64,000 nt of DNA from a virus, in the IMG/VR virus record IMGVR_UViG_3300025647_000019, positions 1 through 64,000 of that record; one strand, 5' to 3'. Positions 1-64,000 of the stretch are shown one piece after another (the stretch's first letter is position 1; every line of letters begins with the position of its first letter). A program made the translations under genes and the position numbers. The notes beneath the pieces are model-generated. The model saw only the letters and a program-made list of their open reading frames with translations, was not told where the DNA came from and searched no databases.

Positions 1-559
1 ACTGGTCTGGAGAGATTCGGCAAATGCATGGTCTGGTGAAACCTTATCATTGGTTACAGCACACTCTGGTTTAACTGATCTTCAAACAAGTCCAGAAGAA
101 AATACAGATCATGACGGAAGATATGTTCCAGTATTTTCAGCAGAAACTCCTGCATCCCCTACTCCATATTCTGGAATGTTGTGGTATGATACAGATGAAA
201 CTGCTCCAGCAACAATTGCAAAACAAAATCATAAAAAAATAATATATGTTTCAAATCCAGTTTCTGGAAATAGTTTCCCAGCATTGTCTGTTCCCTTTGA
301 TTGCACAATAACAAGAATAACCCATGTAGTTGATTCTGGAACTTGTGTATTTAATTTACAAGAAAGATCAGAAACAACACCTTGGGTAGCTGGAAACGAT
401 ATATTTACTAGTAGCGAATCTGCAACAACAACAATGTCTGCTTGCACATCTTTTGCAGACGCAACTTTATCAGCAAATACTTGGTTACATTTTTCAGCGA
501 GTTCGGTATCATCATCTCCAACTGGATTATGGATCGGGATAAACTTTACGGAGGATTAA
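1..559 (+). CDS. Tail-fibre/adhesin adaptor protein, 5' truncated by window
   Basis: The reading frame is open from base 2 with no start inside the window, so the N-terminus lies upstream. The visible part (about 185 residues) aligns along its length with the complete gene at 2213-2890: shared VWRDSANAWSGETL, HSGLTDLQ, a DHD-RY motif, LWYDTD, TITRI and a terminal FTED. The DHD-RY and LWYDT motifs are of the kind found in phage fibre and adhesin connector domains. It heads a series of adhesin-like genes and is probably a structural attachment protein. An internal TTG at 50 is only an apparent start, because homology continues upstream of it. Confidence 0.7.
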   Translation, partial: LVWRDSANAWSGETLSLVTAHSGLTDLQTSPEENTDHDGRYVPVFSAETPASPTPYSGMLWYDTDETAPATIAKQNHKKIIYVSNPVSGNSFPALSVPFDCTITRITHVVDSGTCVFNLQERSETTPWVAGNDIFTSSESATTTMSACTSFADATLSANTWLHFSASSVSSSPTGLWIGINFTED

Positions 560-563
560 AATA

Positions 564-785
564 ATGGCTTATACGACTAATACACAAAGTGCCGCATATC
601 AAAATTATCTTGAACAATTGCAAACCATTTATGGATTGATCAGAACTAATTATGCCCCAATTGTGAATAGAATGAATAAAGAGCAATTAATTCAGTTATA
701 TCAAAACGATCCAATTTTTAAAGAGGTTATTGATATGGCAAGACAAATAAATTCATTAGCAGATAAGATTGGAGTAGATTTATGA
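564..785 (+). CDS. Hypothetical 73-aa protein in fibre region
   Basis: Family not recognised. It is a soluble, predominantly helical-looking polypeptide (residues 12-70 rich in Q, L, I, N) without membrane segment or cysteine. It starts 5 bases after the upstream fibre gene and its end overlaps the next start by 4 bases (ATGA), so it is translated within the same operon. By position it may be a small chaperone or linker for fibre assembly; that is inference only. Confidence 0.6.
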   Translation: MAYTTNTQSAAYQNYLEQLQTIYGLIRTNYAPIVNRMNKEQLIQLYQNDPIFKEVIDMARQINSLADKIGVDL

Positions 786-1174
786 TTTCAAATAAGAATT
801 TTTCAAGGAACCCAAATCCTGATGTTGGATCAGAAACCGAATTTGAAAGATGTAATTTTTCTCAGTCTGAGCCAGTCTTTGATGATCCTGATTGGGTTGG
901 AGTTCCAATTTTAACTGGTCAAGGACCATGCATATTTACAAATTGTAATTTGGTTAATTGCGAACCTCCTGCTGGAAGCATAATGATTAAATGCAATACA
1001 ACAATTAGACGAACTAAGGTTCAGACTGATTCGGATGTTTTAACACTTGATGGTGTTGATATCGTGACCCCAATTTATCACGATATAATTTATGGAAGAC
1101 AAACAGATGCTGGTGTGTATGAATATCATCCAACTCCAGTGGAGATTCCGAATAATGATATAGATGAGGTTTAG
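782..1174 (+). CDS. Hypothetical 130-aa fibre-region protein
   Basis: Function unknown. Residues about 50-75 contain an FTNCNLVNCEPP stretch whose N/C-rich turns recall a beta-solenoid rung, and four cysteines occur in that area. No signal peptide. It overlaps the preceding ORF by 4 bases and ends just before the GC-rich beta-helix gene at 1177. Base composition is AT-rich like the phage backbone, so the composition break lies at its 3' end. Confidence 0.6.
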   Translation: MISNKNFSRNPNPDVGSETEFERCNFSQSEPVFDDPDWVGVPILTGQGPCIFTNCNLVNCEPPAGSIMIKCNTTIRRTKVQTDSDVLTLDGVDIVTPIYHDIIYGRQTDAGVYEYHPTPVEIPNNDIDEV

Positions 1175-1176
1175 TA

Positions 1177-2205
1177 ATGGCGACAGTCTACGTTAACAAC
1201 CAAGCAACTGGGGGAGCAGATGACGGCAGTTCGGAAGCCGATGGGTTCCTGACCATTGATCAGGCAATGAATTGGGTAACTACTGCTGGCACTGGCCCGC
1301 ACAAGATTTGGGTCAAGGGTGGGACGGACTACACTGAAACCGTGACCATTGACACCGCTGGTTCGTCAAATGGCTGGATAGATGTCGAGGGCTACAGCTC
1401 AACCACGGGAGACGGCGGCAAGTTTACGATTGATGCAGAAAGCTCAAGACCAAATTGTTTAACCATTTCCGGCATCGGTCAAGCTTACTATCGAATAAGG
1501 AACGGAATTTTTGAGAGGGCCACGAACACAGGTGCTGGTTGCAACACACAGAGAATTTTATTTCAGGACTGCGAGGCCAACAATAACGCCGTGGGTGGGT
1601 TTTTCATTGGATATGACTCAGCAATTTACGCCTGTAGTGCAGATGGAAACGGGGGTCGGGGGTTTCAGACTGGCGGGGCGAGAGCATGGGTGGCGTTTTG
1701 CGTTGCGTCGAATAATGGTGATCACGGTTTTATGACAACGAACGTGCTGTTCTGCAAAATGTTGTCTAATGCTGGTTCTGGCAACTATATGGGTGGCGGC
1801 ATCTTTGTCAACAACACTATCGACGGCGATGCCCAGGATACGGATTTCGGAATCACATATGGTGGAATACCACCCGTTTTGATAGCGAACAATATTTTCT
1901 ACGATTGCACGACAGGAATTGATACCACCAATCCTGGTTCATACGAGGTCGTGATCCGCAACAATTTGCTCAACTCCAACACCACTGATTATAACACAAC
2001 CGTGCCTTCATCGGAGCAGGGCTACGACATCACTAGTGCCCCCGACTTCGTAGACGAAGTAAACGGAGACTACCGCCTGAACACAACCAGCCCCGCTCGC
2101 AACGCAGGAACTGATGCATCTGGAACATCTGGCAACGGCATGGATATCGGGGCACATCAATCAGAAGACGAAGGTTCAGGAACCAGAATAGTAATGGCAG
2201 GATAA
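1177..2205 (+). CDS. Right-handed beta-helix tail adhesin (GC-rich)
   Basis: A 342-residue protein with the pattern of a right-handed parallel beta-helix: repeated short strands and N/G turns such as RILFQDCEANNN and AWVAFCVASNNGDHGF. The N-terminus (MATVYVNNQATGG) and C-terminus (DIGAHQSEDEGSG then a hydrophobic tail) match the neighbouring beta-helix at 2896-3939. Such folds form receptor-binding or polysaccharide-degrading tailspikes; no catalytic residues can be assigned. Codons are strikingly C/G-ending (GGC, ACC, AAC), about half G+C by eye, against roughly a third in adjacent genes, a sign of recent acquisition by recombination. Confidence 0.75.
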   Translation: MATVYVNNQATGGADDGSSEADGFLTIDQAMNWVTTAGTGPHKIWVKGGTDYTETVTIDTAGSSNGWIDVEGYSSTTGDGGKFTIDAESSRPNCLTISGIGQAYYRIRNGIFERATNTGAGCNTQRILFQDCEANNNAVGGFFIGYDSAIYACSADGNGGRGFQTGGARAWVAFCVASNNGDHGFMTTNVLFCKMLSNAGSGNYMGGGIFVNNTIDGDAQDTDFGITYGGIPPVLIANNIFYDCTTGIDTTNPGSYEVVIRNNLLNSNTTDYNTTVPSSEQGYDITSAPDFVDEVNGDYRLNTTSPARNAGTDASGTSGNGMDIGAHQSEDEGSGTRIVMAG

Positions 2206-2212
2206 GGAAAAT

Positions 2213-2890
2213 ATGGGTAATTTAAAAATATATAATGGTTCAGAATGGGTTAATATAGCGGCGGCACATACTCATGATCCTTCCGTCACTGGAAGCATCC
2301 TATCTGGCGGTTCAACAGACGGTCAAGTTCTGGTTTGGAGAGATTCTGCCAACGCTTGGAGTGGGGAAACACTTAATCTTGTAACATCTCACTCTGGTCT
2401 GACAGATTTACAATCAAACCCAGAAGAAAATTCAGACCATGATAATCGATATTTAGCCGCTGTTCAATCTGGTACTCCCACACTTCCAGCTTCACCAGTC
2501 ACTGGTCAATTATGGTATGATACAGATGCAGTTGCAACTGGATCTTCAATAAAACAAACTCATAAAAAAATGTTATATGTAACAAGTCCGGTTGCAGGGG
2601 ATGAATTTCCTCTGATGACAGTTCCATTCAATTGTACAATAACAAGAATTTCATATATGGTGGATACTGGAACATGTGTTTTCAATTTAGAGGAAAGACC
2701 TGAATCTGCTCCATTCACAACTGGAACAAATATATTCGGAAGTGATGAGACTGCATATTCTGCTGTTTCAGCAACAACAACATTCAGTAATGCCACATTA
2801 GATGAAAATGATTGGCTTTACTATTCAGGGGTTTCAGTTTCAGGAACTCCAACAAAATTAGTAATTGGCGTAACTTTTACAGAGGATTGA
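2213..2890 (+). CDS. Tail-fibre/adhesin adaptor protein
   Basis: A complete 225-residue paralogue of the truncated gene at the window start. It opens with MGNLKIYNGSEWV, followed by a T/G-rich collagen-like connector and the HSGLTDLQ, DHD-RY and LWYDTD motifs (residues about 60-110), then a beta-rich C-terminal half ending FTED. The same opening motif occurs in the 138-aa gene at 3950. It sits directly before a beta-helix gene, as an adaptor plus tip pair would. Probably a fibre subunit carrying the following beta-helix; the pairing is inferred from repeated gene order. Confidence 0.7.
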   Translation: MGNLKIYNGSEWVNIAAAHTHDPSVTGSILSGGSTDGQVLVWRDSANAWSGETLNLVTSHSGLTDLQSNPEENSDHDNRYLAAVQSGTPTLPASPVTGQLWYDTDAVATGSSIKQTHKKMLYVTSPVAGDEFPLMTVPFNCTITRISYMVDTGTCVFNLEERPESAPFTTGTNIFGSDETAYSAVSATTTFSNATLDENDWLYYSGVSVSGTPTKLVIGVTFTED

Positions 2891-2895
2891 TATAA

Positions 2896-3939
2896 ATGGC
2901 AACTTATTATGTGGACAATGTAACTGGTGACGATGGAAATAGTGGAACTGGAACCACTGAAGCTTGGGCAACAATTTCTCATGCCGCAAGTGGTCTTTCT
3001 ACTGGCGATCATGTTTACATTAAGGGTGGAACAGATTATGATGAAACTGTAAATGTCAGTGCATATGGGGATTCCAATGCATATAATATTTGGGAGGGAT
3101 ATACAACAACTCCAGGTGATAATGGAAAATTTGTAATACAAGGGTCTGCATATACAAATTGTCTAACATATTCGACAACTTCTAATATTAGAACCACATT
3201 TAGAAATATGGTTTTAAAAGGTGCCCAAGATCACGGTTTAACCATGACAACTGCTTGGGCCCAATCTCGTATGTCTTTTGAAAATTGTGATTTTATTGAT
3301 AATGGAAATTATGGTGTAAGTTCAATAAATAATAATATTGCATTTATTGGATGTAGTTTTACGGGAAATACTGGCGATGGGGTTAGAGTAAATGAAGGTT
3401 ATTTTGTAAGATGCAAATCTCAAAATAATGGTGGACATGGATTTTATTGCGGCCGAGGATCTATTGAATACTGTATTTCAGTTGGGGATTTATATGCAAT
3501 GTACAATGGTAATGGTCCAATAACAAATTGTACGATAGATGGAGTTGATGGGACCACATATTATGGATTACAAATTGCACCTGATGCTGTTTGTATTGGA
3601 TTAAATAATAATGTTTATGGTTGTGATTGGGGAGTGTATAATAATACCTATAATTCGTCATATATTATTCCAATTAATTATGTTGAAGGAAATAACATTA
3701 ATGATTCAATAGTTAGCGGATATTCAAATATATTGCAAAGATATAAAGATTTAAATGTTGACGTTGCTCCAGGATTTACCGATGAAGTTGGTGGAGATTA
3801 TACTTTAGCTTCGGATAGTGAATGTATAAATGCAGGAGTTGATTTTGGTGGATCTGGATCCACAGTTGGAACAGACATCGGAGCGTATCAATCTCAAGAT
3901 GAAGGATCTGGACCTTCTCAAATAATTATAACTGGATAG
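2896..3939 (+). CDS. Right-handed beta-helix tail adhesin
   Basis: A 347-residue parallel beta-helix protein homologous over its length to 1177-2205: an N-terminal YYVDN-TGDDGNSG segment, WATI, YIKGGTDYDETV, rungs such as RMSFENCDFIDNGNYG, and a C-terminal DIGAYQSQDEGSG. The opening segment resembles those of secreted pectate-lyase-like proteins. Codon use is AT-rich, as in the phage backbone, unlike its GC-rich twin. Probably a receptor- or glycan-binding spike; no active site is assignable. Confidence 0.75.
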   Translation: MATYYVDNVTGDDGNSGTGTTEAWATISHAASGLSTGDHVYIKGGTDYDETVNVSAYGDSNAYNIWEGYTTTPGDNGKFVIQGSAYTNCLTYSTTSNIRTTFRNMVLKGAQDHGLTMTTAWAQSRMSFENCDFIDNGNYGVSSINNNIAFIGCSFTGNTGDGVRVNEGYFVRCKSQNNGGHGFYCGRGSIEYCISVGDLYAMYNGNGPITNCTIDGVDGTTYYGLQIAPDAVCIGLNNNVYGCDWGVYNNTYNSSYIIPINYVEGNNINDSIVSGYSNILQRYKDLNVDVAPGFTDEVGGDYTLASDSECINAGVDFGGSGSTVGTDIGAYQSQDEGSGPSQIIITG

Positions 3940-3949
3940 GAGAAATCTT

Positions 3950-4366
3950 TTGGGTGTTTTAAAAATATATGATGGTTCAAATTGGGTTGAAGCTTTACCT
4001 TCAACTGTTGGTTTATCCCAATCTATAACTTGGGATACAAAAGCTACAACTTTAAGAGCAACCAGATCTGATGAAAATGTGACCCTTTATTATAATCCAG
4101 TTGTTATGACTGCTGTGAGTGCCCATACGGTTTGTGTTGGAACTTCTCCTTCTGTTACTTGGGAATTGAGATATGGAACTGATAGATCTGATTATACTGG
4201 AGGAACATTATTAGTAAGTGGAACATCAACAAGTACAACTTCAATTGAACACACAGACATTTCAACTTCTCTTCCCGCTGGCAATATGGTTTGGTTAACA
4301 ACAACTGCAACAGGTGGAACCTCTGTTGATGAATTTCATTTCACAATGAGTTATAGCGGAGTTTAA
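3950..4366 (+). CDS. Short adaptor-like fibre protein (138 aa)
   Basis: The start is TTG at 3950, preceded by GGAGAAA, and the product begins MGVLKIYDGSNWVEAL, matching the MGNLKIYNGSEWV opening of the 225-aa adaptor. The rest is different: a T/S/V-rich beta sandwich-like stretch with no DHD-RY or LWYDT motif. The shared head suggests that the N-terminus docks to a common site while the C-terminus has been swapped. It directly precedes the giant GLUG protein and may connect it to the tail. Confidence 0.6.
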   Translation: MGVLKIYDGSNWVEALPSTVGLSQSITWDTKATTLRATRSDENVTLYYNPVVMTAVSAHTVCVGTSPSVTWELRYGTDRSDYTGGTLLVSGTSTSTTSIEHTDISTSLPAGNMVWLTTTATGGTSVDEFHFTMSYSGV

Positions 4367-4369
4367 TAA

Positions 4370-7300
4370 ATGGCAACAGCAATATCTAATTGGGTTGAAT
4401 TAGCATCAATAAGTGGAAATTTAACTGAAGATTATTATCTTGTTAATGATCTTGATTCTTCTACATCTGGATATTCTGGTATAGGGGATAATTGGCAACC
4501 AATAAGTGGAGCTTTTGGTGGAAGTTTAAATGGATCTGGATATAGTATTTCAGATTTAATTATGACAGGATCTTCAGAAGATCAAAATGGTTTATTTAAA
4601 TATATAAATGGTGGAACAGTTCAAAATTTAGCCATTTTAGATATTAGTCTCCTTTCAACGCACAGTAGAACTGGGGCTATTGCTGGTATAACAAGTTCTT
4701 CTTCAATAATTGAAAATTGTTATGTGACTGGAAAGCTATCAGGTTATACTGAAACTGGTGGTGTTGTTGGATTTGTATGGCAGGGGACAAAAATTTCAAA
4801 TTGCTATTCTAGTGTTGATGTTTTTGGGAGAAATGAATCTGGTAGTGTTGGTGGATTTGTTGGAAATATATCAAATGTAACTGGAAATCAGATCTTTAAT
4901 TGTTTTTGTATTGGTTCTGTTGATGCAACATATGCTCATGGAGGATTTGCTGGTCAAATTGGTGGAGAAAATGTAGAAATATCTGGTTGTGGCTGGTATA
5001 ATTTTTCTGGAAATCCAGATTATGCAATTGGAACTGATACTGGATATACTCTTGATTATGAAGAATCAGATGCATCTGTTTTTTATACACACAATCATCC
5101 AGTTTATACTGGATGGTCATTCACTGGTTCTTCTCCAACTTGGTTTGAAATTTCAGGTTCAACTCCTGTTCTTGCTTCTGATTCTGGATCTGCAATTTGG
5201 AACATTTATAATTGGACTGATCTCGCTGATATAAGTAATAAATTAGATTATACATGTGTTTTACAAAACAATATTTCTTCAGCAACAACTGATTATGTTG
5301 GACTTGGAGATAGCTGGGTTCCAATTTATAATGGAACATCTTATTTTTCAGGAGTATTCAGTGGACAAGGATACACAATTTCAAATTTACGATCAACTTG
5401 GGATTCTGGTTATGGATATTTTGGATTCTTTAGACAATTAGATGGTGCAACAATTGAAAAGGTTGGATTTGAAGATGTTATATTTACTCCAATCCATGCT
5501 CAAGGTGTTGGAGTAGTTGCTGGATATATGGGGACAGATACTACTATTTCAAATTGTTATTGTGAAGGATCATTAACTGGAATGTCATATGCTGGTGGTA
5601 TTGTTGGAACAATTGTTTCATATACAAATTTTATTAATTCATATGCAAATGTAAATGTTCATACAACAACTTCAAATTCCGCTGGATTAATTGGAAGAAT
5701 GCCTGGAAATTATAATGAAATTATTAATTGTTTTGCGGCTGGAGATGCAACATCAGTTGGACAATCAGGTGGACTTATTTCAGAAGGTGGAAACCCTGGA
5801 ACAAATAATATTGAAAATTGTGGATGGTATTCATCAAGTACAACAGAAGCAATTTATGCATGGGCTAATTTGTCGGGAAGTGTAACATATGAAACAACAG
5901 ATATCTCAGATTTCTATTCTCATAATTATGGAGTTTATACTGGTTGGACATTTACTGGCTCAAGTCCAATATGGTTTGAACATGTAGATTCTCTTCCTAC
6001 ATTCGAAACATCTAATTACTGGACCATTTGGAATTGGACAGATATGCAAGATATGAACAATAAACTTTCATACAGTGGATATCTTCAAAACGATTTATCT
6101 TCTGCAACAACTGATTATTCCGGTATTGGAGATGATTGGGAAGCAATAGGTCATACAAATTCTCCAACATATTTTACTGGATATTTTAATGGACAAAATA
6201 ATTCTATTAGAGATTTGGTGTGTTATATGGGTGCGTCAAGGTGGGGATTTTTTGGATCAATTGATACTGGAGCATATGTAGAAAATCTAGCTATTAAGGA
6301 TTCATATTATAGAGATTCAATCGGATTGCAATATTTTGGAATATTTGTTGGAAGATTGGCTGGAGCAGTTAAAAATTGCTATACTCAAAACATACACATT
6401 AAAGGTTATACCAGAGTAGGTGGTTTTGCTGGATACTGTACTGGCACTGCTGATGCTGAAAATTGTTATTCCGATTGTCTTGTATTATCAGATGGGTATT
6501 CTGTTGGTGGATTTGCTGGATATATATCAAATGGAACAAATATTACAAATTGTTTTTCAACAAGTGAAGTTTTAATAACTGGTGGATCTGGAATAAATTT
6601 CGGTGGATTTGCTGGTGAAGATTTTGGTGGCGTTATAACAAATTGTGGTTGGTACTCTTCAACAACAACTGATGCTATATATGCAATTGGAAATACTTCT
6701 GGATCCGTAACCTATGAGACAACAGACAATACTGATTTTTATACTCACAATTATGAATTTTATACTGGTTGGACATTTACTGGTTCTTCTCCTGTATGGT
6801 ATGAAACACAAAATAATTTGCCAACACTTCAATCTTCTTTATATTGGACAGTTCATAATTGGACAGATTTAACAGAACTTGAAAACAAATTGTCATATAG
6901 TGCATACCTTCAAAATAATATTTCATCAGCAACAACTGATTATGTTGGTATAGGAGATGATTTTACTCCAATAGGAAGATCCGATCCATATTTTAATGGT
7001 GTATTTGATGGAGAAGGAAATAGTATTTCTGATATAATAATCAATTATAATTCAAGTGATGTTGGGTTAATTGGAAGAATTATTGGTGGTACAGTTAAAC
7101 ATCTTGGAATAAAAAATATTGATATAACTCAAACATCAAATTCAGACGGTAGAGTTGGTGGCCTAGCTGGTGGTGCTGGTGGATCTTCAACTGTTGAAAA
7201 TTGTTTTATTGAAGGACAAATTGATGCATATGGAAATGCAGTTGGAGGGTTAATTGGTCAAGCATCTTATACAGATGGAGTAACAATTAATAACTGTTAT

Positions 7301-8632
7301 ACAAATGTTAATATTTTAAATGGTGCAACTGGAATTGGTGGAGTTATTGGAATTGTTGGATCATCTGATGTTTCAGTTAATAATACATATACAGTTGGTG
7401 CTGTTACTGGAACAACCCATGTTGGAGCATTTATAGGATTAAGAAATGCATTTGCATCATATTCAAATTGTGGATGGTATAACTTTTCTGGAAATCCAGA
7501 CAGTGGTTTTGGTTCGGCACCAACCGATGATTCAGTAGATACTTGGTCTTCAAATACATTATCAGATTTCTATCCACATAATTACGGGGTTTATTCAGCT
7601 TGGACATTTACAGGTTCTTCTCCTGTATGGTATGAATCATTAACAGCACTCCCAACCCTTACACCATCTACAAATTGGTACATTTATAATTGGACGGACC
7701 TTCAAGATTTAAACAATAAATTATCATATAGTGCTTACTTACAAAACAATATTTCTTCAGCTACAACTGATTATGTTGGTATAGGAGATGATTTTACTCC
7801 AATAGGAGGACTTGACCATGGGCTTTTTTTAGGAATATTCAATGGTAACGATTATACTGTTTCTGATTTAATTATCAATTCAACTTCTGACAGGGTAGGG
7901 TTAATTGGTCAAACCAATGAAACTATTTCTAATGTTGGACTCATTAACCCGAATATCACCACAACAAGTGGAAGATATTGTGGAGGAATTGTTGGATATA
8001 TCGGCACTGGAGGGTATGTTACAAAATGTTTTGTTTCGGGGGGATCAATTACGGCAAACCAGGGTACTGTCGGGGGAATTGCAGGAACAAATTATTCTTC
8101 TTTAAGAATTGATAATTGTTATGCTGATTGTATTGTGAGAGGCCCGGCTAGTGTTGGGGGAATTGTAGGGACTGCTGGGGAATTGCGAAATTGCTATTTT
8201 GCTGGGACTGTACAAAGAACATGGGGTAGTAATTCAACATTTGGGGGAATAGTTGGTACATTAAATTATAACAATATGTATAACTGTTTTTCGGTTGGAG
8301 ATATTGATGGTGGGAGTTATCCAGATCGATGTGGTGGAATTGCTGGAACATTTGTAGGAGCATCATTTATACACTGTGGTTGGTATTCTAGTTCTACAAC
8401 AGATGCTGTTTATGCATTAGGTTCAAGTTCAGGATCCGTAACCTACGAAACAACAACTGAATCCGACTTTTATGATTCAGGATATGGACCTTATACTGGA
8501 GGATCGTACACATGGGATTTCTCAACTCCAATTTGGTATGAATGGACAAACGATCTTCCAAAGTTTACAGAACAAGGAATTATTACAGGGCCGATATATT
8601 TAGAATATGCAAGGATATTAACAATTTCATAA
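4370..8632 (+). CDS. Giant GLUG-repeat adhesin (1420 aa)
   Basis: Five consecutive repeats of about 274 residues start near residues 5, 279, 553, 828 and 1105. Each opens with W(T/V)(D/E)L then SATTDY-GIGD-W-PI, continues with many GLUG-type units (GG-VG or GGF-AG followed by NCY or NCF), then a GWYSS-TT-AIYA segment, a Y-HNY--YTGW-F-GSSP-W(Y/F)E motif and a linker. GLUG repeats build beta-solenoids in bacterial adhesins. No signal peptide is present, as expected for a virion protein. Probably a long fibre or tail adhesin. The ATG at 4370 lies 3 bases after the previous stop. Confidence 0.8.
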   Translation: MATAISNWVELASISGNLTEDYYLVNDLDSSTSGYSGIGDNWQPISGAFGGSLNGSGYSISDLIMTGSSEDQNGLFKYINGGTVQNLAILDISLLSTHSRTGAIAGITSSSSIIENCYVTGKLSGYTETGGVVGFVWQGTKISNCYSSVDVFGRNESGSVGGFVGNISNVTGNQIFNCFCIGSVDATYAHGGFAGQIGGENVEISGCGWYNFSGNPDYAIGTDTGYTLDYEESDASVFYTHNHPVYTGWSFTGSSPTWFEISGSTPVLASDSGSAIWNIYNWTDLADISNKLDYTCVLQNNISSATTDYVGLGDSWVPIYNGTSYFSGVFSGQGYTISNLRSTWDSGYGYFGFFRQLDGATIEKVGFEDVIFTPIHAQGVGVVAGYMGTDTTISNCYCEGSLTGMSYAGGIVGTIVSYTNFINSYANVNVHTTTSNSAGLIGRMPGNYNEIINCFAAGDATSVGQSGGLISEGGNPGTNNIENCGWYSSSTTEAIYAWANLSGSVTYETTDISDFYSHNYGVYTGWTFTGSSPIWFEHVDSLPTFETSNYWTIWNWTDMQDMNNKLSYSGYLQNDLSSATTDYSGIGDDWEAIGHTNSPTYFTGYFNGQNNSIRDLVCYMGASRWGFFGSIDTGAYVENLAIKDSYYRDSIGLQYFGIFVGRLAGAVKNCYTQNIHIKGYTRVGGFAGYCTGTADAENCYSDCLVLSDGYSVGGFAGYISNGTNITNCFSTSEVLITGGSGINFGGFAGEDFGGVITNCGWYSSTTTDAIYAIGNTSGSVTYETTDNTDFYTHNYEFYTGWTFTGSSPVWYETQNNLPTLQSSLYWTVHNWTDLTELENKLSYSAYLQNNISSATTDYVGIGDDFTPIGRSDPYFNGVFDGEGNSISDIIINYNSSDVGLIGRIIGGTVKHLGIKNIDITQTSNSDGRVGGLAGGAGGSSTVENCFIEGQIDAYGNAVGGLIGQASYTDGVTINNCYTNVNILNGATGIGGVIGIVGSSDVSVNNTYTVGAVTGTTHVGAFIGLRNAFASYSNCGWYNFSGNPDSGFGSAPTDDSVDTWSSNTLSDFYPHNYGVYSAWTFTGSSPVWYESLTALPTLTPSTNWYIYNWTDLQDLNNKLSYSAYLQNNISSATTDYVGIGDDFTPIGGLDHGLFLGIFNGNDYTVSDLIINSTSDRVGLIGQTNETISNVGLINPNITTTSGRYCGGIVGYIGTGGYVTKCFVSGGSITANQGTVGGIAGTNYSSLRIDNCYADCIVRGPASVGGIVGTAGELRNCYFAGTVQRTWGSNSTFGGIVGTLNYNNMYNCFSVGDIDGGSYPDRCGGIAGTFVGASFIHCGWYSSSTTDAVYALGSSSGSVTYETTTESDFYDSGYGPYTGGSYTWDFSTPIWYEWTNDLPKFTEQGIITGPIYLEYARILTIS
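4382..8632 (+). repeat. Five tandem ~822-nt coding repeats
   Basis: The repeat opening (a codon for I or V, then N-W-T/V-D/E) recurs at 4382, 5204, 6026, 6851 and 7682. The spacings are 822, 822, 825 and 831 nt and the last unit is longer. Within units, stretches such as the SATTDYVGIGDDFTPIG coding region are nearly identical between copies 4 and 5. This layout is prone to recombination that changes repeat number. Confidence 0.8.
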
Positions 8633-8642
8633 AGGAGAAAAA

Positions 8643-9116
8643 ATGAATTTAGTAGCTTACTTTACATCTGGTGGAACTCCAGCAACTGGACTTTCACCAA
8701 CCATTTCTATTTGGGGAGTTGATGGAACTTCTTATGGAAGTGGTTTATCAATGTCTGAAGTTGCTGGTGGTTTTTATAATTACAATTACACTGGTTACGA
8801 TTATACCGTTGATTATGTTTTCAGAGCATATGAATCTTCACTACCAACAGCAGAACAATATGTTGTTGCGACAAACGAAGCAGATTCAATGAACACACAA
8901 GGAATAACAAAACAAATCCTTGGATTGAGCCAAGGAAACTTCGTTATGAAAAATCAAACATATGATGCAAATGGAAGACTTTTGACTTCAAATATGTATA
9001 CATATGAGAATGCGGCTGATGCTAATTCTGAAACAAATCCAATTCATTCATATTATATAGTTTCAACATATGATGTGAATGGAAACTTGACAAATTATAA
9101 AGTTACAGAAATCTAA
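8643..9116 (+). CDS. Hypothetical virion-associated protein (157 aa)
   Basis: RBS AAAGGAGAA precedes the ATG. Residues about 1-75 form a beta-rich module with ATGLSPTISIW, a GFY-Y motif and DYVFRAYESSLP, of a type found in phage tail and fibre proteins. The C-terminal half holds paired strands (YDANGRLL and YDVNGNLTNYKV). Neither signal peptide nor membrane segment is present. Its position directly after the giant adhesin suggests a fibre-associated structural or assembly role, but no established family is recognised. Confidence 0.6.
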   Translation: MNLVAYFTSGGTPATGLSPTISIWGVDGTSYGSGLSMSEVAGGFYNYNYTGYDYTVDYVFRAYESSLPTAEQYVVATNEADSMNTQGITKQILGLSQGNFVMKNQTYDANGRLLTSNMYTYENAADANSETNPIHSYYIVSTYDVNGNLTNYKVTEI

Positions 9117-9118
9117 TC

Positions 9119-9676
9119 ATGGCTTTAAATCCACATGCAGTTAATCTTGCGACAAAAGGAAGATTAGGAGTTGCAACTGTAACTGCTACTCGTGGAATTA
9201 TACCAGAAGTAGATCCAACAAATCCAGATAGAAATTTTTGCGATTATCCACATGCTGTTAATGTGGCAACCAAAGGTAATTTGTCCGATGCTCATATAAC
9301 TGGTGTTAAGGGTAAGATTCCAAAGATTTGCGACCTTACGCCTCCAATTCCAGGATATTGTGATTATCCTCACGCAGTTAAATTGGCAACAATGGGAAGA
9401 CTTGGCGCAACGGTTGGAACTGCAACAAGAGGTCGAGTATTAAGAATCTGTATTGAAGAATTCCCAGTAAGAACCACTGGGCCTGGAAGGCGTGGGTTCA
9501 GAAAAGAAGAAGAGAAAAAGAAATGTATTCGAATTACAGTATTTGCTTATGGTGAAAAGTTTGTATCTGAACATTGTGTTGAAAAGGATAGAATCGTTAA
9601 AGCTTCAGATGTTGAAGTCAGAGATATTGGAAATAAAAAGATTTCCATAAAATTAAAAGGAATTAAAAAATCATGA
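9119..9676 (+). CDS. Triplicated PHAV-motif protein (185 aa)
   Basis: Function unknown. Three copies of a unit of about 40 residues begin at residues 5, 44 and 84 with PHAV(N/K)(L/V)AT(K/M)G(R/N)L, followed by a TG/TRG turn and a proline-rich linker containing CDYPH. The C-terminal 60 residues are a basic segment (FRKEEEKKKC) followed by a predicted beta region. It overlaps the following exported gene by 4 bases. The repeats could each bind a symmetric partner; this is inference. Confidence 0.6.
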   Translation: MALNPHAVNLATKGRLGVATVTATRGIIPEVDPTNPDRNFCDYPHAVNVATKGNLSDAHITGVKGKIPKICDLTPPIPGYCDYPHAVKLATMGRLGATVGTATRGRVLRICIEEFPVRTTGPGRRGFRKEEEKKKCIRITVFAYGEKFVSEHCVEKDRIVKASDVEVRDIGNKKISIKLKGIKKS

Positions 9677-10104
9677 GAGAAGCTATAAAAGTGGCGTTGA
9701 TTAGTGCAATTGTATTTCTGATAGTTTCAGTTTTCGCAAACTGCTACGCACAATCATATGATATGGATCCAGAATATTATTTAAAAAATGAAAAACACTC
9801 TGGAAATTTCATTGCCTTTTCCAATATGGATTTGTGTGGAACATCATTGGGAAAGTTTTGTAATTTTAGTTTTCCAAACGAAGACCATAGGTCACATGAC
9901 CACACCTTTGTCATAAATGATCATGACCTAACCATTTATTGCTTTCAAAGAGACTTCGACAATGTTCTCAGATTGGTAAGTAGGCGTTATGGATTTTTCG
10001 ATGATTCATTTAATTACATAATAATTGAAGGAAAGGTTTACACAAAAGTAGAAGATAAAACATCCTTTCCAGGATGTCCAGTTCCATTGGGCTCAAAAAA
10101 ATAA
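9673..10104 (+). CDS. Exported hypothetical protein with Sec signal peptide
   Basis: Residues 1-27 form a classic signal peptide: MREAIK, a hydrophobic core (ALISAIVFLIVSVF), and a likely signal peptidase I site at CYA-QS. The mature domain (about 115 residues) contains several cysteines (LCGTSLGKFC and FPGCPVP) compatible with periplasmic disulfides, and an H/D cluster (DHRSHDHTF). No known fold is recognised. It closes the fibre operon and is followed by a new promoter at 10111. Possible roles include lysis or periplasmic exclusion; unproven. Confidence 0.6.
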   Translation: MREAIKVALISAIVFLIVSVFANCYAQSYDMDPEYYLKNEKHSGNFIAFSNMDLCGTSLGKFCNFSFPNEDHRSHDHTFVINDHDLTIYCFQRDFDNVLRLVSRRYGFFDDSFNYIIIEGKVYTKVEDKTSFPGCPVPLGSKK

Positions 10105-10110
10105 AAATTC

Positions 10111-10139
10111 TTGACACTCATTTTATTTTGGTGTATATT
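10111..10139 (+). promoter_or_regulatory. Sigma70 promoter for the sHSP gene
   Basis: TTGACA (10111-10116), a 17-nt spacer, then TATATT (10134-10139). The predicted transcript starts near 10146 and has a leader of about 58 nt before the ATG at 10204. Confidence 0.75.
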
Positions 10140-10153
10140 TATTCGTGATAGAG

Positions 10154-10166
10154 CAAATCGCCTGTC
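10154..10166 (+). repeat. Inverted repeat arm, left of sHSP gene
   Basis: CAAATCGCCTGTC here is the exact reverse complement of GACAGGCGATTTG at 10747-10759. The arms bracket the whole heat-shock gene; this arm lies in its predicted 5' untranslated region. Confidence 0.75.
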
Positions 10167-10203
10167 CAATTAGATCAATTTGACTAACAGAAAGGAGCCA
10201 ATC

Positions 10204-10740
10204 ATGGCACACAAAAGTCTAATTCAATGGGTAAACACATTTAACACTTCATCAACCTCTGGAGAACCAACTTGGTATTATTGGGACACTACCAATCTTC
10301 CAGTAGCAAATGACTATTTTCCAAGGTCTATTGAGAAGCAAATTGACGAGGCTTTCAATAAGCTTTGGGCAAATCGAAGCAATCCAATTATCAAGGATGA
10401 TGCAAAGCTTCCGAAGACGAACATCTATGAAGATGAAAGTGGATTGGTTATTCAAGCATTCGTTCCGTTTGTTCAGCCAGACGGAGATGAACTTAAGGTT
10501 ATTGTTGATCCTACGACAAATTCTATCAAGATTGAAGTCGAAGCACATCAACCAAAAGAAAAGCGAGAATACTATTTGAATGAAGTCAGCAGAACATCAT
10601 TCAAGAGGTCTTTCGCAATTGATAAAAAGTTCGACACAGATATTGCTACTTGCGATCACAAGGATGGAATTTTAACAATCAAGGTTCCATTTGAAGATGG
10701 AAGCAAAAAGCATACAATTTTTGAAATTACAAATGACTAA
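10204..10740 (+). CDS. hsp20: Small heat-shock protein (Hsp20/IbpA family)
   Basis: ATP-independent holdase chaperone. The 178-residue product has a variable N-terminal arm (W and F rich, residues 1-70), an alpha-crystallin domain (about 75-165) beginning with PKTNIYEDESGLVIQAF and ending with the typical CDHKDGILTIKVPF strand, and a short C-terminal tail. The start is ATG 10204, preceded by AAAGGAG; an in-frame TTG at 10180 lacks an RBS. It is a single-gene unit with its own promoter and a strong terminator. Hsp20 genes are known from marine T4-like phages and may protect virion assembly or host proteins. Confidence 0.88.
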   Translation: MAHKSLIQWVNTFNTSSTSGEPTWYYWDTTNLPVANDYFPRSIEKQIDEAFNKLWANRSNPIIKDDAKLPKTNIYEDESGLVIQAFVPFVQPDGDELKVIVDPTTNSIKIEVEAHQPKEKREYYLNEVSRTSFKRSFAIDKKFDTDIATCDHKDGILTIKVPFEDGSKKHTIFEITND

Positions 10741-10746
10741 AAAATA

Positions 10747-10759
10747 GACAGGCGATTTG
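10747..10759 (+). repeat. Inverted repeat arm, right of sHSP gene
   Basis: GACAGGCGATTTG pairs perfectly over 13 bases with 10154-10166. It lies 6 bases after the sHSP stop codon and 5 bases before the terminator stem. Confidence 0.75.
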
Positions 10760-10764
10760 ACTCA

Positions 10765-10797
10765 GGGGCTTGCATTCCGCAGGCCCCATATTTTTTT
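10765..10797 (+). terminator. Rho-independent terminator after sHSP gene
   Basis: Stem GGGGCTTGC / GCAGGCCCC (one G-T pair) around the loop ATTCC, followed by ATA and seven T. Confidence 0.8.
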
Positions 10798-10906
10798 GTT
10801 AAAACCCCCCATTAAAGTACATTTTTTTGAGCTAGATTCAACAATAATATCAAATATAGACCACAATATAGGGCCCATATTTTTTTGGGAAAAATTGAAT
10901 TTTTTA

Positions 10907-10935
10907 TATACTTTTCTGGGCCTTTAAGGTATAAT
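10907..10935 (+). promoter_or_regulatory. Promoter of accessory cluster 1
   Basis: TATACT (10907-10912), a 17-nt spacer, then TATAAT (10930-10935), upstream of the ATG at 10977. The -35 is one base from the TTTACT that recurs elsewhere. The stretch 10798-10906 holds no gene; it is AT-rich with homopolymer T runs. Confidence 0.65.
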
Positions 10936-10976
10936 GTACTTAGTTAAAAACACATTCCCTTTCAAGGAGACCTACA

Positions 10977-11219
10977 ATGTTCGGAACTCCCTACAAACAC
11001 AAAATGCTCCGGCTCGGACAGATTGTTGTTCCTGAGTGGGATATGGGTGGAAAGTATAAGATCGTTGATAAGTTTCCGGGAGTTCCCGGTTGGGATTGTG
11101 ACAGATACACCATCGTTGATTGCAATACCGGTGGAACTCATTACGGAGTTCGTGACAAGGATCTGATGACCCGCAAGGAAGCTAAAAAGTACTTCAATTC
11201 TTTCTCCCACGGTTGCTAA
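10977..11219 (+). CDS. Hypothetical early protein (80 aa)
   Basis: First gene after the promoter at 10907, with RBS AAGGAG 9 bases upstream of the ATG. The sequence is K/G/Y-rich with an SH3-like beta pattern (GQIVVPEWDMGGKYKIVD and GVRDKDLM) and no cysteine-pair motif. Codons are richer in C and G than those of the late genes, as in the other early genes. Family not recognised. Confidence 0.6.
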   Translation: MFGTPYKHKMLRLGQIVVPEWDMGGKYKIVDKFPGVPGWDCDRYTIVDCNTGGTHYGVRDKDLMTRKEAKKYFNSFSHGC

Positions 11220-11230
11220 AGGAGCCTCCA

Positions 11231-11386
11231 ATGTTAAAATTTCAGACTCAGCGCGATTATCTGATTCTTTTTGATTCAGAAACCAACAAGGTTCTCAAGA
11301 GCGAAAAACTTCCTACTTCCGGTTCAACTATCATTGCTGAAACCAAACTCCGAGTTTGGGCAAAGCGAAATCATTTCGAGGTTTAA
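11231..11386 (+). CDS. Small hypothetical protein (51 aa)
   Basis: A short ORF, MLKFQTQRDYLILFDS to NHFEV, with AAAGGAG 9 bases before the ATG and tight spacing to both neighbours (11 and 2 bases). The pattern of short strands suggests a compact beta domain. No function recognised. Confidence 0.6.
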   Translation: MLKFQTQRDYLILFDSETNKVLKSEKLPTSGSTIIAETKLRVWAKRNHFEV

Positions 11387-11388
11387 AA

Positions 11389-11769
11389 ATGTTCATTCTG
11401 ACCAAGACCGAAGCTCAGACCTTGATGGTCAACCATATGTTCGAAGCTGTTTCCACGGTTGGTGAAGATATTCATCTGGTTGCCTCACAGATTCTGTTTC
11501 AGGCTGTTCGTGATGGTGACATTCCTTCCAGTTCTCCCGATGCCCTTGAAGCTGTTGAGATTGAGATTTCCAATGCTGGTGGCGTTCGCCAGTGGCAGTG
11601 CGACAATACTCACGTTCTTCGCGAAGAACGTGTCAAGCGTCACAAGGAAATCAAGGATATGATGACCGCTCGTAGGGCTGAACTTTCCCGTGCTATGGAA
11701 ATCAGTCAGGAAGAAATGGAAAAGAAGGCTATTGAACTTATCAATAGAACTTGGGATGGTGAAAAGTGA
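11389..11769 (+). CDS. Hypothetical protein (126 aa), helical
   Basis: The start is ATG 11389, 2 bases after the previous stop; an upstream in-frame TTG at 11356 would overlap the 51-aa gene. The first 60 residues look globular and acidic. Residues 75-126 are strongly helical and charged (EERVKRHKEIKDMMTARRAE), possibly a coiled coil. No family recognised. The product overlaps the next gene by 4 bases. Confidence 0.6.
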   Translation: MFILTKTEAQTLMVNHMFEAVSTVGEDIHLVASQILFQAVRDGDIPSSSPDALEAVEIEISNAGGVRQWQCDNTHVLREERVKRHKEIKDMMTARRAELSRAMEISQEEMEKKAIELINRTWDGEK

Positions 11770-11975
11770 ATAAGGTGAATACAATTTCTAGACTCTGTGA
11801 TTTAACAGCAAAGGTTGCCGAATTTTATGATTGGACAAAGCAAGCGGATTGCTTTTGTGAAGTTTCTGTTTTTGAACACATGAGTACCCATGATGATATT
11901 ATCGCATTTATTGAAACTGCGGTAAAGGAAAAGATTGAACGTGAAAGGGATGATCCTTTTCACGTTCGAATGTGA
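11766..11975 (+). CDS. Hypothetical small acidic protein (69 aa)
   Basis: GTG start at 11766, overlapping the previous TGA (GTGA), so probably translationally coupled. Mixed helical sequence with two close cysteines (ADCFCEVS). Function unknown. Confidence 0.5.
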   Translation: MNKVNTISRLCDLTAKVAEFYDWTKQADCFCEVSVFEHMSTHDDIIAFIETAVKEKIERERDDPFHVRM

Positions 11976-11986
11976 AAAGGATAAGA

Positions 11987-12088
11987 ATGATGGTAAAAAT
12001 GCGATGGTTTGCTGATGACAACAATTGGAATATCGTTAAGATAATCTTTGTTGGAATTTTGATTCTTGTTGCCGATGGTCTATTTTAG
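11987..12088 (+). CDS. Single-pass membrane micropeptide (33 aa)
   Basis: MMVKMRWFADDNNWN followed by one hydrophobic segment (residues 16-33, IVKIIFVGILILVADGLF). AAAAGGATAAGA precedes the ATG. Small inner-membrane peptides are common in phage early regions; no specific role can be assigned. Confidence 0.45.
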   Translation: MMVKMRWFADDNNWNIVKIIFVGILILVADGLF

Positions 12089-12098
12089 GAGTTGAAAA

Positions 12099-12275
12099 AT
12101 GAATGACAGAGAATTGAGAATCGCCGCTTTTTGCGCTCTTGCTGAAATCAAAGAAATTTGTTTATGTGATCAGTATAACAATCAAAAGATTCAGGCAATT
12201 GAAAATGTAATTAGAAAAACAAATGATAAATGTTGGGACATTATCAATAAGTCTGAATCGGAGGTAAAAAAATGA
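12099..12275 (+). CDS. Hypothetical helical protein (58 aa)
   Basis: ATG 12099, preceded by GGAGTTGAAAA. Helical, with two cysteines close together (ICLCDQ) and one near residue 45. The stop overlaps the next ATG (ATGA at 12272), supporting real translation. Function unknown. Confidence 0.55.
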   Translation: MNDRELRIAAFCALAEIKEICLCDQYNNQKIQAIENVIRKTNDKCWDIINKSESEVKK

Positions 12276-12673
12276 ATAGTTACACTTTGCCCGCTGGTCG
12301 ATATTATGTTGGAGACCCTTGTTATGTCTTTGATTGGAATTGGGTCGAAGTTCTGTCAAACACTGATTTTTTCAGGAAGTATCCAGAAGGAGAATATGCT
12401 GAAAAGATTTGGGGACATGACACCAAATGGGGTGATGGTTGCTATTACGATGAAAATTGGAATATGTATCCCGTAGATGCTGGTCTAATTGGAGTTGTCC
12501 ATGAAGATCTTTGTGAAAGTGAAGGCCACGGAAAATGGGTTACTTTCGAAAAACCCTTTGATTGTGGTTGGGATGATGAAAATGGAACCATCATAATTGG
12601 ACACATTCGAATTAAGACAGATCTAGATGAAGAAGATCGTTGTTGGAATTATGATGATGAAGAAGAGGATTAA
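12272..12673 (+). CDS. Hypothetical protein with GDPCYV motif (133 aa)
   Basis: Opens MNSYTLPAGRYYVGDPCYVF, an opening seen in a widespread phage and bacterial protein family of unknown function; the C-terminal half carries GKWVTFEKPFDCGWDDENGT and the strand TIIIGHIRI. The acidic tail (DDEEED) is unusual. RBS GGAGG lies 8 bases upstream. Probably a soluble monomeric beta protein. Role unknown. Confidence 0.6.
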   Translation: MNSYTLPAGRYYVGDPCYVFDWNWVEVLSNTDFFRKYPEGEYAEKIWGHDTKWGDGCYYDENWNMYPVDAGLIGVVHEDLCESEGHGKWVTFEKPFDCGWDDENGTIIIGHIRIKTDLDEEDRCWNYDDEEED

Positions 12674-12675
12674 AA

Positions 12676-12894
12676 ATGTTTGAAATTGGATTTCTCGTAA
12701 AGGTCGAACACCTTTCCAACCATGGAAAGAATCGTATCAATGAGCATGGTGCTGTTTGGGAAGTTGAAAAGATTTCACCTTCCAGTATTCTTCTGAAGTC
12801 TACCGATGGAGAAGATTACAGGCGATGGTTTGATTTCAATATGGATAGGGACTTTGCTATTGTTGATGTTCTCACAATTCCTGAAGGAGATTAA
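12676..12894 (+). CDS. Hypothetical protein (72 aa)
   Basis: Begins 2 bases after the previous stop. A compact beta-rich sequence (IGFLVKVEHLSNHGKNR, AVWEVEKI, SILLKSTDG) resembling small SH3-like folds. No conserved catalytic motif. Function unknown. Confidence 0.5.
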   Translation: MFEIGFLVKVEHLSNHGKNRINEHGAVWEVEKISPSSILLKSTDGEDYRRWFDFNMDRDFAIVDVLTIPEGD

Positions 12895-12895
12895 A

Positions 12896-13135
12896 ATGAA
12901 TTACAAATCTCGCAGACCCAATCACATTAGGGAATATCTGTCTTCAGCAGATTATCAAATTTATTCCACTCAATGTCCTGAAGCGGCATTGACAGAAATG
13001 AGATTTTTAATGTTTCATTTTATGGAAAAATATGAAGAAGCCCAGAAGGAAATTCGTGAGTTGATAAAGAAGGACAATAGTCTTAGTAATGACTTGATGA
13101 AAAAGGGTTATTTCAGTAGGGGAGGGTGTCGATAA
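12896..13135 (+). CDS. Hypothetical helical protein (79 aa)
   Basis: The start is ATG 12896, preceded by GGAGATTAAA; a longer in-frame extension back to 12806 lies inside the upstream gene and is rejected. Residues 35-65 are a charged helix (FMEKYEEAQKEIREL) likely to form a coiled coil. Function unknown. Confidence 0.55.
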   Translation: MNYKSRRPNHIREYLSSADYQIYSTQCPEAALTEMRFLMFHFMEKYEEAQKEIRELIKKDNSLSNDLMKKGYFSRGGCR

Positions 13136-13136
13136 A

Positions 13137-14144
13137 ATGAAAACCATACTTTTAATTCTTAGCATATTCATTCTTGGTGGATGTGAATTAGAATATGGTT
13201 CAGAAAACAACACACTAGCAAACCCAATTCCTGAATGGGAACCAAGGGAATTCATTCGTGATGGTGACTATGGAATGGTTGATTTTGCTTTGGTGAAAGA
13301 CAACTCAAATCTGTATCATATAATTGGAATTGATGCATCTGTTGGACATCCTTGGAACCCTGAAAACTATAACAATCCTTATGGGTTTGTTCACGCAATT
13401 TCAACTGACCTTGTGAATTGGACAGAGGTTGATTCTATTATTGAACCACTTCGAAATAATTTCAATTACATTTGGGCACCAGATATTATGGAGATTGATG
13501 GAGTATATCATATGTGGTATACTGGTGTTCAGGTTCAGAATGACCCTGCTCAACATAGAGAGTTTGTTGTTCACTCAACATCAACTGACCTTTATGAATG
13601 GTCTGAACCTGAAATTGTTATGGATGGTTTTGATGATCCGAAAGACCTTATCAAGTGGGGCGATGGATCACCTTGGGCTAATGACTTGCGTGACCCACAT
13701 GTATTCACCTATATGACAACTGAATTGGGAAATCCTATTTATGGAATGACTATTTCCGTTCGAACAAATTCTGGTGATATGGGAATCGGCCTTGCTATTT
13801 GTGGAAGCGACCAAGGAGTTCCAGATAACAATTGGCAACTTTTGCAAATTCTAAATGAAACAATTGGAACTGGTGTCGGTGTTGAGTCTTCAACAACATT
13901 TAAATATGACAATAAGGATTATCTATTCTGGACAACTTGGGGATGGGCAGAACCCGAAAAGATTTGTATTTCAGTTGATGGAGAATTGAAATATGAAATT
14001 CCTAAAAAAGCATGTGAAATTTTAAAGGACGATGGTGAATATATCTTTGCTTGGTTAAGGGTGAATGATAATTATATTGGAGGATTTGATATTAAAATTG
14101 AAACAATGTTTTTCGAAGAAGAATTTCCTTACTTCCAAGAATAA
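13137..14144 (+). CDS. Lipoprotein with GH43/GH32-like beta-propeller
   Basis: A 335-residue exported lipoprotein: signal peptide with lipobox L13-G-G-C16. The body carries hallmarks of five-bladed propeller glycosidases: D49 in GMVDFAL, the blade motif STDLVNW (89-95) repeated as STDLYEW (149-155), WAPDI (113-117) followed by HMWYTG, RDPHVF (185-190) and E250 in GVGVESS. The GH43/GH32 superfamily uses D, D and E in equivalent places, so hydrolysis or binding of a surface polysaccharide is plausible; the substrate is unknown. Residue E17 after the lipid Cys does not signal inner-membrane retention. It heads an operon with two exported FN3-like genes. Confidence 0.7.
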   Translation: MKTILLILSIFILGGCELEYGSENNTLANPIPEWEPREFIRDGDYGMVDFALVKDNSNLYHIIGIDASVGHPWNPENYNNPYGFVHAISTDLVNWTEVDSIIEPLRNNFNYIWAPDIMEIDGVYHMWYTGVQVQNDPAQHREFVVHSTSTDLYEWSEPEIVMDGFDDPKDLIKWGDGSPWANDLRDPHVFTYMTTELGNPIYGMTISVRTNSGDMGIGLAICGSDQGVPDNNWQLLQILNETIGTGVGVESSTTFKYDNKDYLFWTTWGWAEPEKICISVDGELKYEIPKKACEILKDDGEYIFAWLRVNDNYIGGFDIKIETMFFEEEFPYFQE

Positions 14145-14169
14145 TGATATTTATCATTGGAGGTAAAAA

Positions 14170-14532
14170 ATGAAAAAGTGGATATTTATGGTTTTTACTT
14201 TTGTGGTTGTTATCTTACTTTCTGGTTGTAATAAATCCCCTTGTAAAGATTATGTACCAGGATCAATTGAAACTGGAAAAGTAAAGATCGCATGGACACC
14301 TCCAGAAAACAACACCCAAGATTTAACATATATGGTGCAATTATCAGAAAATGGTGAAGACTATTTTACAATAGGTTCTACCACAGACACATTTTATGTT
14401 TTGGATACAACTATGATTGACTATTGCAATTCGTATAGAGGCAGAGTTTATGCTGTAAATTCGTATGGTATATCTGGCCCTTTTTCGAGACAATCAAGAC
14501 CTTACACTCCAGTTCCAAACATAGAAAAATAG
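14170..14532 (+). CDS. Lipoprotein with fibronectin type III-like domain
   Basis: 120 residues: signal peptide with lipobox L17-S-G-C20, then one FN3-like sandwich (about 37-110) with KVKIAWTPPENN, LTYMVQLSENG and the late GRVYAVNSYGISGPF strand, typical of FN3 F-G edges. FN3 modules in phage and secreted glycosidases bind carbohydrates or proteins. A small hairpin, AATGAT-ATTT-ATCATT, lies at 14144-14159 just before the RBS GGAGG. Probably anchored with the upstream glycosidase-like lipoprotein. Confidence 0.65.
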   Translation: MKKWIFMVFTFVVVILLSGCNKSPCKDYVPGSIETGKVKIAWTPPENNTQDLTYMVQLSENGEDYFTIGSTTDTFYVLDTTMIDYCNSYRGRVYAVNSYGISGPFSRQSRPYTPVPNIEK

Positions 14533-14542
14533 GAGGAATGAC

Positions 14543-14905
14543 TTGAAAAAATTATTTTTAGGAATTATAATTGGAGTTCTTATCTTAGCTGGGACAGCTT
14601 TTTCACAGACAGTTTCATCTGTGAAATATACTTGGACTGCACCAACTGAAGGTTCTCCAGCAGTTGAATACACAGTTGAATATCGTGTTGATGGTGGAAA
14701 CTGGATTGCTGGTGGAACTGCACCCACAACTGAATTTACGTTTTTGAATGTTTTCGAATTTTTCAAAACTTATGAGGTTAGGGTTGCTGGTGTGGATATT
14801 ATAGGAAGGCAGGGACCATTTTCCCTAGTTTCTGACCCATATATGCCAGACCAAGGACCACCTGGAACACCAGGACAGCCAATTATTGTTGAAGTTATCG
14901 AATAA
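14543..14905 (+). CDS. Secreted fibronectin type III-like protein
   Basis: TTG start at 14543 with AGGAGG 8 bases upstream; an ATG at 14538 reads only two codons before a stop. The signal peptide spans residues 1-22 with a likely cut at AFS-QT and no lipobox Cys. One FN3-like domain follows (VKYTWTAPTEG, VEYTVEYRVDGG, YEVRVAGVDIIGRQGPF), similar in layout to the preceding lipoprotein, then a proline/glycine tail (GPPGTPGQP). Probably periplasmic or surface-associated and functionally linked to the two lipoproteins. Confidence 0.62.
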   Translation: MKKLFLGIIIGVLILAGTAFSQTVSSVKYTWTAPTEGSPAVEYTVEYRVDGGNWIAGGTAPTTEFTFLNVFEFFKTYEVRVAGVDIIGRQGPFSLVSDPYMPDQGPPGTPGQPIIVEVIE

Positions 14906-14911
14906 CATAAT

Positions 14912-14941
14912 TGGGGGAAATTAATTTTTCCCCCAGATTTT
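14912..14941 (+). terminator. Rho-independent terminator
   Basis: Stem TGGGGGAAA / TTTCCCCCA with loop TTAATT, followed by G and a T-rich tail that runs into the next promoter. Confidence 0.75.
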
Positions 14942-14943
14942 TA

Positions 14944-14972
14944 TTTACATTTTTATTTTCTTATGGTATTAT
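14944..14972 (+). promoter_or_regulatory. Promoter of accessory cluster 2
   Basis: TTTACA (14944-14949), 17-nt spacer, TATTAT (14967-14972). It directly follows the terminator hairpin and precedes the ATG at 15015. Confidence 0.65.
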
Positions 14973-15014
14973 TAGGTCTGTCAGTTAAAACTTTTTAACT
15001 AGGAGATTCTAAAA

Positions 15015-15188
15015 ATGACCATTCAAGAAAGCCGGAAGCAATTGGAGATTATTCAGAACTTGATTAAAAGCCAATTTCCAGATGCTAAGGTCGATGAACT
15101 CGGCAGACCTATTCTTCAATATACCGATGCCCAGAACCGAACGTGGTGGGTTAAGGTTGACCAAATTTTTACCCCGGAGAAATCCTAA
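15015..15188 (+). CDS. Small hypothetical protein (57 aa)
   Basis: First gene after the promoter at 14944; AGGAGATTCTAAAA precedes the ATG. An N-terminal amphipathic helix (SRKQLEIIQNLIKSQ) is followed by short strands (PILQYTDAQNRTWWVKV). Its stop overlaps the next ATG (TAATG). Function unknown. Confidence 0.55.
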   Translation: MTIQESRKQLEIIQNLIKSQFPDAKVDELGRPILQYTDAQNRTWWVKVDQIFTPEKS

Positions 15189-15319
15189 TGAACAAGTATT
15201 TTAAGAATAATGAGCTTTTGAAGGAAATTCAACGCAAGGAACGCAAGAAAAAGCAAATCGAACGCAAGAAAAGGGATAAGAAAAAGGGAGATAAGAAACG
15301 TGCCCAATTCCGAGATTAA
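15188..15319 (+). CDS. Very basic peptide (43 aa)
   Basis: ATG at 15188 overlaps the previous stop by one base. Nearly half of the residues are K or R (for example RKERKKKQIERKKRDKKK), giving a long charged helix probably binding nucleic acid. Function unknown; coding status rests on coupling and RBS-like GGAG upstream. Confidence 0.45.
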   Translation: MNKYFKNNELLKEIQRKERKKKQIERKKRDKKKGDKKRAQFRD

Positions 15320-15527
15320 AAAAATAGTTTTAGCTTATTTGGAAGGTCGGCCAGGTCATCTTCATACTACTTGGGAATATGAAAAACATATTTCATATGT
15401 AAATAACAGCGGAATAATCGAATTTAATTATATGGGAACTAGGTATATTGCACTTTATACAAGAACTGGGCCTTTACATAAGGGGGCCGATGATATTTTT
15501 AACGTTAATTATGTTGAACCTTTTTAA
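15300..15527 (+). CDS. Hypothetical protein (75 aa)
   Basis: GTG start at 15300, overlapping the basic peptide by 20 bases, with GGGAGAT upstream. A small alpha-beta sequence (IKKIVLAYLEGR, IIEFNYMGTRYIALY). No known family. Its stop is followed by a new promoter. Confidence 0.45.
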   Translation: MPNSEIKKIVLAYLEGRPGHLHTTWEYEKHISYVNNSGIIEFNYMGTRYIALYTRTGPLHKGADDIFNVNYVEPF

Positions 15528-15536
15528 GATTTTTTA

Positions 15537-15565
15537 TTTACTTTTTAATTTAGCTAGGGTATAAT
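15537..15565 (+). promoter_or_regulatory. Promoter of AAA+ ATPase operon
   Basis: TTTACT (15537-15542), 17-nt spacer, TATAAT (15560-15565); the predicted start is about 35 bases before the ATG at 15608. Confidence 0.75.
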
Positions 15566-15607
15566 TGTCCTAAGGTTAAAAAACATCAAATCTGAAAGGT
15601 AAAGCAA

Positions 15608-16564
15608 ATGACACAGGTTGAAATCAAGTCGGGTCTTTTCTATTCCCAAGAAATCAACGGCTCTTTCCCCCTCGCTAAGGAATATGTTAACTGTCATACT
15701 TCGAAGAAAGACGGTTACATTTGGATCATCCGCGATTCGAAGCAGATCAAGGTTCACGTGGGTCGAAACGATTTCAACATCATCACTGCTGAATCCCTGA
15801 AGTCCGATGCTGAGATTTCTCAGGAAATTGAGGATCGCTTCACTGTCATGGAAACTCTGGTCGATGGCGTTATCAATCGTACGATCAAGACAATGATTCT
15901 CTCCGGTGCTCCCGGTATCGGTAAGTCTTTCACCGTTGACGAAAAGCTGATGAAGGCTAAGCGTGAAGGTAAGATCCGTTTCAATTGTCTGACCGGTTCT
16001 TGTACTCCCATCGGTCTTTATCTCCAGCTCTGGAATCACCAAAATGAGGGCGATGTTCTGGTTCTGGATGACATTGATTCGATTTTCAATGATCAGGAAT
16101 CTCTGAACCTTCTGAAGGGTGCTCTGGATACTGGTCGTACTCGTCAGATTTCTTGGATGTCCGCTTCTAGCTTCCTTCGGGAAGAAGGTGTTGACAATAC
16201 CTTTGAATTCAAGGGTACGGTTATTTTTATCACCAATATGAATTTTGATGAAATGATTGAGAAGGGTACTAAGCTTTCTCCTCACTTCGCCGCTCTGGTT
16301 AACCGAGCTGTTTATCTCGATCTTGGGATTCACTCGACCCGAGAGATCATGGTTCGTATCAATCAGGTGGTTCGGAATACTACTATGCTCGAGGATCTTG
16401 GGGTTTCCAAGATGCATGCTGATGAGATTATGGATTGGATGGATTCTCATAAGGAAACTCTCCGGTCTCTTTCCATCCGCACTATCCTTCAGCTGGCTAG
16501 CTTCATCAAGACCAGCCCCCGTAGCTGGAAGATGATTGCCGAAGCTACAATGATCAAGAGGTAA
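15608..16564 (+). CDS. AAA+ ATPase (318 aa)
   Basis: P-loop ATPase with Walker A GAPGIGKS (100-107), Walker B VLVLDDID (150-157), sensor-1-like VIFITN (205-210) and a helical C-terminal lid (about 240-318). The first 95 residues are a separate beta-rich region. Family resemblance is to phage single-domain AAA+ proteins, not to gp44 clamp loaders. Codons are distinctly C/G-ending (CTG, CGT, ATC, GGT) compared with late genes, and RBS and promoter are strong, suggesting high early expression. Partner and role are unknown; replication, recombination or takeover are all possible. Confidence 0.75.
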   Translation: MTQVEIKSGLFYSQEINGSFPLAKEYVNCHTSKKDGYIWIIRDSKQIKVHVGRNDFNIITAESLKSDAEISQEIEDRFTVMETLVDGVINRTIKTMILSGAPGIGKSFTVDEKLMKAKREGKIRFNCLTGSCTPIGLYLQLWNHQNEGDVLVLDDIDSIFNDQESLNLLKGALDTGRTRQISWMSASSFLREEGVDNTFEFKGTVIFITNMNFDEMIEKGTKLSPHFAALVNRAVYLDLGIHSTREIMVRINQVVRNTTMLEDLGVSKMHADEIMDWMDSHKETLRSLSIRTILQLASFIKTSPRSWKMIAEATMIKR

Positions 16565-16576
16565 AGGAGCAGTAAA

Positions 16577-16798
16577 ATGGGAAATGAAACACACGGTGCC
16601 GATCCTATTGTAATGAATCATTTGGATGATGCATATATAGCACTTCAGAAAGCAGCATCGGCATGTAAATGTAGCGATGTAAAGGCTGTTAGAGATGGAA
16701 TGGTTATCAATTCTATTTGGGATGCAGAGGACATGGTTACATCGATAATGGATGAACTGTTTGATATGGAATATGATGAAGAAAGAAGGAAAAAATGA
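16577..16798 (+). CDS. Hypothetical helical protein (73 aa)
   Basis: RBS AAAGGAG precedes the ATG. The sequence is all-helical and acidic, with a pair of cysteines (ACKCSD, near residues 29-31) and an acidic/basic tail (EYDEERRKK). It overlaps the next start by 4 bases. Function unknown. Confidence 0.55.
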   Translation: MGNETHGADPIVMNHLDDAYIALQKAASACKCSDVKAVRDGMVINSIWDAEDMVTSIMDELFDMEYDEERRKK

Positions 16799-16935
16799 AA
16801 AAGAAATATGAAAAACCTGAAGTAAAGTCAGTTGAAGTTAAGCTAGGTGTATTTGGCGAATATGGTCGCCATAGACCTGACCATGATGACAATGGGAACC
16901 ACTTTGGATGGTTCAAGAAATTCGGAGGAAAATAA
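16795..16935 (+). CDS. Small peptide with RiPP-leader-like start (46 aa)
   Basis: Opens MKKKYEKPEVKSVEVKLG, a YxxPxL-like element of the kind recognised by RiPP recognition domains (lasso and PqqA-type leaders), followed by GVFGEYGRHRPDHDDNG and a GGK end. No modification enzyme is seen nearby, so chance resemblance is quite possible. Translation is supported by an ATGA overlap with the upstream gene and by an RBS-like AAGAAGGAA. Confidence 0.45.
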   Translation: MKKKYEKPEVKSVEVKLGVFGEYGRHRPDHDDNGNHFGWFKKFGGK

Positions 16936-16936
16936 A

Positions 16937-17131
16937 GTGTCTCGCATTAAAGAAATCGAAATTGAAATTGCTGAAATTGATCATGAAATGGGAACTTTGA
17001 AGGCAGAGTTATCAGAAGAATTTGACGAAGATAGGATCAGTTGGTATTTAGCCGAAATTGCAATGCTTGGTGATGAAAAAATTGCTTTGCTCGAAGAACT
17101 TCACCATCTAGAAATTGAAGGAGAATTTTAA
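16937..17131 (+). CDS. Coiled-coil hypothetical protein (64 aa)
   Basis: The start is GTG 16937, with GGAGGAAAA 6 bases upstream; the longer frame from 16847 overlaps the small peptide. Nearly the whole product is a heptad-like acidic helix (IKEIEIEIAEIDHEMG, LLEELHHLEIEGEF). Probably a small dimeric coiled coil. It overlaps the next ATG by one base. Confidence 0.55.
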   Translation: MSRIKEIEIEIAEIDHEMGTLKAELSEEFDEDRISWYLAEIAMLGDEKIALLEELHHLEIEGEF

Positions 17132-17337
17132 TGGATTTACATGTACCTGAAGCAAGATTTCTTGCTCTTATTCCTCAAAGGTTTTTAAGAGACGCTATTC
17201 AAAATGGAATGAATAGAAATATCACAGAAACAAAGGAAAGAAATCGCAGACAAGACTGGGAAAAGAATTGGATTGGAAATCCTCAGTATGGGCCTTGGTC
17301 AATGTTGCTTGGTTTTAGTCGAAAGGCAAGGCGATGA
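17131..17337 (+). CDS. Hypothetical basic protein (68 aa)
   Basis: Sequence rich in R, N and W (NITETKERNRRQDWEKNW). The ATG overlaps the preceding stop by one base and the 3' end overlaps the DUF3310 gene by 4. No family recognised. Confidence 0.5.
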   Translation: MDLHVPEARFLALIPQRFLRDAIQNGMNRNITETKERNRRQDWEKNWIGNPQYGPWSMLLGFSRKARR

Positions 17338-18026
17338 TTGATTGTGGAGGAACTTGGTGTTTTGATATAAATTGTGTATCATGTTGTCCACATCATCATT
17401 ATACGGAAAGGGAACTTTCCCTTTCAACTCAATCATTGAAAGAAGCAGTCATTGATGAATTAAATGCTGAAATTGAATTGGCAAAAAACACCCCTGTTCC
17501 TGAAGAATTGTGGGGAAATAAATTTTTTTGGGATACAAAATATCATTGTTGGTCGTTACTGAGTTATCCAAACCATCATTTTACAAAAAAAGAACATATG
17601 GAAAATCCAAAATGGGACAAATATATTGAAAAATATGAAAAACATATGGCAAGTCCTGAAATGGCAAAATACAAAAGATGGGCACAAATTGACATGAAAG
17701 AACGTGACGATGATGAAATGGAAAGGTTCGTAAAAAGAATGAATGATGATATTCGAAGGTGCGGATGTGGAATAACAGATCAAAAGGAAACAGACCCAAT
17801 AAATCATCCATCACATTATTGCAATCGTTCAATGGAAGCAATTGACATTATTGAAATGTGTATATCAATTGAGAAAAATCCAATGGTTGCTTATAATATG
17901 AGCAATGTCCTCAAGTATTTGCTCAGGTTCAGGGATAAGGGCAAAGACCTAGAGGATCTTCAGAAAGCCCGCTGGTATCTCAATCGTATGATTGATAAAG
18001 TCGGTGAAGAAGTGTCCCCAGATTGA
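17334..18026 (+). CDS. DUF3310 protein with Cys/His-rich N-terminus
   Basis: The C-terminal residues about 155-222 match the DUF3310 pattern of phage nucleotide-metabolism-associated proteins: INHPSHY, MEAIDIIEM and the NVLKYLLRFRDKGK / DLQKARWYLNRMI helix. The N-terminus is unusual: C4, C9, C14, C17, C18 and H20-H22 form a probable metal site. Between them lies a long charged linker with two W/H-rich patches. DUF3310 function is not established. A typical DUF3310 protein is 60-120 aa, so this is an extended or fused form. Confidence 0.7.
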   Translation: MIDCGGTWCFDINCVSCCPHHHYTERELSLSTQSLKEAVIDELNAEIELAKNTPVPEELWGNKFFWDTKYHCWSLLSYPNHHFTKKEHMENPKWDKYIEKYEKHMASPEMAKYKRWAQIDMKERDDDEMERFVKRMNDDIRRCGCGITDQKETDPINHPSHYCNRSMEAIDIIEMCISIEKNPMVAYNMSNVLKYLLRFRDKGKDLEDLQKARWYLNRMIDKVGEEVSPD

Positions 18027-18146
18027 CCTGTACTCAACGTAAACCCAAGGCCCTTTATGATAGGATGTCCAAAAAAACGCGCGCTTATACACACGTATAG
18101 GAGCTCATTATGTATATGTAAAATAATAACTTAGCAAAATTAAATT

Positions 18147-18180
18147 AAATGGGGTAGAGGATCAACTTTTCCCCATTTTT
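18147..18180 (+). terminator. Probable terminator hairpin
   Basis: Stem AAATGGGG / CCCCATTT with a 16-nt loop, then a run of T. Weaker than the other terminators because of the long loop. Confidence 0.5.
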
Positions 18181-18182
18181 TA

Positions 18183-18211
18183 TTTACTTTTTTATTGGTT
18201 TTTAGTATAAT
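18183..18211 (+). promoter_or_regulatory. Promoter of accessory cluster 3
   Basis: TTTACT (18183-18188), 17-nt spacer, TATAAT (18206-18211), with ATG 18250 downstream. Confidence 0.75.
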
Positions 18212-18249
18212 ATACATAGTTAAAACAGAATTTTTACAAGGAGTTATTC

Positions 18250-18576
18250 ATGAATAAGCGAGTCAAGACCAACCGGATCCAGTGGGTGAATACTAACATC
18301 CACCCCTCCGAGATTCCGGCCTTTGCAGCATGGGATGGCGTGACGGTCCTTGGTATTTGCACCGTTCTGGATCGTCTTCTTGGTAAGAACAATTTCAAGG
18401 TTCCTTACAATTATCGTCTTGATTGGGAAACCCGTTCCAAGATCCTGATGGATTGGTGCGAGAAGTTCAATGTTTCCTATTACGCTGCTCCTCGTGAAGA
18501 ATTCTTTATTGGCCGAGGAATTGATCAAGCTCTCATGGACCACAATGCTTTCGTAGTTGTTGAAGATCTTTCTTAG
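18250..18576 (+). CDS. Hypothetical early protein (108 aa)
   Basis: RBS AAGGAG lies 8 bases before the ATG. An alpha/beta sequence with a conserved-looking NIHPSEIPAFAAWDGVTVLG start and FVVVEDLS end; no catalytic signature. Codons are notably C/G-ending, as in the AAA+ gene, suggesting strong early expression. Family not recognised. Confidence 0.6.
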   Translation: MNKRVKTNRIQWVNTNIHPSEIPAFAAWDGVTVLGICTVLDRLLGKNNFKVPYNYRLDWETRSKILMDWCEKFNVSYYAAPREEFFIGRGIDQALMDHNAFVVVEDLS

Positions 18577-18588
18577 GAGGAAAGTAAA

Positions 18589-18819
18589 ATGACTTTGTAT
18601 GGACGTTATCTTCACTGCCGTAAGGTTATCGTTTCAATGCAGGATTTGATTACTGAATTGGATCGAATGCTCAAGAATTACAGTTTCGGAAATGGTAATT
18701 TTGATCTGGATCGAATGTGGGAACGAAGGGAAAAGTATTCCGAAATGCTTGATATTTTGGAATCCGAATCTCACTATTGTGAACTGATCATGGAATATAA
18801 TCAGGATCATTCCTGGTAA
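18589..18819 (+). CDS. Hypothetical helical protein (76 aa)
   Basis: RBS GGAGGAAAG precedes the ATG. Two helices rich in R, E and M (VIVSMQDLITELDRML; MWERREKYSEMLDILE) suggest a helical hairpin. Function unknown. Confidence 0.55.
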   Translation: MTLYGRYLHCRKVIVSMQDLITELDRMLKNYSFGNGNFDLDRMWERREKYSEMLDILESESHYCELIMEYNQDHSW

Positions 18820-18829
18820 GGAGAGAGAA

Positions 18830-19027
18830 ATGAAAGACCTAACTAAAAAGTTTATTCAGGAAATTGCCTTTATTGATTATGGACTTACTGGTTCTTGTGG
18901 AATTGAGTTTGAATGGTTTCTTCGAGGTGAAAGAAAAAAGATTATTGATATGATCGAATTCTTTGATCTCGATAGGAATGAGATTGAGCGGGAAGCTAAG
19001 AAACTTCAGATGCAGAAAGTTGGTTAA
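18830..19027 (+). CDS. Hypothetical protein (65 aa)
   Basis: RBS AGGAGAGAG precedes the ATG. A helical product with an FEWFLRGERKKIIDM core. The next gene starts 2 bases after its stop. Function unknown. Confidence 0.5.
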   Translation: MKDLTKKFIQEIAFIDYGLTGSCGIEFEWFLRGERKKIIDMIEFFDLDRNEIEREAKKLQMQKVG

Positions 19028-19029
19028 AA

Positions 19030-19257
19030 ATGACTATTCAAGAATATTATGATATGCTGGAAAAGCACGATTGGTATTATTGTTTCTCTGATGACCATCG
19101 TTATTGGGTTGCTGGTGAACGTAGCATCAAGGAACTGAGAAGACTTGCTGATGAACATGGTGAAGCTTTCTACACTTTGCTTGAAGGATTTTTTAATCAC
19201 CATTTCAGTGGAAAGCCTTGGGGAAATGAACAGGCTCCTAAGCCAGAAAGGCCATAA
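19030..19257 (+). CDS. Hypothetical protein (75 aa)
   Basis: Contains aromatic/H-rich DWYYCFSDDHRYWVAGERS near the N-terminus and a second helix EHGEAFYTLLEGFFNHHF. Possibly a small globular inhibitor type; no family recognised. Coupled to the upstream gene by a 2-base gap. Confidence 0.5.
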   Translation: MTIQEYYDMLEKHDWYYCFSDDHRYWVAGERSIKELRRLADEHGEAFYTLLEGFFNHHFSGKPWGNEQAPKPERP

Positions 19258-19259
19258 CA

Positions 19260-19373
19260 ATGCTTACCTTTTTAGGAAAACTCCCGTGGTTGATTGTCTG
19301 GACAATCGCAATTATTATTGCTATTCCATTTTATATTCTTTCTGTCATTGTTAAGATATTTACTCTTAACTGA
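19260..19373 (+). CDS. Membrane micropeptide (37 aa)
   Basis: MLTFLGKLPWLIVWTIAIII and further hydrophobic residues form a single transmembrane helix spanning about residues 8-32. The start is 2 bases after the previous stop. No assigned role. Confidence 0.4.
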   Translation: MLTFLGKLPWLIVWTIAIIIAIPFYILSVIVKIFTLN

Positions 19374-19386
19374 TAGGAGATCAACT

Positions 19387-19707
19387 ATGAAAGATCTAAC
19401 ATTAAAAAATGCTCCCCCAATTATCTCTCATTGGATTATCAAATATGATGACGTATTTGAAATGCCACAATATATTCAAGGGAAATTGGTAAACGATTAT
19501 AACGGATTTAAAGCAAAAGAAAATATTATACTGGATAATCTAATAGGAGTTGATCTTGGAAAAATCCCCCGAGCATATACTACAGACGGGGAAACGTTTT
19601 TATTAGCTGGTAAAGGGAGAAGAATGTTTTTAGTAGAAAATATTCCCCCTGATAATTGGCTTTTAGAGTCAGATGATTTAGATGAAGACTTGGATTCGGA
19701 CATTTAA
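19387..19707 (+). CDS. Hypothetical acidic protein (106 aa)
   Basis: The start is ATG 19387, with AGGAGATCAACT upstream; an upstream extension to 19294 overlaps the membrane peptide. The product has I/P/D-rich strands and an acidic tail (SDDLDEDLDSDI). No conserved domain recognised. Confidence 0.55.
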   Translation: MKDLTLKNAPPIISHWIIKYDDVFEMPQYIQGKLVNDYNGFKAKENIILDNLIGVDLGKIPRAYTTDGETFLLAGKGRRMFLVENIPPDNWLLESDDLDEDLDSDI

Positions 19708-19722
19708 TCAAAGGTTATTAAA

Positions 19723-20259
19723 ATGATTAATTCACTAAAGGTAGACGGGATCTTAAGAGAACGTTCTTCTAAGACTTTACTTACTGGGGATTATTCCGAA
19801 ATTGAAATTCAATGTTATGAATGTGGGATCTGGAAATCAGTAAAAAAACTTACAAATGAAATGATCACTGAAAAGTTTTTCTGTGGTTCTTGCAAAAGAA
19901 AAAACAAAGCTCCCAAAAAGAAGATCACAAAAAAGAAAACTACCAAAGCAAAAAAATGGAAGAATCAATTTCCAGAAAATTGTCCCCATAAAGCATTTTT
20001 TGGATGCAAAGTGGCCAATCAATGCCAGGGTTGCTATTATAATCCAGATAAAAAAATTGCTCTTATGCCAAAATATGGAATTCCCTTTGAACCCGGTGAA
20101 AAGAAAAATACTAAGGAACATTGGTTTTATGGGGATAAAAAACATTCAGAAAAAGCATTGGGTTTACTAGAAGAGATAAAATCGGGGAAGGGATTACTTA
20201 AAGGGGGAGCTAGATCCCACTTTAAATATGCTCGAAAAAAGTATGATGAAGATGAATAA
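19723..20259 (+). CDS. Hypothetical basic protein with Zn-ribbon-like Cys pairs
   Basis: 178 residues. The N-terminal 60 residues carry CYECG and CGSCKRK, a CxxC-x(n)-CxxC zinc ribbon. A lysine tract (APKKKITKKKTTKAKKWK) follows, then further cysteines (CPHKAFFGCKVANQCQGCYY) that may form a second metal site. A nucleic acid-binding role is likely but unproven. Confidence 0.55.
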   Translation: MINSLKVDGILRERSSKTLLTGDYSEIEIQCYECGIWKSVKKLTNEMITEKFFCGSCKRKNKAPKKKITKKKTTKAKKWKNQFPENCPHKAFFGCKVANQCQGCYYNPDKKIALMPKYGIPFEPGEKKNTKEHWFYGDKKHSEKALGLLEEIKSGKGLLKGGARSHFKYARKKYDEDE

Positions 20260-20264
20260 TTTTA

Positions 20265-20293
20265 TTTACTTTTTGACTTAAATACTGTATAAT
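20265..20293 (+). promoter_or_regulatory. Promoter of DUF932 gene
   Basis: TTTACT (20265-20270), 17-nt spacer, TATAAT (20288-20293). Confidence 0.75.
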
Positions 20294-20341
20294 ATACAGG
20301 TCACAATAAAAATGGTTAATTTACAAACCGGAGGTTACATA

Positions 20342-21208
20342 ATGGAAACTCAAACACAGACGATCACTGAGCCCGTATTGGATATGGGTGAACGTGGAAC
20401 TCCAACTGAACACATGGAAGCTTATCAATTTACCGTTAGGGAAGAAGAACTTACTACTCCCTCGGGCTTGATTGTTCCCGGGAAGAGGGCGATCGTTCGG
20501 GAAGACACTGAAGAGGTTATCGGTACTGTTGGATCTCACTATAAGGTTCTCACTCATGCCGAAGCTTTGGATCCTATTATTCGCAATTTGGAAAGTCGGG
20601 GACTTAAGACCTTCAAGAGAGTTAATCTCGTTGATGGTGGAGCTAAGATGTTCGCTAACATCTATTTCCCCGGTGAAGAATTTGAAGTAGGGGATCATAG
20701 CAATGATTCGGTTTGGCCTGGCGTATCAGTAGTTAATTCTCTGGATGGTTCTTTGAAGTATCGTCCCGAAGCTACTATTTATCGTTTGGCTTGTACTAAC
20801 GGTATGAGAATCCCGATGAAGATGGCTGGATTTTCGGCTATTCATTCTAAGAATCAGGACTTTGAATCTATTGTAGAAAAGATCCTGGCTTCTATTTCTG
20901 AAGGTTCTCATTTTCATACTTTCCATCGGATGGCTAATATCGGTCGACCGGCCGATACTATTGAGCTTCAGATTGATCAGATTCTTGAAGACAAGAAGTC
21001 TACCTTCCCCCGTCGATATAAGGATCTGGTTATGGCGGAAATCGCTAAGAATACCAATATCCGATTCAACACTATTACAGTTTGGGATATCTACAATGCT
21101 TTCCAATCTGTAATTGAGCATCACATGATTCGGGAAAAGGGTAAGGTTATTCGAGGACGGGCTCTGGAAGAAGATCTTTTCAAGTACTTCAGTACAGTTG
21201 CTTCCTAA
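20342..21208 (+). CDS. DUF932 family protein (288 aa)
   Basis: Phage/plasmid-type DUF932 protein: GTVGSHYKVLTHAEAL (about 60-75), a central FANIYFPGEEF region, LKYRPEATIYRLACTNGM and a helical C-terminal third. The family is found on plasmids and phages; its biochemical role is not established. The start is ATG 20342 with GGAGG 9 bases upstream; an upstream GTG frame from 20312 has no RBS. Codon use is CG-shifted like the AAA+ gene. It forms a monocistronic unit ending in a strong terminator. Confidence 0.75.
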   Translation: METQTQTITEPVLDMGERGTPTEHMEAYQFTVREEELTTPSGLIVPGKRAIVREDTEEVIGTVGSHYKVLTHAEALDPIIRNLESRGLKTFKRVNLVDGGAKMFANIYFPGEEFEVGDHSNDSVWPGVSVVNSLDGSLKYRPEATIYRLACTNGMRIPMKMAGFSAIHSKNQDFESIVEKILASISEGSHFHTFHRMANIGRPADTIELQIDQILEDKKSTFPRRYKDLVMAEIAKNTNIRFNTITVWDIYNAFQSVIEHHMIREKGKVIRGRALEEDLFKYFSTVAS

Positions 21209-21230
21209 AAAATCTTAAATATTTAAACCT

Positions 21231-21258
21231 AAACGGGGACTTCGGTCCCCGTTTTTTT
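21231..21258 (+). terminator. UUCG-loop terminator after DUF932 gene
   Basis: Perfect 10-bp stem AAACGGGGAC / GTCCCCGTTT closed by a TTCG tetraloop, followed by four further T. It separates the accessory region from the packaging/head operon. Confidence 0.9.
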
Positions 21259-21315
21259 GTGTAGATATATTAAAATAATTATATTAGATATTTATTTAGG
21301 AAAAAGGAGAAAAAA

Positions 21316-23058
21316 TTGGGCATTAAAAAGGGAAGTTCTAGATTAACTAAAAAGGAAATGTATTCTGAGATATTAAAATGCACAAAGTCTTGTGAATACT
21401 ATCTCCAAAATTATGGTAAGGTTTATAATGCAAAAAAGGGGTATGTTCCTTTTAATCTTTATGAATATCAAAAAGAAGGTTTAAAGGACTTCCAAAATCA
21501 TCGATTCAATATAACTCTTAAATCTAGACAAACGGGACTTTCAACTTTAGCTGCAGGATATATTGCTTGGATGGTTTGCTTTTTTCAAGCAAAAGAAATA
21601 GTTATTGTTGCAGACAAACAGGATAATGCTCAAGGATTTATTAGAAAGGTTAAAACCTTCATTAGAAAATCTCCACAATGGATGGTTCCAACTATCACTT
21701 CAGACAATAAGAAAAGTTTAGAATTTGGGAATGGTTCTCGAGTATCAGCCCAAGCAACAACTGCAAATGCAGGACGTTCTGAATCTTTATCTTTATTAGT
21801 AATCGATGAAGCTGCAATTATTGAATCTAGTAAAGTTGATGATCTTTGGGCTGCAGCTTTTCCAACACTATCAATGGGGGGGTCTGCTTTAATTATTTCA
21901 ACACCAAAGGGTGTTGGAAATTTTTATCATAAACAATGGTTGAATGCTATAAATAAAGAATCCGATTTTAATCCGATTGTTATTCACTGGACACAAAATC
22001 CTATTTATGCAAAAGATTTAGAATGGAATTGTACAAGTCCCAAATGTGGGAAAAAACAGGAAAAAGAACATATTTGGGACGACAAATGTGAATTCTGTGA
22101 TGAAAAAATAATGCCTACTTCTCCTTGGTATGAAGAGCAGAAAAAACAACTTGGAGATCCCCGAAAAGTAGCCCAAGAATTAGATATGAACTTTTTGGGT
22201 TCTGGTGATAATGTTATCCTTGAAGAGCACCTCAATAAAATGGAAAATAAATACGTCAAACCCCCTATTAGAATTTCGGGATTTGATAATAATTTATGGA
22301 TTTGGGAAGAACCAATAGAGAACGAGGAATATTTAATAGTAGGTGATGTGGCAAGAGGTGATGGTCAAGATTATTCTGCTTGTCATGTAATCAAATTATC
22401 CAATTTGGAACAAGTTGCCGAATACAAAGCAAAACTACCACCGGATTTATATGCAAAGTTTTTATATAAATTGGGCGAAGATTATAATAAGGGATTAATG
22501 GTAGTTGAAGCAAATAGTATTGGATATGCAACTTGTTTAAAATTGCAAGAAATGAAATATCCAAATCAATTTTATTCCATGAAGGGGCAATTTAATGCTA
22601 GGAATAAAAAAAAGCTAGAGAGAGCTTTTAGGGATAAGGAAAATATGGTTCCAGGATTCCAAACAACTTCGGCATCCAGACCATTATTAGTTTCACAATT
22701 AGAAGAAGACGTTAGAAATTTAAATATTAAAATTCATTCGATAAGAACTGTAAATGAATTGAGAACGTTGATCTGGAATAATGGAAAACCAGAAGCAACG
22801 GCAGGATATAATGACGATTTATGTATTTCTTTAGGGATCGGATTATTAGTAGTAGCTACGACATTAAAGGACATTACAGATTCGAAATTATTATTGGAAG
22901 AAACTCTAAAAGGAATATCGAATAATTATACAGAGGCAGATGAAGTAATTGACAATTTAAATATGTCAATAAAGAAAAACCAACACGGAGTAAATCCATG
23001 GGTTATGACGAATTCACAAGGGCAAGAAGAAGATATTTCTTGGCTTATAAAAAAGTAG
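21316..23058 (+). CDS. gp17: Terminase large subunit
   Basis: DNA-packaging ATPase and nuclease that docks on the portal. The 580 residues show an RQ-type Walker A variant SRQTGLST (70-77, with no Lys before the Ser), Walker B LLVIDE (160-165), the coupling motif STPKG and a C-terminal RNase H-like nuclease opened by LIVGDVARGDGQDYSA. Four cysteines, C239-x4-C244-x13-C258-x2-C261, form a probable zinc ribbon between the domains, not typical of T4 gp17. TTG start with AAAAAGGAGAAA upstream. It lies directly before the portal gene. Confidence 0.92.
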   Translation: MGIKKGSSRLTKKEMYSEILKCTKSCEYYLQNYGKVYNAKKGYVPFNLYEYQKEGLKDFQNHRFNITLKSRQTGLSTLAAGYIAWMVCFFQAKEIVIVADKQDNAQGFIRKVKTFIRKSPQWMVPTITSDNKKSLEFGNGSRVSAQATTANAGRSESLSLLVIDEAAIIESSKVDDLWAAAFPTLSMGGSALIISTPKGVGNFYHKQWLNAINKESDFNPIVIHWTQNPIYAKDLEWNCTSPKCGKKQEKEHIWDDKCEFCDEKIMPTSPWYEEQKKQLGDPRKVAQELDMNFLGSGDNVILEEHLNKMENKYVKPPIRISGFDNNLWIWEEPIENEEYLIVGDVARGDGQDYSACHVIKLSNLEQVAEYKAKLPPDLYAKFLYKLGEDYNKGLMVVEANSIGYATCLKLQEMKYPNQFYSMKGQFNARNKKKLERAFRDKENMVPGFQTTSASRPLLVSQLEEDVRNLNIKIHSIRTVNELRTLIWNNGKPEATAGYNDDLCISLGIGLLVVATTLKDITDSKLLLEETLKGISNNYTEADEVIDNLNMSIKKNQHGVNPWVMTNSQGQEEDISWLIKK

Positions 23059-23064
23059 GGAATA

Positions 23065-24888
23065 ATGGCAAATTATAGAGGAACATCTAGAAATGCAATG
23101 GGATTGAAATCAAAAGAGATTTTTGATATTGGTTCCGGGAGATTAAGCGATAGTAGCATAGACCTTCCAGGTAAATTATCAATTCTTATTAAAAGAGGCT
23201 TAGGTCAAAAATATATAACTGATCCTGAAAAATTAGATGCTCCGACATTAAAAAAGCATCAATCCTTTCTTGATGATCAATTTGCTAAACTTTCTTATAA
23301 TCAATATATTCAAACCTTAAATTTAGATGTTGATCGTCGTAAGAGTATTAATGATTTTAGAAGCATGGAATATACACCAGAGATTTCTTCTGCTCTTGAT
23401 ATTTTTGCTGATGAATGTACTACTCTAAATCAAGAAGGAAAAATTCTGAATATTATTACAGATCAAGAACGAATTCAAAACGTTTTAACAAATTTATTTG
23501 AAGAAATTTTGGATATTGATCATAATCTTTGGTATTGGATTCGTTCAATGTGTAAATTCGGGGATCATTTTTCTGTCTTAGATGTTCGACCCGGAAAAGG
23601 TGTTGTTGGATTTTTAGATATGGATCCTCTTGATATTAAAAGAGAAGAATCATATGATGGATCTATTAATTCTGTAAAATTTAATTGGGAAGAATATGAT
23701 ACACAATTTGCTGCTTGGCAAGTTGCTCATTTTAGATTAACTGATGATCAAAAAAGACTTCCATATGGAACCTCTGCATTAGAATCATCAAGAATGATTT
23801 GGAAACAATTAACAATGGCTGAAGATGCAATGATGATCTATCGCATCAGTCGTGCTCCAGAAAGAAGAGTATTTTATATTGATGTCGGAAATATTGATCC
23901 AGCGGATGTTCCTGAATATATCCAAAAAATTAAAAACACAATTAAAAGAGCCCCTCAAGTGGATCAAAACACTGGAAATATAAATCAAAAATATAATACA
24001 ATGGCAATTGATGAGGATTTTATTATTCCTCGTCGTAATGAAAAGAATTCAGAAATTGATACATTGGCCGGGGCATCAAACTTAGATGAAATTGCTGACA
24101 TTGAATATATGCAAAAGAAATTATTTGCTGCTCTTAAAGTTCCAAAGGCATTCTTGACTTATGATGAAGATATTAATGCTAAGGCAACATTATCAAATGA
24201 AGATGCTCGCTTTGCTAGAACAATTAATAGAATTCAACAAGCAGCAATTACAACTTTAACCCAAATTGCTATTACACATTTATTTGCTCTTGGTTTAAGA
24301 GACAAAGATCAGCTTATGTCTTTTTCCCTGGAGCTAACTAATCCTTCTTCACAATCCGAGCTTCAGAAATTAGAAATTCTAAGTGAAAAGGCAAGTACTT
24401 TTGATTCCCTTTGGGATGAAACAACTTTATCCCCCGTATCATGGGCATGGGGAATGGAAAATATTTTTGAGTTCTCAAAAGAAGAAATGAAAAAGATTCT
24501 TGAACAACAATATCTAGAAGGTAAAATGAAATTAGAAATAGAATCTGTTTCACAACCAGAAGCTCCTGAAATGGGAGAAGAAGAAGGAGGGGGAGGATTT
24601 ACTTCCGGTGGACAAGATCTTCCAGATCAACCCCCAGAAGGATATGAATATCAAGATGCTGAAACTGGTGAAACAGTATCAGAGATGATAGATAAATTAT
24701 TAGCTATAAAGAGTGCAAAGAGGGAAAAGAAACCGCTTTATTCCTCACATAAATTAATCAACAGTGGAAGATTGAATTCTCAGAATCCTGTAAATTATAT
24801 CCACGAAATGGAAGATCTTACTGTTGAAAAAATTGATGCTTTAAAAAATAAATCAGATATACCTAATTTTAAAAGGTTAAATGATTAA
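23065..24888 (+). CDS. gp20: Portal vertex protein
   Basis: 607 residues, close to the usual T4-like portal length, with portal-type features: the DFRSMEYTPEISSALDIFAD stretch (about 95-115), a central FRLTDDQKRLPYGTSALES wing region, and RAPERRVFYIDVGNI. The dodecameric ring forms the packaging channel and initiates head assembly. The C-terminal part is acidic and glycine-rich (EEEGGGGFTSGG). It starts 6 bases after gp17, as in an assembly-ordered operon. Confidence 0.93.
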   Translation: MANYRGTSRNAMGLKSKEIFDIGSGRLSDSSIDLPGKLSILIKRGLGQKYITDPEKLDAPTLKKHQSFLDDQFAKLSYNQYIQTLNLDVDRRKSINDFRSMEYTPEISSALDIFADECTTLNQEGKILNIITDQERIQNVLTNLFEEILDIDHNLWYWIRSMCKFGDHFSVLDVRPGKGVVGFLDMDPLDIKREESYDGSINSVKFNWEEYDTQFAAWQVAHFRLTDDQKRLPYGTSALESSRMIWKQLTMAEDAMMIYRISRAPERRVFYIDVGNIDPADVPEYIQKIKNTIKRAPQVDQNTGNINQKYNTMAIDEDFIIPRRNEKNSEIDTLAGASNLDEIADIEYMQKKLFAALKVPKAFLTYDEDINAKATLSNEDARFARTINRIQQAAITTLTQIAITHLFALGLRDKDQLMSFSLELTNPSSQSELQKLEILSEKASTFDSLWDETTLSPVSWAWGMENIFEFSKEEMKKILEQQYLEGKMKLEIESVSQPEAPEMGEEEGGGGFTSGGQDLPDQPPEGYEYQDAETGETVSEMIDKLLAIKSAKREKKPLYSSHKLINSGRLNSQNPVNYIHEMEDLTVEKIDALKNKSDIPNFKRLND

Positions 24889-24928
24889 TATTTTATTATA
24901 GCTAAAAATATCTTTAGGAGATTTAATA

Positions 24929-25735
24929 GTGAATTTTGGAACAATTTTAAACTCAATGACAAAAAAATGTATACTTCTTGTAATGGAAGGTAATGAAAAA
25001 GAATCTAAAGGTTTAGCTAAAGATTTTATTTCTTATGTGAATCTTAAACCGGTACTTAGAGATCAGTTTAAAGTATATCATAATTTAAATGAATCTTATG
25101 TTAACGGAATGGATTCTGCTCAATTATTTGTCACTGAAACCATTAATACATTAAAAAAATATTCCTTCGAAGATATTAAAATCTATAATGCTTTATTAGA
25201 AACAAAATTCAATCCTAAAAAAACAAAATCAACAGATATAAATTACCATATAGCTCGGTTAATCAAATATACTACGAGTGAAGATGATTTAGATGTGCAT
25301 TCATATGTTGAGTCTCTCAAAACAATAACGGAACATGTACAAATAATAAAAAATGATAAAAAACAATTAAGCGAAATTTCTAATAGTGAATTGGCCAACA
25401 GCTCTTTGAAGTTTCTTGAGCCAAAACACGTTATTAAGGTTGCTATTAAAAAATTCAATAAAGAATATTATTCAAAGTTAGACGAAAATGATCGAAAGAT
25501 TTTTAATATTCTCAGAAACAATAATAAATCTAAGATCAATGAACTATTTAACAATCAAATAAAAGAATTGGATAATTTAATGGATAATATCCAAAAAATG
25601 GATATTTTAGATGCCGAATTATCCAATAAAGTGCAGGAAAGTATAGAAATTCTTAGCAATGAGTGCACGTCTAAAAACATTTTAAATGCTTATGAATTAT
25701 TAGAAGAGCTTAGGAGTTTAAATGAAAAAGTCTGA
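24929..25735 (+). CDS. Hypothetical head-region protein (268 aa)
   Basis: GTG start with AGGAGATTTAATA upstream. Long helices rich in K, N, L and E dominate (residues 110-260), and no membrane segment is present. T4 places the prohead core proteins gp67 and gp68 here, between portal and protease, so a head-core or assembly role is likely by synteny only. Its 3' end overlaps the tagged gene at 25722 by 14 bases. Confidence 0.55.
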   Translation: MNFGTILNSMTKKCILLVMEGNEKESKGLAKDFISYVNLKPVLRDQFKVYHNLNESYVNGMDSAQLFVTETINTLKKYSFEDIKIYNALLETKFNPKKTKSTDINYHIARLIKYTTSEDDLDVHSYVESLKTITEHVQIIKNDKKQLSEISNSELANSSLKFLEPKHVIKVAIKKFNKEYYSKLDENDRKIFNILRNNNKSKINELFNNQIKELDNLMDNIQKMDILDAELSNKVQESIEILSNECTSKNILNAYELLEELRSLNEKV

Positions 25736-26183
25736 ATTAAAAAATCTTATCAAAGAATGTTATCGGGAATTGAACGAAGGAAAAAACAATTGGGAAAATA
25801 TGAAACAATGGTGGAAAACCGATATTTCACCAGAAGAGAAAAAATATCTTGCAAAAAAATTAAAATTGTCTACAATAAATTATAAAGATATGAAACCCGG
25901 CGATTGGTCGACATTAATGAATAAATATTATAAAAAGAATTATGTTAACGAATCTATAAATATTGTTCAAGAAGCAGAAGTTGATACTTGGCGATTTGAA
26001 GCAGCACATGGAAAAAAACCTAGAGGTAATGGAGGATGGTATTTTACAAAAACAAATAAAGATATCGACTTTCATACCGATAGAGAAGGCGTTGATTATG
26101 TAATGGTTCGAGGACAATTTACAAAGGCTTGGAAAGAAGCCGCAAGAAGACTAAATGCTGCAATGGTCTGGGCTCAATCATAA
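25722..26183 (+). CDS. Tagged small protein, putative internal head protein
   Basis: Begins with the recurrent tag MKKSELKNLIKECYRELNEG, which carries two I/L-x-E sites (I10-K-E12 and L17-N-E19) of the type cut by T4-like gp21, and Cys13. The rest (about 130 residues) includes KDMKPGDWSTLMN, similar to KDLKVGDFFYLMN in the next gene, and an aromatic/glycine-rich segment (KPRGNGGWYFTKTN). It lies immediately upstream of the protease operon. Injected cargo or internal capsid protein is the favoured inference. Confidence 0.6.
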   Translation: MKKSELKNLIKECYRELNEGKNNWENMKQWWKTDISPEEKKYLAKKLKLSTINYKDMKPGDWSTLMNKYYKKNYVNESINIVQEAEVDTWRFEAAHGKKPRGNGGWYFTKTNKDIDFHTDREGVDYVMVRGQFTKAWKEAARRLNAAMVWAQS

Positions 26184-26194
26184 AGGATTTAAAA

Positions 26195-27331
26195 ATGGAT
26201 CGTAATGAATTAAAAAAATTAATTAGAGAATGCTATCAAGAATTAAATGAAGAAAGAGAAAGAAGAAAGAACTTTAAAGATTTAAAAGTTGGTGATTTTT
26301 TTTATTTAATGAATGATCCTGATAAGGCAAAGTTAATCAAATCCAGCCCTACAAAATATAAAGTGGATGGAAAGGGAATGGAATATCCATTAAAGCCAAC
26401 TGCATCTGTTATTATTAAAGAGTGCTATATAGAATTAACTGAAGCTCGTAAATCCCATGTTGATAAAGTTGGGGAAAAATACAGGGTTAATATTGAAACT
26501 GTAGATGGCAAAAAATTTAGAGGTAAATGGAAAGATTTTAATTCTGCTTATGACGAACTTGGCGCAGTAGTTAAACAGTTGGCTATAAAGGGCGGAGTTT
26601 GGGATAAGAAAGAAGCACAAATTGCTGATCCCAATTATTTTAAATTCAGATTTATTGAAGGAAATATGGACAGAGTAAGATATCCTTGGAGTGCGTTATA
26701 TAATAAAGGAATAACAAAAATGAATAAGGGTGTCAAGCCAAAAAGACAAAAAGAAATTGATAAAGCTTTAGGTGAGTCTATTATTAAAGAAGGGTCCTTT
26801 GGCCCAGGAACAAAGGTTAAAGCAAATCTTAAAGATAAGAATTGGAAAGCAGAAATTGGGGCTATAGAAAATAAAAATCGTCCTGAAGCAATATATATAA
26901 CTTTGTCCTCATGGGTTAAACCAAAGCTTTCAGTTTTAAATGCGAAATCAGTTGCTACTAGTGATCCCGATTCTGTTGCTAAAGTAGCAATGATAGAATT
27001 TAAAAAAGAGATTGATATGATGAAAAGAAAATTCAGGGATTGTTTTGATGATAAATTTTTTGATCCTGGTAGTATTATATTTACTTATGACATTGCAGCT
27101 GAACAAGCTCGTGCAGGGAAAAGTCAATTTATTGAATTTGAATTTAATATTGATACAGTAAATGATATTGATCATAATGGGGATCCAGTTCAGAGTAAAG
27201 ACGGAAAAATGAATACTATCCCTTTTAAAGACTTTGTTAAACCTACTGAAGCTGCTATTAATAAAATTCTAGGCTCACAAACTTTTGATCCTAAAAAATC
27301 TAGGGTTCAATTTTCAAAGACTAAAGGATAG
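26195..27331 (+). CDS. Tagged protein with duplicated tag, putative internal head protein
   Basis: The start is ATG 26195 with AAAGGATTTAAAA upstream; a longer frame from 26129 lies within the previous gene. 378 residues: tag 1, MDRNELKKLIRECYQELNEE, then a spacer with VGDFFYLMNDPDKAKLIK, then an internal tag copy VIIKECYIELTEA (about residues 70-82), then a large C-terminal domain with a further SIIKEG site, a K-rich beta stretch and mixed alpha/beta sequence ending FSKTKG. The C-terminal domain matches no family I know. Its multiple I/L-x-E sites fit proteolysis by gp21. Confidence 0.6.
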   Translation: MDRNELKKLIRECYQELNEERERRKNFKDLKVGDFFYLMNDPDKAKLIKSSPTKYKVDGKGMEYPLKPTASVIIKECYIELTEARKSHVDKVGEKYRVNIETVDGKKFRGKWKDFNSAYDELGAVVKQLAIKGGVWDKKEAQIADPNYFKFRFIEGNMDRVRYPWSALYNKGITKMNKGVKPKRQKEIDKALGESIIKEGSFGPGTKVKANLKDKNWKAEIGAIENKNRPEAIYITLSSWVKPKLSVLNAKSVATSDPDSVAKVAMIEFKKEIDMMKRKFRDCFDDKFFDPGSIIFTYDIAAEQARAGKSQFIEFEFNIDTVNDIDHNGDPVQSKDGKMNTIPFKDFVKPTEAAINKILGSQTFDPKKSRVQFSKTKG

Positions 27332-27334
27332 AAA

Positions 27335-27928
27335 ATGAATAATCGCTGCGTAATTTCTGAATGGTATGAATTAGATTTAAGTCCCGAATTGATTGAAGAA
27401 TCAGTTAAAGACCCAACTAAGCCTTTACTTATTCAGGATAAATTACTTCAAAAAGCAAATACAAAAAATCATAACGGACGTATATATCCGAGAGAAGTCT
27501 TGTATAGAGAAGCAGAAAAATATAAAGAAAAAGTTAAAATGAGAAGTGCTATGGGGGAATTAGATCATCCAGATTCACCAATTGTTGAATTAAAAAACGT
27601 TTCTCATTTAATAACTGATATTTATATGCGTGGCGATGAGGTTAGAGGGACTATTGAAGTATTGAGTACTCCACCTGGCCAAATCCTTAAAAATCTCATT
27701 CAACAGGGTGTAAAAATCGGGATTAGTTCACGAGGGATAGGATCACTTCAAAATGAAGGTGGTCAAAATATTGTTCAAGATGATTTTGAATTAATTGCTT
27801 TTGATGCAGTTAGTTCCCCCTCTACTCCTGGCGCATTTTTAGTTGAAAGTTTACAACATGAAATCGATAGATATAATAACTTGAGGAATATTCTGCACGG
27901 AATACTTAAAGACAAATATTTTAATTAA
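27335..27928 (+). CDS. gp21: Prohead core protease
   Basis: Serine protease that trims scaffold, capsid and core proteins after I/L-x-E. 197 residues with the family signatures NGRIYPREVL (48-56), MGELDHPDSP (73-82, catalytic H78) and VKIGISSRGIGSL (126-138, likely nucleophile S132), followed by DFELIAFDAVSSPSTPGAF. It sits directly upstream of scaffold and capsid genes, the T4 order. Confidence 0.92.
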   Translation: MNNRCVISEWYELDLSPELIEESVKDPTKPLLIQDKLLQKANTKNHNGRIYPREVLYREAEKYKEKVKMRSAMGELDHPDSPIVELKNVSHLITDIYMRGDEVRGTIEVLSTPPGQILKNLIQQGVKIGISSRGIGSLQNEGGQNIVQDDFELIAFDAVSSPSTPGAFLVESLQHEIDRYNNLRNILHGILKDKYFN

Positions 27929-27940
27929 AGGAGAAGCCAA

Positions 27941-29161
27941 ATGGCTAAAAAGAAAACAATTATTAACGATGCATTGGTAACTTTAAAAGAAGTAGAAGAA
28001 GCTGCCTTTGATAATGCAAAAGATATTATGATTGAGGCCTTTGCGCCAGCAATGACAAAATTTTTCAAAGAAGCCATTGATGGTGAATTCGGAGATGAGG
28101 AAGAAGATGAATTCGAAGTCGATGATGAAGAATTAGAAGAAGGAACTGAGCATGATTCAGGTAAGGAACCTGATGCAGGTCGTGAAGATACTGATGCCTC
28201 TGGTGAGGAATTAAATGAAGAAAAGGAAGACGATGGTCTTCCTGGTGACCAAGAAGAAATTGATATTGATGATGATGGAGATGTCGATGCTGAAGATCTT
28301 GCCAATTTAAGGGCAGGAAAAAAAGATGACGACATTAAAAATGAAGCATTATCAATTAATGTTTCGGAAGCAGATGAAGACGAAGATGAAGAAGATCCAG
28401 AGCATGAAGCTGGGGAATCCGATGAGGAAGAAGCAGCAGAAGAAGATGCCGAGGAAAAGGGTGAACCAGAACCAGATGATGATGATGATGATGAAGGTTC
28501 TGAATCAGATGATGATTCAGAATCGGATCTGGAGATTCCAGATGAATTATTTGACGATTCGGAAGAAGAAGTAGATGATGATATGGAAAAAGACGATATT
28601 GAATTAAGTGACGATTTAGACGAGGAAGATGATGAAGAACTCGACCTTGATATTGAAGATGACGAGATCGATGATCTCGAAGCCACTGATTCAGACGAGC
28701 TCGAAACTGATGATGAAGAAGAGGTAGAAGAAGGCCTCTACATTCGTAAAGAAGGCGAATTTAAAAAGATTACTCCTGAAGAGTATTTAAACATCCGTAA
28801 GGGCGAATTAGAAGAAGAAAATGAGAAACTCACTAAAGCAATTGGTGCCCTACAAGGTCAATTAAAAGAGACTCATTTATTCAACGCCAAACTTGCTCAT
28901 GTAAATAAACTGTTCGCAACTGGTGAATTTACTAAGCAGGAAAAAACAAAATTTGTTGAACAGATTGACGAATGTGAATCAATCAAAGAAGTAAAAGCTC
29001 TTTATGAATCGACGATCAAGGAATTGAAGAGGGATATTAATCCTCTTGATGACTTCCACGCCGTTCTTAGAGAACACAGAAATAGACCAAAATTGGAAAA
29101 TGTTTTTGAATCACCTGAAATGATTCGCATGAAGCGAATGGCAGGTATGGATAAAACATAG
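27941..29161 (+). CDS. gp22: Prohead scaffold core protein
   Basis: Internal scaffold on which the capsid assembles; removed by gp21 cleavage. 406 residues: a helical N-terminus, a very long acidic central region (residues about 50-265, mostly D, E and S), then basic/helical C-terminal residues (LNIRKGELEEENEKLTKAIG). T4-like gp22 scaffolds are usually 270-450 residues; the acidic stretch is extreme. Many L-x-E/I-x-E sites are present. RBS AAAGGAGAAG. It directly precedes the major capsid gene. Confidence 0.88.
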   Translation: MAKKKTIINDALVTLKEVEEAAFDNAKDIMIEAFAPAMTKFFKEAIDGEFGDEEEDEFEVDDEELEEGTEHDSGKEPDAGREDTDASGEELNEEKEDDGLPGDQEEIDIDDDGDVDAEDLANLRAGKKDDDIKNEALSINVSEADEDEDEEDPEHEAGESDEEEAAEEDAEEKGEPEPDDDDDDEGSESDDDSESDLEIPDELFDDSEEEVDDDMEKDDIELSDDLDEEDDEELDLDIEDDEIDDLEATDSDELETDDEEEVEEGLYIRKEGEFKKITPEEYLNIRKGELEEENEKLTKAIGALQGQLKETHLFNAKLAHVNKLFATGEFTKQEKTKFVEQIDECESIKEVKALYESTIKELKRDINPLDDFHAVLREHRNRPKLENVFESPEMIRMKRMAGMDKT

Positions 29162-29170
29162 GAGAATAAA

Positions 29171-30667
29171 ATGAGTGAACTACTTAGAAGCGGTAAGGTT
29201 GGTAATATCCAGGTCAAACAACTCCAAGAACAACGTGAAACTGTTATTAAGCGTTGGGAACAAACTGGATTATTAGAAGGTCTTACTAAAGAAAAGAAAA
29301 ACATCATTGCTCAGCTTATGGAAAATGAAGCTGGACATTTGATGACGGAAGCAAACAACGAATTAAGCAATATTGCTGGATTCGACATTGCTGCATTCCC
29401 GATGGTACGTCGTGTATTCAGCAGACTATTGGCAAATGATATTGTATCAGTTCAGCCATTAAACCTTCCTTCTGGATTGTTATTCTACATTGATCATCAA
29501 GTTGGTACTACACAAGGTCACGCTCCAGCAGCATGGCAAAGTGTTTATGATGCCCACTATGACAATGGTGGATATGGATACAGTAGGGGTGCTGCAACTT
29601 CAAATGCTGAAGCATTAGTTGCAACAGGTACGGTTAATAGCGATGGTCAAATGACTTTAGCTTACTCTGGTGGAGTTGAAGGACTTTCTTCATTACAAAT
29701 CCAGGATGACGGTGGAAACACTCTTTACTTTACTATTGATCCACAAAGTTGGACAGATGATTTCTTTGCCAACAATCAGATCGTAGTTAAGGTTAAAACT
29801 GCTGAAACTATTACTGGTGGTACAATTGGTCTTTCAGCTAGAACTGTTTGGAATAGTTATGCCGATCTTGAAGCTAATTCAGCAATGACTGAAGTCAAGT
29901 TAGTCGTAACTAGCACAACCGTGTCAGTTAGCTCACGTAAGATGAAAGCTCACTGGACTCCAGAATTAGCACAAGACCTTGCAGCATACCACAGTGTTGA
30001 TGCTGAAGCAGAACTAACTGGATTGCTTTCCGAGGAACTTGCCGCTGAAATTGATCGTGAAATTATTCGCGACCTAATCAATGTAGCTGCATTCCAGGAT
30101 CAATGGAATTACAGTAGATCTGCATCAAGTGTGCGTGTTGATGGTGTAACTGTTTCACCTGATACTGCATCTGGATATGTGACACAAAAAGAATGGAACC
30201 AGACATTGATCACTAAGATCAACAAAGTTTCAGCAGCTATTCATAAGGCAACTCTACGTGGTGGAGCCAACTGGATCGTATGCTCAACTGAAGTTGGATC
30301 TGTCTTAGAAGATCTTGAAAAGTTCCACGCAGTAAACAAGGATGACGACTTCCAATTCAATATGGGTATCGAACAAATCGGTAGTCTAGGAAGCCGCTAT
30401 ACTGTTTACAAGGATCCTTATTTACCACAAAGCGTCCTGCTTATGGGTCATAAGGGCTCAAGCTTCATGGATACTGGATATGTGTATGCTCCATACATTC
30501 CATTCCAGTTGACTCCAGTTGTTCTTGATCCGGACGATTTCACACCTCGTAAGGGTATCATGACTCGTTACGCTAAGAAGGTAGTTAATAACCGCTACTT
30601 TGGTTTAATTAGAGTCATTTTCCCAAGCGAATATGATATCATTCATCAAGATCAAATTCCAAGTTAA
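29171..30667 (+). CDS. gp23: Major capsid protein
   Basis: 498 residues, near the T4-like gp23 size. The N-terminal region to about residue 65 is helical and contains a potential gp21 cleavage site (AQLMENEAGHLMTE, about 45-58). The HK97-type body follows, with FPMVRRVFSRLLANDIV, VQPLNLPSGLLFYID and the C-terminal TRYAKKVVNNRYFGLIRV. Codons are more C-ending than those of neighbouring genes, as expected for the most abundant product. A strong terminator follows. Confidence 0.95.
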   Translation: MSELLRSGKVGNIQVKQLQEQRETVIKRWEQTGLLEGLTKEKKNIIAQLMENEAGHLMTEANNELSNIAGFDIAAFPMVRRVFSRLLANDIVSVQPLNLPSGLLFYIDHQVGTTQGHAPAAWQSVYDAHYDNGGYGYSRGAATSNAEALVATGTVNSDGQMTLAYSGGVEGLSSLQIQDDGGNTLYFTIDPQSWTDDFFANNQIVVKVKTAETITGGTIGLSARTVWNSYADLEANSAMTEVKLVVTSTTVSVSSRKMKAHWTPELAQDLAAYHSVDAEAELTGLLSEELAAEIDREIIRDLINVAAFQDQWNYSRSASSVRVDGVTVSPDTASGYVTQKEWNQTLITKINKVSAAIHKATLRGGANWIVCSTEVGSVLEDLEKFHAVNKDDDFQFNMGIEQIGSLGSRYTVYKDPYLPQSVLLMGHKGSSFMDTGYVYAPYIPFQLTPVVLDPDDFTPRKGIMTRYAKKVVNNRYFGLIRVIFPSEYDIIHQDQIPS

Positions 30668-30686
30668 TAACTAGGAATTAATCTGA

Positions 30687-30716
30687 ATGGGAGATCTTCG
30701 GATCTCCCATTTTTTA
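30687..30716 (+). terminator. UUCG-loop terminator after gp23
   Basis: 10-bp stem ATGGGAGATC / GATCTCCCAT with a TTCG loop and a following run of T. Confidence 0.9.
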
Positions 30717-30724
30717 TGAACTTA

Positions 30725-30732
30725 GATAAATA
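30725..30732 (+). promoter_or_regulatory. Possible T4-type late promoter (GATAAATA)
   Basis: GATAAATA differs by one base from the T4 late -10 TATAAATA. It lies about 40 bases before the ATG at 30772 and directly after the gp23 terminator. Confidence 0.35.
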
Positions 30733-30771
30733 ATTTTAATATTTATTAACACAATGAATGGAGTCCATTAA

Positions 30772-31869
30772 ATGGCCAATTATATTTCTACTGACCCCGA
30801 AGTAACGGGGATGACAGATTATATTTCTTCTATGCTAGGGGCACCGGTTGTTAACGTTGAATTAGTTGCATCCCAATATACTCATGCATTTAATACAGCA
30901 ATCGAAGAATATAGTAATTATATTAATCAGTGGGCAATTAAATCTCATATTGCAAATGCTCTTGGTCTTCCTTCTTCACAAGATTTTACTCTTAGATGGG
31001 TATCTCAAAATTTTGAGTTTGCAAAATCCTTTTCAAAAGCATATTCCGAACAAGTAAATGTTGGTGGCGAAGTTCCCGTAAGGAAAGATTATATAACTTT
31101 AGCTAATGATAAACAAACATATTATCTTCCAAATGATAGACAAATAATAGATGTTATGTGGCATGAACCTGTTGCTATTAATCGATACCTAATTGATCCG
31201 AATACAAATCCAGCTTGGGTAAATCAAGAATTTGGCTGGGCTTATATGGGATCGTCACTTCAATATGTAGCTCCAGTTTCATTTACAATTCAATTATCAA
31301 ATGCAACTGAATTGAGATATAGAACATTGCGTGGGGATTTTTCATATACTGTAAGACCTGCTCCGGCCGATGCTACAAGAACCGGAGATGACTATACAGG
31401 AGTAACAACAAATGCTGTTTCAATATATCCAGTTCCAACAGGTCAGTATGTTGGAGATAGAGTCTGGTATTTTTATAAACTAAATGAAGACCTTAATGCC
31501 TATGCAAATCAGCAAGCTGGAGATTATATTTCAAATCCAGGAACAATGCCAATTGATGAAATACCTTATTCGGCATTTAATTCAGCATCAAAAAGATGGG
31601 TTAAGCAATATTCACTAGCTTTGGCAAAAGAAATACTTGGAAGAATAAGATCTAAATTTAGTGAATTACCAATTCCCGATGCTACAGTAACTTTAGATGG
31701 AGATACTTTAATATCTGAAGCTCAACAAGAAAAACAAGATCTAAAAGAATATCTTCTTAATGAACTTGAAGCAATGGACATTGGAAAGCTTATTGCTGAC
31801 GATGCTGATGCTGCAGAAAATATTAATAGGTCATTAAGTTTTAATCCTGGAGGTCTTTTCATTGGCTGA
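30772..31869 (+). CDS. Neck protein, gp13-like (putative)
   Basis: 365 residues, next in order after the capsid gene. The N-terminus (MTDYISSMLGAPVVNVEL then AIEEYSNYINQWAIKSH) resembles the LGAPV-(V/I)-(N/E) opening of T4-like gp13/neck proteins. The middle has many P/Y/N residues, and the C-terminus has an acidic helical tail (AQQEKQDLKEYLLNELEAMD). The role would be head completion and joining to the tail. The family assignment rests on the N-terminal pattern and gene position. Confidence 0.5.
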   Translation: MANYISTDPEVTGMTDYISSMLGAPVVNVELVASQYTHAFNTAIEEYSNYINQWAIKSHIANALGLPSSQDFTLRWVSQNFEFAKSFSKAYSEQVNVGGEVPVRKDYITLANDKQTYYLPNDRQIIDVMWHEPVAINRYLIDPNTNPAWVNQEFGWAYMGSSLQYVAPVSFTIQLSNATELRYRTLRGDFSYTVRPAPADATRTGDDYTGVTTNAVSIYPVPTGQYVGDRVWYFYKLNEDLNAYANQQAGDYISNPGTMPIDEIPYSAFNSASKRWVKQYSLALAKEILGRIRSKFSELPIPDATVTLDGDTLISEAQQEKQDLKEYLLNELEAMDIGKLIADDADAAENINRSLSFNPGGLFIG

Positions 31870-32344
31870 CGGACTACCTATTTGGTTTAATGATGAAGAA
31901 TTCACCCTTTTTAAAAATTTAGGGAGAGAACTAGTTGAGACATTAACCAATCAGCATTTTATTTTATATTCGATTTCATATGGGGAAACCTCATCAAATC
32001 TTTATGGGGAATCAAAACATAAAGTATACTCTGCTCAAACAAAAGTAATAGGAAGAATTCAAATTGTGGATTCTGATATTGTTGAACAGGGGGGAGTAAG
32101 ACGTATGGCCAAAGGCGATATGACTGCCTGGGTCTATGATGATCATCTCGTCGAATTGGGATTAAGTATTAAAGTTGGGGATTTTATTGGCTTTGAAGGA
32201 AAATTTTATGAAATATATGATGCAGGATATAATCAAGATGAAATAAATAGAAAACTTGGTGTAGATAGAGAATATTATCATGAAATAAAAGCTAAAGTTA
32301 TCACAGACGACATTTTTAAATCCATTGAGGGAGATTTTGAATAA
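31862..32344 (+). CDS. Neck or head-tail connector protein (putative)
   Basis: TTG start overlapping the previous gene by 8 bases. 160 residues with WFNDEEFTLFKNLGRELVET, YSISYGETSSNLYGES, and a hydrophobic beta stretch at LSIKVGDFIGFEGKFYEIYDAG, a profile seen in head-closure and connector proteins. Its position between gp13-like and gp15-like genes fits the gp14/neck slot, but sequence resemblance to T4 gp14 is not evident. Confidence 0.4.
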   Translation: MADGLPIWFNDEEFTLFKNLGRELVETLTNQHFILYSISYGETSSNLYGESKHKVYSAQTKVIGRIQIVDSDIVEQGGVRRMAKGDMTAWVYDDHLVELGLSIKVGDFIGFEGKFYEIYDAGYNQDEINRKLGVDREYYHEIKAKVITDDIFKSIEGDFE

Positions 32345-32580
32345 TGGAAAAAGATGAATTAAAAGAATTAATTAAAGAATGTATTCTTGAAGAAGCATAT
32401 TGGGTATCAAGAGATTCAATTGTTAGATTAATGAATGAAATTGAAAGACTATTAGATGGCACATATGAAGATGCTGTTATGGGATGGGCAGAAAAAACAA
32501 GTGATAATGTACTTAAAAAATATGTAAAAAGCTTTTCTGAAGTTAAAACTGCATTAAAAGATATGCAAAAATATACATAG
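32344..32580 (+). CDS. Tagged small protein, putative internal head protein
   Basis: Starts MEKDELKELIKECILEEAYW, the shared tag, with I-K-E at 10-12 and I-L-E / L-E-E at 14-17. The remainder (60 residues) is helical and basic at the C-terminus. The start overlaps the previous stop by one base. No domain identified; coupled to the neck genes. Confidence 0.55.
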   Translation: MEKDELKELIKECILEEAYWVSRDSIVRLMNEIERLLDGTYEDAVMGWAEKTSDNVLKKYVKSFSEVKTALKDMQKYT

Positions 32581-32589
32581 GAATAAATA

Positions 32590-33006
32590 ATGTATAAACT
32601 TGACATAAATAAAGGCGATATAATCCTTCGTGGAAAATATAGAAATAAAAAAGAAGTTGTTAAAACCTTTGGTCACGATGATAAAGGCCAACCAACAATA
32701 AATGGAAAGAGAATTCTCAATTTTAACATTGAGAAATTATTGCCTAAGAAAGAGATTAAAGAGATAATGAAAAAATCAGAATTAAAAGAACTAATTAAAG
32801 AGTGTCTTCTTGAAGAAGAATATTCTAAGCGAACTGTTGAATCATTCGCCGAAGATATTTTCTTTGAAATCTATGAAATTGGAAAATCAAATGGATACCC
32901 AGTTCAAGAACATGGATTTTTAGAAGAAACATATAAAGCATTGGTTAAGTATATCAATAAAAAGCTTAAACAAGGCAAGATAAGTAGAGGTGGATTTGGT
33001 AGATGA
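32590..33006 (+). CDS. Two-part protein: KGD beta module plus internal tag
   Basis: The first 58 residues (DINKGDIILRGKYRNKKEVV and DDKGQPTINGKRILNFNIEKLL) form a small beta module of a type attached to phage proteins. Residue 60 starts MKKSELKELIKECLLEEEYS, the tag, which also has its own SD-like AAAGAG at 32758-32763 and ATG 32767. Either a fusion or two nested products is possible. The last 60 residues are helical with a basic GRGGFGR-like end. It overlaps the next gene by 4 bases. Confidence 0.5.
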   Translation: MYKLDINKGDIILRGKYRNKKEVVKTFGHDDKGQPTINGKRILNFNIEKLLPKKEIKEIMKKSELKELIKECLLEEEYSKRTVESFAEDIFFEIYEIGKSNGYPVQEHGFLEETYKALVKYINKKLKQGKISRGGFGR

Positions 33007-33329
33007 AAAAATCAGAATTGAAAACCCTCATAAAGGAATGTTTTCTTGAACTTCAAGAAGACCGTCTTCTTGAAGAATATGACGATCCTTCATTAGCATA
33101 TTCAAAAAAAGAGCTAAAGAGTATCTTAAAAGATATTGATCAAATTTGGAAGCTAATATCAAGAATGGATAAATCAATAAAGGGAGCATTTAGACCGGGA
33201 CAAGCTGGAACGACATTACAATGGGATAAATTGTATGATACAGTTGGAAGTAAATATTTTGAATCAGTAAGATATGCTCTTGAGGATTTTCAAGAGTCCG
33301 TTAAAAAAGCTTTAAAGGAAATTAAATGA
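33003..33329 (+). CDS. Tagged small protein, putative internal head protein
   Basis: Tag MKKSELKTLIKECFLELQED (I-K-E 10-12, L-Q-E 17-19), followed by RLLEEY, then a helical body (KKELKSILKDIDQIWKLIS; FRPGQAGTTLQWDKLYD). Basic overall at the C-terminus, as in many DNA-packaged internal proteins. It overlaps both flanking genes by 4 bases. Confidence 0.55.
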   Translation: MKKSELKTLIKECFLELQEDRLLEEYDDPSLAYSKKELKSILKDIDQIWKLISRMDKSIKGAFRPGQAGTTLQWDKLYDTVGSKYFESVRYALEDFQESVKKALKEIK

Positions 33330-34051
33330 AAAGATTTCCTCCAGGATATCAAGCGTCAACACTTGAAGAACCCGAATGGTTTAAAGATCCGAATCCATTA
33401 CAAACTCAACAAACTTTTTTTCCGATAGCAATAGGATTGGAAGATATTGATCAAGGGGTTATGGATTGGTTTGTGGAAAAAGAAATAAAAATAGATGGAA
33501 AAAATGTTCCTGTATTTTTCTTAACTCCTGAAAAATGGGCTGAATTTAAACACAGTTGGACATATACTGATCAAAATCATAACATTAAATTTCCATATAT
33601 AACTGTGAGAAGAACTCAAGCTCCTAGATTATCTCAAAATCCAGTTAAAGGTCGTGTTGTTAATCCTAGAAAATTTACCACTTATAAGATTCCATATTAT
33701 GATAATAATGGAATGACATACAAATTTTATAAAGTTCCTCAACCAATAAAAGTTGAATTGGAATATGAAATTAGAGCTTTAACTCATTACATGACGGATA
33801 TTAATCAGATAAATGAAGCATTTTTACGGCATTTCGCGAGTCTACATTCATATTTAAATATACAACAGCACTATATGCCAATGAAGATCGAGAATGTCAG
33901 TGATGAATCTGATTATACTACGGATCTTAGTGAGGAGAGGATTATCCATACCCTCTATACTATTACTGTGCAAGGGTACCTTATCGATAAAGAAGAGTTT
34001 GAAGAAAAAATTGGGCTTAAAAGTACTACTGTTAGTATAACAGAAGCCTAA
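33326..34051 (+). CDS. gp15: Tail completion/sheath stabiliser, gp15-like
   Basis: 241 residues, compared with 272 for T4 gp15. The pattern PQPIKVELEYEIRALTHYMTD with HFASLHSYLNIQQHY recalls gp15 (YELSIFTRYEDDMFQIVE). It sits directly upstream of the sheath gene, as gp15 does in several T4-like genomes. gp15 forms the tail terminator ring joining sheath and neck. Assignment is by pattern and synteny. Confidence 0.6.
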   Translation: MKRFPPGYQASTLEEPEWFKDPNPLQTQQTFFPIAIGLEDIDQGVMDWFVEKEIKIDGKNVPVFFLTPEKWAEFKHSWTYTDQNHNIKFPYITVRRTQAPRLSQNPVKGRVVNPRKFTTYKIPYYDNNGMTYKFYKVPQPIKVELEYEIRALTHYMTDINQINEAFLRHFASLHSYLNIQQHYMPMKIENVSDESDYTTDLSEERIIHTLYTITVQGYLIDKEEFEEKIGLKSTTVSITEA

Positions 34052-34078
34052 CATAAGAATTATGAAAGAGAGAAAATA

Positions 34079-36298
34079 ATGGCAGAAATATTTGTTTCTC
34101 CGGGCGTATATGTTCGCGAGAGAGATTTTTCCTACTATGTATCAAGTGTAAATGAATCTTCATTAGCATTAGTAGGAGAAACAAAAAAGGGTCCAGCATT
34201 TTTACCTACAATGATTTCTAATATTTCAGAATTTAAAGAAATCTTTGGTAACTTAGATCCAAATAAAATTCTAGGCTACTCAGCTAAGAATTATTTTAAG
34301 TATGCAAATCGAGCATATGTAACTAGAGTCTTAGGAAGCGATTCTTTAAGAGGGACAAATAACATTCTTGCTATTGTTTCTTCTGGGGCTTCTCCAGTTG
34401 TATTAGCAACATTCCTTTGCTCTGGGGCTCTTCAAGTTAACATTACAGGATCAAGTACATCTTTAGATGCTGATTCAACTTTCTATATGAATATAGGGGG
34501 GGTTTATAGTGGTAATGTAAGCTTATCAGATGCTAATTCCCCAGTATATGTAGAAACTTTATTCCCAAGAACGAATACTGTAAATGCTACAACTATTGCT
34601 TTACAACATGTATTCCCAATTCAAACTGACGGTCTTCTTGTAGCAACTGGAACTTCAAGTTGTGTTACTGGAACTACTTTAACTGATGGGCCATTTGATG
34701 TAGAAGGATATCTTGCAGCTTCAACTCCGATGATTGTTGGTAATACAGTTGATGCAACAAATGCTGGAACTAGTTTGTTCACAGTAACCACTATCAGTCA
34801 TGGACAAGAAGCTAATAAAGACGTAAAAATCACTATTGAAGATATTGATACTGGAAATACGACATTCAGTCTTGGCGTTCGTCAATTTAGTGATACAAAT
34901 GAAGCTCCGATCTATCTTGAAAAGTTTACTCAACTTTCAATGGATCCAACAAATACAAACTATATTGCAAGAGCAATTGGTGATAGTAGAGATGGATCTG
35001 GGGATTATGCTCAAGTTTCAAAATACATATATGTTACTGTTGAAGCTGGAGCCCCAGCAACGGCTCTTCCATATGGATTCAATGGAGTTTCTGCACCTTG
35101 GAGTGGACAAACTGGATTCCCACAATGGCCAATGGACAAAACTTATGTAACAACTACTTCACTTAAGAAACAGATTTTAGGATTAAATTTTGATGCTATT
35201 GATCCAGATCATATTATGGGTGGTTGGTCAAGTTCATGGAATATTGGAGCATCTTCAGATAAAACTCTGACAGGATTCCACTTGAATACTAGTTCAAATG
35301 CTACTTTATATCAAGTTCCAACTGTGGATTATATTCCATCAGGTAAAACTTATATGAAGTTTGGTGTACCTCTATTGGGAGGAAATGATGGTTGGGTACA
35401 AAGTGCTCAAACAAGATATACTTTATCTGGAACACCAACTGATTCTCTTGTTGCTTCATATCAAACTGCATTTGATCTTATTTCAAGTACAGAAGATTAT
35501 GATATCAACTTACTAGCAGTACCTGGTGTTGCTTTTGATAATACTATTGGTCAGAATGCTATTGCTCTTGCAGAATTAAGAGCTGATACTTTCTATGTTG
35601 GAGATTTCCCAAGTAACTATACCACAGTTGCTGGAGCAGCTAATGTTCCTTCAAATTCTAGTATTGATACAAACTATGCTGCAACATATTGGCCATATGT
35701 CAAGATTTATGATTCTGATAACATGCAAGACGTAATGATTCCTCCAACCCCACAAGTGTTGGAAGCCATTGCTTATACCGATCAAGTTTCTTACCCATGG
35801 TTTGCTCCAGCAGGAATGAACCGTGGATTATTAACTGATGTTATCAAGACTCAATATAAATTAACTCAAGACGATCGGGATGATCTTTATACTAATAAGA
35901 TCAATCCAATTGCTACTTTACCTGGACAAGGTTATGCTGTTTGGGGTCAAAAGACTCTTCAAACTAGAACAACAGCCTTGGACAGAATCAATGTAAGAAG
36001 AATGCTTCTTTATATTGAAAAAGTAATTGCTGGAGCAAGTCGTTATCTTGTATTCGAACAAAATGATTCTAAAACTTGGGATCGTTTCAAGAATATGGTT
36101 CAACCAGTTCTCGATCGAGTTAAGATCAAACAAGGACTATATGACTTCCGTGTAAAAATGGATGAAACAACCAATACTCCAGATATGATCGATCGTGGTC
36201 AAATGGTTGGAGAAATTTATATTAAACCAACAAAATCAGCAGAAGCAATTCTGATTAACTTCAACATTATGCCAACTGGTGCAGTGTTTGAGGAATAA
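34079..36298 (+). CDS. gp18: Tail sheath protein
   Basis: 739 residues, near T4 gp18 size. N-terminal VSPGVYVRERDFSYYV and SSLALVGETKKGPAF are typical of phage sheaths. The C-terminal quarter holds MNRGLLTDVI, NKINPIATLPGQGYAVWGQKT, RINVRRMLLYIEKVI and FRVKMDETTN, the conserved core that interlocks rings. The large insert (residues about 90-280) is variable. It contracts to drive the tube through the envelope. Confidence 0.95.
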   Translation: MAEIFVSPGVYVRERDFSYYVSSVNESSLALVGETKKGPAFLPTMISNISEFKEIFGNLDPNKILGYSAKNYFKYANRAYVTRVLGSDSLRGTNNILAIVSSGASPVVLATFLCSGALQVNITGSSTSLDADSTFYMNIGGVYSGNVSLSDANSPVYVETLFPRTNTVNATTIALQHVFPIQTDGLLVATGTSSCVTGTTLTDGPFDVEGYLAASTPMIVGNTVDATNAGTSLFTVTTISHGQEANKDVKITIEDIDTGNTTFSLGVRQFSDTNEAPIYLEKFTQLSMDPTNTNYIARAIGDSRDGSGDYAQVSKYIYVTVEAGAPATALPYGFNGVSAPWSGQTGFPQWPMDKTYVTTTSLKKQILGLNFDAIDPDHIMGGWSSSWNIGASSDKTLTGFHLNTSSNATLYQVPTVDYIPSGKTYMKFGVPLLGGNDGWVQSAQTRYTLSGTPTDSLVASYQTAFDLISSTEDYDINLLAVPGVAFDNTIGQNAIALAELRADTFYVGDFPSNYTTVAGAANVPSNSSIDTNYAATYWPYVKIYDSDNMQDVMIPPTPQVLEAIAYTDQVSYPWFAPAGMNRGLLTDVIKTQYKLTQDDRDDLYTNKINPIATLPGQGYAVWGQKTLQTRTTALDRINVRRMLLYIEKVIAGASRYLVFEQNDSKTWDRFKNMVQPVLDRVKIKQGLYDFRVKMDETTNTPDMIDRGQMVGEIYIKPTKSAEAILINFNIMPTGAVFEE

Positions 36299-36309
36299 TT
36301 TAACATAAT

Positions 36310-36336
36310 GGGGAGTTTTCGGACTCCCCTATATTT
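36310..36336 (+). terminator. Hairpin terminator after gp18
   Basis: 7-bp stem GGGGAGT / ACTCCCC with hexaloop TTTCGG and a short T-rich tail (TATATTT). Moderate strength. Confidence 0.7.
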
Positions 36337-36346
36337 AGGAGAATAA

Positions 36347-36649
36347 ATGAAAAAGTCTGAATTAAAAGAAATTATTAAAGAATGCATTCTTGAAGAAGCT
36401 AAAGAAGAAGATGATGCTCAATTTGACTATGGATATTTGGCTGATGTTTTTTCGAATATATGTTCATATGGAATTGATAAATTCGGAAATAGAGAATTAA
36501 AAAGCGAATACGATGCCCGTTTTAAAGTGAAGAGTATTGACAGTGTAGGGGGATCTGGGGCTGGCTCAAAGTCTGCACTTAATGTAAAAGTATCTACCCC
36601 AAGGGGAGATAAAGTAATTAAGATAGAAATAAAAGCACCAAGAAAATAA
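36347..36649 (+). CDS. Tagged small protein, putative internal head protein
   Basis: Tag MKKSELKEIIKECILEEAKE with I-K-E and I-L-E / L-E-E. The 80-residue body has a basic beta-rich end (ALNVKVSTPRGDKVIKIEIK) and a central FGNRELKSEYDARFKVK stretch. RBS AGGAGAATAA. It lies alone between the gp18 terminator and the gp26-like gene. Family unrecognised. Confidence 0.55.
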   Translation: MKKSELKEIIKECILEEAKEEDDAQFDYGYLADVFSNICSYGIDKFGNRELKSEYDARFKVKSIDSVGGSGAGSKSALNVKVSTPRGDKVIKIEIKAPRK

Positions 36650-36670
36650 AACAAATAAGGAGTTATTTAA

Positions 36671-37474
36671 ATGAGCGATTTACATGATCCTGGCAAAATG
36701 AAGCCAGCAGGTTCTTCGGTAGATTTAGAAATGGCTTTTGATGTGATAAGTTTACCTTCAAAAGGATTAGTTTATTCACCAGAATCCAAATTATATAAAA
36801 AAGAAACACTTGAAATAAATTATCTGACAGCAATTCACGAGGATATTTTAACTTCTCCAAATTTAATTCAAACGGGGTTAATGATTCCAGTTTTATTAAA
36901 ATCCGTTATTCGAGACAAACAGATTGATGTAGATGAATTATGTTTGGGAGATCGAAATACAATTCTTATTTGGTTAAGATCTACAGGATATGGTTCTGAA
37001 TATCCGGTTAGATTAAATTGTGTGGATTGTGGAGCAAATTATACTTATGAATTTGATTTATCTAAACTGGATATAAAAGAATTAGAAGCTAAGCCTGATG
37101 ATAATGGTTTATTCGAATTTACTTTACCAGTTAGTAAGAAATTAATTAAATTTAGATTTCTAAATAGTAAGGATGAAAAAGAAATTAATGATATAGTATC
37201 TTCTAAGAAGAAAAAGCTTGGAAATAAAATTAATAATAGTCTTTCATTAAAGATGTTCAGAATAATTCAAGAAGTTGAAGGAAATGAAGATCGAGGATAT
37301 ATTAGATCTTTTACTGAAAGTATGCCTGTAAAAGACGCCAAAGAATTCCGAAAATATTTGCAGGAAATAGAGCCTGGAGTTGTTATGAAACAAGAAGCTA
37401 AATGCTCTGAATGTGGATCTATCCACGAGGAGGTTGTGCCTATTCAGGCGAGCTTTTTTTGGCCTGACAGCTGA
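36671..37474 (+). CDS. gp26: Baseplate hub protein, gp26-like
   Basis: 267 residues with a T4-baseplate-type core: IHEDILTSPNLIQTG, DVDELCLGDRNTILIWLR and two CxxC pairs, CVDCG (about 117-121) and CSECG (about 249-253), likely a zinc site. Ends VPIQASFFWPDS. It resembles the gp26/hub family that T4-like phages use in baseplate assembly. The end lies at a T7 run, and the reading frame downstream continues with a homologous-looking domain (see 37413-37649). Confidence 0.65.
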   Translation: MSDLHDPGKMKPAGSSVDLEMAFDVISLPSKGLVYSPESKLYKKETLEINYLTAIHEDILTSPNLIQTGLMIPVLLKSVIRDKQIDVDELCLGDRNTILIWLRSTGYGSEYPVRLNCVDCGANYTYEFDLSKLDIKELEAKPDDNGLFEFTLPVSKKLIKFRFLNSKDEKEINDIVSSKKKKLGNKINNSLSLKMFRIIQEVEGNEDRGYIRSFTESMPVKDAKEFRKYLQEIEPGVVMKQEAKCSECGSIHEEVVPIQASFFWPDS

Positions 37475-37649
37475 GCATAAACAATATTTCTATGAGGAAT
37501 TATTTAGTTTAGCATATTATGGGAAAATAAGTATTTCAGAAGCTCAGAGAATGCCTATTTATACAAGACAATGGTTTATTCAAAGAGTAAAAAAAGAACT
37601 AAAAGAACTAAAGAAAAAACAAGATCAAGCTTTAAAGGGTAAAAAATGA
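37413..37649 (+). CDS. Downstream tail-assembly ORF, possibly frameshift-fused to gp26-like
   Basis: 78 codons from GTG 37413, in the +1 frame and overlapping the gp26-like gene by 62 bases. The convincing part starts FFGLTAEHKQYFYEELFSLA and continues with MPIYTRQWF and a basic helix. AGGAGG at 37428-37433 is not followed by a start codon at useful spacing in this frame, which favours translation by frameshift at the T run 37454-37460 rather than independent initiation. Small hub or tail chaperone-type role inferred from position. Confidence 0.5.
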   Translation: MDLSTRRLCLFRRAFFGLTAEHKQYFYEELFSLAYYGKISISEAQRMPIYTRQWFIQRVKKELKELKKKQDQALKGKK

Positions 37650-37972
37650 AAAAATCAGAATTGAAAGAGCTTATTAAAGAGTGTATTTCAGAATTAAATG
37701 AAGGTAAAAAATATATTGAACCTGAGGATCTTTCGGAATTTGTTCGTGAAAAAAATATATTTAAAAAAATATATGGAAAGGATTTTCAATGGTCCGATAA
37801 AATTGAAAGAGATGGAATAGGAAAATCTCAAGAAAAGAAAATGGAAAAATGGATTATGAATAAAACGGATCTACCTGAAAATCCCAAAAGATATGACCCC
37901 GATAATTGGGAAGATTATTTTATGCAATTTTGGGAAGATTTTTATTATCGTCAAAACCCCGACTATCTATAG
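37646..37972 (+). CDS. Tagged small protein, putative internal head protein
   Basis: Tag MKKSELKELIKECISELNEG (I-K-E 10-12, L-N-E 17-19), then a charged body with W/K-rich ends (IEPEDLSEFVREKN; DPDNWEDYFMQFWEDFYY). The ATG overlaps the previous stop by 4 bases. Aromatic-rich C-terminus of unknown fold. Confidence 0.55.
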   Translation: MKKSELKELIKECISELNEGKKYIEPEDLSEFVREKNIFKKIYGKDFQWSDKIERDGIGKSQEKKMEKWIMNKTDLPENPKRYDPDNWEDYFMQFWEDFYYRQNPDYL

Positions 37973-37984
37973 AAAGGAAAAATA

Positions 37985-38203
37985 ATGGGAATTTACAAAT
38001 CAGGATTAAGCGTATGGCAAAGAAATAGAGCTAAACTTCCAGCGGATCATGCGGGAGATAAAGAAGTAATTGGGGGAGAAACTCCCGGTAAATACTTAGG
38101 GGAAAAAGAGACCCCTCCTGCTCCTGAACCTGCACCAAAAGCTGTCGTAGAGGAAAAAAAAGAACCAGTAGCTAAGAAAACTACTCCTAAGACCAAAAAA
38201 TAA
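37985..38203 (+). CDS. Low-complexity Lys/Pro-rich protein (72 aa)
   Basis: RBS AAAGGAAAA precedes the ATG. The first 40 residues (MGIYKSGLSVWQRNRAKLP) look structured; residues 43-72 are P/K/E repeats (TPPAPEPAPKAVVEEKKEPV) ending TPKTKK. It could be a virion linker or a tail-hub adjunct; no family recognised. It is followed by two hairpins that separate it from the minus-strand gp19. Confidence 0.5.
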   Translation: MGIYKSGLSVWQRNRAKLPADHAGDKEVIGGETPGKYLGEKETPPAPEPAPKAVVEEKKEPVAKKTTPKTKK

Positions 38204-38228
38204 TTAAGGGCTTATACTTTACCCTTAA
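38204..38228. terminator. Hairpin, first of convergent pair
   Basis: TTAAGGG / CCCTTAA, 7-bp stem, 11-nt loop, followed by an A/T-rich stretch. Located after the plus-strand gene end. Confidence 0.5.
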
Positions 38229-38234
38229 TAAAAA

Positions 38235-38267
38235 AAAGAGCTCTTATAATTCAAATAAGAGCTCTTT
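38235..38267. terminator. Bidirectional terminator between convergent genes
   Basis: AAAGAGCTCTTAT / ATAAGAGCTCTTT, a 13-bp stem with loop AATTCAA. It is flanked by A and T runs, so it can act on transcripts from either strand. Confidence 0.75.
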
Positions 38268-38285
38268 AATGTTGTTTGTTTTTAA

Positions 38286-38774
38286 TTAATAAGCTAGGAT
38301 TGCTCTATCATATCTTATAGATACACTAATATCAGTTAAATCATCAGATCCATGATCTAGATCCCCAAAATCTACAGAAGTGATCATTGCTCCATAGATG
38401 ACCCATTTTTCAACTTCTTCACCAGCTGGATCTAAGATTTTCAGAGAAAGATTCTTTTTATAATTGGTAGCATATCCCATTTTACCAGTTGAATATTCAA
38501 CGTGTTGTCTAACCCATTCCATTACCTTTTGGGAAGTAGAAGGACCAATGACATCAATAAATTTAATGTCCATTGATTCCCACTGTGTTTTACCAGCAAC
38601 CCAAGATGTAGTATTCATATAATCAATTTGTTTTTCTGCAATAGTTAATTTTGGTCTTGCAGCAACTTGAACCATCCATTCTGCAAAATCTAAGTCAGCA
38701 GGGAATTCAAGTATAAATCTATTTTTTCTTTTAGGTTCCAGGTCAACTGGAATTGGTCTCAACATTTCAGCCAT
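38286..38774 (-). CDS. gp19: Tail tube protein
   Basis: 162 residues, matching T4-like gp19 size (163). The N-terminal half has RKNRFILEFPADL and KQIDYMNTTSWVAGKTQWES; the C-terminal half has GYATNYKKNLSLKILDP and FGDLDHGSDDLTDISVSIRYDRAI, typical tube strands. RBS AAAGGAGAA precedes the ATG on this strand. It is the only convincing minus-strand gene in the window; most T4-like phages encode gp19 in line with gp18. Confidence 0.93.
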   Translation of the reverse strand: MAEMLRPIPVDLEPKRKNRFILEFPADLDFAEWMVQVAARPKLTIAEKQIDYMNTTSWVAGKTQWESMDIKFIDVIGPSTSQKVMEWVRQHVEYSTGKMGYATNYKKNLSLKILDPAGEEVEKWVIYGAMITSVDFGDLDHGSDDLTDISVSIRYDRAILAY

Positions 38775-38831
38775 TATAGTTCTCCTTTATTCAATCTTAT
38801 ACCTCTTAGGGTATTTTTATTTCTTATCAAT

Positions 38832-38839
38832 TATAAATA
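38832..38839 (+). promoter_or_regulatory. T4-type late promoter (TATAAATA)
   Basis: Exact TATAAATA, 66 bases before the RBS-supported start of the tape-measure gene and in the divergent region between gp19 and that gene. The transcript would begin near 38847, which argues against the ATG at 38839 as the gene start. Confidence 0.6.
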
Positions 38840-38904
38840 TGCACAACAATTTTTTGTTCTTGAAGTTACAAGATATTTATTCATATCTAACAAAAGGATT
38901 AAAT

Positions 38905-40989
38905 ATGGCTGATAATAATATTATGAGCAATCAAGAGAATTTTTTAAAGGGATTTTCTAGTTCCGTAACTAAAATGAGTGGAGCTATAGCTTCTTTTGTA
39001 GCAGGAGTTGATGCTTTTAATAGTGGAAATTTTGAATTTGTTAGTATGTTAGAAAAATGGGGAAAAACTTTTTCATTTACTAATATAATTTTAACTCTTG
39101 AAAAAATGACCCGAGAATATAATGATGCTCGTCTTGAATTAGCTAAAACTTTTGGTGTTTATGGTGAACGAAGAACTGGATTGATGAGCATCCTTCAAGA
39201 TGAACGACAAGAATTTATAAGATATGGAATAGGATTAAATGAATCTTTAGAAACAACTCTAGCTTTATCAGATAAATTTGGCTCTATTGATTTTGTTACT
39301 TCACAGCAAGGTTTAATTTCAACAACAGCTTTAATATCCAAATCATTTAATGTTTCTGCTGAAGCTGCTGCAGAATTAACTTCCCAATTTGCCTTATTTG
39401 CCGGTAGAGATGCTTTAGAAATCAAAGATACTATGGAATATATGGCAACAATGGCTGATGCAGCTGGAGTTTCTACTTCTGCTGTATTTGAAAATATGAA
39501 AAGTGCTGCTAATGTCATGTATCTTTTCAATCTTCAAGGGGCTAATGCAGATAAAAAAATGGCAGATCTAGCAGTATTTGCTACTGGAATTGGTTTAGAT
39601 CTTGGTTCTGCAACTACAGCTTTAAAAGCTATGAGGGATCCCATGAATGCTATAAAAGCTTCGGCTGAATTAGCTAGAGTGGGAATTATGACTACGAGTA
39701 CGGAATTAATGTCCATGTCTTTTGGAGGACCAGAAGCTCAACAATCAGGTTTGATAAACCTTCTTTCCCAATTACAAGGATTTGATCCTGCAATCCAAGC
39801 ACAACAATTTGAAGTAATTGCGGATAAATTGGGACAATCTCCGGAACAAATAGCTAAGTCCTTTGAAAGAATGGAAAAAGTTGGATTTAATAAATTAATC
39901 GCTGGTGATGCTGAAGCTCTTAAAGAATTAGAAAACATGGCAGAAGCAAGTATGGGATTTACTGCAAGATTAGATGCTTTAATGAAGAGTTTATTTACAG
40001 CATTAGATCCTATTGCTACAATGGTTTTCCCTGCTTTAGATGCAGTTTTTAAATGGCTAGCAGAACATGTTAAAATTACTAGGGGAATAGCAATAGCAGT
40101 TACAGGTATATTTTTACTTCAAAAAAGTCAAGCAGTTAGAAAAGCCGTTGGAGGAGCATTTTCGGGAGCAGCTCAAACCTTATTATTAAAAGGAATGGAT
40201 CAAAGGGGGGGAACTGGATCTGTTTCGGGATGGTTAGCTGATAGATTTTTTCCTGCTGCTTCTATATCAGCACCTTCAACCCCTTCAGCACCAACTACAC
40301 CGGGCGGTCCGGGTTTTGGGGGTATTACAGGAAAAGACCTTATGCAAGGAGCAGCAGGAGTATTAATAATGGCCGGAGCATTATTTGTTATGGCTAAATC
40401 TTTTCAAGAATTTGAAAAATTAGATAATGGTTGGGAAACATTTGGTTTAGCCGCAGCTTCAATTGCTGCTCTTGGATTAATAACTGCTGGATTAGGTTTA
40501 ATTGCTACTCCATTAATGGCCGGAGGAGCAGCTTTAGCTGCTGCTTCTGTCGGATTTGCCGTTTTTGGATGGGCAATGGGAATTTTTTCTAATGGTATTT
40601 CACCTTTATTGGGATATGGAGAAGATTTAGCTTTAATTGGAAAAGGCCTTATGAGTATATTTGGGGCTATAGCTTTAATGCCTATTGCTACAGTTGGGGG
40701 ACTTATAGGTAGCATTTTCGGCGGAACTTCTACAATGATTCGTCCATTAGAAGAACTTTTACAATTTGCACAAAATGATTTAACACCACTTAAAGAGTTA
40801 GGTGAAGTTCTAACTAAAATTAGTCTAGCAATGGAATCAATTTCAGATTCACAATTATCAGGACTTCAAGCCGATATTAATACTGCCGGTCGAGGTGGGG
40901 GAGTACCATTACAAAATAATATTCGAATTGATTTAGATGGTAGAAAATTATGGGATAGTATGTACGAATCAAAAGCAGGTAAGAAATAA
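38905..40989 (+). CDS. Tail tape measure protein (gp29-like)
   Basis: The start is ATG 38905 with AAAAGGATTAAAT upstream; an in-frame ATG at 38839 overlaps the late promoter. 694 residues: a helical N-terminal half (TLEKMTREYNDARLELAKTF; ALKAMRDPMNAIKASAELAR), a membrane-like hydrophobic region (about 430-590, for example GAAGVLIMAGALFVMAKSF and GLGLIATPLMAGG) and a helical C-terminus ending in a basic tail (DSMYESKAGKK). The helical plus hydrophobic layout is that of tail tape measures. It is adjacent to gp19 and baseplate genes. Confidence 0.7.
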   Translation: MADNNIMSNQENFLKGFSSSVTKMSGAIASFVAGVDAFNSGNFEFVSMLEKWGKTFSFTNIILTLEKMTREYNDARLELAKTFGVYGERRTGLMSILQDERQEFIRYGIGLNESLETTLALSDKFGSIDFVTSQQGLISTTALISKSFNVSAEAAAELTSQFALFAGRDALEIKDTMEYMATMADAAGVSTSAVFENMKSAANVMYLFNLQGANADKKMADLAVFATGIGLDLGSATTALKAMRDPMNAIKASAELARVGIMTTSTELMSMSFGGPEAQQSGLINLLSQLQGFDPAIQAQQFEVIADKLGQSPEQIAKSFERMEKVGFNKLIAGDAEALKELENMAEASMGFTARLDALMKSLFTALDPIATMVFPALDAVFKWLAEHVKITRGIAIAVTGIFLLQKSQAVRKAVGGAFSGAAQTLLLKGMDQRGGTGSVSGWLADRFFPAASISAPSTPSAPTTPGGPGFGGITGKDLMQGAAGVLIMAGALFVMAKSFQEFEKLDNGWETFGLAAASIAALGLITAGLGLIATPLMAGGAALAAASVGFAVFGWAMGIFSNGISPLLGYGEDLALIGKGLMSIFGAIALMPIATVGGLIGSIFGGTSTMIRPLEELLQFAQNDLTPLKELGEVLTKISLAMESISDSQLSGLQADINTAGRGGGVPLQNNIRIDLDGRKLWDSMYESKAGKK

Positions 40990-42146
40990 TGAAAAAAATT
41001 CCTTGGACAAAATATAATGAATATGTTGGACAATCTAGACTAAAAAGTAAAATAGACGAGATTAATAAATTTGAATCTACTTATGATATCACTGCTGAAT
41101 CAGAAAGAGAATATGAAAGACAAAGGGCTTTGAATAAAAGTAATGCAGTAAAAAATGCTGTAGAAGCTCTTTATGAAAAAGGAGCAACGGCAGTAGAGAA
41201 TTTTGCATTTAATAGTGCAAAATCTGTTTTATTTGGTGGAGGACAAATTCCGGGAATTACGGGAAGTCTTCCCGATGCTTCTACTCTTCTTCCCCCAAGA
41301 GCAGTTGGACCACTTGAAGAAATGCCTTATGCAACTTTATTTACTGATTCAATTATGCTTCAAAATGTAGTGTCAAAAACAATGATAGCTGCTGAGCATA
41401 GACTCAAAGCTAAATTAGCAACACATAAAACAGCTGATGGAATTGCTCCAAACAAATGGTATAAAGAACCTGGACTTCAATCTCCAGCAGATTTTTTCGA
41501 TATAAACAGATTTACTTTTGCTATTCGAAATAAAGCATATACATATACAACTGTAAATCCTCCCCCGGGAGTATATCAAGATCCAAATGGAATATATCAA
41601 GCATTTCCTGCATATATTAAAACTTTTAATGAAAATCTTGGAGCTACTTGGGATGCAGTTCATTTTATAAATGCAACTGAAGACAAATATATTTATCAAA
41701 AAGGGGATAGAAGTTTTACTCTTGAGTTTATTTTATTTGCAACTCATGCCTCAGATTTAGAAAGTTCAACAATTGAACTTGAACAAAGTAGAACTAATAA
41801 TGCTATGGGGATTCCAGATATAAAATTTTATAGTTTGTTTAGTGCTTATGAATTGGAATTTGCTTTGGAATTTTTAAACAAATTAATAAGACCTAAAATT
41901 GTAAATGATGTTATAACTGAAGTTCCTTTCTGTGAGTTAACCCTTGGAAATATGTTCAATAAGCAAAAATGTATTTTCGATGGGGTTTCCTTAAATTATG
42001 ATCTACTTTGGGATTTGAATATGGAAAGTCCCGGCTATTTAAAACCTAAAATGGTTGAAGTTACTTTAACCGGTAAATTCCTTCATGACAATCCTTCTAC
42101 AGATACAAGATATTATGCTATTAATTCGAAGGCGGTATCCTCTTGA
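40989..42146 (+). CDS. Baseplate/tail tube cap protein, gp48-like (putative)
   Basis: 385 residues, similar in size to T4 gp48. Helical N-terminus (ETEREYERQRALNKSN-like), a middle beta region (NRFTFAIRNKAYTYTTVNPP; FINATEDKYIYQKGDRSF) and a C-terminal region with MFNKQKCIFDGVSLNYD and PKMVEVTLTGKFLHD, reminiscent of the tube-like core of gp48/gp54. It overlaps the tape measure gene by one base. Assignment is by pattern and neighbourhood. Confidence 0.5.
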   Translation: MKKIPWTKYNEYVGQSRLKSKIDEINKFESTYDITAESEREYERQRALNKSNAVKNAVEALYEKGATAVENFAFNSAKSVLFGGGQIPGITGSLPDASTLLPPRAVGPLEEMPYATLFTDSIMLQNVVSKTMIAAEHRLKAKLATHKTADGIAPNKWYKEPGLQSPADFFDINRFTFAIRNKAYTYTTVNPPPGVYQDPNGIYQAFPAYIKTFNENLGATWDAVHFINATEDKYIYQKGDRSFTLEFILFATHASDLESSTIELEQSRTNNAMGIPDIKFYSLFSAYELEFALEFLNKLIRPKIVNDVITEVPFCELTLGNMFNKQKCIFDGVSLNYDLLWDLNMESPGYLKPKMVEVTLTGKFLHDNPSTDTRYYAINSKAVSS

Positions 42147-42391
42147 TTAACAAATATAAATCAAATATCGATTTTACAAAAAAAATAAATAGAAGAGAAA
42201 CAGATGTTTATATCGAAATAAATGATCAAGATAGGTTTGATCGTATTTCATATAGAGCGTATGGGGATCCTCAATATTGGTGGTTGATTCTTCAAGCAAA
42301 TGGATATCAAATTGAATTTGATGTTGAAGCGGGAGAATTAATTCGAATTCCATATCCCTTATCTGCTGCTTTATCTGATATAGAGGTTTAA
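42143..42391 (+). CDS. LysM-like baseplate protein, gp53-like (putative)
   Basis: 82 residues, TTG start overlapping the previous stop by 4 bases. Contains DRFDRISYRAYGDPQYWWLI followed by LQANGY and a terminal LIRIPYP strand, a LysM/tail-X pattern used by gp53 and similar baseplate proteins to bind peptidoglycan-like or structural partners. The very short length suggests only the LysM-like domain is present. Confidence 0.6.
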   Translation: MINKYKSNIDFTKKINRRETDVYIEINDQDRFDRISYRAYGDPQYWWLILQANGYQIEFDVEAGELIRIPYPLSAALSDIEV

Positions 42392-42392
42392 A

Positions 42393-44120
42393 ATGAGAAT
42401 AGAAGGTCTCTTAAATTCTTCGTATGTTCGACTATGGTATACTAATCCCGACTTAGATCAAGAAAATAAATATATCATTGGAACTGATCCTGAAAGACCA
42501 GTAAAAAGTAGAATTGAAACTCTTGGAGGAGGAATTAAAGATTTCACTGTTAAAGTGGAAGGTCAAAATATTATAGTTTCTACAGTATTTGTTGTTCCCT
42601 TTCAAACTTTAAATTTATCCCAAGATCCAGATTTGAATAATGAAATTGAAAATTTATTTAATTTGAATAATACTTGGGGAGCTCAACTCGGAAGAGGTGA
42701 GAAAAATGATTTTTGTTGGATTCCAAATTTAAGAGTTGGTGAATCCCAAATTGAATATTCAACAAGTATTAGAGGAATTGAAATTTCTTTAACTCTTCAT
42801 GGGGCTCTTTTTTCTCTTTTGAATTATATTAAATTATCCAATCTAAAAAAATATGATATACAATATGGGAGAAATTCTTTTTCTGAAGATAATTTAATTG
42901 ATCCTTCCTTAGGATTTATAACATTAAGAAATGTTGTAACTGCTATTTTGAATTCTTGTAAAAGATATATTGCTTTGTCTTCAGCAGAAAGATTGGCTAT
43001 TAATGACCCAACCTTTGTACCTCCTCCAATTATTGAAACTCCTGATTTACCTTTCTTTCAGAATGAAAATGTTCCTTTACCCCCTGGTGTAGAACTTCCT
43101 CCTGCTCCGCCAATTAATTCGGAGAATTTACCAGCAGATCAATTGGAAAAATTAAGGGTATATGAAGAGGAAGATGCAATATTAGGGGCTACTCCTGATT
43201 TAATTCCTTCATTTTCTGATTTAAGAAAAATTATTGTAGCAAAAACCCCTGAAGAAGGATTAGAAGTTTATAATAAATCTTGGAATGGAAAATTAATTAA
43301 AACAAATAATCTTAAAAAGCTTTATGAAGAATTAAGTGCAAATGATAGAACTTCTGTTCAAGCTTATTTGTCAGCTTTATTAAATGAAAAAGCTTTACAA
43401 ATGGTTCCTGCTCCCCAAATTTCAGTTAAAAGGTCCGGACTGTCTATATTAGTAATACCAATTGGGGCTATTCAGGGAGCCGGGTTTTCGGAATTTGAAG
43501 TAAAAGAAGATGGTCAAATTTCAGACAAATATAATAGTTCAGATTATTCAGATGAATATTTTAATTTACAAAAGGTCGGAAATGTGGTATTATCAGTTCA
43601 GGCTAGTACAAATAAAGGTGAGCAAACTCTTGCTTCAATCTCTCAAGCAAAAAGACTGGCTGAAAATGATGCAGCAGATCAAGAACTTAGTATTTACAAT
43701 TTCTTAGAAAAAACTTCTAAAGAGATTACTGTTGAAATGATCGGAGCCCCAAAATTAACTTATTATGATAATGTTAATATAGAATTTTTGAGTTCGGTTT
43801 TTACTGGTAACTATAAAATTATTTCTTTCACTCATAAAGTAAATGGAAACCAATTTACAACTGAATTCGAAGCTATCAGGCTTGAAAAAGGAATTTCATC
43901 TTCTGCAAATAATGCTGCCGCAGATGAAATTTCAAAGGAAAAAAGAAAAAAAGAATTTGAAGAAGGATTAAATTTCTTTGAAAGAATGTTTGGAAAGTTG
44001 GATACCTCAGAAATAAATATTATCCCTGAGGGTCAAACAATGACAGAAGCAGCAGAACAACTTAGAAATGAGACTGGTTCGGGTTTACCTTATAATCGGT
44101 GGAGAAGAGATTCGAATTAA
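42393..44120 (+). CDS. Baseplate hub protein, gp27-like (putative)
   Basis: 575 residues. Beta-rich N-terminal 160 residues (IKDFTVKVEGQNIIVSTVFV; SIRGIEISLTLHGALFSLL), a proline-rich linker (about 205-250) and a second beta region with ISVKRSGLSILVIPIGAI, GAPKLTYYDNVNIEFLSSVF and the IISFTHKVNGNQFTTEFEAI stretch often seen in late-control D-type hub proteins. Hub proteins of this type centre the baseplate. Family name is tentative; no lysozyme domain is present. Confidence 0.5.
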   Translation: MRIEGLLNSSYVRLWYTNPDLDQENKYIIGTDPERPVKSRIETLGGGIKDFTVKVEGQNIIVSTVFVVPFQTLNLSQDPDLNNEIENLFNLNNTWGAQLGRGEKNDFCWIPNLRVGESQIEYSTSIRGIEISLTLHGALFSLLNYIKLSNLKKYDIQYGRNSFSEDNLIDPSLGFITLRNVVTAILNSCKRYIALSSAERLAINDPTFVPPPIIETPDLPFFQNENVPLPPGVELPPAPPINSENLPADQLEKLRVYEEEDAILGATPDLIPSFSDLRKIIVAKTPEEGLEVYNKSWNGKLIKTNNLKKLYEELSANDRTSVQAYLSALLNEKALQMVPAPQISVKRSGLSILVIPIGAIQGAGFSEFEVKEDGQISDKYNSSDYSDEYFNLQKVGNVVLSVQASTNKGEQTLASISQAKRLAENDAADQELSIYNFLEKTSKEITVEMIGAPKLTYYDNVNIEFLSSVFTGNYKIISFTHKVNGNQFTTEFEAIRLEKGISSSANNAAADEISKEKRKKEFEEGLNFFERMFGKLDTSEINIIPEGQTMTEAAEQLRNETGSGLPYNRWRRDSN

Positions 44121-44135
44121 AAGGGGGATTATCCC

Positions 44136-44879
44136 ATGGTTATTTGTAATATTGTTTATGACAAGAAAGACGATTGTCTTCAGAAGTATCTTGATCTTCC
44201 ATTTATTAATGCTGCAGATAAACATTGGAAAGTTAAAAGAAATATTCCAACGCTAATTTATGGATTTAAATTAGCAAAAGAATTATATCCAAATGAAATT
44301 GATCCTCATAATAATTGCATCAGAACTAATGGTCTTTTAAATTGGTCGTATAGCATTGAAGAATTTGAAAATAAATGTTGGCTTGATTCTTGGATTACAC
44401 AATCCATTGAAAAACATTTAAGGTGTGTTCCGAATAATATTGATGTTATTTTTAATAAATCTTTTGAATTGAAAGCTTTTTTGGAAAAAATAGATCCTTT
44501 TCCTCTTGTCCATGCAGGTAAACATGAAATTTACATTGCAGAAAAAAGGGATTGGGATAATGCTTGTATTATTCATTCCTTTCAAATGGACAATCTGACT
44601 TATGCTGGAATTGATCCAGAAACTTTCTATTACGAATTGTTGAATTATTTCGAAAATAGATGTGTAGTTCTTTCTACAAATGACATTGATTTTACTAGAA
44701 TAAAAAATACTCCGATCTCATTTCAAGATTTATCTTTGGCTAGTCAAAATGAATCTATAGATATTCAAAAGATAATCAGAACATTTTCTTCGTTTATTCC
44801 TCTTTCAAAAGAAATGGTTCTTACTTATTTTCTGAAACATGACCTTTATTCTAAGACCCTTTTTCACAGTTTTTTATGA
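44136..44879 (+). CDS. Hypothetical protein preceding mini-polymerase (247 aa)
   Basis: RBS AAAAGGGGGATTATCCC precedes the ATG. No known domain is seen; the sequence is alpha/beta with WSYSIEEFENKCWLDSWITQ and several scattered cysteines and W residues. It opens a three-gene group with the family-A polymerase and the 131-aa gene. It might supply a missing domain such as an N-terminal or primer-handling function, but no exonuclease motif is visible. Confidence 0.55.
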   Translation: MVICNIVYDKKDDCLQKYLDLPFINAADKHWKVKRNIPTLIYGFKLAKELYPNEIDPHNNCIRTNGLLNWSYSIEEFENKCWLDSWITQSIEKHLRCVPNNIDVIFNKSFELKAFLEKIDPFPLVHAGKHEIYIAEKRDWDNACIIHSFQMDNLTYAGIDPETFYYELLNYFENRCVVLSTNDIDFTRIKNTPISFQDLSLASQNESIDIQKIIRTFSSFIPLSKEMVLTYFLKHDLYSKTLFHSFL

Positions 44880-44901
44880 TTTAAATCTTTGTCCATACTA
44901 T
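44873..44901 (+). promoter_or_regulatory. Weak promoter candidate
   Basis: TTTATG (44873-44878), 17-nt spacer, TACTAT (44896-44901). Both boxes are imperfect, but the 17-nt spacing is that of the other promoters. Confidence 0.3.
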
Positions 44902-44979
44902 AGTCCGTAGGAAAGAACTAAATTGAGTACAGACAAAAAAAATGAAGAAAAACATATGGTTTTTAAGGAGAACGTATCA

Positions 44980-45867
44980 ATGAATGATACCAAAAGACAT
45001 TATGATAGATTAATTGCTGCTTCTAAGGCAGAACAGATCTTGGGTAAGAGTAAAATTTATGTAAATGTCCCGGCTTTGAAGATCATAAATAAGCTTAGAC
45101 CAACAAAAGAACGAAATCAATATCTGATTAATTCTATTGATACAGGATATATTCAAACCAAATATAGTTCTAAAGATAAGATTACTGCTAGGATGTTTAC
45201 TACTCCCGGGAATTTAAATCTAATCACTCTTTCAGATGAGGATATTTTAAATTGTATTGTTTCAAAATATGGAAGAGAAGGTATTTTAGTTGAATTGGAT
45301 TTTAAACAATTCGAACCGACAATTATGTCAAAGCTTATAGGATACTCATTTGATGGGGACATTCACACAATAGTAAGTAAAAAATTAAAAATGACTCGTA
45401 ATGATGCTAAAATATTAAACAATGCTTATTTTTATGGAGCATCAGAAGAAACTATCAACCAAAAATTTTATGTAGGGGGGGATATAAAGGATTATCTTGA
45501 TATGATGGAGGACTTTAATAATGCAAAAGATAAATTTTTAGAACCCCATTTAGAAATGTATGAAAAAAATGGATATATTATTAATCCTTATGGAAGAAAA
45601 GTGTTTCCAAGAGAAAAAAGAAATATATTTAATAACATGATACAATCTACTGGTTCTGATATCCTGATTGATACTATCATCAAATTAAATCAAGAAAACT
45701 TAAATGTAATCTTACACCGATTTGATTCTTTATTTTTTGATTTAAAGAAATTAAATATATATTTAGAATTAGAGGAAATAATTACTATAATGACTGAGAA
45801 TAATTATAACTTAGAGGTCTCAGTTTTAGTGGGAAAGAATTTAAATAAACTTAAGAAACTCAATTAA
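44980..45867 (+). CDS. Minimal family-A (Pol I-like) DNA polymerase
   Basis: 295 residues from ATG 44980 (RBS AAGGAG; an alternative TTG at 44923 adds 19 residues). Order of Pol I motifs: T69-A-R71 with N78-L-N (TGRLSS...NLQN type), motif A D107-F-K-Q-F-E112, DIHT (127-130), motif B R140-x3-K144-x2-N147-x4-Y152-G153 in exact Pol I spacing, NGYIINPYGRKVFP (197-210), NMIQSTGSDIL, and motif C H246-R-F-D249-S250. The F of motif B is N, and HDE is replaced by FDS. No 3'-5' exonuclease and little thumb are present. Likely a gap-filling or specialised polymerase alongside gp43. Confidence 0.78.
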   Translation: MNDTKRHYDRLIAASKAEQILGKSKIYVNVPALKIINKLRPTKERNQYLINSIDTGYIQTKYSSKDKITARMFTTPGNLNLITLSDEDILNCIVSKYGREGILVELDFKQFEPTIMSKLIGYSFDGDIHTIVSKKLKMTRNDAKILNNAYFYGASEETINQKFYVGGDIKDYLDMMEDFNNAKDKFLEPHLEMYEKNGYIINPYGRKVFPREKRNIFNNMIQSTGSDILIDTIIKLNQENLNVILHRFDSLFFDLKKLNIYLELEEIITIMTENNYNLEVSVLVGKNLNKLKKLN

Positions 45868-45870
45868 AAT

Positions 45871-46266
45871 ATGAAATCAATACTTCTATTGTCGTTTATA
45901 AACAAAGACCAAATCTATTTAGCATTAGATAAAATATCCGAAACTTTAAATATAAAAAAAAGTCAAATTTTTGTATTTAAAATCCAGGATACTGAAGAAT
46001 TGATTGTAACTTATAATTTAAATCCAAATTATACCAATATTAAATTTAATTCAATTTGGCCAAATACTATTTCTATTCACAGAAAAAAACAAACTAATAC
46101 ATTATATTCTTTAAATGCTATGAACGAACTTATTAAGAAAAAAAATGGTGGGGTTTTTAAAAAAGAATATGCTCTTCATTGGGAAGATTTTAAAAATTCT
46201 TTAATGATAATTAAAAACGGGAAACTTAAAATTCTAAAAATTCAACTTGTCAAAATAAACCAATAA
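45871..46266 (+). CDS. Hypothetical protein (131 aa)
   Basis: ATG 45871 lies 3 bases after the polymerase stop, without a clear SD. Alternating strands and basic helices (MKSILLLSFINKDQIYLALD; KISETLNIKKSQIFVFKI). The C-terminus is basic (KNGKLKILKIQLVKI). Third gene of the mini-polymerase group. Function unknown; nucleic acid binding is possible. Confidence 0.5.
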   Translation: MKSILLLSFINKDQIYLALDKISETLNIKKSQIFVFKIQDTEELIVTYNLNPNYTNIKFNSIWPNTISIHRKKQTNTLYSLNAMNELIKKKNGGVFKKEYALHWEDFKNSLMIIKNGKLKILKIQLVKINQ

Positions 46267-46273
46267 AAAAAGA

Positions 46274-46302
46274 TTTACAAATTCCAAACAACGTGTTAAA
46301 AT
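46274..46302 (+). promoter_or_regulatory. Promoter of gp32 operon
   Basis: TTTACA (46274-46279), 17-nt spacer, TAAAAT (46297-46302). The predicted start is near 46309, leaving a leader of about 75 nt. Confidence 0.7.
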
Positions 46303-46319
46303 AGGGCACGTTTACAACA

Positions 46320-46362
46320 GTGGTAATATTGCCACAACTCAACGTACAGCGATCAGCGGTAC
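46320..46362 (+). promoter_or_regulatory. Structured 5' leader of gp32 gene
   Basis: Two hairpins precede the RBS AGGAGG (46371-46376). One is near-palindromic, GTGGTAATATTGCCAC (46320-46335); the second is GTACAGC-GATCA-GCGGTAC (46344-46362, 6 pairs and one A-G mismatch). T4 gene 32 is autogenously repressed through a leader pseudoknot; a comparable role is inferred here. Confidence 0.5.
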
Positions 46363-46382
46363 AACTTTATAGGAGGTCCAAT

Positions 46383-47183
46383 ATGGACATAAAAGCACTC
46401 AAAGAAAAACTAAACAAACTTCAATCTCAAAACAAAAGCGGCGGATCAAATATTTTTCTTAAGCAAACTGAAGAGCCACAGATGATTCGAATTCTACCTT
46501 ATCCTCACAATCCGGATAAAGATCCATATATTGAAATCTATTGGCATTATGATATTGCTGGCTATAGATCTATTTTCTGTCCTCAGGAAAATCTTGGCGA
46601 GCCATGTCCCATTTGTAAATTGTCAGCAGAATTTCTTTCAATGGGAGGAAAGGAAAATTGGAAGATTCATAAACAACTAGAAGCAAAAATTCGTACTTAT
46701 TCCCCCGTAATTGTTCGGGGTAGAGAAGAAGAACTAGGGGTTAAGCTTTATGGTTATGGTGTACAAATTTATGAGGATCTCTTGACTACTTCAGTTGAAG
46801 AAGGGGATATTGCAGATCTTAAAACTGGTCACGATTTAAGTGTCAAGCAAATTCCAGTTGGAGCGCCAGGAAATGACACTACTTATCCAAAGCCTATTTG
46901 CAAGGTTCAATTTAAAGAATCACCAGCACTTGAAGACACTGCTCTTTTGAAAAAGCTTTTGAAGAGTATTCCTGATTATAAGGAGGATCGAGAAGCCTTT
47001 CCCCTTATGACTTATCAAGAGCTATCTGAAATTGTAAATAAGCTTAAAACCGAAGAAGATGAAAGTTCCTTTGAAGATGATATGGATGATGTTTTTGAGG
47101 AAAAGACTGAAAAGCCTAGTACCTCAGTTAAAGCTTCAACCGTTGATATTGATGAACTTGATGCTCTTCTAGAGGAAGATTAA
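46383..47183 (+). CDS. gp32: Single-stranded DNA-binding protein
   Basis: 266 residues. The basic N-terminal helix (MDIKALKEKLNKLQSQNKS) is the cooperativity B domain. The core has PQMIRILPYPHNPDKDP and a zinc site H55-x10-C66-x8-C75-x2-C78 (T4 gp32: H64, C77, C87, C90). The C-terminal tail is acidic (ESSFEDDMDDVFEEK and ...DELDALLEED) and recruits replication proteins. The start is ATG 46383 with AGGAGG upstream; the GTG frame from 46320 lacks an RBS. It binds ssDNA in replication and UvsX-driven recombination. Confidence 0.9.
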   Translation: MDIKALKEKLNKLQSQNKSGGSNIFLKQTEEPQMIRILPYPHNPDKDPYIEIYWHYDIAGYRSIFCPQENLGEPCPICKLSAEFLSMGGKENWKIHKQLEAKIRTYSPVIVRGREEELGVKLYGYGVQIYEDLLTTSVEEGDIADLKTGHDLSVKQIPVGAPGNDTTYPKPICKVQFKESPALEDTALLKKLLKSIPDYKEDREAFPLMTYQELSEIVNKLKTEEDESSFEDDMDDVFEEKTEKPSTSVKASTVDIDELDALLEED

Positions 47184-47185
47184 TA

Positions 47186-47527
47186 ATGACTAAAAAAGAT
47201 AACATCAAGATAATTCGCGGAAGTGGATTTAAAAGTCTTGATGGATCATTAGTTTCGGTTATTTCTATGGGGGATGACGGTCGATCGACCGTCGTTCCCT
47301 ATGGTATTGAATGTGTTCCTATTTCTATAGATTCAAGATGTTTGCAGGATGTTGATATCGATAAAACTTTTTCATATACATTTGAAATTTTAAAATATAA
47401 TTCAGATGGATCTGGTTATGAAGAACAAAAGTTCTATAAAATTGAAAAAGCTTTAAGAGATGTTCCTTTAAACACCATTATTGAATACTTAGAAACTCAC
47501 CTTAAACCAATATTAAAGTTGGAGTAA
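47186..47527 (+). CDS. Hypothetical protein between gp32 and uvsX (113 aa)
   Basis: Two bases after the gp32 stop. Beta-rich first half (SLVSVISMGDDGRSTVVPYG) and helical C-terminus (DVPLNTIIEYLETHLKPIL). Its place between gp32 and uvsX may indicate a mediator role, but no resemblance to UvsY is apparent. Note the local palindrome GACGGTCGATCGACCGTC around 47277-47294 within the gene. Confidence 0.5.
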   Translation: MTKKDNIKIIRGSGFKSLDGSLVSVISMGDDGRSTVVPYGIECVPISIDSRCLQDVDIDKTFSYTFEILKYNSDGSGYEEQKFYKIEKALRDVPLNTIIEYLETHLKPILKLE

Positions 47528-47529
47528 AT

Positions 47530-48657
47530 ATGGTAAAAAAAGAAGATTCTTTTGAAGACGAAATGATTGATGCTTTATCGTCTTCATTTAAGAAACAAAG
47601 TTCAAATGCCAAGGCATCTTATTTGTGGCAATCATCTTCAAACATTAAAGATTATATTTCAACGGGAAATCCTCTTTTAGATATGTGTTTATCTAATAAG
47701 CCCAATGGGGGTTTACCAGTTGGAAGATTGACAGAAATATCAGGAGGGGAAGGTGCTGGTAAAACCTTACTTGCATCTTATGTTTTAGCCAATACTCAGA
47801 AAAAAGGGGGTATTGGAATTTTTATTGATACAGAGCATGCTGCATCAATGGAAGTTTTAAAAGAAGTTGGGGTTGATACTGATAAATTAGTATATGTCCA
47901 ATGTGGCTGTGTTGAAGAAGTTTTTGCTGCTATGGAGACTATTGTTGGAAAAATTGTGGCATCAGGAGCAGGAAAAGAAAGACCTATAACCATTGTTTGG
48001 GATTCAGTTGCAGCCACTTCAACAAAGGCAGAAGTGGAGGGTGATTATGATCAACAAACTATTGCTATGGCGGCTAGAGTTATATCTAAAGGACTTAGAA
48101 AGTATATTCCTCTTTGCAGTGCTCATAATGTTTGCTTGGTATTTTTGAATCAATTAAGAACTAATATTAGTAGTTTTGGGCATGCTGAAAAATTCACGAC
48201 CCCCGGAGGAAAAGCAATTCCATATCATGCTAGTATTAGATTGAGACTTTCTCATTATAAAAAGATCAAAGATCCTAAAACAAAGGATGAAATTGGGCGA
48301 GAAATTAAATGTGAAGTTAAGAAAAACAAAATTGCTCCCCCTATGAGAACAACATATCATACGATTCGTTGGGGTTCAAAACCTGGTGCATGGTTTGATA
48401 TTGGTGCTACTCTTTGGGAAGCGGGAATTACTTCTGGACTGTTTAATAAAATTTCAGCTCAAAAATATGGATTTATAACTTCCGAAGGGGAAGAACTTGA
48501 ATTTACAAAAAAGGTTTTTAATGATCTAGTTAAAGATAAAAATTTCTACAATGAAGTGGTTAGATTATTAGAAGGATATTATATAATTGGACCGGATAAT
48601 GCTCCAGATCCAGATGAACTAATAAAAGAAGAATCAGATGAAGACGAAGGGATTTAA
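47530..48657 (+). CDS. uvsX: RecA-like recombinase UvsX
   Basis: 375 residues, close to T4 UvsX (391). Walker A GGEGAGKT (72-79), preceded by NGGLPVGRLTEIS; Walker B-like ITIVWDSVAA; loop region with CLVFLNQLRTNI; C-terminal acidic tail EESDEDEGI, which would regulate filament formation. ATP-dependent strand exchange with gp32. It sits in a recombination/replication operon, 2 bases after the previous gene. Confidence 0.92.
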   Translation: MVKKEDSFEDEMIDALSSSFKKQSSNAKASYLWQSSSNIKDYISTGNPLLDMCLSNKPNGGLPVGRLTEISGGEGAGKTLLASYVLANTQKKGGIGIFIDTEHAASMEVLKEVGVDTDKLVYVQCGCVEEVFAAMETIVGKIVASGAGKERPITIVWDSVAATSTKAEVEGDYDQQTIAMAARVISKGLRKYIPLCSAHNVCLVFLNQLRTNISSFGHAEKFTTPGGKAIPYHASIRLRLSHYKKIKDPKTKDEIGREIKCEVKKNKIAPPMRTTYHTIRWGSKPGAWFDIGATLWEAGITSGLFNKISAQKYGFITSEGEELEFTKKVFNDLVKDKNFYNEVVRLLEGYYIIGPDNAPDPDELIKEESDEDEGI

Positions 48658-48659
48658 AT

Positions 48660-48884
48660 ATGACAAACTCAAACAAAAACCACAATTTTTTAGTTACATT
48701 AAAAATGGATGGAAAGATTATTGCAACACGTAACACGACTGTTACTGAATATAATGACAATGTTATATATTCTTTGAGACTAAATCAGCTCATGAATGAA
48801 ATGTCTGATTTAATTGTTGAAGCTCTTAAAGATAAAAGTATAGATGAAGCCCATCGTCTTCTTAAGAAGGGACAATACAGTTGA
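48660..48884 (+). CDS. Hypothetical small protein (74 aa)
   Basis: Starts 2 bases after uvsX, overlaps the FEN gene by 4 bases. A short beta hairpin (NHNFLVTLKMDGKIIATRNT) is followed by a helical C-terminal half. No known family. Confidence 0.5.
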   Translation: MTNSNKNHNFLVTLKMDGKIIATRNTTVTEYNDNVIYSLRLNQLMNEMSDLIVEALKDKSIDEAHRLLKKGQYS

Positions 48885-49894
48885 AAAAACGAAGAATAGT
48901 TCTAATAGACTATTACAATCTCTTTATAAGAAATTGGCAAGTTTGCCCTTTGACTGATGAAAATGAAGAGCATTTTGGGGCAGTCGTTGGTAGTTTAAAT
49001 TCTATTAAATCCTTTATCAAGAAAACAAATCCCACTGATGTATTCGTTATAACAGACGGGGAAAATGCTGCATTACGTAGAAAAATGATGATGAAGGAAT
49101 ATAAAGCTAATAGAAAAAAGGAATGGGCCCGAGGAGCTTGTCGGGCCTATGACTTTTTAAATGAACAAGATCAAAAAGACAATTGGACATTTCAGAAAAG
49201 AAGACTAGATGAATATCTTTCTGTCTTGCCTATAAAAACTATTTCGATTCCATATCTTGAAGCAGATGATGTTATAGCTCAAATTTCTAATGTAATGAAT
49301 AATGAGGAAACTCAAATAGTAATTTATTCATCAGACGCTGATTATCAACAGCTAATAAATGAAAATGTTTTTTGTTATAATCCCATCACAAAAAAATTAT
49401 TGAATGAAGAGAAATTTTTTAAGAAACACGGCATCCCGCCATATAATTATATCTATCTAAAGTGCATCCAAGGGGACGCTTCAGATAATGTTACAGGAAT
49501 AAAAGGAATTGGTCCTAAAACTCTAATAAAAATGGTACCGGAAATAGTTGATACAAGAATAGATTCAATTCAAGATTTTTTAGAAATATGTCAACATGCA
49601 ATTGATAGTGGATCTAAAGTCTATACAAAATCAATGCTGAATAAATTCAAATTATTGATAGAAAATGAAAGTAAATTACAATTAAATTATAATATAATGC
49701 AATTATCAGATGTTGATATTTCTCAGCAATCTAAGGATTTAATAAATCGGGTTATTGAAGAAGATGTTACACCCTTTAGTAAAACTAAATTAAGAGCTAT
49801 GTTTTATAATGATGGAATGTATAATAACGTAAAATATCTCACTGATTGGTCAACTATGTTTAGTAAATTAACATTATATGGGAGAAATAAATGA
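48881..49894 (+). CDS. rnh: RNase H / 5'-3' exonuclease (FEN-like)
   Basis: 337 residues, near T4 RNase H (305). TTG start overlapping the previous gene by 4 bases. N-terminal IVLIDYYNLFIR with catalytic D10, the conserved ADYQQ-like SSDADYQQLI, EADDVIA and the helix-three-turn-helix GDASDNVTGIKGIGPKTL. These metal-dependent enzymes remove RNA primers from lagging strands. Lysine-rich in the arch region (KKEWARGACRAYD). It belongs to the replication operon with uvsX and gp41. Confidence 0.85.
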   Translation: MKKRRIVLIDYYNLFIRNWQVCPLTDENEEHFGAVVGSLNSIKSFIKKTNPTDVFVITDGENAALRRKMMMKEYKANRKKEWARGACRAYDFLNEQDQKDNWTFQKRRLDEYLSVLPIKTISIPYLEADDVIAQISNVMNNEETQIVIYSSDADYQQLINENVFCYNPITKKLLNEEKFFKKHGIPPYNYIYLKCIQGDASDNVTGIKGIGPKTLIKMVPEIVDTRIDSIQDFLEICQHAIDSGSKVYTKSMLNKFKLLIENESKLQLNYNIMQLSDVDISQQSKDLINRVIEEDVTPFSKTKLRAMFYNDGMYNNVKYLTDWSTMFSKLTLYGRNK

Positions 49895-50757
49895 AAAATA
49901 AAATCTTAGTTTTTTTAAATAGTTATGACGGGGGAACTTTTTTGGGTATGTTGATATTAATAATTTGTCTTTTGTTTTATCATAACTGTTCAGCTCAAGA
50001 AATATCAGGGGATCTTTCAATCTTGGGAAATATTGATGTTACAAATAAAAGCGAAGATCCAAATTCCCATTTACAATATTTTGGGGGAACATTAGATTCC
50101 GATAATGCTTTTGTTTCAGCTTCAATGGACAGTACTGAAACTTTAAAATTACGAGAAGCTTATATTAAGTTTAATTATGACGGATTATTAATTCATATCG
50201 GTAAAGTTGCTGTTCCATTTGGTTATATGAATTTGGATGATCCGTCAACTAGCGTATTTATTTTGTATCCTCGAAAAGATTATCGTGACTATGGTTTACA
50301 TTTATCTACTATGTATGATATAGTAAAGTTTGAAGGGGCATATATTGATCACGCCAATTATAGCATTAAATCAAAATTAATATTATTGGGCGGGGGAGAA
50401 GTTATATCGATAAGTTATGCAAATAGTGAATATTTGAAGGAGTTAATACTTAATAATGAATTTTATTTTTCCTCCCTATTATTCAATATGTCGAATGTAT
50501 TAGAATGGTGTCCAGATAATGGTGATTTTTGGATCAGATCAGTATTTGCCCCGGGCATATTTGATGTCTTAGGTTTAACATTAGGATATTATCATTTAGA
50601 TTATATTGAACAAACATTACAAGATTATGATTTAACTGGTGATGCTTGGACTTATGGATGTTATTTGGATTTTTCAACCCATGCAACTGTATCAACAGAA
50701 TGGGTCTTTGGTGAAAGTATTAATAAACCAACAGTTAAACTTGTTGCAAAATTTTAA
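49891..50757 (+). CDS. Phage-encoded outer-membrane porin-like barrel
   Basis: 288 residues. The N-terminal signal peptide (hydrophobic core MLILIICLLFY; probable cut at NCSA-QE, residues 35-36) is followed by alternating amphipathic strands: LKLREAYIKFNYDGLLIHIG, GKVAVPFGYMN, DYGLHLSTMYDIVKFEGAYI. It ends VKLVAKF, with the terminal Phe recognised by the BAM machinery. The pattern resembles Oprl/OprO-like porins. It overlaps rnh by 4 bases and is embedded in the replication operon. Possible superinfection exclusion or envelope permeability role. Confidence 0.7.
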   Translation: MKNKILVFLNSYDGGTFLGMLILIICLLFYHNCSAQEISGDLSILGNIDVTNKSEDPNSHLQYFGGTLDSDNAFVSASMDSTETLKLREAYIKFNYDGLLIHIGKVAVPFGYMNLDDPSTSVFILYPRKDYRDYGLHLSTMYDIVKFEGAYIDHANYSIKSKLILLGGGEVISISYANSEYLKELILNNEFYFSSLLFNMSNVLEWCPDNGDFWIRSVFAPGIFDVLGLTLGYYHLDYIEQTLQDYDLTGDAWTYGCYLDFSTHATVSTEWVFGESINKPTVKLVAKF

Positions 50758-50766
50758 GAGGTAAAA

Positions 50767-52212
50767 ATGACCAGTTTTGAAAAGTTTGGAGAAAACTTTC
50801 AATCTAAAATTATATATCATTTGGTAACTGATTCTGATTTCGCTATTCAAGTTCTGGAGATTCTAAAGCCAGAATTTTTTAGTCAAGAAAACCATAGAAC
50901 CATAGCTCAATTAATTATGAGATGGAATGAAAAATATGGAACAATACCTTCTTTCGAAAATCTAAGAACTCTGTTAGCAAAATTATATAAAGAAGATGAA
51001 ATTTTATCCGAATATATGACTTCGTTAGTTTCTGATATTGAGTTTAAAACCAACTTACTTGATAAAGCTCATGTTATAGATGAAACAGTGGAATTTTGTA
51101 AGCAACAAGCATTTAGAAATGCTATTTTTGAATCCGTTGAATTAGTTAAAAAAGAAAAATACGATGAGATTTATTCTATCTTTCAAAAAGCAATGGTTGC
51201 AGGAGAAAAGAAAAATATTGGTCACGATTATTTCCACGATATGAATAAAAGAGTTATGGAAAGAAGATTTCCTATAGCTACAGGGTTCCAAATGCTAGAT
51301 CCAGTTATTTCCGGTGGATTATCGGGAGGAGAATTGGGTCTTATTTTAGCAGGAACTGGTATTGGTAAATCTATGATTTTAGTTCATCTTGCTGCTGAAG
51401 CATATAAGCAAGGTAAAAAAGTTCTTTACTATACTTTAGAACTATCAGAAAAAATAGTAGGACTTAGAATTGATTCAAAGATTGCAGGAATTCCTTTATC
51501 AAGTTTATTAACAGATATTGATGGTGGATTGAGAAACAGAATCAAAAATGAAATCACTAAAGAAAGAAACAAACATCAGATTAAACCAGAATTAATAATC
51601 AAGAATTTTCCAACTAAAACAGCTTCAATTCAAACATTAAATAATCATTTACGAATGCTAGAAAATAAGGGTTTTATTCCTGATATTATTTTTGTTGATT
51701 ATGTTGATCTTCTTAGACCAACTAATAGATATGGGGATAAAAGATTTGAGCTTGAAAGCTTAACTGAAGAATTAAGAGGGATGGCTGGAACTAGAGATAT
51801 TCCTTTATGGTCAGCTTCTCAAACAAATAGAGAAGGCTGGGATACTTCAATAGTGGGATTAAAAACAATTTCAGAATCAGCAGCAAAAGCATTCGTTGCA
51901 GATTTAGTTATATCAATTGGTCGATCACAAGCTCTTGTTGATGAGGGAAGAGCTTGCTATTATATTGCAAAGAGTAGATTGGGTCCCGATAAACTTCCCT
52001 TTACGGGAGAATTTGATACTTCATTAGTCAATTTTACAATTGATTCGGAAGGTTTTGATGAAGAAGAATTAAGAGAACAAGATCGTAGATTTGCAATGAA
52101 TAGAGCAGTTGAAAGGGTTCAAAGTCAAGCCCCAACTGAAACTTCAAACAATAATTTAAATGAGATCTTAAGAACATTGGATATGAATATAAGTAATGGA
52201 GATACAGAATGA
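50767..52212 (+). CDS. gp41: Replicative DnaB-like helicase
   Basis: 481 residues (T4 gp41: 475). N-terminal helical domain (FQSKIIYHLVTDSDFAIQVL) then the RecA-fold motor with Walker A AGTGIGKS (195-202), Walker B-like IIFVDYVDLL, and QTNREGWD arginine/glutamine sensor motifs. The ring unwinds DNA at the fork ahead of gp43. Strong local context: rnh, uvsX and gp32 upstream. RBS AGAGGTAAAA. Confidence 0.9.
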   Translation: MTSFEKFGENFQSKIIYHLVTDSDFAIQVLEILKPEFFSQENHRTIAQLIMRWNEKYGTIPSFENLRTLLAKLYKEDEILSEYMTSLVSDIEFKTNLLDKAHVIDETVEFCKQQAFRNAIFESVELVKKEKYDEIYSIFQKAMVAGEKKNIGHDYFHDMNKRVMERRFPIATGFQMLDPVISGGLSGGELGLILAGTGIGKSMILVHLAAEAYKQGKKVLYYTLELSEKIVGLRIDSKIAGIPLSSLLTDIDGGLRNRIKNEITKERNKHQIKPELIIKNFPTKTASIQTLNNHLRMLENKGFIPDIIFVDYVDLLRPTNRYGDKRFELESLTEELRGMAGTRDIPLWSASQTNREGWDTSIVGLKTISESAAKAFVADLVISIGRSQALVDEGRACYYIAKSRLGPDKLPFTGEFDTSLVNFTIDSEGFDEEELREQDRRFAMNRAVERVQSQAPTETSNNNLNEILRTLDMNISNGDTE

Positions 52213-54068
52213 AAAATCTTTCAAATGAAATACTCTCTGATATTACAGTTCACATGAAATATGCAAAATATGTGAGAGAAGAGAACAGACGAGAAACTTG
52301 GGAAGAGCTTGTGGATAGAAATAAGAAAATGCATCTTAAGAAATTTCCAGAACTTAAGGAGCAAATTGATTGGGCATATGAATTTGTTTATGATAAAAAG
52401 GTTGTGCCATCAATGAGGTCAATGCAGTTCGCAGGAAAGCCAATTGAAATTTCACCTAACAGACTTTTCAATTGTGCATACACACCCATGGATGATTGGA
52501 GAGCATTCCATGAAATCATGTTTCTTTTGTTAGGTGGTAGCGGGGTAGGATTTTCTGTTCAGAATCATCACATTGAACAACTTCCAGAAATTAGGAAACC
52601 GAATAAGAATCGCAATCGCAGATATCTTATTGGAGATTCAATTGAAGGTTGGGCAGACGCAGTTAAAGCATTGATGAAGTCTTATTTTTTTGGTGGGTCA
52701 AATCTTAAGTTTGACTTTTCTGATATTAGACCAAAGGGTGCAGAACTTGTGACCTCTGGGGGTAAAGCTCCAGGTCCACAACCACTAAAAGAATGTTTGG
52801 TTAAAATTAAAGGAATGTTGGAGGAAAAGGAAAATGGTGACCAACTCACATCAATCGAAGTCCACGATATTGTGTGTCATATTGCAGATGCAGTTCTTGC
52901 TGGAGGGATCAGGAGAGCGGCACTTATATCATTATTCTCCGCAGATGACGGGGACATGCTATCGGCTAAAGCTGGGCACTGGTGGGAACACAATCCGCAA
53001 AGAGGTCGTGCCAACAACTCTGCCGTCTTGGCCAGATCGAAAATTACTAGAGAATTTTTTATGGACTTGGGAGAAAGAATCGAAGCGTCAAATGCTGGAG
53101 AACCCGGAGTATTTTTCACAAATGACAAAGATGTTGGAACAAATCCCTGCTGTGAAATCTCCCTCAAGGCTAATCAGTTTTGTAACCTTACCGAAGTCAA
53201 TGTATCAAACGTGGTATCACAAGAAGATCTTAATGACAGAGTAAGAGCGGCAACAATAATTGGAACACTCCAAGCAACATACACAGACTTCCATTATCTC
53301 CGTCCAGTGTGGCAACGCACAACAGAGAAGGAAGCATTGCTTGGCGTGTCCTTAACTGGAATTGCCAGTAAAAGAATTTTTGACTTTGATCTCAAAGAAG
53401 CCGCAAAAAAGGCAAAAATGCTAAATGAGCAATTGTCCGCTGAATTGGGAATCAATCCAGCGGCAAGAATAACATGTGTCAAACCATCTGGAACCAGTTC
53501 ACTTGTATTGGGAACCAGTTCTGGAATTCATGCTTGGCATTCACCATATTACATTCGCAGAATTCGTGTTGGAAAGAATGAAGCAATTTATTCATATCTG
53601 TCTGAACATCACCCAGAACTCGTTGAAGATGAATACTTCAGCCCACATGATACGGCAGTTATTCAGGTTCCACAAAAAGCACCAGCAGAAGCTATCTATA
53701 GGACTGAATCTCCTATTGACTTGCTTGAGAGAATAAAATATATCAATAGAAATTGGATTCAACCCGGCCATAGAAATGGTATGAATAAACACAATATTTC
53801 TGCAACCATTTCAATCAAACCTGAAGAATGGATTGAAGTCTTCAATTGGATGTGGGATAATCGTGATTGTTATAATGGAATTTCTCTGTTGCCTTATGAT
53901 GGTGGATCTTACATCCAAGCACCATTTGAAGAATGTACAGAAGAAAAATATAATGAGATGTTCGATTCACTCACAAAAGTAAACTTAAAGAGTATAATTG
54001 AACACACAGACAATACAGACCTTAAGGGTGAAGTTGCCTGTTCAGGGGGAGCGTGTGAGATTGTATGA
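52209..54068 (+). CDS. nrdJ: Class II (B12-dependent) ribonucleotide reductase
   Basis: 619 residues, similar to monomeric adenosylcobalamin-dependent RTP reductase. Conserved cysteines: C89 (FNCAYT), C314 and E316 (NPCCEIS), C325 (QFCNLTE), with C314-to-C325 spacing of 11 as in Lactobacillus enzyme, and the redox pair C611/C616 in the CSGGAC tail. It makes dNTPs without a separate radical-generating subunit. T4-like phages usually carry class I nrdA/nrdB, so the choice is unusual. Overlaps the helicase gene by 4 bases. Host cobalamin supply is implied. Confidence 0.88.
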   Translation: MKNLSNEILSDITVHMKYAKYVREENRRETWEELVDRNKKMHLKKFPELKEQIDWAYEFVYDKKVVPSMRSMQFAGKPIEISPNRLFNCAYTPMDDWRAFHEIMFLLLGGSGVGFSVQNHHIEQLPEIRKPNKNRNRRYLIGDSIEGWADAVKALMKSYFFGGSNLKFDFSDIRPKGAELVTSGGKAPGPQPLKECLVKIKGMLEEKENGDQLTSIEVHDIVCHIADAVLAGGIRRAALISLFSADDGDMLSAKAGHWWEHNPQRGRANNSAVLARSKITREFFMDLGERIEASNAGEPGVFFTNDKDVGTNPCCEISLKANQFCNLTEVNVSNVVSQEDLNDRVRAATIIGTLQATYTDFHYLRPVWQRTTEKEALLGVSLTGIASKRIFDFDLKEAAKKAKMLNEQLSAELGINPAARITCVKPSGTSSLVLGTSSGIHAWHSPYYIRRIRVGKNEAIYSYLSEHHPELVEDEYFSPHDTAVIQVPQKAPAEAIYRTESPIDLLERIKYINRNWIQPGHRNGMNKHNISATISIKPEEWIEVFNWMWDNRDCYNGISLLPYDGGSYIQAPFEECTEEKYNEMFDSLTKVNLKSIIEHTDNTDLKGEVACSGGACEIV

Positions 54069-54538
54069 TATTTGATTTACCAAAAAACATGTTTCAACAC
54101 ATGACAAAGGTTGATACAAAAATCGATGATTCATTTTTTATTATTGATTCAATAGACAAGCAAATAGCAAAAGCAATAGATGAAGAATTTTTGAACTTAA
54201 TCGAAAGAGAGGAAAATAATATGGGAATGTACAGAAAGAAACCAGTCATTGTTGAAGCAATTCAATGGACTGGTGAGAATAAAGAAGAAATTATTGGTTT
54301 CGTTGATGGAAATGGATTTTTTGATCATAATGATCTTGTGATCAAAACCCTTGAAGGGAAACTCATATCAAAACCCGGGGATTATATAATCAAAGGTATT
54401 GATGGAGAATTTTATCCATGTAAAGAAAAAATATTCAATGAAACATACGAACGTGCCCATGGATATGAAATGGATATAACTGATGATTTCTTATCCCACG
54501 ATTATAATATGGATACAAAACCGTTTCGAAGCAGATGA
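54065..54538 (+). CDS. PGDYIIKG-family protein with N-terminal extension
   Basis: The ORF starts at 54065, overlapping nrdJ by 4 bases. From residue 53 (ATG 54221, with GAGAGGAAAATAAT upstream) it reads MGMYRKKPVIVEAIQWTG, then KPGDYIIKGIDGEFYPCK and ERAHGYEM, the usual full-length start and core of a common phage protein family of unknown function. The first 52 residues are a separate helical piece. Either a fusion or internal initiation is possible. Confidence 0.6.
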   Translation: MIFDLPKNMFQHMTKVDTKIDDSFFIIDSIDKQIAKAIDEEFLNLIEREENNMGMYRKKPVIVEAIQWTGENKEEIIGFVDGNGFFDHNDLVIKTLEGKLISKPGDYIIKGIDGEFYPCKEKIFNETYERAHGYEMDITDDFLSHDYNMDTKPFRSR

Positions 54539-54578
54539 CAAATAATTGATTAAGATTGGTTCAATCTAAGGAGTTATT

Positions 54579-54779
54579 ATGGGAAAACAAAAAAGTGCAA
54601 ATGAAATAAGAAATAACAAAGCAAAAAAAAGAGCCTCTAAAAAAAGAAAATATGCAAAACAACATAAAGAAAAGCTAAGAGCTAAAATGAACCAAAGAAG
54701 GGATTTTATTGAACAACTCCAAAATGAATATGTAAAGGAAATGGTGAAACGTTATGAAGAGAGCCAAAAAGAAAATTAA
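54579..54779 (+). CDS. Basic hypothetical protein (66 aa)
   Basis: RBS AAGGAGTTATT precedes the ATG. The sequence is K/R/Q-rich, an almost continuous helix (KRASKKRKYAKQHKEK), likely DNA- or RNA-binding. Overlaps the next gene by 26 bases. A small hairpin AGATTG-GTT-CAATCT lies just upstream at 54555-54569. Confidence 0.5.
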   Translation: MGKQKSANEIRNNKAKKRASKKRKYAKQHKEKLRAKMNQRRDFIEQLQNEYVKEMVKRYEESQKEN

Positions 54780-55185
54780 AAGGAAACCGGTAAGATATCT
54801 TCGTAGAATAAAACCTGGTTATGTTAGAGAAGTTGTTACTTTAACCGAACAACTTAATACTGGTGATATTTTGGAATTTCAATATGGGCGTAAACAAAAA
54901 CCAGGTCAAGTTGGCGGCTGGAAAAATGATCCTAAACCAAAGCTTTTAGTTTTTTATGATGATAAGATAAAATATATCGAAGGAATAAATACTAATTACC
55001 TGAGCGATTGGTATTTAATGAGACTGAATAATATTTTAAAGAAATACCCAGGGATTAATGGCGAAGAGCTTTATGATATAGTTATGAGGAGTACCAAAGG
55101 TGCTGTTCAAAAAGGCTATAGAAAATATATCAGAGCAAGTGTTAAGAATCCCTTGAAGCATATTTATAAAGTCGAAGGGGATTAA
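54754..55185 (+). CDS. Hypothetical protein (143 aa)
   Basis: A basic N-terminal arm (KRAKKKIKRKPVRYLRRIKP) is followed by a beta region (TGDILEFQYGRKQKPGQVGG), a YDDKIKYIEGINTNYL stretch and an LMRLNNILKKYP helix, in a layout I associate with small phage DNA-metabolism proteins of unknown function. No active site. It overlaps the previous ORF by 26 bases. Confidence 0.5.
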   Translation: MKRAKKKIKRKPVRYLRRIKPGYVREVVTLTEQLNTGDILEFQYGRKQKPGQVGGWKNDPKPKLLVFYDDKIKYIEGINTNYLSDWYLMRLNNILKKYPGINGEELYDIVMRSTKGAVQKGYRKYIRASVKNPLKHIYKVEGD

Positions 55186-55190
55186 ACGAT

Positions 55191-55985
55191 ATGAACGATA
55201 TGAACGAAATAACGTCAACATATATTTTATTTGGTAAATTAAAAATTGGATCTGAATTTAGAATGTTTAATGATCCTGATAATGCCATTCTTATTAAAAC
55301 TGGAAATAAAACATATAGAACAAGTAAATCAAAAGTTACATACACTCTTGATCCAAAAACAAAAGTGCAATCTATGGGGGCAAAGGGATATAAATTTGAT
55401 GAATCTTTTAATATACATTATCCATCACTTAAAAAGCTAGTCGATTTACAATACGATGATCCCCGCACGAAAGACAGCTGTACAATTGTCGCTGAAAAAT
55501 GCGGAAAGCTAAGAAAAGAAAATGGAGAAGTTATTGAGGGATCATATATTATGTATGAGGATTCTGAAATGAAAGGCAAATTTATCGCAGTTCATGTTTC
55601 AGATGCTATCAATGAAGAATCTGGAGAATCCGAAGTAAATGTTATCGCTATTGGTAATAAGAAATCTGTTCGTGAAAGAATGGGGTATAGGATTCGTAGA
55701 AATAAAAATCTTGAAGAGGGATTTAAACCTTATTTAGAAATACAATTAAATAATAAATTAAATGAAGTAAAAATTAACAAACAAAAAGTTCAAAATGCAA
55801 CTGAATATGCAAACAATTATGACTTTAAAAAATCTAGAAATTTTATAGGGATGTTACAGGGATACGGAATAAGCACAGAACCTGGATATGAATATACAAT
55901 TGATGATGCAATTGATAATTTTGATGAAAAAGATAAACAAATGTTTGTTAAAGATATGAAAAAATTTGGTTTTAAAGTAACTTAA
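55191..55985 (+). CDS. Hypothetical protein with NDPD module (264 aa)
   Basis: Residues about 14-60 (GKLKIGSEFRMFNDPDNAIL and KVTYTLDPKTKV) resemble the spacer between the two tags of the 26195 gene. The C-terminal half is alpha/beta with FKPYLEIQLNNKLNEVK. Two tandem GATATGAAC units at the start supply ATG 55191 and 55200. Function unknown; the shared module suggests a related virion or regulatory role. Confidence 0.5.
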   Translation: MNDMNEITSTYILFGKLKIGSEFRMFNDPDNAILIKTGNKTYRTSKSKVTYTLDPKTKVQSMGAKGYKFDESFNIHYPSLKKLVDLQYDDPRTKDSCTIVAEKCGKLRKENGEVIEGSYIMYEDSEMKGKFIAVHVSDAINEESGESEVNVIAIGNKKSVRERMGYRIRRNKNLEEGFKPYLEIQLNNKLNEVKINKQKVQNATEYANNYDFKKSRNFIGMLQGYGISTEPGYEYTIDDAIDNFDEKDKQMFVKDMKKFGFKVT

Positions 55986-56032
55986 AATATAGAACGATTA
56001 ACCACATCCAGAGAGATGTAGATCGGAAAAAA

Positions 56033-56203
56033 ATGAAATACTATTGTGAGAAGTGTAAGGGATCTTACACTATTCCAGTAGGGGATAAACTAATCGAAAA
56101 AAATGATATTTGTAAATGTGGTGAGAAAGCTAAAAACTTTCAAATTACAGACAATATCATTTTTTTTAAGTTCCCCGAAAATATGATGCTAATTAGGGGT
56201 TAA
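56033..56203 (+). CDS. Zinc-ribbon micropeptide (56 aa)
   Basis: MKYYCEKCKGSYTIP then CKCGEKA gives C5-x2-C8...C27-x1-C29, a small ribbon-like metal site. A hydrophobic/basic C-terminus (IIFFKFPENMMLI) follows. Preceded by GATCGGAAAAAA, a weak RBS. A small hairpin ACATC-CAGAGA-GATGT lies just upstream. A new promoter follows. Confidence 0.5.
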   Translation: MKYYCEKCKGSYTIPVGDKLIEKNDICKCGEKAKNFQITDNIIFFKFPENMMLIRG

Positions 56204-56206
56204 TAA

Positions 56207-56235
56207 TTTACTTTAATAGGTTTTTGTAATATAAT
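56207..56235 (+). promoter_or_regulatory. Promoter of dTMP kinase/dUTPase genes
   Basis: TTTACT (56207-56212), 17-nt spacer, TATAAT (56230-56235), upstream of ATG 56261. Confidence 0.75.
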
Positions 56236-56260
56236 AGTTGAAACTAACTAGGAGGTTTTA

Positions 56261-56800
56261 ATGATCATTCATATGGAAGGCCCAGATCGTTGTGGTAAAA
56301 CCACAATTGCAAAATATTTGGCCAAGGTTTATAATCTAGAATATTGGCGATATAGTAATGTAGATGAAACATTAAGAAGAAATCCCGATCACTGGAAATA
56401 TATTCTACGATATTATTATTCTGAAATTCCTGAATTTGCTAAAATGCTAGAAAATCAAGGTAGTGGTTTAATTTTAGATCGAAACTATATCACTGAATGG
56501 GTTTATTCTAAATTATTTAAAAGAGATACATATCCCATTATTTTGGCTGACCTAGAAAGCCAATATGCAGAATTAGGAGCAGTTACCATTTATTGTACTA
56601 AAAAGAAATATGATGATTTTGAAGATGAGTTTGTAACAAAAAATCAGATTGATGAAATAAAAGAACTCTATGAAAATTATTTTTTGATCTTTTCTAAAAT
56701 GCCGGTTCTTTGGTTAGATACAACTAATGAGGATTTAGAAAAACAATTAGAAATTATTGATGAATTTTTAAAGGAGAATGTTAATGTGGATGAAAATTAA
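56261..56800 (+). CDS. Thymidylate kinase-like nucleoside monophosphate kinase
   Basis: 179 residues with P-loop GPDRCGKTT (7-15) immediately after MIIHME, an LDRNYITEWVYSK motif (LID/R-type) and the C-terminal WLDTTNEDLEKQLE helix. Length and pattern fit the dTMP/dNMP kinase family, supplying dTDP for DNA synthesis. AGGAGG upstream of the ATG. It overlaps the dUTPase gene, in a shared nucleotide-synthesis operon. Confidence 0.78.
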   Translation: MIIHMEGPDRCGKTTIAKYLAKVYNLEYWRYSNVDETLRRNPDHWKYILRYYYSEIPEFAKMLENQGSGLILDRNYITEWVYSKLFKRDTYPIILADLESQYAELGAVTIYCTKKKYDDFEDEFVTKNQIDEIKELYENYFLIFSKMPVLWLDTTNEDLEKQLEIIDEFLKENVNVDEN

Positions 56801-57206
56801 AAAATTAAATGGACGAGCAAAATTACCAACAAGAGCCCATTCAACTGATGCTGGTATGGATGTATATTCAATGAACAATGTTGTTATTGCTCCCGAGGGT
56901 GATTACTTATTTCCTCTTGGATGGGCTTGTGAAATACCAAGAAATTGGGCATTAATTGTAAAAGAAAAATCCGGTAGGGCTGTTAAAGATAAATTAGATG
57001 TTGGTGCATGTGTAATTGATTCGGGGTATCGTGGAGAAGTTCATGTTCACTTATTTAATAATTCAAAAATTCCCGTTGAAATAAAAGAAGGTGAAAAAAT
57101 TGCACAGATGCTTTTGGTTCCTTGTTGGTGTGGGACTCCAGAAGAAGTTGATGAACTTGATAATACTCCTAGGGGTTCAGGGGGGTTTGGATCTACTGGA
57201 TTATAG
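56784..57206 (+). CDS. dut: dUTPase
   Basis: Trimeric dUTP diphosphatase. Five signatures: motif 1 STDAGMDVYS, motif 2 KEKSGRAV, motif 3 ACVIDSGYRGEV, motif 4 EGEKIAQMLLVPC, motif 5 RGSGGFGSTG at the C-terminus. The start is uncertain: ATG 56784 is best spaced from AAGGAG (56771-56776); ATG 56778 and 56790 are alternatives. It produces dUMP for dTMP synthesis and keeps uracil out of phage DNA. Confidence 0.9.
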   Translation: MWMKIKKLNGRAKLPTRAHSTDAGMDVYSMNNVVIAPEGDYLFPLGWACEIPRNWALIVKEKSGRAVKDKLDVGACVIDSGYRGEVHVHLFNNSKIPVEIKEGEKIAQMLLVPCWCGTPEEVDELDNTPRGSGGFGSTGL

Positions 57207-57215
57207 AACAAATTG

Positions 57216-57244
57216 TTTACATTTGTTGATAAGTGGTGTATAAT
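57216..57244 (+). promoter_or_regulatory. Promoter of gp43 operon
   Basis: TTTACA (57216-57221), 17-nt spacer, TATAAT (57239-57244). Confidence 0.75.
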
Positions 57245-57276
57245 TGTATTATATACCATTTTTATTAGGAGAGGTT

Positions 57277-59745
57277 ATGGCAAACACAACATATAAAATT
57301 TCTAGAATATGTTCTTCGTTTAATTATGGGAGATGGAATATCCATAAATTTGGCTATACTCCTAAAGGGGAATTTGTAAAAGTAAAGTCCGATTTTACTG
57401 ATTATTTTTATTTTAATTCCGAAGAAGTTTCAAATTTAATTCCCTTTAATAAATTAGATCAAAATGACTATGGGGATTATATGTCGGTTTATGGAAAACC
57501 GACTCGTAAAATTGAATACAGATCAATAAAAGAAAAAAATCAAGTTGTATCTCAATATCCTGAATCAGTATATGAAGCAGATGTTCCCCCCGAGTTTAAA
57601 TACCTTATGGAAATAAAACATGAATGGGCAGATTCATCTGAAAGACATATTCTATATTTTGATATTGAAACATGGGCAAAAGATATAAGTTCTACTCCAG
57701 AAAGACCTGATGCTCCCATCACTTCTATTCAGCTTTACTCTACTAGGTTTCAGAGATACTTTTTGTTTGCTTGGCATCCGGAAAAGACTTCGGATTTCTC
57801 AGTTCCTAAAATTCTCCAGAATGAAGAAGTAACTTATATCTTTAGTAAAGACGAACGTGGAGTAATTGAATCCTTTATTGCTTTTTTTGAAGAATATTCC
57901 CCAGATATTATATCTGGATGGTGGTCTGCTGGATTTGACTTACCATATATTCTTAATCGATGTTCCAGATTAAACATTGACTATAATCGTTTATCTCCAA
58001 TAGGAAAAGTAAATCACTATCAAAAAAAGGGAAACTGGAAAACCTATATCAGTGGTGTTGATCACATTGATATGCTTGAAGCAATAAAAGACATTGGATA
58101 TAATCTTCCAAATTATAAACTTGCCACTGCTGCAAAAGAAATCCTTCAAGATCCTGATATTGAAAAGCTTACTGAAGTTACTTGGGCAGATTGGATGGAC
58201 AATTTTGGGGGCTTTATAAAATACGGTCTTAGGGATGTCGAGATCCTTAAAGAAATAGATGAAGAACTAAAGATTTTTGACCTGTACTGCACGATTCAGA
58301 AACTTACAAACATTACTACGCTCGGTGAAGTTATGTTTAAATCGTCCGTTGTAGATAAGTTTATTTTGACTGAAAGCCACGGAGAATATGTTTTCCCAAC
58401 TCGTTCAACTTCATCTAGACAGAAATATATGGGTGCACATGTGATGGATCCTAAACCGGGTCTTCACAAGGATGTAGCTATTTTTGACTTTGCTTCGCTT
58501 TATCCAACATCCATTATGACGTTTAATATCTCTCCCGAGACTTTCATTTGCTCAGATAAGCAACTTGAAAGAAGAGGATTAACAATAGATGATGTTATCG
58601 AGAATTTAAACAAAAGAAACATTCCATTTATCGATACAGGATATGATACAGAACTATTTGGAAATAGATACTTGTTTTATTCTCACAGTCATAGATTGGG
58701 GATTTTTCCCAAGATCCTTAAAAAGATGTATGAAGAAAGAAAAGCAATCAAATCCGAAATGAGAAATGAATCTGATGAACATAAATTGAATACTTTAGAT
58801 AAGCATCAGCAAGCAATTAAATTGATTCTTAATTCTGCTTATGGTGCTTTAGGATTTAATTATTTTAGATTATATAAACCTGAATGTGCTGATTCTATTA
58901 CTTACTTTGCTAGACAAGCATTATATTTTGCCCAGGAAAGTTTGCAAAAAGAAGGAATGGAAGTTATATACCAAGATACAGACTCTGAATTTGCTCTTCA
59001 AAATGGGAAAACTGCTACCGAAATTAATATGTGGGTTGACCGATTCAATGGAAGTGAAGTTATTGAATTTGCTCAGCAATATAATAATGGGGAAATAGAA
59101 TCTTTTGAAGATTATCTTACTCTTGAAATGGAATATGAAAAAGATCTAGAAAGAATTTATTTCGGTTATGATGATAAATTAAAAATTGGTGTTAAGAAAA
59201 GATATTATGGGATTATTCGTAATTCCCGAAAGAAGTATATTCGGGGATTGAATATCATTCGAAAAGATACTCCAGAATTCCTAAAAAAGAAATTAGATGT
59301 TCTTTCTGAATTGGCAGTCAATGATGCTCTTCAGATAAAACATCTTGAAACAATCAAAAAATTGATAAAGCTTCAGGATCTAAAAAATATCGGAATAACT
59401 AAAGCATTTGGAAAAAGATTCGATGCTTATGATAAAACTCAGCCACAACATTTAGTTGCTGCTAAATGGGCAAATGAAATTTTAGGTTGCAATATAAACC
59501 ATACACATAATCCATATTTGTTTTATGTTATTTCAAAATGTGAAGATCATCTTCCCAAAGGAAAAAGAAATAAAGCAATTTGCTTACTTGAGGAGGATCT
59601 AGAAAAGGCAAAAACAAATCCGGATCTTTTCGAAATCGATTATGACATATATTTCAGAAAACAAGTATTAGATCAACTTGAGGAGTTTGATCTTATTCCC
59701 TCTGTTAAAAATGTTATTGCAGAATATAAGGAGAAAATGAAATGA
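57277..59745 (+). CDS. gp43: Family-B DNA polymerase
   Basis: 822 residues. The start is ATG 57277 with AGGAGAGG upstream (GTG-like extension from 57244 has no RBS). The exonuclease domain has YFDIETWAKD; the polymerase domain has FDFASLYPTSIM (motif A, D404), KLILNSAYGALGFN (motif B) and VIYQDTDSEF (motif C, D567 and D569; Q instead of the usual G). 822 residues is slightly shorter than T4 gp43 (898). It is the replicative polymerase, working with gp32, gp41 and RNase H. It coexists with the family-A polymerase at 44980. Confidence 0.95.
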   Translation: MANTTYKISRICSSFNYGRWNIHKFGYTPKGEFVKVKSDFTDYFYFNSEEVSNLIPFNKLDQNDYGDYMSVYGKPTRKIEYRSIKEKNQVVSQYPESVYEADVPPEFKYLMEIKHEWADSSERHILYFDIETWAKDISSTPERPDAPITSIQLYSTRFQRYFLFAWHPEKTSDFSVPKILQNEEVTYIFSKDERGVIESFIAFFEEYSPDIISGWWSAGFDLPYILNRCSRLNIDYNRLSPIGKVNHYQKKGNWKTYISGVDHIDMLEAIKDIGYNLPNYKLATAAKEILQDPDIEKLTEVTWADWMDNFGGFIKYGLRDVEILKEIDEELKIFDLYCTIQKLTNITTLGEVMFKSSVVDKFILTESHGEYVFPTRSTSSRQKYMGAHVMDPKPGLHKDVAIFDFASLYPTSIMTFNISPETFICSDKQLERRGLTIDDVIENLNKRNIPFIDTGYDTELFGNRYLFYSHSHRLGIFPKILKKMYEERKAIKSEMRNESDEHKLNTLDKHQQAIKLILNSAYGALGFNYFRLYKPECADSITYFARQALYFAQESLQKEGMEVIYQDTDSEFALQNGKTATEINMWVDRFNGSEVIEFAQQYNNGEIESFEDYLTLEMEYEKDLERIYFGYDDKLKIGVKKRYYGIIRNSRKKYIRGLNIIRKDTPEFLKKKLDVLSELAVNDALQIKHLETIKKLIKLQDLKNIGITKAFGKRFDAYDKTQPQHLVAAKWANEILGCNINHTHNPYLFYVISKCEDHLPKGKRNKAICLLEEDLEKAKTNPDLFEIDYDIYFRKQVLDQLEEFDLIPSVKNVIAEYKEKMK

Positions 59746-60065
59746 GAACACGTTGGGATGAATTAAGAAGAATGGCTGGAGGAATTAATATTCCAGGTCC
59801 AGAAAGAATGGGTAAAACCTTTGTTGAACTTTTTTGTCATTGTGATTTTGAACCTTTTGGTCGTGCCTCTGAAATGTGGGAATATGTTTGGACATTACAT
59901 TTTCCAGAAGCACCAAGAATGTGGAAATCAACAAAAGGTTGGGTTCAATCTCACACTCATCCATATGGAATGCAATTCAGGGGAAGATCAGTTGAAGATG
60001 TTATGAAACAAGCAGAAGATTTTTTTGGTGAATTGGAGAAACAAAATGACAGACCCAAGAAGTAA
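59742..60065 (+). CDS. Hypothetical protein (107 aa) after gp43
   Basis: ATG overlaps the gp43 stop by 4 bases (ATGA). Sequence with basic/aromatic residues (MWEYVWTLHFPEAPRMWKST; HPYGMQFRGRSVEDVMKQ) and a nucleotide-like GPERMGKTF stretch that is not a full P-loop. It overlaps the deaminase gene by 20 bases. Function unknown. Confidence 0.5.
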   Translation: MRTRWDELRRMAGGINIPGPERMGKTFVELFCHCDFEPFGRASEMWEYVWTLHFPEAPRMWKSTKGWVQSHTHPYGMQFRGRSVEDVMKQAEDFFGELEKQNDRPKK

Positions 60066-60594
60066 AGTTATGTGTGAATATTGTATGGACACACAAGTAT
60101 ATACTGCAAACCCAATGGACCCACCCCATTCGTGTCCATATTGTACACCAGCAGAAAATAGAGCAATAAGTTGGGATAGTATATGGATGGATCTTGCAAA
60201 GTCCATTGCTTTAAGATCAACATGTAAAACTCCAAATAGACAAGTTGGGTGTGTTATTGTATCATCTGATAATTCAAGAGTATTAGCTCTTGGATATAAC
60301 GGTTCAGCAAAGGGTGACGATAATTCTTGTGAATATGGAACTGGTCAAGCATTTAATAGTCGATGTACATGTATTCACGCTGAAATGAATGCTCTGACTA
60401 AACTTGACACAACGAATCCATGTGATAAGAAAATGTATTTAACATTGTCCCCGTGTGATGTATGTTGGAAATTGATTGTTAATGCTGGTATTAAGGAATT
60501 AATTTTCGATGAAAAATATGGAACAACTGGTGAAAATTTAAAGTATCTAACACATTTAGGAATTTTGGTGAGGAAATTTAATGGAGATTATTGA
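60046..60594 (+). CDS. dCMP deaminase with N-terminal zinc ribbon
   Basis: 182 residues from ATG 60046 (GGAGAAACAAA upstream; the GTG frame from 60025 lies in the previous gene). Catalytic zinc site CIHAEMNAL (H and E) and SPCDVCWKLI. The first 40 residues hold CEYCMD and CPYCTP, a CxxC...CxxC ribbon not typical of the family. It makes dUMP from dCMP; with dUTPase and thymidylate kinase it completes the pyrimidine route. Confidence 0.82.
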   Translation: MTDPRSKVMCEYCMDTQVYTANPMDPPHSCPYCTPAENRAISWDSIWMDLAKSIALRSTCKTPNRQVGCVIVSSDNSRVLALGYNGSAKGDDNSCEYGTGQAFNSRCTCIHAEMNALTKLDTTNPCDKKMYLTLSPCDVCWKLIVNAGIKELIFDEKYGTTGENLKYLTHLGILVRKFNGDY

Positions 60595-60790
60595 TATTAA
60601 AGAAAACAGATACCAAGTAATCCGAAAATATATAAATCCGGATAAAGAATTTATAGAGAAATTAAGTAAATTCTATAGAGAACAATATTCAGATTATGAA
60701 CTAATTAAAACAAGAAATAAAAATGAGTATCTTATGTGTCGATTGATACATAATTTGACTTTTGTAGAAGAGAATAATATTTATATATAA
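60581..60790 (+). CDS. Hypothetical protein (69 aa)
   Basis: Overlaps the deaminase end by 14 bases. Helical and charged with several Y/R residues (FIEKLSKFYREQYSDYELIK). Role unknown. Confidence 0.45.
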   Translation: MEIIDIKENRYQVIRKYINPDKEFIEKLSKFYREQYSDYELIKTRNKNEYLMCRLIHNLTFVEENNIYI

Positions 60791-60807
60791 GAAGGTTGAG
60801 AGGTTAA

Positions 60808-60990
60808 ATGAAAGTCACAAAAGACACATTAAGAGAATTAATAAAACAAGTAATAGACGAAATGTCTGATGATGAAATTATTACTTCAGAAATAGTTTCT
60901 AATACGACAGCAAACGTAGCTGGATATGATGGTCCTTTACAAAAAAAACCTGTAAAAAGGAAATTGAGTAAGAAAAAAGATAAGGATTAA
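60808..60990 (+). CDS. Divergent tag-like small protein (60 aa)
   Basis: Starts MKVTKDTLRELIKQVIDEM, a looser version of the head-region tag (LRELIKQVIDE against LKELIKECILE), without the conserved Cys. A VAGYDGPLQ stretch and a basic tail (KKPVKRKLSKKKDKD) follow. It is away from head genes, so the similarity may reflect a shared helix rather than shared function. GAGAGGTTAA precedes the ATG. Confidence 0.5.
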   Translation: MKVTKDTLRELIKQVIDEMSDDEIITSEIVSNTTANVAGYDGPLQKKPVKRKLSKKKDKD

Positions 60991-60992
60991 TA

Positions 60993-61196
60993 ATGGAGTT
61001 TGCTGATCTGCTAATAGCAATATTTAAACAATATGGCGCCCCTGGACTTGCTATTGTTGGTGGGTTATATTATATAAAGGCTCTAGATTCAAAAATAGAT
61101 AGGTTAACAAATTTAACCTATAAAACTTTTGGTGTTATGCTTTCATTAGTTGATGACAAATTTAGAAGAGACTTAATTGATAAGGGAGATGATTAG
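60993..61196 (+). CDS. Small membrane protein (67 aa), holin candidate
   Basis: One hydrophobic segment (LLIAIFKQYGAPGLAIVGGL, about 6-25) followed by a charged cytoplasmic-type helix (DSKIDRLTNLTYKTF) and a DKGDD end. Size and position, two genes before an amidase, suit a small holin or spanin-like component, but the evidence is only topology. It starts 2 bases after the previous stop. Confidence 0.4.
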   Translation: MEFADLLIAIFKQYGAPGLAIVGGLYYIKALDSKIDRLTNLTYKTFGVMLSLVDDKFRRDLIDKGDD

Positions 61197-61199
61197 GCA

Positions 61200-61808
61200 A
61201 TGTTATTATTAGATGTTGTTTTTATCGGGTCTATAGTTATTATTCTATTTATATTATTTAAAAAATTAAAGAAACAAAATAAAATATTAACACAAATAGA
61301 AAATCAATATGAAGGGACTCTTCTTTCGTTTGTCAATGACAATAATTTAGCGGAAGTCGATATTGATTTTTTAAATCCTGGAGATCTAAAAAAAAAATCA
61401 AGGGGAAATGAAGTAATAAGATTTGTTGGTGTTGACATTAATAAAGGATATGACTTTATTGAGGCTAAACACGAAAAGGGTTATATATTTGGACCCCACG
61501 TTCATCATAACTCAAGTGAATTTTTTTATGTAGTATCTGGGAAGATAAAAATCACCGAATGTAGTAGGGCTATAAAACAATGTGAAAAATGTAAAGGTGA
61601 TTGTGGATTATACGGGGGGAATGATAATGGATTTATTGATACCTTTATTTTAAATTCAGGGGACCATTACTTTTTAACTGCTGAAACTTATCATACATTT
61701 GAGGCATTGGAGGATTCATTTGTGATTGTTGTTACAATGCCGCCAATTGGAAAATTATATTTAGATCAATATAACATATACAATAAAGACGCTGTTCATA
61801 AGGGATAA
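61200..61808 (+). CDS. Membrane-anchored cupin-fold protein (202 aa)
   Basis: N-terminal transmembrane segment (residues 1-21, VVFIGSIVIILFILF) then a cupin: GPHVHHNSSEFFYVVSG (His-His and Glu metal ligands), a Cys insert CEKCKGDCGLYG, and GDHYFLTAETYHTFEALED (second metal His). Cupins bind metal or small ligands; membrane tethering is unusual in phages. Product location probably inner membrane. It ends at a direct repeat (61791-61822). Confidence 0.6.
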   Translation: MLLLDVVFIGSIVIILFILFKKLKKQNKILTQIENQYEGTLLSFVNDNNLAEVDIDFLNPGDLKKKSRGNEVIRFVGVDINKGYDFIEAKHEKGYIFGPHVHHNSSEFFYVVSGKIKITECSRAIKQCEKCKGDCGLYGGNDNGFIDTFILNSGDHYFLTAETYHTFEALEDSFVIVVTMPPIGKLYLDQYNIYNKDAVHKG

Positions 61809-61822
61809 TGCTGTTCATAAGG
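61791..61822 (+). repeat. 13-bp direct repeat at cupin gene end
   Basis: GCTGTTCATAAGG at 61791-61803 recurs at 61810-61822, a 19-base period. The first copy is coding, the second lies between the stop codon and the amidase RBS, suggesting a small duplication. Confidence 0.7.
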
Positions 61823-61833
61823 AATAATAAGTT

Positions 61834-62424
61834 ATGAATATTTGGGTATTTTTTGAAATATTTAATAGATTAAATAAAAGGCTTAGAAAACTTATGTCAA
61901 AAAACGAGATTGAAATACAAACATTAAAATTGGAAAGGAATCCAAGAAACCCCAATTGGGGTCAAAGAGATATTTCTTTGATAAATAAAATAATAGTTCA
62001 TCAAGAACTTGGAGAAGGAACAACTGAGCAAGTTCACGCATATCATATAAGTAAAGAATCACATTTAAAACCAGGTGTTGGAGCTCCGGCCATAGCATAC
62101 CATTTTACAATTGAAAAAGATGGAACTATATATAAAGTAAATGATCTTACAGATGTCACTTGGCATTGTGCAGGAGAAAATCTTCAAAGCATTGGAATAA
62201 TGGCTGTGGGAGATTTTGCATGTAAAGATAATATTAATGGAAAGGCCCCAACACAAGAGCAATTGAAATCTTTAAGATTATTGTTAAATTATTTAACCGA
62301 TAAATATATGATTCTTAAAGCTAATGTTTATGGGCATAAAGACTTTGGGAAAGAATCTTGCCCGGGATTTGTTTTATATGATTTTGTTCAAGATTATAAA
62401 AAAGAAAGCTTTAATGTAGTATGA
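61834..62424 (+). CDS. N-acetylmuramoyl-L-alanine amidase (endolysin)
   Basis: 196 residues with amidase_2/PGRP-type zinc ligands: H56 in IIVHQE, H168 and C176 in GHKDFGKESCPG, and Y89 in AYHFTIEKDGTIY. Strands WHCAG and LQSIGIMAVGDF complete the core. It cuts the peptide stem from muramic acid in peptidoglycan. The first 20 residues (MNIWVFFEIFNRL) are hydrophobic and aromatic but lack a clear signal peptide. RBS AAGGAATAATAAG. Overlaps the next gene by 4 bases. Confidence 0.85.
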   Translation: MNIWVFFEIFNRLNKRLRKLMSKNEIEIQTLKLERNPRNPNWGQRDISLINKIIVHQELGEGTTEQVHAYHISKESHLKPGVGAPAIAYHFTIEKDGTIYKVNDLTDVTWHCAGENLQSIGIMAVGDFACKDNINGKAPTQEQLKSLRLLLNYLTDKYMILKANVYGHKDFGKESCPGFVLYDFVQDYKKESFNVV

Positions 62425-64000
62425 AAGTAAAATACCATAAATTTACAGGTAGTATGCCTATTATTTTTGTAGAGAGATTTTCAGATTTTGCTACAAAAAT
62501 AGGATGTCGTCGGGAAGAATTAGAAGAAGGAACTGAATTTGATGGTGGAAAATATTTTAGAACTATTGGATTTAAAGGATCTCCACTAAAATTTGCTGTA
62601 TTTGAAGACTCAATGATGAGAACTCTTTTTGGTACTAGACGAAATGATATAGTTGATGCTACCTTGGCAATGTATGTTTCCGAAAAGAAATATCCATTAA
62701 ACAGTAAATTATCAATGAATAATGCAATTAAAATGACTTTAGAAAATGATGCTCAAGGAGCATATAGAATTTTACAAAAAGTTTATTTGAATAAATTTAA
62801 GGTTGAGAATCCATATCACAAAATAGCTATTCAAGAAGGATTTATCAATGAAGTTCCAGATAAACATTTGAATGAACCCGGTGATGCTGAAAAATATAAA
62901 GATTCCCATACTCATGTTTCAGGGGGGGAAGGAAATCTTTATATGGTTGGAAAAATGCCACAAGAAAAGGCACAAGAAAAAGCAAAGAAACAAGGTGCCG
63001 ATGCTAAACTTGTCAAAGGAAAAATGGTTCCATTATCACCCGAGGAAAAAAAACCATTAGATGGTGATAAACAAAAACCCCAACAAGAACCAAAAGAGCC
63101 TAAAAAAAGAGAAGTTAAAATTGTCAAGACAGATACCGGAGAAGAAATCTCTCCTGAAGAATTACCGACTGATACAACGGGAAATGCCGAGCAAGAAAAA
63201 ACTGGGGGAGGTCAAATTACCCCTGACAAAGTATCAGACAAAAACTTTGATAATATGATTTCGGCAATTAAAAAGTCTGGGAATAAATCAAAGGAAATAG
63301 ATGAAGTAATTTCTCTTTTGGAAAAAGCAAAAAAAGGTGAACCAATTTCTACTGCCGAAGCTAAATTTATTGGACAATATATTCGACCAACTGAAAGCCC
63401 AAAAAATGTTTATATGACACATTCTCAAGTACCAGGAAACCCTCTAGAAGATTTTGGAAAAAAGGGTATTAAAAGAAACTATGATAAAATTGGAAACCCG
63501 ACATTAAATAGATTATTAAAACAACTTGGAATCCCTGAAGCAGTCCAAACCCTTACTGGTAGCTCTAAAATGAAACCAGAAAAAATATTCATAGATGAAA
63601 ATGGCGATACTAGAACAACAAAAGTTAAAATGGGGGCAGGATCTAAAGGACTTACTATCAATGGAAGAACTTTAAAAGAAAAGAAAATCCCCGATGGATC
63701 TAAATTTGTTGATTATTATCTTCAGCAAGGACTTTCTCAAGAAGAAGCTAAATCTAAAGCAAAAAATGCTATAAGAGCCTTGAAAAAGTATAATAAAGGG
63801 ATTGAATATTTCAGAAATGTTATTCAATCTGAAGGAACTGATGCTTTATCAACCATAGATATTATTCCAGGGGTTCATCCAACAACATCAGAAAATCGTA
63901 GAAAATTAATTGATAAAGCCATTGATGATACAGTATTAAAAATGGCTCAATTAACTGAAGGACATAATAAAGAAGAAATAATTAAAGGATTAGAAAAATT
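62421..64000 (+). CDS. Long ORF running off window end (>525 aa)
   Basis: ATG 62421 overlaps the amidase stop (ATGA) and the frame stays open to the last base. The first 150 residues form an alpha/beta domain (RREELEEGTEFDGG; MMRTLFGTRRNDIVD; AYRILQKVYLNK). A low-complexity K/E/P region follows (GDKQKPQQEPKEPKK) and a further charged domain with GAGSKGLTINGRTLKEK. No family recognised; the modular layout is like that of large virion or polyvalent phage proteins. Confidence 0.6.
   Translation, partial: MKVKYHKFTGSMPIIFVERFSDFATKIGCRREELEEGTEFDGGKYFRTIGFKGSPLKFAVFEDSMMRTLFGTRRNDIVDATLAMYVSEKKYPLNSKLSMNNAIKMTLENDAQGAYRILQKVYLNKFKVENPYHKIAIQEGFINEVPDKHLNEPGDAEKYKDSHTHVSGGEGNLYMVGKMPQEKAQEKAKKQGADAKLVKGKMVPLSPEEKKPLDGDKQKPQQEPKEPKKREVKIVKTDTGEEISPEELPTDTTGNAEQEKTGGGQITPDKVSDKNFDNMISAIKKSGNKSKEIDEVISLLEKAKKGEPISTAEAKFIGQYIRPTESPKNVYMTHSQVPGNPLEDFGKKGIKRNYDKIGNPTLNRLLKQLGIPEAVQTLTGSSKMKPEKIFIDENGDTRTTKVKMGAGSKGLTINGRTLKEKKIPDGSKFVDYYLQQGLSQEEAKSKAKNAIRALKKYNKGIEYFRNVIQSEGTDALSTIDIIPGVHPTTSENRRKLIDKAIDDTVLKMAQLTEGHNKEEIIKGLEK

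Follow-up and report, generated by a model that had tools for sequence, protein, structure and literature searches.

The phage gene P0001 encodes an exported protein with the five-bladed propeller fold of the GH43/GH32 clan, in which three catalytic acids are invariant across five bacterial relatives. It is probably a glycosidase, active by prediction. No homologue was found in the record of a relative phage that carries the two fibronectin type III (FN3)-like genes lying next to it. We consider that there is an even chance that P0001 is an envelope-anchored, glycan-cutting enzyme remodelling the surface of the infected cell, the FN3 pair being a separate binding module.

A unit of three exported proteins

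The window, i.e. the whole stretch of 64,000 nucleotides analysed here, spans bases 1-64000 of a linear virus record of 93,964 bases (IMGVR_UViG_3300025647_000019), itself a fragment. The record is that of a large T4-like myovirus with a GC content of 33.6%, whose major capsid protein shares 37% identity with its counterparts in Microcystis phage Mel-JY01 and Flavobacterium phage immuto. A Shine-Dalgarno-like motif was found for 78% of the ORFs, against 16% in the control; such a high share is a mild argument against a typical Bacteroidota host.

Three consecutive exported proteins had been announced at positions 13137-14905 in the earlier note, and this description was confirmed: P0001, P0002 and P0003 lie there on the + strand, each behind a good ribosome-binding site, and carry the expected lipoboxes or signal peptide. 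They are the last genes ahead of a terminator-like hairpin, and their features are the following:

13137..14144, + strand: P0001, 335-aa predicted lipid-anchored five-bladed-propeller glycoside hydrolase of clan GH43/GH32 (Pfam, alignment, AF2/Foldseek)
13137..13184, + strand: lipoprotein signal peptide of P0001, with lipobox LGGC, predicted lipidated Cys16 and Glu at +2 (sequence)
13281..13283, + strand: Asp49 of P0001 (blade 1), predicted to be the general base (the same residue in all six rows; equivalence to the GH43 base suggested by blade position)
13692..13694, + strand: Asp186 of P0001 in LRDPHVF, predicted pKa modulator or transition-state Asp, blade 3 (invariant; matched to the DP motif in the GH43 arabinanases 6a8h/3d60)
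13884..13886, + strand: Glu250 of P0001 (GVESS, blade 4), predicted to be the general acid (invariant; matched to the Glu of the IEAP motif in GH43 arabinanases)
14170..14532, + strand: P0002, lipoprotein with a single FN3 domain (lipobox LSGC) and two more cysteines, 25 and 86 (sequence, model, relative-phage alignment)
14543..14905, + strand: P0003, single-FN3 protein with a cleavable-type signal peptide and a TTG start (sequence, paralogy with P0002)
14911..14936, + strand: intrinsic-terminator-like hairpin at the end of the unit (in the relative phage, the pair is followed by a comparable hairpin, L039:19060-19085)

Among about 134 ORFs, a crude scan revealed lipoboxes in P0001 and P0002 only, and five convincing signal-bearing ORFs were counted in all. 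Three adjacent genes among these five would occur in about 0.35% of random orders, duplication accounting for two of the three. A fourth exported protein is encoded nearby, at 9673-10104 of the window (143 aa, strong signal peptide, no Pfam family), and the ORF at 10180-10740 resembles, by eye only, a small heat-shock (Hsp20-type) protein. Rfam gave no match in the 9-17 kb region, and PADLOC recognized no defence family among the six ORFs checked. The earlier view that P0001 is made by the phage without being part of the virion agrees with its export signal and with the lack of any obvious virion role; given the lipoboxes and signal peptides, a virion-protein reading of P0001-P0003 is unlikely.

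No close homologue of the three proteins was detected among 50,697 phage records. In IMG/VR scans, the only match was an identical contig, besides a short and weak match of P0003 in a second contig (L006), where the FN3 matches lie inside open frames of more than 1,200 aa, and one partial match (29%) of the A3 pattern (L027); the A4 search found nothing. Since the two IMG/VR copies show 100% identity over 17 kb, they belong to the same virus population and, within phages, P0001 is known from one virus population only. Its codon usage resembles that of the phage core.

Family, fold and catalytic residues of P0001

The N-terminal signal of P0001 ends in the lipobox ILGGC, as in bacterial lipoproteins, and lipidation is predicted. 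The protein scores above the Pfam cut-off for GH43 (42.2 bits for a cut-off of 32.2, the matched region being just 89-162) as well as for GH32N (30.3 bits for a cut-off of 22.1, residues 73-193), so that its exact family is unsettled. By comparison, it scored 27.6 bits against the NCBIfam mannobiose phosphorylase (GH130), for a cut-off of 450, and its best match among solved sequences was a 1,2-beta-oligomannan phosphorylase, aligned only between residues 51 and 164.

The AF2 model of P0001, of moderate quality (pLDDT 71, pTM 0.77, with residues 11-45 and 166-181 poorly modelled), is a propeller. The matches listed by Foldseek are five-bladed propellers of the GH32, GH43, GH117 and GH130 types and a levansucrase, with E-values down to 1.4e-11, the best being GH32 and GH43 enzymes. 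The lipobox-bearing five-bladed propeller with GH43/GH32-like motifs described from the sequence is thus upheld by the Pfam scores and by the predicted structure.

The search for bacterial relatives, conducted in 199 and 297 genomes from two phyla, returned only short or distant matches before L020, a better and longer relative obtained from the Bacteroidota genomes, whose own relatives include L023-L026. P0001 and these five bacterial proteins, which are 23-26% identical to it, were aligned over their full length, and all six rows match GH43. Asp49, Asp186 and Glu250 are invariant in the six rows. First, the profile of this alignment matches Asp186 and Glu250 to the DP and E-P motifs found in GH43 arabinanases, a group for which PDB titles name the catalytic mutants D147N (6a8i) and E201A (6f1g). 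Secondly, Asp49 was matched to the GH43 base by its blade-1 position only. The alignment thus indicates an intact Asp/Asp/Glu triad, with the putative base, pKa modulator and acid on blades 1, 3 and 4, as in GH43. Thirdly, the proline of the E-S-P motif is replaced by a serine in P0001 (E-S-S).

GH32 enzymes are characterized by an NDPNG nucleophile motif and an EC(P/V) acid motif. Neither was found in P0001, which displays MVDF and VESS instead and has the RDP motif alone. Judged on these motifs, GH43 is a better fit than GH32.

The FN3 pair and the relative phage

P0002 harbors the lipobox LLSGC, characteristic of a lipoprotein signal, and its lipidation is predicted, while P0003 has an SPase-I-type signal (AFS|Q) and a TTG start located behind AGGAGG. 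The two proteins are paralogues (30% identity, E 2e-10). Both fall just under the Pfam fn3 cut-off of 25 bits, with 21.7 bits (E 2e-4) for P0002 and 24.4 bits (E 3e-5) for P0003. The best PDB matches of the P0002 model (pLDDT 72) are mostly FN3 domains (E 3e-5 to about 1e-3). The FN3 beta-sandwich assignment, predicted from the model for P0002 and from paralogy for P0003, agrees with the FN3-like lipoprotein and FN3-like secreted protein initially reported. P0002 was also compared with the phrog_1119 Cor profile, giving a weak match (E 0.029) limited to residues 1-39, mainly the signal region; by this comparison P0002 does not belong to the Llp/Cor family, no similarity to Cor extending past the signal peptide.

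Among the relatives, the closest one represented by a long contig is IMGVR_UViG_3300023210_000014, a 114,796-base record whose terminase is 72% identical. This phage carries both FN3 genes, in unchanged order, with matching export signals and with a terminator-like hairpin behind them. Its lipoprotein is 36% identical to P0002 in a MAFFT alignment (32% by BLAST) and its signal-peptide protein 46% identical to P0003. The additional cysteines of P0002 (25 and 86) are conserved in the relative's counterpart, which is consistent with a periplasmic disulphide. Just upstream of the FN3 pair in this phage lies an ORF taken by eye as an ATP-dependent DNA ligase. No P0001 homologue was found in the 114,796 bases of the record, both phage records being possibly short of some genes. 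Counterparts were likewise absent from this record for a 13-kb glycan region located at 71,244-84,018 of the window's record and for the ORF at 49891-50757, which encodes a 288-aa protein with an N-terminal signal, a beta pattern that looks porin-like by eye and no Pfam family.

The three genes had been presented as a single enzyme set, a claim that is not supported, as the relative phage keeps the FN3 pair and lacks the glycosidase. It also lacks the glycan cluster and the porin-like ORF. From this pattern, the FN3 pair appears to be an older module and the glycosidase a lineage-specific cargo. With two genomes to compare, the glycosidase may nevertheless have been lost in the relative and not gained here. 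The more distant records that were searched with a profile of the FN3 pair did not contain it, and the module is regarded as clade-restricted. Two other differences or likenesses between the records were observed. The P-loop (GAPGIGKS) ORF at 15608-16564 of the window, with 45% GC and a GC3 of 51% in a 34% GC genome, is 78% identical in the relative, and 17 tRNA genes lie at L039:2560-6885 of the relative's record whereas none were found in that of the window.

Possible roles and comparison with known systems

In the proposed mechanism, the infected cell would secrete P0001, and its lipid anchor would fix the predicted enzyme to a membrane, probably the outer one since the residue at Cys+2 is a glutamate and not an aspartate. 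Its targets there would be glycans on the cell envelope or immediately beyond it. Its most likely role would be to remodel the surface glycan of the infected cell, either alone or together with the glycan region (L003/L004). This region is rich in biosynthesis genes, encoding a glycosyltransferase 2, a PfkB kinase, dTDP-sugar and NAD-dependent epimerases, a DegT aminotransferase and an FkbM methyltransferase, as well as E1-type TPP enzymes and a radical SAM protein. Its co-occurrence with P0001 makes glycan remodelling a sensible, if unproved, role. In the record, some 57 kb separate the two, and a functional link between them is conjecture. Comparable epimerases and aminotransferases are encoded by other phages, those with DegT being mostly cyanophages, and phage glycan genes as such are already known. 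An altered surface glycan could change the adsorption of competing phages or the later release of progeny, two possible effects that the earlier note had also put forward. P0002 and P0003 would be periplasmic or outer-membrane-facing FN3 domains. They would probably bind an envelope partner, and might mask a receptor in the manner of the unrelated Llp and Cor lipoproteins. An extended version, in which the host's sugar coat is swapped from two sides, P0001 stripping the old glycan from outside while the cluster builds another one, and in which the FN3 pair masks a receptor so that competing phages are kept out, seems to us unlikely.

The main rival is a nutritional one, in which P0001 degrades an environmental polysaccharide and the infected cell gains sugar. 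The neighbourhoods of the bacterial relatives were read for three of them and all contain polysaccharide-degradation genes: SusC-type, SusD-type and DUF2961 genes around L020, a pectic acid lyase near L023, an alpha-fucosidase and a sulfatase near L026. These contexts support a link to polysaccharide degradation and, since they differ (Sus locus, pectin, fucose/sulfate), do not allow a substrate to be named. Some relatives (L023, L024) also have lipobox-type N-termini, and virus-encoded glycoside hydrolases have been reported, one of which (GH5) has a confirmed activity (PMC6786970). However, the examined parts of the phage revealed no recognizable transporter or other polysaccharide-degrading partner, and the sugar genes that were recognized are biosynthetic. 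We hold this explanation to be possible, though doubtful.

P0001 might otherwise trim capsule or slime late in infection, allowing the progeny to diffuse away. The export signal and lipobox would bring it to the right site, but its gene does not adjoin the amidase gene (61834-62424), and the search for T4-type late promoters was uninformative, with too few TATAAATA sites to place the timing of expression; we regard such a release function as improbable. It is slightly harder still to see P0001 as a non-catalytic, lectin-like propeller masking surface glycans, as the loss of the proline in the E-S-P motif would allow, when all three catalytic acids are kept at 23-26% identity. Finally, a spanin-like (inner/outer membrane) lysis pair, instead of a binding module, is suggested by a lipoprotein adjoining a second exported protein and conserved with it, but is highly improbable for two paralogous single FN3-like beta domains with no coiled coil visible by eye and a cleavable-type signal on P0003.

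The preferred reading, that of an anchored enzyme acting on the infected cell's surface, can be set against several known systems. The exported GH43/GH32-like proteins of Bacteroidota (L020, L023-L026) align with P0001 over their full length and share its catalytic acids and an export signal; they are bacterial, only 23-26% identical and located in polysaccharide loci, whereas the phage gene stands beside the FN3 pair. The GH43 arabinanases 6a8h and 3d60 have the same five-bladed propeller with aligned DP and E-P motifs, but are only about 14-16% identical to P0001 in the structural alignment. Virus-encoded glycoside hydrolases, known from soil and other metagenomes as auxiliary metabolic genes, are like P0001 carbohydrate-active enzymes in a virus-like context; the characterized example is a GH5 endomannanase (PMC6786970), whereas P0001 is of a predicted lipid-anchored GH43/32 type, for which our searches yielded no virus example. 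T5 Llp demonstrates that phage lipoproteins can act by receptor masking and superinfection exclusion, and both Llp and Cor carry an intramolecular disulphide (PMC9586334). P0002 is also a small phage-made lipoprotein that may have a disulphide, but differs from them by its FN3 domain and its paired second protein. This exported FN3 pair forms a small clade-restricted family that lends itself to simple tests.

Phage tail depolymerases do their work before infection, from the outside. If our reading is true, a lipid-anchored glycosidase displayed by the host would represent a different use of depolymerase chemistry, on or around the infected cell, and, if P0001 alters the surface, it would provide an enzymatic means of superinfection exclusion or of progeny release that can be tested directly.
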